Source: Marinitenerispora sediminis (lineage in GTDB: Bacteria > Actinomycetota > Actinomycetes > Streptosporangiales > Streptosporangiaceae). From it: 34,419 nucleotides of DNA. Made by a program: the position numbers and the translations under genes. The notes below the pieces were generated by a model. It had not been told where the DNA came from. It was given only the letters and a program-made list of their open reading frames with translations, and made no database searches. The DNA is taken from the NCBI RefSeq assembly GCF_003336425.1, contig NZ_QEIO01000051.1, positions 1-34,419 of the forward strand. The letters are read 5' to 3'. This document shows, piece by piece, positions 1 through 34,419 of the stretch; position 1 is the stretch's first letter; every line of letters starts with the position of its first letter.

Positions 1-3000
1 GTTGTCGTGCACGCCGACGCGCTCGACCCCCAGCACCTCGGCGAAGACCCCCGCCAGCACCCGCTCCGCCTCGGTACGCGGCGCGACGTGGCGCACCGCG
101 TCGTCGGCGCCCTCCTCCGGGGCCGGGAGCGCGCGCCGGTCGACCTTCCCGTTGGCGGTCACCGGCATGGCGTCCAGCCGGACCAGCACCGCCGGCACCA
201 GGTACTCCGGCAGCGTCTCGGCGAGCCGGGCGCGGACCGCGGCGGGGTCGGTGTCCGGCGCGTCGGCGACCAGGTAGCCGACCAGCCGGTGACCGCCGGA
301 CGCGGCCGGGCGCACCAGGACGGCGGCCTCGGCGACCCCGGGCTGGCGCAGCAGCGCGGCCTCCACCTCACCGGGCTCGATCCGGAAGCCGCGGATCTTC
401 ACCTGCGCGTCGGCCCGGCCGACGAACTCCAACTGGCCGTCAGCTCTCCAGCGCACCAGGTCCCCGGTCCGGTACAGCCGCTCCCCCGAACCCGACGGGT
501 CCGCGACGAACCGCTCGGCGGTCGCGTCCGGCCGCCGCCAATAGCCGCGGGCCACGCCCGCGCCTCCGACGTAGAGCTCGCCGACCACCCCGGCCGGGAC
601 CGCCCGCAGCAGCCCGTCCAGCACCAGCACCCGCATGCCGTCCAGCGGACCGCCGATCGGCGGGACCCCCGCGAGCGCGGCCTCGTCGAGGTCGGCGCAG
701 GTGGCGAAGGTGGTCGTCTCGGTCGGGCCGTACCCGTTGGCCACGCGGGTGTCCGGGCAGGCGGCGAGCACGTGGCGGACCGCGTTCGGGTTCGCCGCCT
801 CCCCACCGGTCAGCACCTCGCGGAGCCCCGCGAAGCACCCCGGCTCCTCGTGGGCGAACAGGTTGAACAGCGAGGCGGTCAGGAAGGCGCCGGTGACGGC
901 GTGCTCGGCGACCACGGCCGCGAACGCCCGGGCGTCCAGCCGCCCGGGCGGTGCGACGACCACGGTGCCGCCGGACAGCAGCGGCGCCCAGATCTCGTAG
1001 GTGGCGGCGTCGAAGGCGTGCGACGAGTGGAAGAGCACCCGGTCGTGCCGGCCGCCCCGCCACCGGCGGTCGGCGGCGAGCGCGGTGACGTCGCCGTGCG
1101 TGACGGCCACCCCCTTGGGAGCGCCACTCGACCCCGAGGTGAACATGACGTAGGCCAGGCGGCGCGGGTCCGGGCCGGCGGCGTCCGCGGCGGCACCGAC
1201 CACCGCGGGGGCCGCGCCGGCGGGCCGGCCGCGCTCGTCCAGGACCACGGTCGGCCGCTGCCCGCCGGCGGGCAGCCGGCCGGCCGAGGCGGTGTCGGTG
1301 AGGACGCACGCCGCGTCCGTCTCGGCGACCAGCCGGCCGATCCGCTCGGCCGGATCGCCGGGGTGCGCCGGCACGTAGCAGCCGCCGGCGCGCAGCACCG
1401 CGAGCATCGCGACCACGACGTGCGCGCCCCGCTCCAGGACCAGCACCACGGGCGACTCGGCGCGCACCCCGTGGGCACGCAGCCGGGCGGCCAGCGCGCG
1501 GGCGCGCTCGTCGAGCTCCGCGTAGGTCAGTTCGCCGTCCGGCCCCGCCAGCGCGCACGCGTCCGGGGTCGCCGCGACCTGCTGCGCGAACCGGTCCGTG
1601 ATCGCCACGGGCGGGGCCGCCGGGCCACCCCGGCCGCTCCTGCGCAGCAGCTCGCGTTCCGCGGCGGGCAGCAGGTCGAGTTCGGCCAGCCGGCGCTCGG
1701 GGTCGGCGACCGCCAGCGCGACGAGTTCCAGCAGCGCGTCGGCGAGGCGGGCGATCCGGTCGGCCGCGAAGAGGTCGGTGTTGTACTCGATCGCCACCCG
1801 CAGGCCGCCGTCGCGCTCCTGGAACTCGAAGACGAGGTCGAACAGCGACGACGTCCGGGGCAGCACCACCTCCTCGACGGCCAGCCCGTCCAGCTCGAAC
1901 CGCCCGCTGTGCGCGTTCTGCAGCACGACCATCGCCTGGAAGAGCGGGGTGCGGCTGGGGTCGCGCTCGGTGACCAGTTCCTCGACCAGCCGGTCGAACG
2001 GAACCTCGTTGTCGAACGCCTCCCGCACGGTGCCGCGCACGCCGGCGAGGAACGCGGCGACGGTGGCGGAGCGCTCCAGCACCAACCGGACCACCACCGG
2101 GTTGACGAAGAAGCCCACCAGGTCCTCGGTCTGGCGGTGGTAGCGCCCGGCGGAGGCCACCCCCACGGCGACGTCGCGGCTGCCCGACGCGGTGGCGAGC
2201 AGCAGCTGGGTGAGGGCGGTGAGCGTCACGAACAGCGTGCCGCCGTAGCGGCCCCCGAGCTCCCGCAGCGCGGCGGTGTCGGGTGCCGGCACCGTGCGGC
2301 GGTGCACGGCGCCGGCGGTCGTGCGGACCGGAGGGCGGGGATGGTCGGTCGGGAGCTCCAGCGGACGCACCCCGGCCAGCCGCTCCGCCCAGAAGTCGAG
2401 CCGGTCCCGCAGCCGGGGACCGGACCAGTGCCCGTCCTCCCACACCGCGAAGTCGGCGTAGCGCACCGGCAGGTCGGGCAGCGGTCCGGCGCCGGACCCG
2501 CTCTCGGCGCGGTACAGCGCGGCGAGGTCGCGGACCAGGACGTCCAGCGACCAGCCGTCGCTCACGATGTGGTGCGCGCTCAGCACCAGCACGTGCTCCT
2601 CGGCGGCGAGCCGGACCAGCAGCGCCCGGAACAGCGGTCCCCGCTCCAGGTCGAACGGCCGCTCCGCCTCGGCCGACAGCAGGGCGCCGAGCTCCGGTTC
2701 GCGGGCCACCGGGTCGAGGGCGCTCAGGTCCGCCTCGGTGAGGTCCACCCGCGCGTCGGCCGCGTCGCCGACCCGCTGCACCGGCGCGCCGTCCACCTCG
2801 TGGAAGGTGGTCCGCAGGCTCTCGTGCCGGAGGAGCAGCCCGTGCAGGGCGGCCGCCAGCGCGGCTGCCGACAGCGGGCCGCGCAGCCGGTACCCGCTCC
2901 CGGTGTAGTACTCGGTACCGCCGGTCTCGTACCGGTCCAGGAACCACAGTCGGCGCTGGGCGGAGGAGAGCGGCGCGGGACGGTCCGGGTCGGCGGGCGG

Positions 3001-4770
3001 GATCGCCCCGGCGCCGCCGGTGAGCCCGTGGGCGGCCAGGCCCGCGACGGTGGGGTGCGCGAACAGGGCGCGCCGGTCCGCGGCCGCGCCCAGGCGGGCC
3101 TCGATCCGGGAGAGGACGCGGGCGGCGAGGATCGAGTCGCCGCCGAGCTCGAAGAAGTCCGCGTGGATCCCGACCCGGGGCACGCCCAGCGCCGCCGCGA
3201 ACTCCTCGGCGATGGCGTGCTCGGTCGCGTCGCGGGGGGCGGAGTGGGGCTCCGCCGGGGCGGCGGCCTCCGGGGCGGGCAGCGCCGCCCGGTCGATCTT
3301 GCCGTTGACGGTGGTGGGCAGCGCGTCGAGCAGGACGGCCGCCGAGGGCACCATGTAGCCGGGCAGGGTCCGGCCGAGGGCGGCCCGGACGCCGGCGGGG
3401 GCGAGGCCGGCGCCGGGCGACGGCACGACGTAGGCCACCAGCCGCGGGCGGCCCGGGCGGTCCTCGCGCAGCACCACCGCCGCGTGCCGCACGCCGGGCA
3501 GCGCGGTGAGGGCCGCCTCGACCTCGCCCGGTTCGATCCGGTGGCCGCGCAGCTTGACCTGCTGGTCGGTCCGCCCGGCGAACTCCGGCTCGCCGTCGGG
3601 CCGCACCCGCGCCCGGTCGCCGGTCCGGTACATCCGGGCGCCCGGCGGCCCGAACGGGTCGGCGACGAACCGCTCCGCGGTCAGGCCCGGCCGCCGCCAG
3701 TACCCGCGGGCCAGTCCGGCTCCGCCCACGTACAGCTCACCGACCCCGCCGGGCCCGACCGGGCGCAGCCCGGCGTCCAGGACGTACACCGCGGTACCGT
3801 CGACCGCCCGGCCCAGCGGCGGGGTCCCGCCGCCGGACAGCGGAGCGCTCATCGTGGCGCAGACGGTGGTCTCCGTCGGCCCGTACCCGTTGAGGAGCAC
3901 GCGGCCGCGGGACCAGGTGTCCGCGAGTTCGCCGGGGCACGCCTCGCCGGCGACCATCATCGTGCCCAGGTCGGGGAGGTCCGCGCCGGGCAGGCCCGGC
4001 AGCACGGCCGGCGGCAGGACGGCGTGCGTGACGCGGTGCTCGCGCAGGGTGCGCGCGAGGGCGTCGCCGAGCAGCCGTTCGCGGGGCGGCACCACCAGGG
4101 CGGCGCCGTTGAGCAGCGCCATGCAGAGCTCGAAGACCGCGGCGTCGAACCCGGGCGAGGCGAACTGCAGCACGCGGGAGTCCGGCCGCACCCGCATGCG
4201 CTCGCGCTGCGTCCGGGCGAGGTCGGCGACGCCGCGGTGCGGCACCACGACGCCCTTCGGGCGTCCCGTCGACCCCGAGGTGTAGATCAGGTAGGCGGCG
4301 TCGTCCGGTCCGAGGTCCGCGCGGACCGGGCGGGCGGCGGTGTCGTCCGCCCGCTCGACCGGGATGCGCCGGACGCCCTCGGGTGGCGCGTCGAGCAGGC
4401 GGCCCTGGGCGAGCAGGAGCCGGGCACCGGAGTCGGCGAGCATGTACTCCAGCCGCCGCCTCGGATGCGCGGGGTCCAGCGGCAGGTACACGCCGCCGGC
4501 CCGCATGACGGCGAGCGGCGCGACGACCGATTCCGCGCCCCGGTGCACGCAGACCCCGACGAAGGCGCCCCGCGTGATCCCGCTCTCGACGAGGACCACG
4601 GCCAGCCGGTCCACCCGGTCGCGCAGCTCCGCGTAGCTCAGCGTCCCCGACTCCGTCACCAGCGCCGTCCCCTCCGGCCCGGCGAGCACCCGCTCGTCGA
4701 ACAGGTCCGGCACCGGCCGCGCCGCGCCGGGGACGGCGTCGCTCCGCTCGGCTTCGTGGGCAGCACGCAC
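1..4770 (-). CDS. Nonribosomal peptide synthetase, initiating subunit (A-PCP-C-A-PCP..., 3' end outside window)
   Basis: Modular enzyme that activates amino acids as adenylates, tethers them to phosphopantetheine and condenses them. The 1590 codons seen are open to the window edge. Domains: A1 about residues 18-490 (core [24 protein letters not shown]); PCP1 with the GGDS serine at residue 546; condensation domain about 600-1030 with HHIVSDG at 733-739; A2 about 1045-1530 ([28 protein letters not shown]); then the beginning of a second PCP. The absence of an N-terminal C domain makes this the starter subunit. Aligned by eye to GrsA, the A1 pocket reads roughly D-A-F-V-M-A-G-V-C, which I cannot assign. 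A2 reads D-A-Y-F-L-G-G-T-F, close to Val/Ile-type codes (inference). The GTG start at 4770 is preceded by GAAGGAG. It lies 168 nt downstream of the serine hydrolase gene on the same strand, probably one operon. Confidence 0.95.
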
Positions 4771-4938
4771 GTTGGCTCCTTCTCGGGGTCAGGACTGGGG
4801 CGGCGGTGGGATCCGCCGGTCGCGCGGCGGCCCGGCGGCGGGAACGCGGGGAGCACCAGCGCGAGGCCGGGCAGGCGGGCGCGAGACCGCTCCGCGCCGG
4901 GGCCCGGGCGGCGGCCGAGGCGGCCCGTGGGGTCGCGG

Positions 4939-6294
4939 TCAGGCCGCGCGCCGGACGGCGGCTCCGGCGCGGCGCAGCGTCCGGCCGTTGTACTGCAGGG
5001 CGCCGGGCAGGAACCGGCCGGTGAACGCCGTTCCCGGGGCAGCGTCGCCGCCGTCGGCGGCGGCGGGGCGGACGGTGAAGGCGAGGTCGGCGCCGACCGT
5101 CAGCGCCCCGGAGAAGCCGTTGGAGACGTCGAACCGGAGGCCGCCCCGGGCGTCCGGGGCGACCCGGACCGCGATGTCGCCGTTGGCGTAGGCGCCGGCG
5201 AACCGTTCGACGGCGCACGGCGGCCGCCCGCTCGGTACGGGCTGGTGGTAGTGCCCGACGCGCAGTCCGGCGTTGTGGAGCTCCACGACCAGGTCCTCCC
5301 ACATCGCCAGCCCGCTGGTGGCGTTGGTGGTGAGCGCCACCGCGGTCCGGCCGGCGGGGTGCACCCGGACGTTGCAGGTGCCGCCGTCGAGCGTGCCGTC
5401 ATGGCCGAGCCACACGGTGTCGCCCGCCCGGTAGCGGCCCCAGCCGGCACCCCAGCCGTCGGCCAGGCCGAACGGGACGGCCGCGGGAACGGCGCGGGCC
5501 ATCTCCGCCAGCACCTCGGGCGCGGCGATGTCGGCGGCCAGGGCCGCGTCGTCCTCGGTCATGAAGGCGCGTGCGAAGTCCACCAGGTCGCCGGCGCCGC
5601 CCGCGAGGCCGCCGGCGGCGGCGAGGGTCGGCTCCACGTGGAAGTCCACCGGCGCCACCCGCCCGGTCCGGGCTTCCACCGTGTGGCCGCTCACCGTCGC
5701 CGGCCGGGCGCCGGGCCGGCGGGCGTCGTACACGAAGGCCAGGCGCAGACCGGTGGGCGCCGCCAGGTACCCCTCCAGCGCCTCCCACCAGTCGAGGCCG
5801 GTGAGCACCTCGACGAGATGGGCCGCGACCGCGTAGCCGGTGTTGGAGTAGGAGAACGCGGTGCCGGGCGCGCCGACCGGCTCCTGCCGCAGCACGGAGT
5901 CGAAGTGCCGGCGCAGCGAGGTTCCGCGCAGCGGCTCGCCCGCGTGGTCGGAGACCAGGCCCGCCGTGTGGCTGAGCAGCTGCCGCGCCGTCGCCGCGGC
6001 CAGCGGATGGTGCGGCGCGATCCTCCGCGCGCCGAGGTGCTCGCCGATCGGCCGGTCGAGGTCGAGCTCGCCCTCCTCCACCAGCTGCATGGCCAGGGCG
6101 GCGGTGAAGACCTTGCTGACGGATCCGAACGCGAACCGGGAGCGGGGCGAGACGGGTTCCGGGCTCTCGACGCGCTCCACGCCGTGGCACAGCTCGAACC
6201 GTTCACCCTCGCGGTAGATCGCGAGCTGCGCTCCCGGAACGCGGTGCCGGCAGGCCAGCTTCGCCAGCACGTCGGCCACGTGACCTCGGTCCAT
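4939..6294 (-). CDS. Serine hydrolase of beta-lactamase/PBP fold; probable stand-alone NRPS cyclase (SurE-like)
   Basis: 451 residues. Active-site motifs of the class C beta-lactamase/DD-peptidase fold are visible: SxxK at S58-K61 (GSVSK), YSN at 149-151, and GHDGT with H298. The remaining ~140 residues are beta-rich and resemble the lipocalin-like tail of PBP-type thioesterases. In SurE, which cyclises surugamide off the carrier protein, the catalytic residues are close to S63, K66, Y154, N156 and H305, so order and spacing agree well (recalled values, not computed). No Sec or lipoprotein signal is seen at the N terminus, which argues for cytoplasmic action rather than cell-wall work. The gene directly precedes the NRPS on the same strand. 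A strong ribosome site (GGAGGGGGAGAG) sits before the ATG at 6294. A generic esterase or resistance beta-lactamase is the alternative. Confidence 0.85.
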   Translation of the reverse strand: MDRGHVADVLAKLACRHRVPGAQLAIYREGERFELCHGVERVESPEPVSPRSRFAFGSVSKVFTAALAMQLVEEGELDLDRPIGEHLGARRIAPHHPLAAATARQLLSHTAGLVSDHAGEPLRGTSLRRHFDSVLRQEPVGAPGTAFSYSNTGYAVAAHLVEVLTGLDWWEALEGYLAAPTGLRLAFVYDARRPGARPATVSGHTVEARTGRVAPVDFHVEPTLAAAGGLAGGAGDLVDFARAFMTEDDAALAADIAAPEVLAEMARAVPAAVPFGLADGWGAGWGRYRAGDTVWLGHDGTLDGGTCNVRVHPAGRTAVALTTNATSGLAMWEDLVVELHNAGLRVGHYHQPVPSGRPPCAVERFAGAYANGDIAVRVAPDARGGLRFDVSNGFSGALTVGADLAFTVRPAAADGGDAAPGTAFTGRFLPGALQYNGRTLRRAGAAVRRAA

Positions 6295-6351
6295 CGCTCT
6301 CCCCCTCCGGCGCGTGCGTCGGCGACGACCCGGTGCGCGCGTCCTGCTCTC

Positions 6352-6411
6352 CCTCCAGCGGTACAGCCCGCTCTAGGTGCGGGGTAGAGCTGGCTGTACC
6401 TCTGTTGGAGG
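6352..6411. promoter_or_regulatory. Long inverted repeat upstream of the cyclase-NRPS operon, candidate operator
   Basis: Two 15-nt arms, 6361-6375 and 6385-6399, match at 14 of 15 positions when one is reverse-complemented (GTACAGCC-GCTCTA type). A 9-nt centre separates them. Outer arms CCTCCA (6352-6357) and TGGAGG (6406-6411) extend the symmetry. It lies 58-117 nt upstream of the ATG at 6294, where an operator or promoter-proximal site would be expected. The binding protein is unknown. Confidence 0.6.
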
Positions 6412-6416
6412 CTTCC

Positions 6417-6446
6417 GGATATTGCGGGGAATCCGCAACTGTATCC
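6417..6446. promoter_or_regulatory. Second inverted repeat upstream of the cyclase-NRPS operon
   Basis: Core TTGCGG (6422-6427), 5-nt spacer, CCGCAA (6433-6438), a perfect 17-bp hyphenated palindrome. It is flanked by GGATA (6417-6421) and TATCC (6442-6446), which are also complementary. It stands next to the longer inverted repeat, in a locally AT-richer stretch, so it is probably a second regulator site or part of the promoter region. Confidence 0.5.
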
Positions 6447-7295
6447 GGCGCAGGCCGAAAACCACGGACGTTTACCCCGATCACTCGTCGAACCGGTACC
6501 TCGTACGAGAAAATCCGTTATATCGGCGACGCAATGGCGAGAACTCTCCACGGATCCGCATTTCCCCCGCACGCCTTGCCGAAAATGACAGAACGGGCTT
6601 TTCCCCCGATTTCAAGAGCAGTGCGGTCGACCGCTGTCCGGACTGCCCGGCCGCGCGGCCGGCGTGGACGGGACGAGTCACCGCAGGTACCGGCGCGTCC
6701 GCGCGGAAGGCGCGGCAGGCACCGGGCGGGCCCGCGCCGCCGCGCGGGTCCGAACACCTCCGGGGCACGCGGCCCCGTGGCCGCTGTCGGCCGCGTCGCG
6801 TGCGGGCGAATACCTGACTTCCCGACCGCGCCTCTGATAGCGCCGCCGCCATTAACCACCGGTTCGCACATGACCGTTCCATGGCGCTTTCCGACCGCGG
6901 TCCTTCGGCGGTTCGGCGGTCCCCGCATTCCGCGCCCGTGTCCCTGGAATCCCTCCGGGGCCGGCCATCGGGACGGCGTGGCGCGCCCGGCGGCGCGTCC
7001 GCGGAGCCACGCCCGAGGCCGCGCGGGCGGGCGGACGCACCGCCGCTCCGGCACCGCCGGGCGGGCCCCCAGAGGGCGCCCGGCCGACGGGCGCCGGCCC
7101 CCGCCGGGGCGGGGCTGCCGAGCGGCAGGCGGGCGCCTCCGGAGGCGGTACGGCGGCCGCGGGCCGGTGCGGCCCGTCCCTGTCGTCCGGCGCCGCGGCG
7201 CCGGCGACCACGCCCCCATGACGGCGGCGGCCGCCGCCCGAAAAAAAATCGGTGCGACGGCCGCCGTAGGGACCGGAAAGAGGGAATCGGTCGTG
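6447..7295. other. Intergenic region without a credible gene
   Basis: Reading frames here are Arg/Pro/Gly-rich, lack ribosome sites and show no domain. The part from about 6447 to 6620 is less GC-rich than its surroundings and probably belongs to the upstream control region of the NRPS operon. The part from about 6900 to 7220 is extremely GC-rich. Near 7240-7275, read on the minus strand, a short ACGG/CCGT stem followed by eight T may help end transcription of the phosphatase gene. That is weak because the T run is displaced by several bases. Confidence 0.5.
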
Positions 7296-8180
7296 TTATC
7301 GTTTTCCGGCCAGGAAACGTTCGCGTTCTCGGCCGGACCACAATTCGCGGCCCCGCCATGGCCACCATGTTGCGGTCCGCCCCTCGGGGATCATCCGGTC
7401 CAGCCGGATCATGAGCCGCAAGGCGAGTCCACCGGCGATCATCCCGGCCACCAGGTCGGTGAACCAGTGAAAGTGCAGGAATGCGGAGACCGCCGACTGG
7501 ATGATGGCGATCGAGACGATGGCGTAGGCCAGCCTGCGGATGATGTGCGGGCGCGCTGCACGGTACCGGATGATGAGGAACAGCACGAGGCCGTAGATGC
7601 AGATGGCGTTGGCTCCGTGGCCCGACGGGAACGACACCCCGCCGTTGTCGGAGAAGAACGAGGGGTCCAGGGTCCGCGGGTGGTTGCGCGCCAGGAGCAG
7701 CTTCATCGACGCGACCAGGCAGATCATGCCGAAGACGCCAGACGCGCCGAGGATGATCGGGCGCCATGAGCGGTGCCAGTAGGCGAGCTGGAACGCGACG
7801 AGGGTGAGCACCGGCAGCGCCACGAACCGCGAGGCGATCGTGTCCGGCCAGAGGATGAGGAAGACCCGCACCTCCGACCAGTAGGGCCGCGGAAGGGTGT
7901 TGATCAGGTTGTCGATCGGATGCAGCGGCCCGGCCGCGAGCACCGTCATGGTGATCAACGCCACAGCGAGGCCGATGGCGATCTTGTCCGACGCCAGCCC
8001 CCAGATGATCTCGCCCCAGCTGGGCCAGGTCACCGTCGGTGCCGGGCGGCGTGAGCCGGCGAGACGGCCCGGGGAGCGCCTTCGGCGCTCGATCCCGCCG
8101 TCGCCGGCGACTCTGTGGAGGTACGAGGGAATCCCGGCCCGATAAGGCGGCTTCGGCCGGATCCGCAATGTGTGCATCAT
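7296..8180 (-). CDS. PAP2-family membrane phosphatase with variant active-site motifs
   Basis: 294 residues with about five to six hydrophobic segments from residue 68 to 255. It has the PAP2 (phosphatidic acid phosphatase type 2/haloperoxidase) signature PSGH at 185-188 and a final HWFTD (H238, D242). Family members hydrolyse lipid phosphates such as phosphatidate or undecaprenyl pyrophosphate at the outer face of the membrane. Two conserved arginines look replaced: motif 1, normally K-x6-R-P, reads K160-x6-H167-P168; motif 3, normally S-R-x5-H-x3-D, has Ser232 at the Arg position. The first ~50 residues are basic and without a membrane segment, so translation may start further in than the ATG at 8180. 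It is separated from the NRPS operon by 1 kb and has no evident functional link to it. Confidence 0.8.
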   Translation of the reverse strand: MMHTLRIRPKPPYRAGIPSYLHRVAGDGGIERRRRSPGRLAGSRRPAPTVTWPSWGEIIWGLASDKIAIGLAVALITMTVLAAGPLHPIDNLINTLPRPYWSEVRVFLILWPDTIASRFVALPVLTLVAFQLAYWHRSWRPIILGASGVFGMICLVASMKLLLARNHPRTLDPSFFSDNGGVSFPSGHGANAICIYGLVLFLIIRYRAARPHIIRRLAYAIVSIAIIQSAVSAFLHFHWFTDLVAGMIAGGLALRLMIRLDRMIPEGRTATWWPWRGRELWSGRERERFLAGKR

Positions 8181-8701
8181 GTGCTCAGTGCTGTCTCACG
8201 AGGTGTGGGCTGGCCTGCGGCACGGTCGTGCGTAAGGGGGACGGGCTCGCCGCTGGATCTGGTTGTCGGGTCGTGGTCGGGCGGACGCGCCGGGTGACGC
8301 GCCCGGTGCAGCCGGGAATCGGGGGTTCCGAGTGCCGACGCGAGGCCCGCCGCCGGGGGGCGACGAGGGTGACCGCGGCGGACCGCGGGGCCTCTCACCA
8401 CGGATCCGTCGACCCCTCGGGGGCGGGTCGTCAGGCCGCGGCGGCCAGTTTTCAGAACATTTCCGACAGGAGAGCATAGCGCCCCGCGGTGTCACCGCAT
8501 GCGAAGCCCCATTGAATACGATCGTCCTACCTCGCGCTTTGCCCACGGGTAAGGCGGCGAGCGCGGATTGTTCACCATGGTGGCACCCCGGCGTCCCGTG
8601 TCAACACACATCCGCACCGCGCGTCCGCTCGGCGTGCCGGCCGTGTGGCACCCTCTCTGAGGGGCTGACGCCCGCCCCGAGCACCAAGAGAAAGGCCGTT
8701 G
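8181..8701. other. Divergent intergenic region between phosphatase and GntR gene
   Basis: About 520 nt with no credible gene. It is AT-richer from about 8440 to 8600 and should contain promoters for both flanking genes. A perfect 10-bp palindrome CACCATGGTG lies at 8573-8582, and GTGTCAACAC a little downstream contains a TTGACA hexamer on the minus strand. Neither can be tied to a regulator from sequence alone. Confidence 0.45.
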
Positions 8702-9379
8702 ATGGTCGACCTCCCTGAGAGGCCGGAAGACACCTCGCGATTGGCCCGCAACCCACTGCGGGAGCAGATCCGGCGCGTCCTCGTCGACGGGCTGCTCTCC
8801 GGGCGGTGGCAGCCGGGCGAGCGCATCGTCGAGCGGCGTGTCGCGGCGGAACTCAACGTGAGCCAGGCGCCGGTGCGGGAGGCGCTGCGCGAACTGGAGA
8901 CACTGCGGCTGATCGAGTCGGTTCCGAACAAGGGAGCCCGCGTCCGGGACTTCGGAGTCGCGGACATGGCGGAGATCTACCCCGTGCGGGCCGGGTTGGA
9001 ACTGGTGGCGGCCGAGTTGGCCGCCGACCGGCTCGCCGACGACATCCGGCCGCTGGAGCGCGAGGTGGAGGCGCTGCGGCGGGCCACGGCCGTCGGCGAC
9101 GTCGAGGAGCAGATCCGGCACAGCGTGGAGTTCCACCGCGAGATCGTCCGCGCCGCCGACAACAGCGTGCTGCTGCACACCTGGGAGTCGCTGGGGGTGG
9201 AGGTCTGGACGGCGCTCTCGGTCCGCTGGCTGCACATGGAGCTGCACGCCAAGGCCGCCGACCACCGCCAGATCACCGAGGCGTTCCGGCGGCGCGACCC
9301 GCAGGCCGGGCGGATGCTCAGCGACCACGTGCTCAACTACGTCGAGGCGGCACTGAAGTCGCGCGACGCGGTGGGATAG
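8702..9379 (+). CDS. GntR-family transcriptional regulator, FadR/FCD subfamily
   Basis: 225 residues. An N-terminal winged helix-turn-helix of GntR type (about 18-80; LREQIRRVLVDGLLSGRWQPGERI, then SQAPVREALRELE) is followed by an all-helical FCD ligand-binding domain that includes HSVEFHREIV and SDHV. FCD regulators typically sense carboxylic acids. It stands just upstream of, and in the same direction as, the 2-oxoacid dehydrogenase genes, so it is a likely PdhR-like local regulator responding to pyruvate or a related acid (inference). The 25-bp palindrome at 9459-9483 is the obvious candidate operator. Start chosen at ATG 8702 with GAGAAAGG upstream; an adjacent in-frame TTG at 8699 is less likely. 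Confidence 0.92.
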   Translation: MVDLPERPEDTSRLARNPLREQIRRVLVDGLLSGRWQPGERIVERRVAAELNVSQAPVREALRELETLRLIESVPNKGARVRDFGVADMAEIYPVRAGLELVAAELAADRLADDIRPLEREVEALRRATAVGDVEEQIRHSVEFHREIVRAADNSVLLHTWESLGVEVWTALSVRWLHMELHAKAADHRQITEAFRRRDPQAGRMLSDHVLNYVEAALKSRDAVG

Positions 9380-9383
9380 CGTG

Positions 9384-9415
9384 GCGGCGCGCCGGGCGAT
9401 CATGCCCGCGGCGCC
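9384..9415 (+). terminator. Imperfect GC hairpin after the GntR gene
   Basis: Twelve-base arms (GGCGCGCCGGGC against GCCCGCGGCGCC) pair imperfectly around a GATCAT loop. It starts about 5 nt after the stop codon and has no T tract, which is common for actinomycete terminators. Confidence 0.4.
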
Positions 9416-9458
9416 CCTGGCCATACCGTACGAATAGTCGTGGATGTCCCCTAAAGTC

Positions 9459-9490
9459 GTATTGATCGATCATCGATCAGTACGTAGAGT
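9459..9490 (+). promoter_or_regulatory. Promoter overlapped by a 25-bp palindrome, in front of the dehydrogenase operon
   Basis: TGATCGAT (9463-9470), one central base, ATCGATCA (9472-9479) form a perfect palindrome. It extends to 9459-9483 with only one mismatched pair. Within and beside it are TTGATC (9462-9467) and TAGAGT (9485-9490), spaced 17 nt, a good fit to an actinobacterial housekeeping promoter. The geometry implies repression by a dimer bound over the -35/spacer. The predicted leader to the ATG at 9655 is about 160 nt. Confidence 0.7.
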
Positions 9491-9654
9491 GTGCGCGACG
9501 AACGTCACACCGCACAGCCACTCTCGCGCGCCCGCCGTTGAGCCCGGCGCCGGCGCGGGGTCCATGGCCGCCCGTATCCGTGGGGCCGTTGACCCGGTCT
9601 GCTCCGAGCCCACCGGCCCGGAGCCGGCCGCCACGCACGTAGAAAGGCACCAGC

Positions 9655-10758
9655 ATGGCTGACACGGCCAAGCCGAAGGGCGGCGGCACCGCCAGGAGTA
9701 CGGGCGGCCGCCGGCGGAGCCGGAAGGACGCGGCGCCGAGCATCGCCGACGAGCAGCCGAAGACGCTGCTGGAGTACTACCGGCAGATGCTGCTGATCCG
9801 CCGGTTCGAGGAGCGGACCGCGCAGGCCTACACCCAGGCCCGGATCGGTGGTTACTGCCACCTGAACCTGGGTGAGGAGGCCACCATCGTCGGCCTCATG
9901 ACCGCGCTCCAGGAGCGCGACTACCTCTTCACCAACTACCGCGAGCACGGCTACGCGATCGGCAAGGGCATCCACCCGCGGCGCGTCATGGCCGAGCTGT
10001 ACGGCCGCAGCACCGGCGTGTCCAAGGGCTGGGGCGGCTCCATGCACATGTTCGACACCGAGACCCGGATGCTCGGCGGCTACGGCATCGTGGGCGGGCA
10101 GCTCCCGCTGGCCACCGGCGCGGCGCTCGCCGTGTCCTACCGGGGCGGCGACGAGGTCGTCATGTGCCAGATGGGCGACGGCACCACCAACATCGGCGCC
10201 TGGCACGAGTCGCTGAACATCGCCTCGCTGTGGAACCTGCCGGTCGTCTTCGTGGTGATCAACAACTACACCGGCATGGGCACCACCGTGGAGAAGTCCT
10301 CCGCCGAGCCGGAGCTGTACAAGCGCGGCTCCGCGTTCCGCATCGAGGGCGTCCGGGTGGACGGCCAGGACGTGCTCGCGGTGCGCGACGCGGCGACCGA
10401 CCTGGTGGAGCGCGCCCGTTCCGAGCAGCGCCCCTTCCTGCTGGAGGCGATGAGCCACCGGATGAAGGGCCACTCGGTCGTGGACCCGGCCAAGTACCGG
10501 ACCCCCGAACAGGTCGAGGAGGCCAAGGCCAACGACCCGGTCGCGTCGTTCGAGTCCCAGCTGCTGGAGGCCGGCGTGCTGACCGAGGAGCTGAAGCAGG
10601 AGATCGCCGACTCCGTACGCGACGAGGTGACCGACGCCGCGGACTTCGCCGAGAACAGCCCGCACCCGGACGTCGCCACCCTCTTCGACTACACCTACGC
10701 CACCCCCGTGGCGAACGAGTCGCGTCGCATGCCCGCCGACCCGGTGTTCGCCGACTAG
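9655..10758 (+). CDS. pdhA: 2-oxoacid (pyruvate/acetoin-type) dehydrogenase E1 component, alpha subunit
   Basis: 367 residues. Thiamine-diphosphate enzyme subunit that, with the beta subunit, decarboxylates a 2-oxoacid and passes the acyl group to lipoyl-E2. The cofactor motif runs from GDG at 174-176 to NN at 203-204. KGWGGSMHMFD (about 124-134) is typical of pyruvate dehydrogenase/acetoin dehydrogenase alpha chains rather than branched-chain ones. The lysine/arginine-rich N terminus (to about residue 35) is an extension. ATG 9655 follows GAAAGG. It is first of three genes, 16 nt ahead of the beta gene. The substrate is inferred; acetoin or branched-chain keto acids are not excluded. Confidence 0.9.
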   Translation: MADTAKPKGGGTARSTGGRRRSRKDAAPSIADEQPKTLLEYYRQMLLIRRFEERTAQAYTQARIGGYCHLNLGEEATIVGLMTALQERDYLFTNYREHGYAIGKGIHPRRVMAELYGRSTGVSKGWGGSMHMFDTETRMLGGYGIVGGQLPLATGAALAVSYRGGDEVVMCQMGDGTTNIGAWHESLNIASLWNLPVVFVVINNYTGMGTTVEKSSAEPELYKRGSAFRIEGVRVDGQDVLAVRDAATDLVERARSEQRPFLLEAMSHRMKGHSVVDPAKYRTPEQVEEAKANDPVASFESQLLEAGVLTEELKQEIADSVRDEVTDAADFAENSPHPDVATLFDYTYATPVANESRRMPADPVFAD

Positions 10759-10774
10759 ATAAGGAGCGGGAATC

Positions 10775-11773
10775 TTGTCTGTGATCACCTACCGTCAGGC
10801 GCTGCGCGACACGCTTCGCGCGGAGATGCACCGCGACGAGAACGTCTTCCTCCTGGGCGAGGAGATCGGCGTCTTCGAGGGCTCCTACAAGATCACGGAG
10901 GGGCTGCTCAAGGAGTTCGGCGAGCGCCGGGTCCGCGACACCCCGATCGCCGAGGAGGGCTTCGTGGGCGCCGCGGTGGGCGCGGCCATGCTCGGTCTGC
11001 GGCCCGTCGTCGAGCTGATGACGATCAACTTCTCCCTGATCGCCATCGACCAGATCATCAACCACGCCGCGAAGATCTACGGCATGTTCGGCGGCCAGAC
11101 CAGCGTTCCCATGGTCATCCGCACACCCGGCGGCGGCGGCCAGCAGCTGGGCGCCACGCACTCCCAGAACATCGAACTGTTCTACTCCTTCATCCCCGGG
11201 CTGAAGGTGCTCGCCCCGAGCACCCCGGCGGAGGCCGCGTCCATGCTGCGGGCCGCCATCCGCGACGACGACCCGGTGCTGTTCCTGGAGAACCTCGGCC
11301 TGTACAACACCAAGGGCGAGGTCCCCGACGGTGACGACACCGTCGCCGAGATCGGCCGGGCGGCCGTGACCCGCGAGGGCACCGACATCACGCTGATCGG
11401 CTACTCCCGGATGGCCATGGTGGCCAGCCAGGTGGCGGAGAAGCTGGCCGAGGAGGGCATCAGCGTCGAGGTCGTCGACCTGCGCAGTCTCCGTCCGCTG
11501 GACCGTGAGACGATCGTGGAGTCGGTACGCAAGACCGGCTGCGCGGTGGTCGCCGAGGACGACTGGCTGACCTACGGCATCGGCGCCGAGATCGCCGCCT
11601 CCATCCAGGAGGGCGCCTTCGACTGGCTGGACGCCCCGGTACGCCGGGTCGCCATGGCCGAGGTGCCCATGCCGTACGCCAAGCCGCTGGAGACGGCCGC
11701 CCTGCCGTCGCCGGAGTCGCTGATCACCGCCGTCCACGAAACCCTCCGCGCCGTCGGTCGGCGGGTCGGGTGA
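10775..11773 (+). CDS. pdhB: 2-oxoacid (pyruvate/acetoin-type) dehydrogenase E1 component, beta subunit
   Basis: 332 residues, the normal length for transketolase-like E1-beta subunits. It has the expected N terminus (ITYRQALRDTLRAEM, then VFLLGEEIGVFEGSYK), DTPIAEEGFVGAAVGAA near 65-80, and a C-terminal transketolase domain with GCAVVAEDDWLTYG. It pairs with the alpha subunit to form an alpha2beta2 E1. The start is a TTG at 10775, placed 8 nt after AAGGAG; an in-frame GTG at 10781 is the alternative. The stop overlaps a GTGA that could also start the E2 gene, so translation of the two is probably coupled. Confidence 0.92.
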   Translation: MSVITYRQALRDTLRAEMHRDENVFLLGEEIGVFEGSYKITEGLLKEFGERRVRDTPIAEEGFVGAAVGAAMLGLRPVVELMTINFSLIAIDQIINHAAKIYGMFGGQTSVPMVIRTPGGGGQQLGATHSQNIELFYSFIPGLKVLAPSTPAEAASMLRAAIRDDDPVLFLENLGLYNTKGEVPDGDDTVAEIGRAAVTREGTDITLIGYSRMAMVASQVAEKLAEEGISVEVVDLRSLRPLDRETIVESVRKTGCAVVAEDDWLTYGIGAEIAASIQEGAFDWLDAPVRRVAMAEVPMPYAKPLETAALPSPESLITAVHETLRAVGRRVG

Positions 11774-11790
11774 AGGGGAAGAACACCACG

Positions 11791-13050
11791 ATGACTGAGA
11801 TCCACATGCCGCGCCTCTCCGACACCATGGAGGAGGGGGTCATCAGCTCCTGGCAGAAGCAGGTCGGCGACAAGGTGTCCCCCGGTGACGTCCTGGTCGA
11901 GATCGAGACCGACAAGGCCGTCATGGAGTACGAGGCGTACGAGGAGGGCTTCCTCGTCAAGCAGTCGGTCAAGGAGGGCGACACGGTCCCCATCGGCGCC
12001 GTGATCGGCGTCCTGGGCGCCTCTCCCGACGCCGCCCCGGAGGAGTCCGGTGGCGCGGCCCCCGCGCCGGCCGAGCCCGCGGAGGCCCCCGCCGCCGAGG
12101 CGGCGGAGGCTGCGGAGCCCGCCGAAGCGCCCGCGCCCGCGGAGCCCGCGACCGCCGAGGCCGGCGCCCCGCGCACCCGCACCTCCCCGCTGGCCCGGCG
12201 GCTGGCCAAGGAGTACGGCCTGGACATCGACCAGATCGAGGGGTCGGGCCCGAAGGGCCGGGTGGTACGCGCCGACATCGAGGCCGCCGCCAAGCAGCGC
12301 GAGACGCGGCCGGCCGCGGCGCAGCCGGCGCCCGCCGCGCAGCCCGCGTTCGACGACGGCCGCGACTCCGAGGAAGTCGCGATCAACAATGTCCGCAAGG
12401 TCATCGCCCGCCGACTGGTGCAGAGCAAGCAGGAGGTCCCGCACTTCTACCTGCGGCGCACCATCGACGCCGAGGCACTCAAGGCGTTCCGCGTCCAGGT
12501 CAACGAGCAGCTCGCGAGCACCGGCGGCAAGGTCAGCGTCAACGACCTCATCGTCAAGGCGGTCGCCACCGTGCTGCGCCGCCACCCGGCGGTCAACTCG
12601 TCGTGGGTGGACGACAAGCTGCTCCGGCACAACCGGATCAACGTCGGCATCGCCGTGGCGGTCGACACGGGTCTCGTGGTCCCCGTCCTGCACGACACCG
12701 ACAAGACCCCGCTGTCGGAGATCGCGCGGCGCTCCCGCGAGCTGGCCGGCAAGGCGCGCGACGGCAAGCTGAAGCCGCAGGAGATGAGCGGCGGTACGTT
12801 CAGCGTCAGCAACCTGGGCATGCTGGGCGTCGACAGCTTCGCCGCCGTCATCAACCCGCCGGAGGCCGCCATCCTCGCCGTCGGCGCCATGCGGCAGGTG
12901 CCGGTGGTCCGCGACGGTGAGATCGTCGCCCGGCACACCATCGCCCTGGAGCTGTCCGTCGACCACCGCGCGATCGACGGTGCGGTCGGCGCCGAGTTCC
13001 TGAAGGACCTGGCCGAGGTCCTGGAAGAGCCGATGCGCATCATCCTGTAG
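11791..13050 (+). CDS. pdhC: Dihydrolipoamide acyltransferase, E2 component
   Basis: 419 residues from ATG 11791. The domains in order are: one lipoyl domain (1-77, lipoyl lysine K42 in ETDKAV), a flexible Ala/Pro/Glu linker (about 78-127), a peripheral-subunit-binding domain (about 130-166, SPLARRLAKEYGLDI), a second Ala/Pro linker, and the catalytic acyltransferase domain ending in DHRAIDG (H392, D396). The single lipoyl domain and MPRLSDTMEEG start are typical. A GTG at 11770, overlapping the previous stop, would add seven residues. No dihydrolipoamide dehydrogenase (E3) gene follows, so E3 must come from elsewhere in the genome. Confidence 0.94.
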   Translation: MTEIHMPRLSDTMEEGVISSWQKQVGDKVSPGDVLVEIETDKAVMEYEAYEEGFLVKQSVKEGDTVPIGAVIGVLGASPDAAPEESGGAAPAPAEPAEAPAAEAAEAAEPAEAPAPAEPATAEAGAPRTRTSPLARRLAKEYGLDIDQIEGSGPKGRVVRADIEAAAKQRETRPAAAQPAPAAQPAFDDGRDSEEVAINNVRKVIARRLVQSKQEVPHFYLRRTIDAEALKAFRVQVNEQLASTGGKVSVNDLIVKAVATVLRRHPAVNSSWVDDKLLRHNRINVGIAVAVDTGLVVPVLHDTDKTPLSEIARRSRELAGKARDGKLKPQEMSGGTFSVSNLGMLGVDSFAAVINPPEAAILAVGAMRQVPVVRDGEIVARHTIALELSVDHRAIDGAVGAEFLKDLAEVLEEPMRIIL

Positions 13051-13059
13051 TCCGACACC

Positions 13060-13098
13060 CGAATGCCCGCGCCCCGGCCGCCGGGGCGCGGGCATTCG
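13060..13098 (+). terminator. Perfect 18-bp terminator hairpin after the dehydrogenase operon
   Basis: Arms 13060-13077 and 13081-13098 are exact reverse complements, with a 3-nt loop. It starts 10 nt after the E2 stop codon. No T run follows, as is usual in high-GC actinomycetes. Confidence 0.85.
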
Positions 13099-13239
13099 GC
13101 CGTTCCTGGGCAGGGCGCGGCGCCGGCCGGGCACGCTGCCCGCCCCGGCGTCGTTGGACGCACGGGCCCGCGGTCGGGGCCGGGGTCCCCGGCACGACCG
13201 TCCTCTGACCACGGGCCGCCTCGACCGAGAAGGGATTCC

Positions 13240-13854
13240 ATGACCGACCACCACCCGTCCGGCCCGACCGTCGAGGTGCGGCCCGCCGCGCCGGAGGACA
13301 CACCCGCGGTCGCCGAGAGCCTGGCGGACGCGTTCGCCGACTACAGCTGGACACGCTGGGCGCTACCGGACGACGACTACCACACGCGGCTGCGGGCGAT
13401 GCAGCTGTACTTCCTCGACCACGTCGGGCTGCCGCACGGCCGGGTCTGGGTGACGGACGACCTCGCCGCGGCGGCGGTGTGGACCTGTCCCGACACCGAG
13501 GTGCCGGCGGAGGTGTTCACCGCTCCGGAGCTCACCGGGCTCTACGGCGACCGGGCAGCGCCCGTGGGGCGCGCGGACGCGCTGCTCGCTCCGCACCGCC
13601 CCACCGAGCCGTGCTGGTTCCTGGCCACCGTCGGCGTCCGCCGGGCCGCCCAGGGGCACGGGCTCGGCGGCCGGGTCATCGCCGCCGGGCTGCGCGCCGC
13701 GGACGAGAGCGGCCGCCCGGCGTTCCTGGAGACCTCCGAGCCGCGCAACGTGCGGTTCTACCAGCGGCTCGGCTTCACGGTCACGGCCGAGGTCCGGCTG
13801 CCGGACGACGCACCTGTCACCTGGTGCATGCTCCGCGAACCCCGGGACAGGTAA
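13240..13854 (+). CDS. GNAT-family N-acetyltransferase
   Basis: 204 residues. GCN5-type fold: VEVRPAAPEDTPAVAESLADAF at the start, the acetyl-CoA-binding VGVRRAAQGHGLGGRVI near 132-148, and the closing LETSEPRNVRFYQRLGFTV segment. Such enzymes transfer acetyl from acetyl-CoA to an amine; the substrate cannot be told. Start chosen at ATG 13240 behind GAGAAGGGA; the frame is open further upstream but runs through the terminator hairpin. It stands alone between a terminator and the parS-like site. Confidence 0.88.
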   Translation: MTDHHPSGPTVEVRPAAPEDTPAVAESLADAFADYSWTRWALPDDDYHTRLRAMQLYFLDHVGLPHGRVWVTDDLAAAAVWTCPDTEVPAEVFTAPELTGLYGDRAAPVGRADALLAPHRPTEPCWFLATVGVRRAAQGHGLGGRVIAAGLRAADESGRPAFLETSEPRNVRFYQRLGFTVTAEVRLPDDAPVTWCMLREPRDR

Positions 13855-13924
13855 CCGGGCCGGGCGGCGCGCCCGGAGCGGCCCGCGGCCGGGCGTCCCC
13901 GGTCACGGGCCGCTCCGCGTTCGA

Positions 13925-13940
13925 TGTTCCACGTGAAACC
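13925..13940. promoter_or_regulatory. parS-like centromere site (ParB binding)
   Basis: The 16-mer TGTTCCACGTGAAACC matches the widely conserved parS sequence TGTTCCACGTGAAACA at 15 of 16 positions, including the central CACGTG. ParB loads at such sites to organise and segregate the origin region. It lies in a noncoding gap between two plus-strand genes. A chance match of this quality in 34 kb is very unlikely, though ParB binding is untested. Confidence 0.8.
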
Positions 13941-14069
13941 ACGCGCCGGCCCGACCGGTGCCGGACAGCTGGAAGCTGGAGTTCCACCCGGCCGTTCCCC
14001 TCTCCCGTTGTCACTCCTCCGACGCACGATCGAGGCACCGTTGACTCCCCGACGTGTCAGGAGGACACC

Positions 14070-16022
14070 GTGCGGCTGTGGCCTGTCCGCCGGAAGCACA
14101 CCCCCGCCGACCCCGACGCTGGCTCCCCCGCGGGCACGGCGCCGCCGGCCCTCGCCCGGCGGTGGTGGCAGAAGTACGACGAGGAGGTGGCCGCGGCCCG
14201 CTGGTGGCGGGTCGCCGGCCGGCTGCCCGCCCTGGTCGGGCAGGCACTCCGCCTGGCGTGGCGGGCCAGCCGGACCGACACGGCGGCGACCGTCGCCCTC
14301 AACCTGCTCGCCGGAGTCTGCACCGCCGCGGCCCTGGTGGCCACCGCCGGGGTCCTGGAGCAGCTGTTCGCGGCCGGCCCCACTCCCGACCGCGTCCGCG
14401 CCGCGGTACCCGCGCTGCTGCTCGTCGCCGGAGCAGCGCTGCTGCGCGGCGCCCTCTCGGCCGCCGCCGGCTGGTCCCAGGCCCGCCTCGCCCCACACGT
14501 CGAACGGATGGCCGAGCTGCGGCTGCTCCGCCTGGCCGCCGAGATCGACCTAGCGGCGTTCGACGACCCCGAGTTCCACGACGCGCTGTACCGCGCGAGC
14601 TCCCGGGGCATCGAGGAAGCCAAGGCCGTGGTCGCCCGGTCGGTCGACGTACTCACCGGGCTGGTGGGGCTGGTGGCGGCGGCCGGCGTGCTGACCGTGC
14701 TGCACCCGGTGCTGCTGCCGCTCCTGGTGTGCGCGGTGCTCCCGGAGGGCTGGGCTGCGTCGGAGGCGGCGCGGATGCGGCACGCCCTGCTGATGGCCAT
14801 GACGGAGAAGCGGCGGCGGAAGTGGCTGCTCTCCGACCTGCTGACGGACCGGCGCACCGCGGCCGAGGTCCGCTCCTTCACCATGCGGGACCGGCTGCTG
14901 GCCGACTTCGACCAGGTCGCCCGCACCGAGCGCGACGCCCAGCTCGCGCTCGCCCGCCGGCAGACCGGTGTCCGGCTGCTCGGCGACGCCGCGGGCGGGC
15001 TCGCCACCGCCGGGGTCTACACGGTCCTGGGGCTCCTGCTGGCCGCCGGTGCGATGCCGCTGGCGGTCGCCGGTACCGCCGTGCTCGCCATCCGCACCGG
15101 CCGGTCCGCGCTGTCGCAGACCGTCATGGGGATGAACCAGTGCTACGAGTCCGGCTTGTACTTCGAGGACTACCTGGAGTTCTGCGCGACCGCCGCCGCC
15201 CATCTGCCGCCGGACGCGCCGTCCCCGGCCCCGGCCGGGTTCGAGCGGATCACGGTCGAGAACGCGGTCTTCCGCTATCCGGGCAAGGACACTCCCGCGC
15301 TGGACGACGTGTCCGTCGTCCTGCGGCGCGGCGAGGTGGTCGCGCTCGTGGGGGAGAACGGCTCGGGCAAGACCACGCTGGCCAAGCTGCTGGCCGGCCT
15401 GTACACGCCGCAGCGCGGCCGTGTCCGCTGGGACGGGGTCGACCTCGCCGCGGTGGACACGCACCAGTTGCGCCAGCGCATCGCTGTCGTGGGGCAGGAC
15501 CACACGCACTGGCCGATGTCCGCCCGGCGCAACGTCGTGATGAGCGCGCCGGACGACGACGAGCGGCTCCGGCGGGCGGCCGCGGTGGCCGACGCCCAAG
15601 CCGTGGTGGACGAGCTGCCGCACGGGTGGGACACCTTGCTGGACCGGAGGTTCGCCGACGGCCACGAGCTGTCCGGCGGCCAGTGGCAGCGCGTCGCCGC
15701 CGCCCGAGGGTTCTACCGGGACGCCCCGCTGCTCGTCTGCGATGAGCCGACCGCGGCCCTGGACGCGCGCGCCGAGCACCGGCTCTTCGAGTCGATCCGC
15801 GCGCACGCGGGTGCGGCCGACCGCACGGTGGTGCTCATCACGCACCGCCTGGCCTCCGTCCGGCTGGCCGACCGGATCTACGTGCTTGATCACGGCCATG
15901 TGGTGGAACAGGGCACACACGAGCAGCTGATGCGCCAGGGTGGGCACTACGCGGGTCTGTACACGCTGCAGGCGAACGCCTACCGGGACGGGCGGACGAC
16001 CGATCTGGAGGCGACGCCCTGA
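14070..16022 (+). CDS. ABC exporter, fused membrane and ATP-binding domains
   Basis: 650 residues. The N-terminal half (about 65-380) holds hydrophobic helices of an ABC exporter membrane domain. The C-terminal ATPase carries Walker A GENGSGKTT (428-436), signature LSGGQWQR (from 534), Walker B with D558-E559, and the switch histidine H592. It is a half-transporter and probably works as a homodimer; the substrate is unknown. The membrane domain has an 'EKRRRKWLLSDLLTDRRTAAEVRSF' type cytoplasmic segment seen in peptide or antibiotic exporters. The GTG start at 14070 is preceded by CAGGAGG, and the open frame upstream overlaps the acetyltransferase gene and is not used. Export of the NRPS product is possible but not supported by position. 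Confidence 0.92.
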   Translation: MRLWPVRRKHTPADPDAGSPAGTAPPALARRWWQKYDEEVAAARWWRVAGRLPALVGQALRLAWRASRTDTAATVALNLLAGVCTAAALVATAGVLEQLFAAGPTPDRVRAAVPALLLVAGAALLRGALSAAAGWSQARLAPHVERMAELRLLRLAAEIDLAAFDDPEFHDALYRASSRGIEEAKAVVARSVDVLTGLVGLVAAAGVLTVLHPVLLPLLVCAVLPEGWAASEAARMRHALLMAMTEKRRRKWLLSDLLTDRRTAAEVRSFTMRDRLLADFDQVARTERDAQLALARRQTGVRLLGDAAGGLATAGVYTVLGLLLAAGAMPLAVAGTAVLAIRTGRSALSQTVMGMNQCYESGLYFEDYLEFCATAAAHLPPDAPSPAPAGFERITVENAVFRYPGKDTPALDDVSVVLRRGEVVALVGENGSGKTTLAKLLAGLYTPQRGRVRWDGVDLAAVDTHQLRQRIAVVGQDHTHWPMSARRNVVMSAPDDDERLRRAAAVADAQAVVDELPHGWDTLLDRRFADGHELSGGQWQRVAAARGFYRDAPLLVCDEPTAALDARAEHRLFESIRAHAGAADRTVVLITHRLASVRLADRIYVLDHGHVVEQGTHEQLMRQGGHYAGLYTLQANAYRDGRTTDLEATP

Positions 16023-16183
16023 CCTGGGTGTCCGCCATGCCGCCACCCCCGGGTGGCGCCGCGCCCGCCCCGCGCGGCCGCCACGGCGCTGGCGCTCGCG
16101 CCGGAGGGCACCGGCCCCGCCGGCGCGGCCCCCGCGGCCCGACAACCGATCGACAATCCACCACGGAACCTGGAGACGACTCA

Positions 16184-16699
16184 ATGACGATCGCCGCCAA
16201 CCAGCCGACCGAGACCGACCTCATCATGGCCGCCGTGGCCATCGTGCCCGGTCCGGACGACACCGTGACGTTCGTCCTGCAGAACTGCGGCTCCTACGCG
16301 GGCCACTGGCTGCTCCCCGGCGGACACGTCGACCCGGGCGAGACGGCGGAGGACGCCGCCCGCCGCGAGGCGGCCGAGGAGGCCGGTGTCGTGGTCGGCG
16401 AGCTGGCCCCGGTGGGCGTCTACGACATCCGGGGCGAGCACGCCGGCGAACCGTACGCGTTCCGGCTGCACGTCTTCCGCGCCCTGGAGCCGTGCGTGAT
16501 CCCGCCGGACTTCGTCATGGACCCCATGGAGGTGTCCGACATCGGGCAGATGCGGCCGAGCGAGCTGCTGCCGCACCCCACGGACATGCGGATCCTCAAC
16601 GACGCCGGGTACGGCGACTACGACCCGGAGCTGATCGAGCGGCTGCTGGCGGCCGACGGCGTCCGGATGGACTACCAGGGCGTCACGATGGCCCTGTGA
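16184..16699 (+). CDS. NUDIX hydrolase
   Basis: 171 residues with a complete NUDIX box, G47-x5-E53-x7-R61-E62-x2-E65-E66-x-G68-V69, which binds the metal that activates water on nucleoside diphosphate-linked substrates. The WLLPGGHVDPGE start of the box is typical. The specific substrate is not predictable. ATG 16184 follows GGAGA. It is 161 nt downstream of the exporter in the same direction; a link to it is uncertain. Confidence 0.92.
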   Translation: MTIAANQPTETDLIMAAVAIVPGPDDTVTFVLQNCGSYAGHWLLPGGHVDPGETAEDAARREAAEEAGVVVGELAPVGVYDIRGEHAGEPYAFRLHVFRALEPCVIPPDFVMDPMEVSDIGQMRPSELLPHPTDMRILNDAGYGDYDPELIERLLAADGVRMDYQGVTMAL

Positions 16700-16939
16700 T
16701 CCGCCGCCGCTGGCCGTGGCCGCACGGCCAGCGGCGCCCTCCGGCAGCGCGCCCGCGGCGAGGCGGCGAACGGCGATGTGACGGCCAGCGCGGGGCCCGG
16801 TCCGCCGCGAGCGCGCTTCGGCCGGCGGCGTACGCTCGGGACACCGTACGACGTCGCCTCGCCCGACCGGGCCGCTGCCCGTACACCGATCGGGCGGCGA
16901 CCGCCTCATCTGCAGGCGCGGATCCACGAAGGACCCCTC

Positions 16940-17551
16940 ATGACCGGCCGTGTCCCGTCCCCGTCCGTTCCTCCCGCCGTACCCGCCGCGGTGACCTGGG
17001 GCCTGTTCGCCGCCTGGGCCGTGCACGACACCGAGGAGCTGCTCACCATGTCCCGGTGGGGCCGGAGCGCGCGGCGGCGCCTGGCCGCGCGCCATCCCGA
17101 GGTGCCCGAGTTCGTGTGGCGGGCGCTCGACCGGCCGCAGACGCACGTCAACGTCGCCATCGGGCTCGTGGGCGCCGTCATGGCGGCGGCCGCCGCCGAC
17201 GGCGCACGCACCGGCGGGCGCAGCGGCTTCTACCAGGCCGCACTCCTGGGGTTCGGCGGCCACGCGGCGACCCACCTCGCCCAGGCCGTCGCGGTGCGCG
17301 GCTACACCCCCGGGCTCCTCACCACGCCGCTGGTGGTGGTCCCGTACTCGCTGTGGGCCTGGCTCCGGCTGCGGAGGGCCGGGGTGGCGGGCGCGGGCGG
17401 TCGACTCGGCTGGGCCTCGGCCGCCCTGCTGCCGGTCACCCTGGGAGCGGCGCACGGGATAGCGGCGGCGGTGACCAGGGGGCGCGGCCGCGCCCGGGGC
17501 ATCACAGCAGCCGCAGGCCGATCCGCAGGTCCCGGTCGATCCGGCCCGTGA
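16940..17551 (+). CDS. HXXEE-family integral membrane protein
   Basis: 203 residues. H29-D-T-E32-E33 in the first membrane-associated segment is the HXXEE hallmark, and GGHAATHLAQA around residue 100 fits the family's second conserved His pair. About five hydrophobic helices follow. The family's function is unknown to me; the conserved His/Glu residues inside the membrane suggest metal or substrate binding. ATG 16940 follows GAAGGAC. Its last ~50 nt overlap the 3' end of the convergent minus-strand gene. Confidence 0.8.
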   Translation: MTGRVPSPSVPPAVPAAVTWGLFAAWAVHDTEELLTMSRWGRSARRRLAARHPEVPEFVWRALDRPQTHVNVAIGLVGAVMAAAAADGARTGGRSGFYQAALLGFGGHAATHLAQAVAVRGYTPGLLTTPLVVVPYSLWAWLRLRRAGVAGAGGRLGWASAALLPVTLGAAHGIAAAVTRGRGRARGITAAAGRSAGPGRSGP

Positions 17552-18152
17552 GCGCGTCGGCCAGCTCGGGGACCACGTCGGCGGCCCAGGTCCGCACGGC
17601 GAGGCGGAATCCGCACAGGTCAGCGTGCACCGCGCGCAGCAGCCGCCGGACCTCGGCCGATGGCAGCCGCACATGCCCGCCCACCGGAGACTCCCCGCGA
17701 CCGCCGTCCGGCCAGATGCGCACCTCGTCGCCGACCACCGCCACCCGCGGGCCGGGGTCGTGCCCCAGCCACGGCTCGCCGCCGTCAGGCACCGCCAGCC
17801 ACTCGCGCCAGTCCTCCAGGCCGCAGCAGCACCCCGGACGGACCCAGGTGCCGAACACGCGGTCGACGACCTCGATCCCGCCGGGCACGGCGAGCCGGTC
17901 CGTTTCCAGGAGCGCCACCACCGCGGAGCGCGGTCCGGCGGTGAACGGGTCCCCCGGCCCGGCAGTCCCCTCGGCCAGCTGGTACACCGCCAGGCCCACC
18001 TCGTCCGCCGGCATTCCGGCACGCGGCCGGAGAAAGCCGTCGGCGGGCGGGGGCGCGGTGGGCCACGGCGCGTCCCCGGCCGGGACCACCGCCTCGATCA
18101 CCGGCCGCAGGACGACGGCGCCCCCGCTGCCGTCGCCCGGCGCGCCGGTCAC
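17502..18152 (-). CDS. Conserved-looking protein of unknown function, coupled to NADAR gene
   Basis: 216 residues; I do not recognise a family. It has no membrane segment or signal peptide. Visible features are a central RPGCCCGLEDWREWL stretch with three adjacent cysteines, a PWLGHDPGPRVAV segment and a helical C-terminal third (PSAEVRRLLRAVHADLCGFRLAVRTW). Its GTG start overlaps the stop of the NADAR gene (GTGA, 18149-18152), which implies translational coupling and a shared function. The 3' end overlaps the convergent HXXEE gene by 50 nt. Codon use is typical of the window. Confidence 0.8.
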   Translation of the reverse strand: MTGAPGDGSGGAVVLRPVIEAVVPAGDAPWPTAPPPADGFLRPRAGMPADEVGLAVYQLAEGTAGPGDPFTAGPRSAVVALLETDRLAVPGGIEVVDRVFGTWVRPGCCCGLEDWREWLAVPDGGEPWLGHDPGPRVAVVGDEVRIWPDGGRGESPVGGHVRLPSAEVRRLLRAVHADLCGFRLAVRTWAADVVPELADALTGRIDRDLRIGLRLL

Positions 18153-18712
18153 CGCCGCGCGAGCTCCGCACGCGCCCGCATGAGCGCGAAACCGAGCAGG
18201 TTCTCCCCTTGCCAGGCGTGCGGGTCGGCGGCACGCTCGTCGTCGGCCGCCAGCCCGATGCCCCAGACCTGGTCCACCGGACTCGCCTCGACCAGCACCC
18301 GGTTCCCGCTGCCGATCAGGTACTCGCCCAGGTCGGGGTGCTGGCCGAACTTCTCGACTGATCCGCGCACGACGATGCCGAACCGGCTCGCCCGCCACAC
18401 CGCCTCGTCGAAACCGCGGACCCGGCGCCCCAGCGCCTTGGCGGCCCTCGGGTGCGGGGCCGCGACGATCCGCGCGGCCGTCTCGGTGTCGCCGAACAGC
18501 CGGGCCTTTTCCGCCATCATCCAGTGCTCGGCGGTCGGATACACCGTCCCGGCCACGGCGAACGGCGCCGGCCACCACTGGCTCAGGCATCCGGCCCCGG
18601 CGGAGCCGTCGCGCGTGGGCCGGTGCCCCCAGAAGAAGAGGTACTTCAGCCGGTCGCCGCGCGCCGACCGTTCGCGCAGCTCCTCGATCGTCATCGGCGG
18701 CATATCCCCCAT
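18149..18712 (-). CDS. NADAR (YbiA-like) family protein, predicted ADP-ribose/riboside N-glycosidase
   Basis: About 187 residues. Family features: YLFFWGHRP at the start, FAVAGTVYPTAEHWMMAEKARLF, PHPRAAKALGRRVRGFDEAVW, SPVDQVWGIGL, and the closing WQGENLLGFALMRAR. NADAR proteins cleave N-glycosidic bonds; known roles include hydrolysis of riboflavin-pathway intermediates and, for some members, removal of ADP-ribose from guanine bases. The role here is not determined. Starts at 18712, 18703 and 18694 are all possible; the last begins MTIEELRE. It is transcribed divergently from the S9 peptidase and coupled to the unknown gene downstream. Confidence 0.88.
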   Translation of the reverse strand: MGDMPPMTIEELRERSARGDRLKYLFFWGHRPTRDGSAGAGCLSQWWPAPFAVAGTVYPTAEHWMMAEKARLFGDTETAARIVAAPHPRAAKALGRRVRGFDEAVWRASRFGIVVRGSVEKFGQHPDLGEYLIGSGNRVLVEASPVDQVWGIGLAADDERAADPHAWQGENLLGFALMRARAELARR

Positions 18713-18814
18713 GGGGCCATTGTGATGATCCGGGGAGACGATCGGCCACTGGTTTTCCGCCGGAGCGGGCCGCGACGTGCCGATCCGGCCGGGAGTGGCC
18801 AAGCAGACTCCGCA

Positions 18815-18837
18815 GTTCGCCCCCATACGGTGCGAAC
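18815..18837. promoter_or_regulatory. Inverted repeat in the NADAR/S9-peptidase divergent promoter region
   Basis: GTTCGC (18815-18820) and GCGAAC (18832-18837) are exact complements across an 11-nt spacer, 20 nt before the peptidase ATG. It is a candidate operator, perhaps for the GntR/UTRA regulator encoded behind the peptidase. That link is inference. Confidence 0.4.
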
Positions 18838-18857
18838 CCGCTGCTTTACTGGAGATC

Positions 18858-20660
18858 ATGGGCGAGCGTTGGCAGGATCGGTTCCGTGCGGCCAGGATGA
18901 GTCTCCCGTCGTGGGCCCGGGACGCCCCGGATCACTCGCTGTTCCGCAGCAACGCCAGCGGCACCTGGGAGATCTACGCCTGGGAGCGGGCCAGCGGTGA
19001 GCAGCGCCAGGTCACCAAGCGGCACCAGGGCACGATGTCCGGCACCCTCGACCCGACCGGCGCCTGGATCTGGTGGTTCGACGACACCGACGGCGACGAG
19101 TTCGGCGTGTGGCGCCGGCAGCCGTTCGCGGGCGGCGACGACGAGGAGGCCGTCCCCGGACTCCCGCCGTCCTACGCCGGCGGGCTCGCGCTCGGCGCGT
19201 CCGGCAGGTCACTCGTGGGCCGGTCCACCGACGACGGGTTCAGCGTGCACGCGGCCACCGCGGGCCCGGGCGGCAGCGCACCGGCCGTCGTCTACCGGCA
19301 CCGCCAGGAGGGCTGGCTCGCCGACCTGTCCCGGGACGAGACGCTGTTCGCCATCGCGCACAGCGAGCACGGCGACAGCCGGCACATGGCCGTGCGGGTG
19401 CTGCGCCTCGACCCCGACGGCGGCGCCACCGGCATCGCCGACCTCTGGGACGGCCCGAAGCTCGGCCTGACCCCCGTCGCCTTCGCGCCGCACGACCACC
19501 GGCTGCTCGTCCTGCACGAGCGCCGCGGCCGCACCGAGCCCCTCATCTGGGACCCCGCCACCGGCACCGAGCAGGAGATCGCGCTCGACCTGCCCGGCGA
19601 GCTGTCCGCCGGCTGGTACCCCGACGGAGACGCGCTACTCGTCTCCCAGGACCACCAGGCGCGGTCCCAGCTGTACCGCTACGACCTCGCCACCGGCGGG
19701 CTCGTGTCACTGGACGTCCCGCCCGGGCTGGTGTCGGCGGCCGCGGCCCGCCCGGACGGCGCCGTGGAGTACTCGTGGTCGAGCTCCGCCCGGCCGCCGG
19801 TCATCCGCGACACGACCGGCGCCGTAGTCGCCACCCCTCCGGGCGCGATCGCCCCCGGTTCGGTGCCGGTGACCGACGCGGCCGTCACCGGCCCCGGCGG
19901 CGACATCCACGCGCTGATCAGCACCCCGGAGCACGGCACCGCCCCCTATCCGGCGGTCTTCGTGGTGCACGGCGGGCCGCAGGCCCAGGACTTCGACTCC
20001 TTCGCCCCGGACGTCGCCGCGTGGGTGGACCACGGATTCGCCGTGGTGCGGGTCAACTACCGCGGGTCCACCGGCTACGGCAGCGCGTGGCGCGACGCCC
20101 TGGAGGGGCGGGTCGGGCTCACCGAGCTGGAGGACATCAAGGCCGTCCGCGACTGGGCGGTACGCACCGGTCTGGCCGACCCGGACCGGCTGGTGCTGGA
20201 GGGCGGCTCCTGGGGCGGCTACCTGACGCTGCTCGGCATCGGCCTGTACCCCGACGACTGGACCGCCGGCATCGCGGCCGTCCCGGTCGCCGACTACGTG
20301 GCCGCCTACGAGGACGAGATGGAGGCGCTGCGCGCCTTCGACCGCTCCCTCTTCGGCGGGTCGCCGGAGGAGGTACCCGACCTCTACCGGCGGTCGTCGC
20401 CGATCAGCTACGTCGACCAGGTCAGCGCGCCGGTCCTCGTCCTCGCGGGCGAGAACGACCCGCGCTGCCCGATCCGGCAGATCGACAACTATGTCGCCCG
20501 GCTCGCCGAACTCGGCAAGCCGCACGAGGTCTACCGGTTCGACGCCGGCCACGGCTCCTTCGTGGTCGAGGAGCGTATCCGGCACATGGCCGCCGAGCTC
20601 GACTTCGCGCTCAGAAGCACCGGAGTCCAGGTGAAGGGATCGCCCCCCGAACGCACCTGA
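18858..20660 (+). CDS. S9-family serine peptidase (prolyl oligopeptidase/acylaminoacyl-peptidase type)
   Basis: 600 residues. The N-terminal ~340 residues form a WD/PD40-like beta-propeller that gates access to the active site. The C-terminal alpha/beta-hydrolase has S451 in GGSWGGY, D534 in GENDPRC and H565 in AGHGSF. HGGPQ near 375 supplies the oxyanion hole. No signal peptide is visible, so it probably cleaves short peptides or blocked amino acids in the cytoplasm. ATG 18858 has GGAGAT 4 nt before it; the frame is open upstream into the divergent promoter region. The stop is 2 nt from the GTG of a GntR regulator. Confidence 0.93.
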   Translation: MGERWQDRFRAARMSLPSWARDAPDHSLFRSNASGTWEIYAWERASGEQRQVTKRHQGTMSGTLDPTGAWIWWFDDTDGDEFGVWRRQPFAGGDDEEAVPGLPPSYAGGLALGASGRSLVGRSTDDGFSVHAATAGPGGSAPAVVYRHRQEGWLADLSRDETLFAIAHSEHGDSRHMAVRVLRLDPDGGATGIADLWDGPKLGLTPVAFAPHDHRLLVLHERRGRTEPLIWDPATGTEQEIALDLPGELSAGWYPDGDALLVSQDHQARSQLYRYDLATGGLVSLDVPPGLVSAAAARPDGAVEYSWSSSARPPVIRDTTGAVVATPPGAIAPGSVPVTDAAVTGPGGDIHALISTPEHGTAPYPAVFVVHGGPQAQDFDSFAPDVAAWVDHGFAVVRVNYRGSTGYGSAWRDALEGRVGLTELEDIKAVRDWAVRTGLADPDRLVLEGGSWGGYLTLLGIGLYPDDWTAGIAAVPVADYVAAYEDEMEALRAFDRSLFGGSPEEVPDLYRRSSPISYVDQVSAPVLVLAGENDPRCPIRQIDNYVARLAELGKPHEVYRFDAGHGSFVVEERIRHMAAELDFALRSTGVQVKGSPPERT

Positions 20661-20662
20661 CC

Positions 20663-21385
20663 GTGGGCGGGCAACCACGCTACCTGTGGGTGGCGGACCT
20701 GCTGCGCAAGCCCATCCTCAGCGGGGAGCTCCCGGCCGGCAGCCGGCTGCCGTCGCGCGCCCAGCTCGCGCGGCACTACGACGTCAGCGAGCAGGTGTCC
20801 CGGCATGCGCTGCGGCTGCTGGTCACCGAGGGGCTGGTCGAGAGCCGCCCGGGATCCGGGTACTACGTGCGCGGTGCCCGGGAGTCCGTCCGGTTCCCGC
20901 GCACCGACCGCTCGTCCGGCTCCGGCGTGCGCCCGCTGGACGAGGAGTACATCGGTACGGTGACCATGCCCGCGTGCGACCAGCTGGCCCGCCGCCTGCT
21001 GATCCGGGAGGGCGAGCCGCTCTACCGCACCCGCTACGTCGGCCGGGCCGACGGCGCGCCCGTCGCGGTGCACTCCTCCTGGGAGCCGACGCTGCTCACC
21101 CACAACACCACCCGCACGCCCGGCGACGCCCGGCCGGACACCAGCGTGCTGGAGCGGCTGTCCGGCGCGGGCGTCATCGTGGACCGGGTGGTCGAAGAGG
21201 TGTCGGTCCGTCCGCTGCGCGAGCCCGAGGCCGAGCTGCTGCAGACGACACCCGGCCTGACGGTCCTGGTCGTGGAGCGCACGCACTTCACCGGCCAGCG
21301 CCCGGTCGAGACCTCCGACCTCGTGGCTTCCGTGGACCGCTGCCGGCTGCTGTACCGGCTCAGCCTGTCCCGGAGCCAGCGGTAG
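20663..21385 (+). CDS. GntR-family regulator, HutC/UTRA subfamily
   Basis: 240 residues. The winged helix-turn-helix spans about 5-70 (LSGELPAGSRLPSRAQLARHY, then RLLVTEGLVESRPGSGYYV). A UTRA effector domain spans about 85-235, with EPLYRTRYVGRADGAPVAVHSSWEP and a closing FTGQRPVETSDLVASVDRCRLLYRL. The GTG start lies 2 nt after the peptidase stop without a clear ribosome site, so it is probably read by coupling. It likely regulates the peptidase operon; the effector is unknown. Confidence 0.9.
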   Translation: MGGQPRYLWVADLLRKPILSGELPAGSRLPSRAQLARHYDVSEQVSRHALRLLVTEGLVESRPGSGYYVRGARESVRFPRTDRSSGSGVRPLDEEYIGTVTMPACDQLARRLLIREGEPLYRTRYVGRADGAPVAVHSSWEPTLLTHNTTRTPGDARPDTSVLERLSGAGVIVDRVVEEVSVRPLREPEAELLQTTPGLTVLVVERTHFTGQRPVETSDLVASVDRCRLLYRLSLSRSQR

Positions 21386-21523
21386 CGGCCGCCTGACGGC
21401 GGCGGGCGGCCTGCCCCGGCCGGCCCGGCGCCGCCGCGCCGGGGGCCAGGTCCCGCCCGGGCGGGACGCCGCGCAGAACTTCTTCCGCGCCGAACCGAAC
21501 CGCTCGGCGCTTCGCCGCTACGT

Positions 21524-21558
21524 ACTCCTCGACACACCGGTTCTCCGAGTCGAGGAGT
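21524..21558 (+). promoter_or_regulatory. Hairpin that would mask the ribosome site of the permease gene
   Basis: ACTCCTCGAC (21524-21533) is the exact complement of GTCGAGGAGT (21549-21558) across 15 nt. The 3' arm contains GAGGAG, the ribosome site 7 nt before ATG 21565. In mRNA the site would be sequestered; alternatively it is a DNA operator. Confidence 0.5.
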
Positions 21559-21564
21559 CGTTCG

Positions 21565-22371
21565 ATGACAGGTACCCGAGCCGTCCGGAGCCCCCGCGCC
21601 GCGGCGCGCGACGATCCGCCGCCCACGGTGGTCGTCCGCACGGAGCTCGCCCGGCTGCGGTACGGGTTCCCCCTCTGGTACACGCTGGCCGCACCGGTCG
21701 TCCTCGTGCTCCCGCTCGGCGCGGTCGCCGCGGGGTCGCCCGAGGGCCAGGCCGGGCTGCTGTGGGAGACGTGGCGCTCCGTCGTCCTGATGTTCTGGGG
21801 CGTGCTCGCGCCGATGGGCAGCGCGCTCTACGCCGGCCTGGCGGTGCGCCAGGACCAGGACGCGCGGCGGCTGCTGTACGGCTACGCCTTCCCCCGGCAC
21901 CGCCTGCTGCTCGGCCGGTTCGCCGCGCTGGCGCTGCTGGGCATGGCGCAGGCCCTTCTGCTCGGCGCGCTGCTCGCCGGGCTGGGCGTGCTGCTCGGCG
22001 CGCCCGGAGGCGCCGCCGCCGCGGTGGCGGCGGGCGTCGTGCTGACGTGGCTGGCCGGCCTCGGCGCCCTCGCGCTGTGCCTGCTCGTCGCGGAGATGTG
22101 GGGCTTCACCGCCACGATGTGCGTCGGGATCGCGGGGATGATGTTCGGCGCGCTGCTGGCCGACAAGAGCGTCTGGTGGGCGATTCCGCTGGCCTGGCCG
22201 ATGCGGGTCGTGGTGCCGATCGCCGACATCCACGCCAGCGGGGTGCCGCTGCCGCCGGGGGACCCGTTGTCGGACGCGGGCGTCGTCCCGGTCGCCCTCG
22301 CCATGTCATTCGTCCTCGCCGCGGTGCTGCTCGGTACGGCGTCCCGGCACGTCAACCGGAAGGAGCTGTAG
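21565..22371 (+). CDS. ABC-2 type transporter permease
   Basis: 268 residues with about six hydrophobic helices after a basic N terminus of ~35 residues. Layout and the DQDARRLLYGYAFPRHRLLLGRF cytoplasmic loop fit the ABC-2 permeases found with bacitracin- or lantibiotic-resistance type ATPases. It is followed directly (stop then ATG) by its ATPase gene. Its role, perhaps export or self-protection against a peptide or lipid, is inferred from the partner type only. No precursor peptide gene was seen nearby. The ATG has GAGGAG upstream, within a hairpin. Confidence 0.85.
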   Translation: MTGTRAVRSPRAAARDDPPPTVVVRTELARLRYGFPLWYTLAAPVVLVLPLGAVAAGSPEGQAGLLWETWRSVVLMFWGVLAPMGSALYAGLAVRQDQDARRLLYGYAFPRHRLLLGRFAALALLGMAQALLLGALLAGLGVLLGAPGGAAAAVAAGVVLTWLAGLGALALCLLVAEMWGFTATMCVGIAGMMFGALLADKSVWWAIPLAWPMRVVVPIADIHASGVPLPPGDPLSDAGVVPVALAMSFVLAAVLLGTASRHVNRKEL

Positions 22372-23094
22372 ATGGGCACGGCACTGCGGGTGCGGGCGCT
22401 GCGCAAGCGGATGGGGCGCCACCAGGCGCTGGACGGAGTGGACCTGCGGGTCGAGACCGGCGAGGTCTACGGCCTGCTGGGGCCCAACGGGGCGGGGAAG
22501 ACCACCCTCATGAAGATCATCGCCGGTCTGGCCCGCGCGGGCTCCGGCGAGGTGGAGCTGTTCGGCCGCCCGTTCGAACGCGGCGCGCTGCGCGACGTCG
22601 GCGCACTGGTGGTGGGGCCCGGGTTGTGGTCGCGGATGAACGCCGTCCAGCACCTGCGCCTGCACGCCCGGCTGCGCGGAGTCGACGGGTACGCGGCGGA
22701 CGCGGTCCCCGAGCTGCTGCGCACGGTCGGTCTGGAGGGAGTGGCCGAGCGCCGGGTGTCGGCGTACTCACTGGGGATGCGGTGGCGGCTGGGCATCGCG
22801 ATCGCGCTGCTCGCCCGCCCCCGGCTGCTGGTGCTGGACGAGCCCACCAACGGCCTGGACCCGGTGGGTATGCGTGACATGCGCGAGCTGCTGCGCCGGC
22901 TCGCCGGCGAGGGCGTCACCGTGTTCGTGTCCAGCCACCAGCTCGACCAGATCGCGCACACATGCGACCGGATCGGCGTGCTCGTGGCCGGCGCGACCCG
23001 CTACGAGGGCCCGTTGGACGGCCTCGCGGTGGACGGCGACCTCGAGCAGGGGTTCTTCGACCTGCTGGACCGCACATCCGCGGCCGTACGCTGA
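22372..23094 (+). CDS. ABC transporter ATP-binding protein (bacitracin/lantibiotic-resistance type)
   Basis: 240 residues. Walker A GPNGAGKTT (37-45), a variant signature YSLGMRWRLGIA (SLGMR at 133-137, in place of LSGGQ), Walker B VLDEPTNGLDP (D156-E157) and the switch histidine in VSSHQLDQIAH. The SLGM form of the signature is typical of BcrA- and lantibiotic-type ATPases. It powers the permease encoded immediately upstream. The ribosome site AAGGAG lies in the permease's last codons, so the two are co-translated. Confidence 0.93.
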   Translation: MGTALRVRALRKRMGRHQALDGVDLRVETGEVYGLLGPNGAGKTTLMKIIAGLARAGSGEVELFGRPFERGALRDVGALVVGPGLWSRMNAVQHLRLHARLRGVDGYAADAVPELLRTVGLEGVAERRVSAYSLGMRWRLGIAIALLARPRLLVLDEPTNGLDPVGMRDMRELLRRLAGEGVTVFVSSHQLDQIAHTCDRIGVLVAGATRYEGPLDGLAVDGDLEQGFFDLLDRTSAAVR

Positions 23095-23211
23095 GGAGCG
23101 GCACGCGTTGCCGCTGGTCAGCCCGATGGCAGGTGGCCCGCCGCGCGGCCGGCGGCCCCTTCGCGGCCCCTTCGCGGCCACGTGGCGGACCCGGCTGGAC
23201 AGGAGGACGAC

Positions 23212-23268
23212 ATGACGGTACCGCCCACCCGGACGGCCGTCCGCGGGATCCGGCGCCGTGCGTACTGA
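23212..23268 (+). CDS. Short leader ORF overlapping the sigma-factor start
   Basis: An 18-residue ORF (MTVPPTRTAVRGIRRRAY) with the strongest ribosome site in the area, AGGAGG at 23201-23206, 5 nt before its ATG. It ends 8 nt inside the sigma-factor frame. The sigma GTG at 23258 has no ribosome site of its own, and a TGA at 23213-23215 closes the sigma frame upstream. The sigma factor therefore probably depends on reinitiation from this leader. The peptide itself is Arg-rich and matches nothing I know. A sequencing frameshift is the alternative. Confidence 0.55.
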   Translation: MTVPPTRTAVRGIRRRAY

Positions 23269-23794
23269 CGACGACCTGCTGGCGGCGGTGGCGGCGGGCG
23301 ACCAGGACGCGCTGCGCGCCCTGTACGACGGCCACGCCGCCGCGATGCTGCGGCTGCTGCGCCGGCTCACGTCCGATCGGGGCGTCGCCGAGGAGATCCT
23401 GCAGGAGACGTGGCTGGCGGTGTGGCGTTCGGCCGACCGGTTCCGCGGCGAGGCGTCGGTGCGGGGCTGGCTGCTCGGCGTCGCCCGCCGGCAGGCCCAC
23501 AACCGGCTGCGCCGGTCCGAGCCGCCCGCCATCGACGTGGCCGAGGCGCCCGAGCCGGCCGACCTCGGAGCCGACGTCGAGGCGCGCGTCCTGGCCGCGG
23601 CCGGCCACGACGAGATCATGGCGGCGATCCGCGAACTGCCGCCGCGGCTGCGCGAGGTCGTCGTGCTCGCGCTGGTGGAGGAGCTGCCCTACCGGGACGT
23701 CGCCGAGGTCCTGGGCGTGCCGGTCGGCACGGTGAAGAGCCGCATGTCCGGCGCCCGGGCGCGGCTGGCGCGTTCGCTGACGAAAGGCCGGTGA
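23258..23794 (+). CDS. ECF (extracytoplasmic function) RNA polymerase sigma factor
   Basis: 178 residues. Sigma region 2 spans about 12-85 (ALYDGHAAAMLRLLRRLT, EEILQETWLAVWRSADRF, RGWLLGVARRQAHNRLRR). Region 4 spans about 125-172 (LPPRLREVVVLALVEELPYRDVAEVLGVPVGTVKSRM). No other sigma region is present, which is the ECF layout. It directs polymerase to a small regulon, controlled by the anti-sigma protein encoded next; its stop overlaps that gene's GTG (GTGA). GTG 23258 is the only possible start consistent with the region 2 position. It depends on the leader ORF for translation, as judged from the missing ribosome site. Confidence 0.93.
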   Translation: MRTDDDLLAAVAAGDQDALRALYDGHAAAMLRLLRRLTSDRGVAEEILQETWLAVWRSADRFRGEASVRGWLLGVARRQAHNRLRRSEPPAIDVAEAPEPADLGADVEARVLAAAGHDEIMAAIRELPPRLREVVVLALVEELPYRDVAEVLGVPVGTVKSRMSGARARLARSLTKGR

Positions 23795-24699
23795 CGGAGA
23801 TGAGCCATCTCGACGAGGAGCGGATCCAGGCCGCGGCGCGGGCGCGGCGGGCTGGCGGGAGGGCCGCGGACGAGGAGCACCTCGCCGCCTGCGCGGCCTG
23901 CCGGGAGCGGGTCGCGGCCCTGCGTGCCGTGGCGGCCGCCGCGGCGGCGGTCGACGCCGCGGAGACGGAGGCCGGGACACTGACCGTTCCCTCCTTCGAC
24001 GCGCTGGTGCTGCCGGGGCTGCGCGGCGCGCCGGCGGCCGCCCCCCTGCCTCCCGCGCCGAGGGCGGCCTGGCGGCTGACGCTGGAGCTGGTCGCGCGGC
24101 AGGCCCGCCTGGTGCCCGGGGCCCTGTGGCCGCTGACCGCGCTGGGCTTCGCGGCGGTACTGCTGCTGGCGTGGCGAGCCGGTCCGGTCGTCGGGTCACT
24201 CGTCCTGGGCCCGGGCGTGACCCTGCTGGTGACCCTGGGCGCACTCGCGGTCTGCGAGCCGCGCCGCGACCCGCGCCGCGAGGTGCTCGCCGCGATACCG
24301 ATCCCGCCGGTGGCTGTCTGGCTGGCCCGGCTGGCGTTCGTACTGGGGATCGACCTCGTCGCGGCGACCGCCGCGTCACTGCTGCTCGGCGCGCTCGACC
24401 GCGCGGCCGGCCCGCTCCCCCTGGTCGGAGCGTGGCTGGGCCCGGCCCTGCTCTCGGCGGGCCTCGCGGTGTTCGGTTCGGTCTGGCGCTCTCCGGCGCT
24501 CGGCGCGACGCTCGCCCTGACCGCCTGGGCGGCCGGCACGGTGGCGGCCCTCGGCGGGCTGGCGGACGGTGTCGGGCACGGGCTGGCGGCGGTGTGGGCG
24601 ACCAACCCGGCGACCCTCGCCCTCGCCTGTGCGCTGTTCGCCGCGGCCGCGTGGCTGGTCAGCCGCCCCGCCCGCACGCTGCCGGAGGGTCCGCTGTGA
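23791..24699 (+). CDS. Zinc-finger anti-sigma protein fused to a polytopic membrane domain
   Basis: 302 residues from GTG 23791, or 299 from ATG 23800. The N terminus has the H-x3-C-x2-C of zinc-binding anti-sigma domains (H30, C34, C37) within EEHLAACAACRERVAALRAV. Instead of the usual single membrane helix there are about six hydrophobic segments from residue 112 to 292. The loop DPRREVLAAIPIPPVAVWLARLA resembles loops in the two membrane proteins encoded at 25707 and 26360 (E-x-LA-x-x-P pattern). It therefore looks like an ABC-2-like membrane subunit carrying an anti-sigma head. It overlaps the sigma gene and probably holds the sigma factor at the membrane. Confidence 0.82.
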   Translation: MTEMSHLDEERIQAAARARRAGGRAADEEHLAACAACRERVAALRAVAAAAAAVDAAETEAGTLTVPSFDALVLPGLRGAPAAAPLPPAPRAAWRLTLELVARQARLVPGALWPLTALGFAAVLLLAWRAGPVVGSLVLGPGVTLLVTLGALAVCEPRRDPRREVLAAIPIPPVAVWLARLAFVLGIDLVAATAASLLLGALDRAAGPLPLVGAWLGPALLSAGLAVFGSVWRSPALGATLALTAWAAGTVAALGGLADGVGHGLAAVWATNPATLALACALFAAAAWLVSRPARTLPEGPL

Positions 24700-25706
24700 C
24701 GGGTCCCGCCCACCGCGCCGGACGCCGCGTGGGAAATCCGGGTCCGGAGGGCGTGGCCAGGGTGATGTCCGAGCACGGCCGTCCGCCCACGGTGGGAGAG
24801 CGGCGGTCCTCGGCGGCCCGCCGGGTTCCCGGAGCGCGGCCCGGGGGCCGCCCACCGTGGCACGGACACGCGGACGTCCGTTCCCGCCCCGGAGCCGCCA
24901 GCCGCCATGCCTTGGCCGGTCAGGTACCGCGGAGCCCGGCCCGAGCCGGGTGCCGAGGGCCGCGGGAGCCGTCGAACCCGCCCTGCGGGCGGACGCGCCC
25001 GCCCACGGGCCGGGCACGCGGTGTGCCGTGGACGCCGACCGCACTCCACGCATCCGCCCGTGGCCGGGCCGCGCGGTCCCCGGCTCGACGCGGCACGGGT
25101 GCGGCGCCCATGAGCGGCCGCCCGCCGACCCGGGGATCCGTCCGGTGCGCCCCGGCCGGACCCGCGGGGACTGGCGGCTGCCGCCGACAACGGCGGACGT
25201 CTCCGGGCCCGGCCGAGCCGGGAGGACCGCTCGGCTGTGGTGCGCGTCTGGACAGCACCCGGTCCCGGGACCGCCGGATGGCCGTCGGCCGCGCGCCGCG
25301 ACCCCGGGCCGGCCGCCCGCGCACGGCGTACCCTCGGTGCGGCCCTCGGGCCATGCGGCCGTCCGGGCACAGCCGCCCGCCGGCCCGGTGCTCCCGGCCG
25401 CCCGCCTTCATGCCCTCCGGACGCCGCGTACGGTCGCCCCGGCACCGGGTTGGCTCTGCCCCGGCGGACCGCCCCGCTCGCCGGCCTCCCGCCCCGACGC
25501 GGCGCTACTCCGGACCGGCGCGGCGCGTACGCGGGCCTCGGCGGCACCGCCGCTCCGTGTCCTCGCGACCGGATCCGCCGTGGTCGGCGGCGTTCTCCTC
25601 GGCGGGTCGACCGCGCCGTGCGGCCTCGTGAGCGGTTCGGCCGCACGCCGGCTCCCCGCCCGGTCCCCTGGGCCCCGGCCGGTGCCCGCGGCCCCAGGGG
25701 ACCGGA
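24700..25706. other. About 1 kb of very GC-rich DNA without a credible gene
   Basis: All open frames here are long only because stop codons are rare at this base composition. Their translations are Arg/Pro/Gly-rich with no domain and no ribosome sites. It separates the sigma/anti-sigma pair from the downstream ABC genes. It may hold a promoter for those genes near its right end. I cannot exclude a decayed gene. Confidence 0.5.
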
Positions 25707-26372
25707 GTGAACCGCCCGCCGCCGAGCCGCTACGTACCTGACGTGAAAGAGATCCACCTGCATGAGATCCGTCGATGCGGCCCGGCCGCCATCGTCCTGC
25801 CGCTGCTGGGCGCGTTCGTCGCGGTTGCGGCGGTCGGCGCCGCGTCAACGCGGGGCCCCGGGCCGGCTGGCTGGGCGGTGGCGGGCGCGACCGCCGGGTT
25901 GCCGCTGCTCGCGGGGGCGGCGGTGGTGAGCGTGCTCGACCGGGAGCGCTCGTTCGAACTGCTCGCCGGCACTCCCGTCCCGGTCCCCACCACCATGCGC
26001 CGCAGGTTGGCGGTCGTCGCCGGCTGCGTGACCGCGGGTGCGCTGGCGGTCGCCTCCGCGGCGTCGGCGGCGGGCGCGGTCGGCGGCCCGGCCGCGGCCG
26101 TCCTACTGCTGCCCGCCATGCTGGCGCCCGCTCTGCTGGTCGGCGGCACGGCGGCCTGGGCGTGGACGCGCCGGCGGTCGGCGGCGCCGGCCTCCGGGGC
26201 GGCGGTGGCGGTGTGGCTGGGCCATACCGCGTGGTGGGCGCCCAGTGTGCCGGACGGGCTGGCCTGGGCGGTGGCCGCGGCGGTCGGAGCCGTCCTGCTC
26301 CGGTCCGGTGCGCGCGCGATCGCCGACATGGAGCGGCTGCCGCCGGGAGGTGCCGGCTCATGGCGCGGCTGA
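25707..26372 (+). CDS. Polytopic membrane protein, ABC-2-like subunit
   Basis: 221 residues with about six hydrophobic segments. A loop after the second helix pair reads DRERSFELLAGTPVPVPTTMRRRLAVV, which has the E-x-LA-x-x-P motif also present in the anti-sigma fusion and in the following permease. It probably forms a heteromeric membrane channel with them. The start is uncertain: GTG 25707 (weak GGGGA upstream) or GTG 25743, giving VKEIHLHEIRRCGP. Its last 13 nt overlap the next gene. Confidence 0.75.
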   Translation: MNRPPPSRYVPDVKEIHLHEIRRCGPAAIVLPLLGAFVAVAAVGAASTRGPGPAGWAVAGATAGLPLLAGAAVVSVLDRERSFELLAGTPVPVPTTMRRRLAVVAGCVTAGALAVASAASAAGAVGGPAAAVLLLPAMLAPALLVGGTAAWAWTRRRSAAPASGAAVAVWLGHTAWWAPSVPDGLAWAVAAAVGAVLLRSGARAIADMERLPPGGAGSWRG

Positions 26373-27172
26373 TGGCACACCACCTCGGCGCAGCGGTCGC
26401 GACGGCGGCGGCGACCGCGCGCTGCGAGGCGCGCATGGCACTGCGCGGCCGGGCGCTCTGGCTCGCGGCGGTCCCCGTCACGCTGCTGGGGCTCCTGGTC
26501 TCGGTCACCCCGCTGACCGGCGGGATGCCGGCCCGGCTCACCGCCGGCGAGGCGGCCTCCTCCCTCGTGCTGCTGCTGCCGATCGGGGTCGGCGTCGCGT
26601 TCGCGGACCGGTTCCGGCGCAGCCGCGGTACCGGTATCGCCGAACTGCTGGCCGCCACTCCGCTGAGCACCGGAGGGTGGCTGCTCGGCACGTTCGCGGG
26701 CGCCCTGGCGGTCGCGCTGGTGCCGCTCGCGGTCCTCACCACCGTGCTGGCGGTACTGGTCGCGGTCCGCACGGGCGACCCCGCAGGGCTGGTGTGGACA
26801 CCGCTCGCCGTCGCCGCCGTCCCGCTGCCCGGCTGCCTGTGGGCGGCGGCGCTCTCGGCGACCCTGGGACTGCTGCTCCCGGTGCCTGCGAGCCGGGTGC
26901 TGGTGGTCCCGCTCTGGCTCTGGGCCACCGTATGGAACTTCACGCTGCTGTGGGTGCCGACCCCGACCGGCACGCTGCTGGCGCCCTCCGGGGAGTATCC
27001 GGCCGCCGCCTGGTTCGGCGTCCACCCGCCATGGGCCGGCGCGGGCCAGGTCGCCGGGCTGAGCCCCGGCCCCGGCGGCACCCCCGCGGCCCTGCTCTGG
27101 CTCGGCTGCACACTGGCGGCGGTCGCGGTGCTGCTGCTCTGCTCCCGCCTGATCCTCGTCTGGAAGAGGTAA
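26360..27172 (+). CDS. ABC transporter permease
   Basis: 270 residues with about six membrane segments and the loop RSRGTGIAELLAATPLSTGGWLLGTFAGA typical of ABC-2 permeases with two three-helix halves. ATG 26360 lies inside the end of the preceding gene and has GGGAGG upstream. It is followed 5 nt later by its ATPase. The substrate is unknown. Confidence 0.85.
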   Translation: MARLMAHHLGAAVATAAATARCEARMALRGRALWLAAVPVTLLGLLVSVTPLTGGMPARLTAGEAASSLVLLLPIGVGVAFADRFRRSRGTGIAELLAATPLSTGGWLLGTFAGALAVALVPLAVLTTVLAVLVAVRTGDPAGLVWTPLAVAAVPLPGCLWAAALSATLGLLLPVPASRVLVVPLWLWATVWNFTLLWVPTPTGTLLAPSGEYPAAAWFGVHPPWAGAGQVAGLSPGPGGTPAALLWLGCTLAAVAVLLLCSRLILVWKR

Positions 27173-27177
27173 CCGAG

Positions 27178-28053
27178 GTGGACGTCACCATCACGGATCT
27201 GACCAAGACCTTCGGCGGCCAGCCGGCGCTCGACGCGGTGAACCTCGCGTTCGGCGGCGGCATGCTCGGCCTGCTGGGGCCCAACGGAGCGGGCAAGACG
27301 ACGCTGATGCGGCTGCTCACCGGTGTCCTGCGCCCGACCTCGGGACGCGTCGTGGTAGGCGGGCACGACCTGGCCGAGCGGTCCGGCCGCACGGCGGTCA
27401 AGCGGATGCTGGGATACCTGCCGCAGCACCTGGAGCTGTACCCGGACCTGACGGCGCGCGAGTTCCTCGACTACATCGGACTGCTCAAGGGGATGGCGGA
27501 CCGGCGGGTCCGGCGGGCGCGGGCGGCGGAGCTGCTGGAGGAGGTGGGGATGTCCGCCGCCGCCGGACGCCGGCTGGGCGGCCTGTCGGGCGGCATGCGG
27601 CGCCGGGTGGGGATCGCGCAGGCGCTGATGGGCGACCCGCGTCTGATCGTGGTCGACGAGCCCACGGCCGGGCTCGACCCAGAGGAACGCATGCGGTTCC
27701 GGTCCCTGCTCGCCGGGCTCGGTGAGCGGCGCACCGTGCTGCTCTCGACGCACATCCTCGACGACGTGGCGCAGACCTGCCCGGACGTGGCGGTGCTCGC
27801 GGCCGGCCGGGTCGTCTACCACGGCCCCACGAGCGGCCTCACCGGGGCCGCCGAGGGGCGCACCTACCAGGTCGACACCGCGGGCCCGCAGCCCGCGGGC
27901 GACCTCACGATCGCCAACGCGGTCGCGATCGCCGGCGGTATGCGCTACCGGGTGGTCGCCGAAACCGCCCCGCCGGACGGACTCCCGGTCGCCCCGGTGC
28001 TGGAGGACGGGTACGCCGCCGTGATGCGCGACGCGCGCGGCCGGAGGAGGTGA
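27178..28053 (+). CDS. ABC transporter ATP-binding protein
   Basis: 291 residues. Walker A GPNGAGKTT (34-42), Q-loop GYLPQ (from 79), signature LSGGM (136-140), Walker B VVDEPTAGLDP (D160-E161), switch histidine H192. A C-terminal extension of ~70 residues, as in DrrA/NatA-type ATPases, follows. It drives the permease(s) encoded just upstream. The GTG start follows AAGAGGTAACCGAG. It is last in its operon and converges with the permease remnant. Confidence 0.93.
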   Translation: MDVTITDLTKTFGGQPALDAVNLAFGGGMLGLLGPNGAGKTTLMRLLTGVLRPTSGRVVVGGHDLAERSGRTAVKRMLGYLPQHLELYPDLTAREFLDYIGLLKGMADRRVRRARAAELLEEVGMSAAAGRRLGGLSGGMRRRVGIAQALMGDPRLIVVDEPTAGLDPEERMRFRSLLAGLGERRTVLLSTHILDDVAQTCPDVAVLAAGRVVYHGPTSGLTGAAEGRTYQVDTAGPQPAGDLTIANAVAIAGGMRYRVVAETAPPDGLPVAPVLEDGYAAVMRDARGRRR

Positions 28054-28076
28054 GCCGCCGACCGCGCAACCGTCCC

Positions 28077-28096
28077 ACCGGTAGCCGGAGACCGGT
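28077..28096. terminator. Possible bidirectional hairpin between convergent genes
   Basis: Two copies of the self-complementary ACCGGT (28077-28082 and 28091-28096) can pair across 8 nt, between the ATPase stop and the stop of the minus-strand permease remnant. The stem is short. Confidence 0.3.
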
Positions 28097-28533
28097 CAAG
28101 CGGCGAGGGAGCGCATCGAGCGCATCCCACCCGCGACCGCGGCTCCGGCCACCGCGGTTGCCACGAGGAAGGCGACCGGCACCGCCCCGCTCGCGAGCTG
28201 CCCGCCGAGCAGCGCGCGCTCGGCCTCGACGACGTAGCTGAGCGGGTTCGCCCGCGAGAGCGCGTACAGCCGGGTCGGCGCCATGTCCATGGGCAGCAGC
28301 ACGCCCGAGAGCAGCATCAGCGGCATGCTGATGCCCTGGAGCACCCCTGCGAAGACGTGGTTCTGCTTGGTGGCAATCGCCAGCACGTACGACAGCGTCC
28401 CGATCCCGGTTCCCAGGATGACGAGCAGCAGCCCGAGGGCGAGGCCGACCGGCGGCACCCGCAGCCCCAGCGGGACGGAGGCGGCGATGATCAGCACCGA
28501 CTGGACCCCGCGGCCGCGATCCGCGGCCCGGGC
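28096..28533 (-). pseudogene. Truncated ABC-2 permease (C-terminal half only)
   Basis: About 145 codons encode the last helices of a DrrB-type drug-export permease: LLVILGTGIGTLSYVLAIATKQ, GISMPLMLLSGVLLPMDMAP, LSRANPLSYVVEAERALL, and a last helix. The N-terminal ~100-120 residues and the usual partner ATPase gene are missing. The frame continues upstream without a start codon straight into the stop codon of the PadR gene, in the same reading frame. The typical order PadR-ATPase-permease suggests one internal deletion removed the ATPase and the permease front. An ATG at 28497 could give a 133-residue protein, unlikely to transport alone. Confidence 0.75.
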
Positions 28534-28536
28534 GCT

Positions 28537-29142
28537 TCAGTCCACGCCGGCGTCCGGGACCTCGGCCGGAGCACCGAAGGTGGCGCCCGCCTCGCCGGCC
28601 ATCACGTACGTGCCCGCCTCCAGCCGCTCGATGAGCCGCCGGGTCCACGCGGCGCCGCCCTGTGTCGTGTCGACCCACAGCCCGTGCAGCTCCCGGACGT
28701 GCGCCGGGGCCCCCGAGAGGCCCGGGCGCTCCAGGAGCGCGGACAGGCGGTCGAGAGCCGCCTCCAGCTCGGCCAGCCGCCGGCGCAGCAGCCGCACGGC
28801 CTCGCGCCGGGTCAGCGCCGGCAGCAGCGTCAGACCGGCGCCGAGGACGTCGGGCCGGTGGTCGGCGCTGCCGAGTGCGTCGCGCAGCAGGCGCATGAAC
28901 TCTGCCTCGCCGTCCTCCGTCAGCTCGTAGACGGTGCGGGCCGGCGCGGAGTCCCCGGGCTCCGCGGTGGCGCTGAGCTTGCCTTCCTTGGTCAGCTGCT
29001 TCAGCGCGTGGTAGATGGAGCCCCACTTGACGTTGGCCCACTGCTCGGTGCCCCAGGAGAGGAGCTCGCGGCCCACCCGGTAGCCGTGTGCCCGCCCGTG
29101 CATGCGCACCACGCCGAGGACCAGCAGCCGCGTCGCCGACAT
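28537..29142 (-). CDS. PadR-family transcriptional regulator
   Basis: 201 residues. The winged helix domain spans about 1-85: LLVLGVVRMHGRAHGYRVGREL, then WGSIYHALKQLTKEGKL and RTVYELTEDGEAEF, the PadR pattern. A helical C-terminal dimerisation part follows (ALTRREAVRLLRRRLAELEAALDRLSALL). Such regulators commonly repress a neighbouring drug-export ABC operon; here only a permease remnant is left downstream. ATG 29142 follows GGGGAGACG; the frame is open upstream but the family start matches MSATRLLVLGV. Confidence 0.9.
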   Translation of the reverse strand: MSATRLLVLGVVRMHGRAHGYRVGRELLSWGTEQWANVKWGSIYHALKQLTKEGKLSATAEPGDSAPARTVYELTEDGEAEFMRLLRDALGSADHRPDVLGAGLTLLPALTRREAVRLLRRRLAELEAALDRLSALLERPGLSGAPAHVRELHGLWVDTTQGGAAWTRRLIERLEAGTYVMAGEAGATFGAPAEVPDAGVD

Positions 29143-29393
29143 CGTCTCCCCTACTCCGCTCCGCTGTTCGCAACCGCTTGGCCGTCCCGCCCGGCGGGAC
29201 GGCCCGTTCCCGGGCCACCGGGCTCCGGAATCCGCATCGGCCTCCCGCACCGGGCGGAGGCGCGGCGGATCGCCCACGCCGGGCCGAAACGGTCTGTCCC
29301 GACCCTAGAGCCTGCGCGGTCGACAGGTCCTCAAGCGGGCGCCGCACGCACCCACGCCGCCGCGATCCGGTGACCGGTCACCGCGGCCACCGG

Positions 29394-30152
29394 TCATCGG
29401 GGACCGCCCGAGCGGGAGCGGACCAGCGTCTCGACACCGTCCAGCAGCCGCTGCAGCCCGAACTCGAAGTCGTCGCCGGGCTCCTCGTAGACGCCGGAGG
29501 TCCAGAACCGGGTCAGAGTGGGAAAGCGCCGCGGGTCGATCAGCTTGTCGAGCAGCGGAGCTCGCTCCGTCAGCCACCGCTCGTCGGCGACGCCGGTGCG
29601 CTGCTCGACCTGGGCCGCCTCGACCGACGCGCGGGCGACGCCGCGCACATACCCGTCCACCGCGTTGAGCAGGGCGACGACCTCGCGGTCGGTGAGCCCC
29701 ACTCCGGCCAGCGCGCTCAGCGCCGACTCGGTCCGCGCGACGTCGTTCGGCCCGAAGACCGGATGGCTGGTCGCCACCTGCAGCACCCACGGGTGCCGGT
29801 GGTAGCGCGCCCACGCCGCCCGGGCCCACGCCTCCGCCTTGGCCCGCCAGTCCCCGGGGACGTCGCTGAGCGACGGCGACTCGCCGGCGACCGCGTCCAG
29901 CATGAGGTCGATCAGCTCCGACTTCCCCGGCACGTAGGTGTAGAGCGACATCGTGCCGACCCCGAGCCGCCGCGCGACCCGCCGCATGGAGAGCGCCGCG
30001 AGCCCCTCGCCGTCCGCCAACTCGATCGCCGCCGCCACGATCCGTTCGACGGTCAGCCGCGGTTTCGGCCCGCGACTGGGCTGCTCGCGGGTCCCCCACA
30101 GCAGCTCCATGCTCCGCACCGGGTCACCGCTGCCGCTGTACTCCGTCGTCAT
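29394..30152 (-). CDS. TetR-family transcriptional regulator
   Basis: 252 residues. A helix-turn-helix (about 33-80: LTVERIVAAAIELADGEGLAALSMRRVARRLGVGTMSLYTYVPGK) is followed by a TetR-type C-terminal ligand domain (GDWRAKAEAWARAAWARYHRHPWV, then LLNAVDGYVRGVA). This subclass usually represses efflux genes. Palindromic sites lie directly upstream of its start (30181-30225), so autoregulation is likely. No target gene is evident in the gap on the other side; downstream lies the PadR/permease remnant. Confidence 0.9.
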   Translation of the reverse strand: MTTEYSGSGDPVRSMELLWGTREQPSRGPKPRLTVERIVAAAIELADGEGLAALSMRRVARRLGVGTMSLYTYVPGKSELIDLMLDAVAGESPSLSDVPGDWRAKAEAWARAAWARYHRHPWVLQVATSHPVFGPNDVARTESALSALAGVGLTDREVVALLNAVDGYVRGVARASVEAAQVEQRTGVADERWLTERAPLLDKLIDPRRFPTLTRFWTSGVYEEPGDDFEFGLQRLLDGVETLVRSRSGGPR

Positions 30153-30180
30153 ACCGCTATTCTGGCCCGCCCGAAAATCC

Positions 30181-30225
30181 GGTACGCCGTACCGTATAGT
30201 GCCGGAATTACTCCGTACGGCATAC
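30181..30225. promoter_or_regulatory. TetR operator candidate, paired palindromes
   Basis: GGTACGCCGTACC at 30181-30193 is a 13-bp hyphenated palindrome. A second half-similar unit, GTACGGCATAC at 30215-30225, is its inverted copy (10 of 11 bases) and includes the palindrome CCGTACGG (30213-30220). They lie 29-73 nt upstream of the TetR start; TATAGT between them could be a -10 element on the plus strand. Confidence 0.6.
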
Positions 30226-30432
30226 TAAGTTCGAGCACGGCGCCGATTCCGGCGCGTGAGTCACTCCCAGCACGTCGGCGCCGCGGCGGTGCGGGTTCCC
30301 GTACACCCCGCCTCCGGCGCGCGTCCCCCACCATCCGGCGACTCGGCGACGGACACGACCGCGGCACACGCCGCCCGCCTGTCCGTCCGACCCCCGCCGC
30401 GGCCACGGCCGCCGCACCGGTCGGGCGGCTAC
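30226..30432. other. Gap between the TetR control region and asd, no gene seen
   Basis: About 200 nt without a convincing ORF. Frames are Arg/Pro-rich and have no ribosome site. Its right end passes into the hairpins behind asd. Confidence 0.5.
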
Positions 30433-30466
30433 GGCGTCCCCGGGAGGACGGATCCCGGGGACGCCG
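30432..30466 (-). terminator. Second hairpin downstream of asd
   Basis: CGGCGTCCCCGGGA (30432-30445) and TCCCGGGGACGCCG (30453-30466) are exact complements, 14 bp with a 7-nt loop. It lies just beyond the first terminator hairpin and can act as a backup, or as a stop for transcription entering from the left. Confidence 0.6.
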
Positions 30467-30476
30467 CCCCGCATAC

Positions 30477-30518
30477 GACACGGTGGCCCTTCCCGGGGGG
30501 GGGAAGGACCACCGTGTC
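30477..30518 (-). terminator. Terminator hairpin downstream of asd
   Basis: Arms 30477-30494 and 30501-30518 pair at 17 of 18 positions around six G. It begins about 22 nt after the asd stop, read on the minus strand. Confidence 0.75.
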
Positions 30519-30540
30519 GGCGGAAGCGGGCCGGAGCCGG

Positions 30541-31602
30541 TCAGGAGCCGGTGAACTCCCGGGCGACGACCTCGGCGATCTGGGCCGTGTTCAGGGCCGC
30601 CCCCTTGCGCAGGTTGTCACCGCACAGGAACAGGTCGAGCGACCTCGGGTCGTCGATCGAGCGGCGGATCCGACCGACCCAGGTGGGGTCGGTCCCCACG
30701 ACGTCGGCCGGCGTGGGGAACTCGGCGTTGGCCGGGTCGTCCTGCACCACCACGCCCGGCGCGGCCGCGAGCAGCTCCCGCGCGGCGGACGCGTCCACCT
30801 CGCGCTCGAACGTGGCGTGCACCGCGAGCGCGTGCGTGGTGATCACCGGCACCCGCACGCAGGTGGCGGAGACCCGCAGGTCCGGCAGCCCGAGGATCTT
30901 GCGGGACTCGTTGCGGACCTTGAGCTCCTCCGACGACCACCCGCCGTCCTTGAGCGACCCCGCCCACGGCACCACGTTCATGGCCAGCGGCGCGGGGAAG
31001 GGGCCCAGCTCGCCGACCGCGGCACGGACGTCGCCCGCCCGCTCACCGAGCGTGCGGTCGCCGGCGGCCTTCTCGATCTGGTCGCGGAGCGTGTCGATGC
31101 CCTCCTGCCCGGCGCCCGAGGCGGCCTGGTAGGAGGCGACCACGAGCTCGCTGAGGCCGTACTCGCGGTGCAGCGCGCCGAGGGCGACGATCATCGACAG
31201 CGTGGTGCAGTTCGGGTTGCTGATGATGCCGCGGGGCCGGTCACGGGTCTTCTCCGCGTTGACCTCGGGCACCACCAGGGGTACGTCGGGGTCCATGCGG
31301 AACGCGCCGGAGTTGTCGACGGCGACCGCGCCGTGCGCGGCCGCTATGGGCGCCCACTCCTTCGAGACCTCGTCGGGCACGTCGAACATGGCGACGTCCA
31401 CGCCGTCGAAGACCTCGGGGGCCAGCGCCTGGACCTCGACCTCCTCGCCGCGGACGGTGAGCCGCCGGCCCGCGGAACGCGGCGACGCCACCAGGCGGAT
31501 CTCACCCCACACGTTCTCGCGGGTGGAGAGGATGTCCAGCATGACGGTGCCCACGGCGCCGGTCGCGCCGACGACGGCCAGAGTGGGGAGACGGTCGCTC
31601 AT
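30541..31602 (-). CDS. asd: Aspartate-semialdehyde dehydrogenase
   Basis: 353 residues. NADPH-dependent reduction of aspartyl phosphate to aspartate semialdehyde, the branch point to lysine, diaminopimelate, threonine and methionine. The nucleotide-binding motif GATGAVG lies at 12-18, and the catalytic cysteine C132 in [18 protein letters not shown] (159-169) is a conserved substrate-side segment. Its ATG overlaps the lysC stop (ATGA, 31599-31602), so the two are co-translated. Terminator hairpins follow. Confidence 0.97.
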
Positions 31603-32120
31603 CGTCCGGTACCTCCGTACACGACGGCCTCGACCTGGTCGGCGTCGAGCTCGAATTCGCTGTGCGCCGCGGCGACGGCGGCGTCCACCTCGTCCTGCGA
31701 GACGATGACCGAGAGGCGGATCTCCGAGGTGGAGATCATCTCGATGTTGATTCCGTTGCGGGCGATGGCGTCGAAGAACCGCGCGGTGACACCCGGGTAG
31801 GACCGCATGCCGGCGCCTACCAGGGACACCTTGCCGATCTGGTCGTCGTAGCGCAGCGCCTCGAAGCCCACCTTGTCCTGGACCTTCTTCAGCGCGGCCA
31901 GCGCGGTCTGCCCGGAGTCGGCCGGCAGGGTGAAGGAGATGTCGGTCCGGGCGGTGGAGGCCGCCGACACGTTCTGCACGATCATGTCGATGTTGATCTC
32001 GGCCTCGGCGAGGACCTTGAAGATCGTCGCGGCCTCACCGACCCGGTCCGGCACCCCCACGACGGTGATCTTGGCCTCGCTCCGGTCGTGCGCGACACCG
32101 GAGATGATCGGTTGTTCCAT
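31599..32120 (-). CDS. lysC: Aspartate kinase beta subunit from internal start within lysC
   Basis: Codon 251 of lysC is ATG (32120), preceded by GAGGAA about 9 nt upstream, and begins [20 protein letters not shown]. The Corynebacterium glutamicum lysC beta subunit starts at the equivalent Met with a very similar sequence (recalled). The product would hold only the two ACT domains and assemble with the alpha subunit. Confidence 0.65.
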
Positions 32121-32870
32121 GCCTTCGGTTTCCTCAACTTCCGAGACGACCCAGGTTCCGGGCTTCTGACTGAACGACGAGCGGACGTGCAGCGGGATGT
32201 TGTACCGCCGCGCGTACTCCACGCAGCGCAAGTGCAGGATCTTCGTGCCGCAGGCCGCCAGCTCCAGCATCTCCTCGTAGGAGATCTTGGGGATGCGCCG
32301 GGCGGAGGGCACGATCCGCGGGTCGGCGGTGAAGACGCCGTCGACGTCGCTGTAGATCTCGCAGGCGTCGGCGTCCAGCGCCGCGGCGAGCGCCACGGCC
32401 GTGGTGTCGGAGCCGCCGCGGCCGAGCGTGGTGATGTCCTTGCTGTCCTGGGACACCCCCTGGAACCCGGCGACGATGCAGATGGCGCCGTCATCCAGCG
32501 CCTCGCGGATGCGTCCGGGCGTGACATCGATGATCTTGGCGTTGCCGTGCAGGGAGGTGGTGATGACTCCCGCCTGCGAGCCCGTGAACGAGCGTGCCTC
32601 GTAGCCGAGGTTGCCGACGGCCATCGCGACCAGTGCCATGGACATCCGCTCGCCGGCGGTCAGCAGCATGTCGAGCTCGCGCCCGGGGGGCAGCGGCGTG
32701 ACCTGCTCGGCGAGGTCGAGGAGTTCGTCCGTGGTGTCGCCCATGGCCGACACGACCACGACGACGTCGTATCCCGCCTTTTTCTGGGCGACGATCCGTT
32801 GGGCTACCCGCTTGATGGCTTCCGCGTCGGCGACGGAAGACCCACCGTACTTCTGCACGATTAGAGCCAC
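31599..32870 (-). CDS. lysC: Aspartate kinase (alpha subunit)
   Basis: 423 residues. Phosphorylates aspartate, the first step of the aspartate amino-acid family. The kinase domain holds KYGGSSV (7-13) and [31 protein letters not shown] (about 135-165). Two ACT regulatory domains (about 265-420) are where lysine and threonine feed back. The GTG start at 32870 has GGAG upstream. Length and the overlap with asd fit the actinobacterial lysC-asd operon. An internal start produces a beta subunit (separate entry). Confidence 0.97.
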
Positions 32871-32913
32871 GGTCGGCGCTCCTGAGGATGTGGGATCAAG
32901 GTAATCAACCAGA

Positions 32914-32919
32914 AGTGTA
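32914..32919 (-). promoter_or_regulatory. Possible -10 element of the lysC-asd promoter
   Basis: TACACT on the minus strand, about 45 nt upstream of the lysC GTG. No convincing -35 hexamer is seen at the right distance, so this is tentative. The 32871-33180 gap has no other recognisable element. Confidence 0.35.
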
Positions 32920-33180
32920 GCGATTCGGTTTCGACGGCAGCCGCGCCACCTGCGGCGAAGGCCACCGGAGCGGATGCTTACCCCAGACGGCCGCGAATAC
33001 CCAGAACCACCCGAAATCGGGTGCCCAGCACGCCGAACGCCCCGTGGTCAGGGAACGTGTCGGCGCTGAGGACGGGTCCGGAGACGACCGGCGAGCGCCC
33101 GCGGTGGACCGCCCCGCCCCGCGGTCGCCGTGCCAGGCGCCCGCCACCTCGGGGCGGGCCCGGCTACGCCCGGGCCGCCG

Positions 33181-33780
33181 TCAGAGCTCCAGGCTGCGGC
33201 GCCCCTCGAAAGCGCGGCCCAGCGTGACCTCGTCGGCGTACTCCAGGTCGCCGCCGACGGGGAGCCCGCTGGCGAGGCGGGTGACCTTCAGGCCCATGGG
33301 TTTGACCAGGCGGGCCAGGTAGGTGGCGGTGGCCTCGCCCTCCAGGTTCGGGTCCGTGGCCAGGATGAGCTCGGTGATCTGGCCGTCGGAGAGCCGCGCC
33401 ATGAGTTCGCGGATGCGCAGGTCGTCGGGGCCGACGCCCTCGATGGGGCTGATGGCACCGCCCAGGACGTGGTAGCGGCCGCGGAACTCGCGGGTCCGCT
33501 CGATCGCCACGACGTCCTTGGACTCCTCGACCACGCAGATGACGGCGGCGTCCCGCCGGGGGTCACGGCAGATGCGGCACTGCTCCTCCTCCGCGACGTT
33601 GCCGCAGACCGAGCAGAAGCGCACGCGCTCCTTCACCTCGACGAGGGCGTGCACCAGCCGTTTGACGTCGGCGGTCTCGGCCGCGAGCAGGTGGAAGGCG
33701 ATGCGTTGCGCGCTTTTCGGACCGACGCCGGGGAGCCGCCCGAGCTCGTCGATCAGATTCTGGACCGCACCCTCGTACAT
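33181..33780 (-). CDS. recR: Recombination mediator protein RecR
   Basis: 199 residues, the standard length. It has an N-terminal helix-hairpin-helix ([20 protein letters not shown]), a C4 zinc finger (C56, C59, C68, C71) and a Toprim domain ([16 protein letters not shown] from about 81; [17 protein letters not shown] near 157-173). With RecO/RecF it loads RecA at gaps. It lies downstream of ybaB, as in most bacteria. Confidence 0.98.
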
Positions 33781-33951
33781 CGCCTACCTACTCGCTGTAT
33801 CTCTCGTCACCTCCACCGTAGTGGAGCGAGCCCGGCGGCCGGTCCGCACGGCGTCCGCCGCCGGGCGGCACCACCGGGTCCGGCCCCGCCGGACCTCGGC
33901 GGGCGCGCCGGGGACCGGGGCACGCGCCGCGGACCGTTCCGCGGGCCGGGC
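33781..33951 (-). other. ybaB-recR intergenic region with a small hairpin
   Basis: GGTCCGGC (33877-33884) and GCCGGACC (33888-33895) pair perfectly across CCC. It could attenuate or stabilise the mRNA between ybaB and recR; no gene is seen in the gap. Confidence 0.4.
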
Positions 33952-34311
33952 CTAGAAGCCCGGCAGGCCGGGCATCCCGCCGGGGCCGCCGCCCAGGCCC
34001 TCCGCCAGCGGGCCCATCTTGTCCTGCTGGAGCTTCTCGACCTCGCGCTCGGCGTCGCGGATGGCCGCGATCACCAGGTCGGCGATCGTCTGCGCGCTGT
34101 CCGACAGGTCGTCGGGGTCGATGGCCTTGGGGTCGATCGCGACGTCGACGACCTGGCCGCGCCCGCTCACCGTCGCCGAGACCAGCCCGCCGCCCGAGGT
34201 GCCGGTCACCTTCGCCTCGTCCAGCTCCTGCTGGGCCGCGAGCAGCTGCTGCTGCATCTGCTGCGCCTGCTGCAGGATCGCCTGCATGTCCATTCCACCG
34301 CCAGGGTTCAT
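33952..34311 (-). CDS. ybaB: YbaB/EbfC-family nucleoid-associated protein
   Basis: 119 residues: a coiled-coil N terminus rich in Gln (MQAILQQAQQMQQQLLAAQQEL), then TSGGGLVSATVSGRGQVVDVAIDP and DLVIAAIRDAERE, typical of the dimeric DNA-binding YbaB family. The C-terminal tail is Gly/Pro-rich. It is usually encoded between dnaX and recR; dnaX would lie beyond the right edge. A good ribosome site (AAGGAGAGG) precedes the ATG. Confidence 0.95.
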   Translation of the reverse strand: MNPGGGMDMQAILQQAQQMQQQLLAAQQELDEAKVTGTSGGGLVSATVSGRGQVVDVAIDPKAIDPDDLSDSAQTIADLVIAAIRDAEREVEKLQQDKMGPLAEGLGGGPGGMPGLPGF

Positions 34312-34367
34312 GGCGCCTCTCCTTGCCCGTGACTACGGCACTCCGTGCTGTCGAGCGTAGTCGGTCG

Positions 34368-34419
34368 CGGTGCGGGCCCCCCACCGGCGGCTCGGGCCGC
34401 CGGTGGGGGGCCCGCACCG
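34368..34419 (-). terminator. Perfect 23-bp hairpin upstream of ybaB, at the window edge
   Basis: Arms 34368-34390 and 34397-34419 are exact reverse complements around a 6-nt loop. The position fits the terminator of the preceding gene (probably dnaX, outside). The stem may continue past the edge. Confidence 0.75.

What the first reader, a model, noticed from the sequence alone, without database searches (positions are those of the whole stretch)
23212..28053. Transporter-coupled ECF sigma system with an anti-sigma/permease fusion
The anti-sigma protein combines an HxxxCxxC zinc-finger head with about six membrane helices. Its loop motif recurs in two membrane proteins encoded downstream with an ABC ATPase. 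The set (sigma, anti-sigma, membrane subunits, ATPase, permease) parallels the Bacillus sigY-yxlCDEFG operon. It suggests that transporter state, not a protease cascade alone, may release the sigma factor.
Basis: partly seen in the sequence, partly recalled or inferred. Interest (0 to 1): 0.7.

Follow-up and report, generated by a model that had tools for sequence, protein, structure and literature searches.

The report
Anti-sigma factor built into ABC exporter
An actinobacterium carries a gene-switch protein whose membrane part looks like a subunit of a drug-exporter-type pump, so the pump itself may decide when the genes that make it are switched on.

Summary
23258-23794 encodes an ECF sigma factor; 23791-24699 encodes an HxxxCxxC anti-sigma head plus six membrane helices. 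The membrane part has a predicted ABC-2-type exporter fold (best Z 14.2; the 50 listed entries are ABC transporters), and its family is homologous to the perm1 family along its length (hhalign 97.4%; controls at most 2.1%). In 58 related loci the sigma gene is directly upstream in 55, and an ABC ATPase lies within three genes downstream in 51, directly next in 19. Twelve of those 19 ATPases were put in a tree and lie apart from the perm2-linked ones. New here: the published MibX promoter consensus GAACC-N15-GCTAC lies before both transporter operons (21497, 25709) and recurs in relatives. The locus resembles the regulation-and-immunity half of the microbisporicin cluster, without lantibiotic genes. 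The start given at 25707 overlaps this promoter; perm1 starts at 25743. Best reading: an autoregulated ECF system whose anti-sigma factor is an exporter subunit. Architecture and probable regulon are well supported; release of sigma by transporter state is inferred, not shown. The SigY parallel is loose.

The parts
21497..21521 (+). Predicted sigma-dependent promoter P1, GAACC-N15-GCTAC followed by GTA
   Evidence: Exact match to the published MibX consensus; the extended form occurs twice in the own genome, both in this window
21565..22371 (+). permU, six-helix permease, MutE/EpiE (LanE)-like (start 21565 or 21628)
   Evidence: TIGR03732 4.8e-27, 94.8 bits, below the 145.2-bit cut-off
22372..23094 (+). 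atpU, ABC ATPase, lantibiotic-immunity (LanF)-like
   Evidence: TIGR03740 1.6e-65, 220.9 bits, below the 309.75-bit cut-off
23258..23794 (+). ECF sigma factor (regions 2 and 4)
23791..24699 (+). Anti-sigma/permease fusion: HxxxCxxC head (about residues 1-90), ABC-2-type membrane domain (about 88-297), coupling-type loop 155-181
24700..25708 (.). About 1 kb without coding signature between the fusion and promoter P2; 27 relatives have -4 to 125 nt between these two genes
   Evidence: only short partial matches elsewhere in the own genome
25709..25733 (+).
25743..26372 (+). perm1, ABC-2-like membrane protein; its family is homologous to the membrane part of the fusion; GTG start 34 nt after the first base of P2, so probably leaderless
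26360..27172 (+). perm2, ABC-2 permease with NosY-like predicted fold
   Evidence: AlphaFold pTM 0.74, pLDDT 72.1; NosY Z 18.8, Foldseek probability 1.00
27178..28053 (+). atpD, ABC ATPase of the GldA/DrrA-like group
   Evidence: ABC_tran 1.1e-32; TIGR03522 3.7e-60, 203.9 bits, below the 402.6-bit cut-off

Best explanation
The locus is an autoregulated ECF sigma system for two ABC exporters, in which the anti-sigma factor is itself an exporter membrane subunit. The cytoplasmic head holds the sigma factor. The membrane domain pairs with the ATPase (and, in this layout, perhaps with perm1/perm2) through a conserved coupling-type loop that should lie on the same side of the membrane as the head. 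When the transporter engages its substrate, probably a membrane-active peptide or similar antibiotic, its conformational or ATP cycle changes the head and frees sigma. Sigma then transcribes both transporter operons from GAACC-N15-GCTAC promoters, which closes a feed-forward loop damped by newly made anti-sigma. Shown here by computation: architecture, predicted fold, family homology with perm1, conserved linkage, a separate lineage for ATPases that directly follow the fusion, promoter motif. Inferred: sigma binding, topology, assembly with the ATPase, substrate class, release by transporter state.
For: Head: the four PDB sequences found by the 41-row family profile at E<=1 are ChrR (two), 3hug_B (recalled as RslA) and RsiW, all weak (0.016-0.025) and all on the N-terminal part; zf-HC2 in 9 of 41 and NF052375 'anti-sigma factor' in 11 of 41 members. 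Membrane part: VIA-align Z 14.2 to ABCG5/8, 12.9 to NosY, 11.8 to CcmB, the 50 listed entries being ABC transporters; Foldseek probability 1.00 and 0.99 to CcmB. hhalign to the perm1 family 97.4%, E 9.7e-12; reversed columns 0.2%, five shuffles at most 0.1%, permU 2.1%. Coupling-type loop is the best-conserved region. Sigma directly upstream in 55 of 58 loci, ATPase within three genes in 51 of 58, directly next in 19 of 58. Twelve of those 19 ATPases lie apart from the 37 perm2-linked ones in the tree (one or two groups); 6 loci carry both kinds; the 12 keep Walker A and B. Promoter: 75 motif places in 46 loci plus window against 15 and 5 for two reversed controls; extended motif 61 places in 295 genomes against 12 for the reversed control, 35 of 61 within 10 kb of a fusion gene.
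Against: No interaction or release was tested. The window protein itself reaches no Pfam or NCBIfam family at E<=0.01. Foldseek E-values are modest (best 0.12, none at 0.001); the model is moderate (pLDDT 73.9) and below 50 in part of the loop (161-163, 165-169) and in the linker; the tool notes that helical proteins can reach Z 13-14 without a clear relative. The bare core motif is not enriched genome-wide (19 places against 28 for the control); 6 of 100 shuffles of the window hold as many loose motifs; 26 of 61 extended matches lie away from a listed fusion gene. HxxxCxxC is absent in 19 of 46 relatives, or 18 without a frameshifted one. In the window's own layout one ATPase serves three possible membrane subunits, so the fusion need not be one of the active pair.
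Confidence: 0.55

Rival explanations
1. The membrane domain is a transporter-derived receptor that no longer couples to an ATPase. It binds the drug or senses envelope damage directly, as proposed for MibW, and releases sigma without any ATP cycle; the transporters are only regulated outputs.
For: The published MibX/MibW model has peptide or envelope stress sensed by MibW (passages); in the window's layout a possible transporter (perm1, perm2, ATPase) exists without the fusion; in 7 of 58 loci no ATPase was found within three genes of the same run, though in one of these a phage-like insert splits the ATPase gene.
Against: The coupling-type loop is the best-conserved region, and in 19 of 58 loci an ATPase directly follows the fusion, 12 of them shown to be a separate lineage.
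Confidence: 0.27
2. The membrane domain is an anchor; sigma is released by regulated proteolysis of the anti-sigma factor, as for RsiW or RseA, with the transporters as ordinary regulon members.
For: Proteolysis is a common release route for membrane anti-sigma factors (established knowledge; a passage on RseA in PMC8103513).
Against: A conserved six-helix ABC-2-type domain with a conserved coupling-type loop is more than an anchor needs; the model shows no sizeable extracytoplasmic domain.
Confidence: 0.12
3. The zinc finger is a redox or metal sensor of the ZAS type, and the permease fusion serves only localisation.
For: HxxxCxxC head with weak profile similarity to ChrR.
Against: Relatives with the same gene order lack HxxxCxxC (19 of 46 listed without it), so zinc is not needed for the shared function; PMC7406223 (section 6, part 1) argues that the motif may be structural rather than sensing in membrane-bound members.
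Confidence: 0.05

Closest known systems
MibX/MibW with MibEF and MibJYZ (microbisporicin / NAI-107 cluster, Microbispora)
   Same: ECF sigma plus membrane anti-sigma; identical promoter consensus GAACC-N15-GCTAC; a LanEF-like transporter and a JYZ efflux operon among the outputs (passages)
   Different: No lantibiotic synthesis genes found in the window; whether MibW has an ABC-2 domain could not be checked (sequence not reached)
Bacillus subtilis sigY-yxlCDEFG operon (recalled)
   Same: ECF sigma, anti-sigma and ABC ATPase/permease in one operon
   Different: Here the anti-sigma is fused to the permease; the sigma is far below the SigY model cut-off (78.4 against 194 bits)
ECF257 (named in PMC8999054, passage)
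   Same: ECF sigma with ABC transporters in its genetic neighbourhood
   Different: [quoted passage not shown] group membership of the window sigma was not tested
Zinc class I anti-sigma factors (ChrR, RslA, RsiW)
   Same: Hx3Cx2C head; weak profile similarity to their solved structures
   Different: Membrane part is a six-helix exporter-type domain
ABC-2 / type V exporter membrane subunits (NosY, CcmB, ABCG)
   Same: Predicted fold and coupling-type loop
   Different: Carries an N-terminal anti-sigma head
BceAB-BceS flux-sensing modules (recalled)
   Same: An ABC transporter would act as the sensor for a regulator of its own expression
   Different: Histidine kinase there; sigma/anti-sigma here

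Membership tests
Class I zinc anti-sigma factors | Hx3Cx2C motif in an N-terminal helical domain | tested here: met
   HLAACAAC at residues 30-37; helices 9-20, 25-33, 35-60 in the model
Class I zinc anti-sigma factors | Sequence similarity to known members | tested here: inconclusive
   Family profile hits ChrR, 3hug_B and RsiW only weakly, E 0.016-0.025; NF052375 in 11 of 41 members but not in the window protein
Class I zinc anti-sigma factors | Gene next to an ECF sigma gene | tested here: met
   4-nt overlap in the window; 55 of 58 loci
Class I zinc anti-sigma factors | Binds and inhibits the cognate sigma | not testable with these tools
   No co-folding or binding assay available
ABC-2 / type V exporter membrane domains | Six-helix fold of the family | tested here: met
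   Predicted model: Z up to 14.2, the 50 listed entries being ABC transporters (the last, an LptB2FGC chain, is of another ABC type by recall); Foldseek probability 1.00
ABC-2 / type V exporter membrane domains | Coupling element in the cytoplasmic loop between helices 2 and 3 | tested here: inconclusive
   Basic, conserved loop 155-181 with near-invariant D160, E164, P173 and invariant R180, but partly below pLDDT 50; contact with an ATPase not tested
ABC-2 / type V exporter membrane domains | Match to a curated ABC-2 sequence model | tested here: inconclusive
   13.5 bits against a 31.6-bit cut-off; 2 of 41 members match at E<=0.01, best 1.3e-4
MibX/MibW lantibiotic regulators | Promoter consensus GAACC-N15-GCTAC at own regulon | tested here: met
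   Two exact sites in the window and sites across relatives
MibX/MibW lantibiotic regulators | Located in a lantibiotic biosynthesis cluster | tested here: not met
   No lantibiotic synthesis family among 27 of 29 predicted genes of the window scanned with Pfam; the two genes after 33181 were not scanned, and short precursor genes would be missed
MibX/MibW lantibiotic regulators | Sequence homology with MibX and MibW | not tested
SigY/Yxl system | Sigma reaches the SigY model cut-off | tested here: not met
   78.4 bits against 194
SigY/Yxl system | ABC ATPase and permease linked to the sigma gene | tested here: met

The most novel reading that the evidence does not exclude
An ABC exporter is itself the anti-sigma factor: the fusion protein and an ATPase of its own form a working transporter whose ATP or transport cycle gates release of the sigma factor, giving a flux-sensing ECF system. 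By the three gene layouts found this would be widespread in one actinobacterial family and present in at least two further families of the class (loci L105-L109).
Probability: 0.4. Interest if true: 0.82.

Novelty: new variant of a known kind. Interest (0 to 1): 0.64.

Why it matters
How membrane anti-sigma factors such as MibW sense antibiotics is open. If the membrane part of such a protein is an exporter subunit with its own ATPase, the question becomes testable by an ATPase mutant and a reporter. It would join ECF signalling to the flux-sensing logic known for two-component systems (recalled), and it supplies a promoter motif with which regulons can be listed across actinomycetes.

Tried and rejected
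SigY parallel: rejected as a family assignment. Perm2 as a close sequence relative of the fusion: not supported (8.8%; 0.2% with thin profiles); related by predicted fold only. First profile comparisons with alignments of 4-12 sequences were too thin (fusion against perm1 then 12.1%). A looser ECF pattern GGAACN14-18GTC gave 16 matches against 6.2 expected, none of them between 18945 and 27445, and was dropped. The core motif alone is not enriched in the own genome (19 against 28); only the form followed by GTA is informative. LanB (PF04738) was sought in 295 genomes in the hope of a microbisporicin-type cluster for comparison; 202 match, the printed list was cut, and no systematic comparison with fusion loci was made. 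Plasmids: no match. G021's gene in two pieces: read as a one-base frameshift at a G run, not two genes; it was not mended.

Mended after re-checking: the sigma count was first taken with a model built from the upstream genes themselves (56 of 58, partly circular); by BLAST to the window sigma it is 55 of 58. ATPase counts by BLAST stayed at 51.

Rows left out: the 46 loci were chosen among matches that cover the membrane part; matches confined to the zinc finger, and places in G116, G145, G218 and G245, were not fetched. The 12 loci were chosen from the list. A6 holds 41 of 47 possible rows (L013, L086, L091, L100, L103, L105 left out as frameshifted, near-copy or cut short). hhalign's own filter used 44 of the 46 fusion rows. 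One perm2-linked row of the tree, L014_1, is a 627-aa long-branch protein and probably mislabelled, so 36 of the 37 are sound. The output was cut in the middle; the full set was re-tabulated. The 35 of 61 uses 51 fusion places typed, not every place those calls listed.
Full report
WHAT IS THERE. Gene prediction by codon usage gives, all on the plus strand: GntR/UTRA regulator 20690-21385, permease permU 21565-22371 (start 21565 or 21628), ATPase atpU 22372-23094, ECF sigma 23258-23794, anti-sigma/permease 23791-24699, perm1 25743-26372, perm2 26360-27172, ATPase atpD 27178-28053. Pfam and NCBIfam confirm the sigma factor and the two ATPases. permU and atpU resemble lantibiotic-immunity transporter subunits (TIGR03732 4.8e-27, TIGR03740 1.6e-65), both below the curated cut-offs.

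THE FUSION. About 90 N-terminal residues carry HLAACAAC. A profile of 41 sequences finds four PDB sequences at E<=1: ChrR (two), 3hug_B (which I recall as RslA) and RsiW, all weak (0.016-0.025), all on the N-terminal part. Of the 41, 9 match zf-HC2 and 11 match the NCBIfam anti-sigma model; the window protein itself matches neither at E<=0.01. The AlphaFold model of the whole protein (pLDDT 73.9, pTM 0.65) was compared with solved structures. Foldseek ranks CcmB first (probability 1.00, E 0.12; no match at E<=0.001). VIA-align, a second look at Foldseek's own ranking, places ABCG5/8 (Z 14.2, rmsd 4.0, 205 residues), NosY (12.9) and CcmB (11.8) on about residues 88-297; the 50 entries listed are ABC transporters. 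Helical proteins can reach Z 13-14 without clear relatives according to the tool's note, so the uniformity of the list matters more than one value.

RELATION TO THE NEIGHBOURS. With alignments of 46 fusion, 27 perm1 and 28 perm2 sequences from relatives (window rows not included), hhalign relates the fusion family to the perm1 family with 97.4% probability, E 9.7e-12, over 202 columns. Reversed columns give 0.2%, five column shuffles at most 0.1%, permU 2.1%. The result holds for both subsets of the fusion (type II 89.8% over 173 columns, the rest 97.8% over 203). Perm2 gives 8.8%, but the model of the window's perm2 matches NosY (Z 18.8; Foldseek probability 1.00). So the fusion looks like an anti-sigma head joined to a perm1-type subunit.

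CONSERVATION. A profile of five sequences (window and four relatives) matches 58 of 297 genomes of the family and 25 of 394 of the class at E<=1e-3, some by the zinc finger alone. Of 58 loci examined (46 fetched; 12), the sigma gene is directly upstream in 55 by BLAST to the window sigma, an ABC ATPase is within three genes downstream in 51, and directly next in 19. Three layouts occur. Type I: sigma, fusion, one or two permeases, ATPase (32 loci, including those nearest the window). Type II: sigma, fusion, ATPase (12). Type III: sigma, fusion without zinc finger, ATPase, then a permease of 459-522 residues (7; sigma 37-48% identical; no GAACC-N-GCTAC site at the sigma or fusion gene). Seven are 'other'; in one of these (G030) a phage-like insert splits the ATPase gene. 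Named relatives are Nocardiopsis (four), Streptomonospora, Murinocardiopsis, a Nocardiopsaceae bacterium and an actinomycete MAG (8 loci). HxxxCxxC is absent in 19 of 46 relatives, one of them frameshifted, so zinc is not essential.

AN ATPASE OF ITS OWN. In a tree of 66 ATPases the 12 type II ATPases that directly follow the fusion lie apart, in one or two groups, from the 37 perm2-linked ones and the 17 atpU (the 7 type III ATPases were not in the tree). Six loci carry both kinds (L010, L072, L074, L076, L077, L079). The 12 keep Walker A and Walker B. This is the strongest genomic hint that the fusion works with an ATPase.

THE PROMOTER. [quoted passage not shown] The window holds two such sites, at 21497 before permU and at 25709 before perm1 (looser pattern, 2 found, 0.5 expected, 6 of 100 shuffles as many). 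Both continue with GTA, and this extended form occurs nowhere else in the own genome, although the bare core occurs 19 times against 28 for the control. Across 46 loci plus window, GAACC-N14-16-[GT]CTAC occurs 75 times against 15 and 5 for two reversed controls. Many of these lie about 35 nt before the start of the sigma gene or perm1, in the latter case often inside the end of the fusion gene, or 65-161 nt before permU; some lie inside unrelated genes. In 295 genomes the extended form occurs 61 times against 12 for the reversed control; 35 of 61 lie within 10 kb of a listed fusion gene. So two predicted promoters would express permU-atpU-sigma-fusion and perm1-perm2-atpD. In the mib cluster similar outputs occur: MibEF has a role in immunity (passage), and MlbJYZ is described as an efflux pump (PMC6283892, passage). 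No lantibiotic synthesis family was found in 27 of 29 predicted genes of the window.

MECHANISM. Shown by computation: architecture, predicted fold, family homology, linkage, a separate ATPase lineage, motif. Inferred: sigma binding, topology, complex formation, substrate class, and release by transporter state. I hold the gated-transporter reading at 0.55, with a receptor-only membrane domain as main rival (0.27), then proteolysis (0.12) and zinc sensing (0.05).

NOVELTY. It works like MibX/MibW but lies outside a lantibiotic cluster, and it could not be compared with MibW itself. Ten library searches showed no anti-sigma/ABC-2 permease fusion in the titles and abstract starts listed; the main ECF reclassification paper is not held. 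PMC7406223 (section 6, part 1 of 2, and passages) classifies anti-sigma domains and counts their membrane helices; the text seen names no ABC permease. PMC8999054 (one passage) mentions ABC transporters near ECF257, among sigma factors without an anti-sigma factor. I therefore file it as a new variant of a known kind.

Noticed in passing
L012:8037-8200 and L189:5029-7286 (genome G030): A phage-like stretch of about 39 kb with a 508-aa serine-recombinase-like gene (label from sequence) splits the ATPase gene that follows the anti-sigma fusion, in the codons around the P-loop; the rest of the ATPase, permU and atpU lie beyond it.
   Followed up: partly
24700-25742: About 1 kb of DNA (0.80-0.83 G+C by codon position) without coding signature between the fusion and perm1; 27 relatives have -4 to 125 nt there. 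Only short partial matches elsewhere in the own genome.
   Followed up: partly
L013:9078-10038 (genome G021): The fusion gene of this relative is split by an apparent one-base frameshift at a G run; natural decay or sequencing error cannot be told apart.
   Followed up: no
28096-28497 and 28537-29142, minus strand: A 133-aa fragment matching only positions 117-208 of the 211-position ABC2_membrane model stands beside a PadR regulator, without an ATPase gene next to it: a possible decayed transporter operon.
   Followed up: partly
L203-L209: Seven loci with another layout: sigma, zinc-free fusion whose heads share a DxDLDRVWxGVAxxVWRR-like stretch, ATPase, a permease of about 500 residues; possibly a different short anti-sigma domain on the same membrane fold.
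   Followed up: partly
L010, L062, L067-L069, L072-L074, L077, L079: In these type II loci two permU-like genes precede atpU, as in a LanE-LanG-LanF set; where looked at (L010, L072, L073, L074, L077, L079) a GAACC-N-GCTAC site lies before them.
   Followed up: partly
1-4713, minus strand: Part of a non-ribosomal peptide synthetase gene (condensation, AMP-binding and carrier domains) at the window edge, next to a beta-lactamase-family gene at 4939-6279.
   Followed up: no
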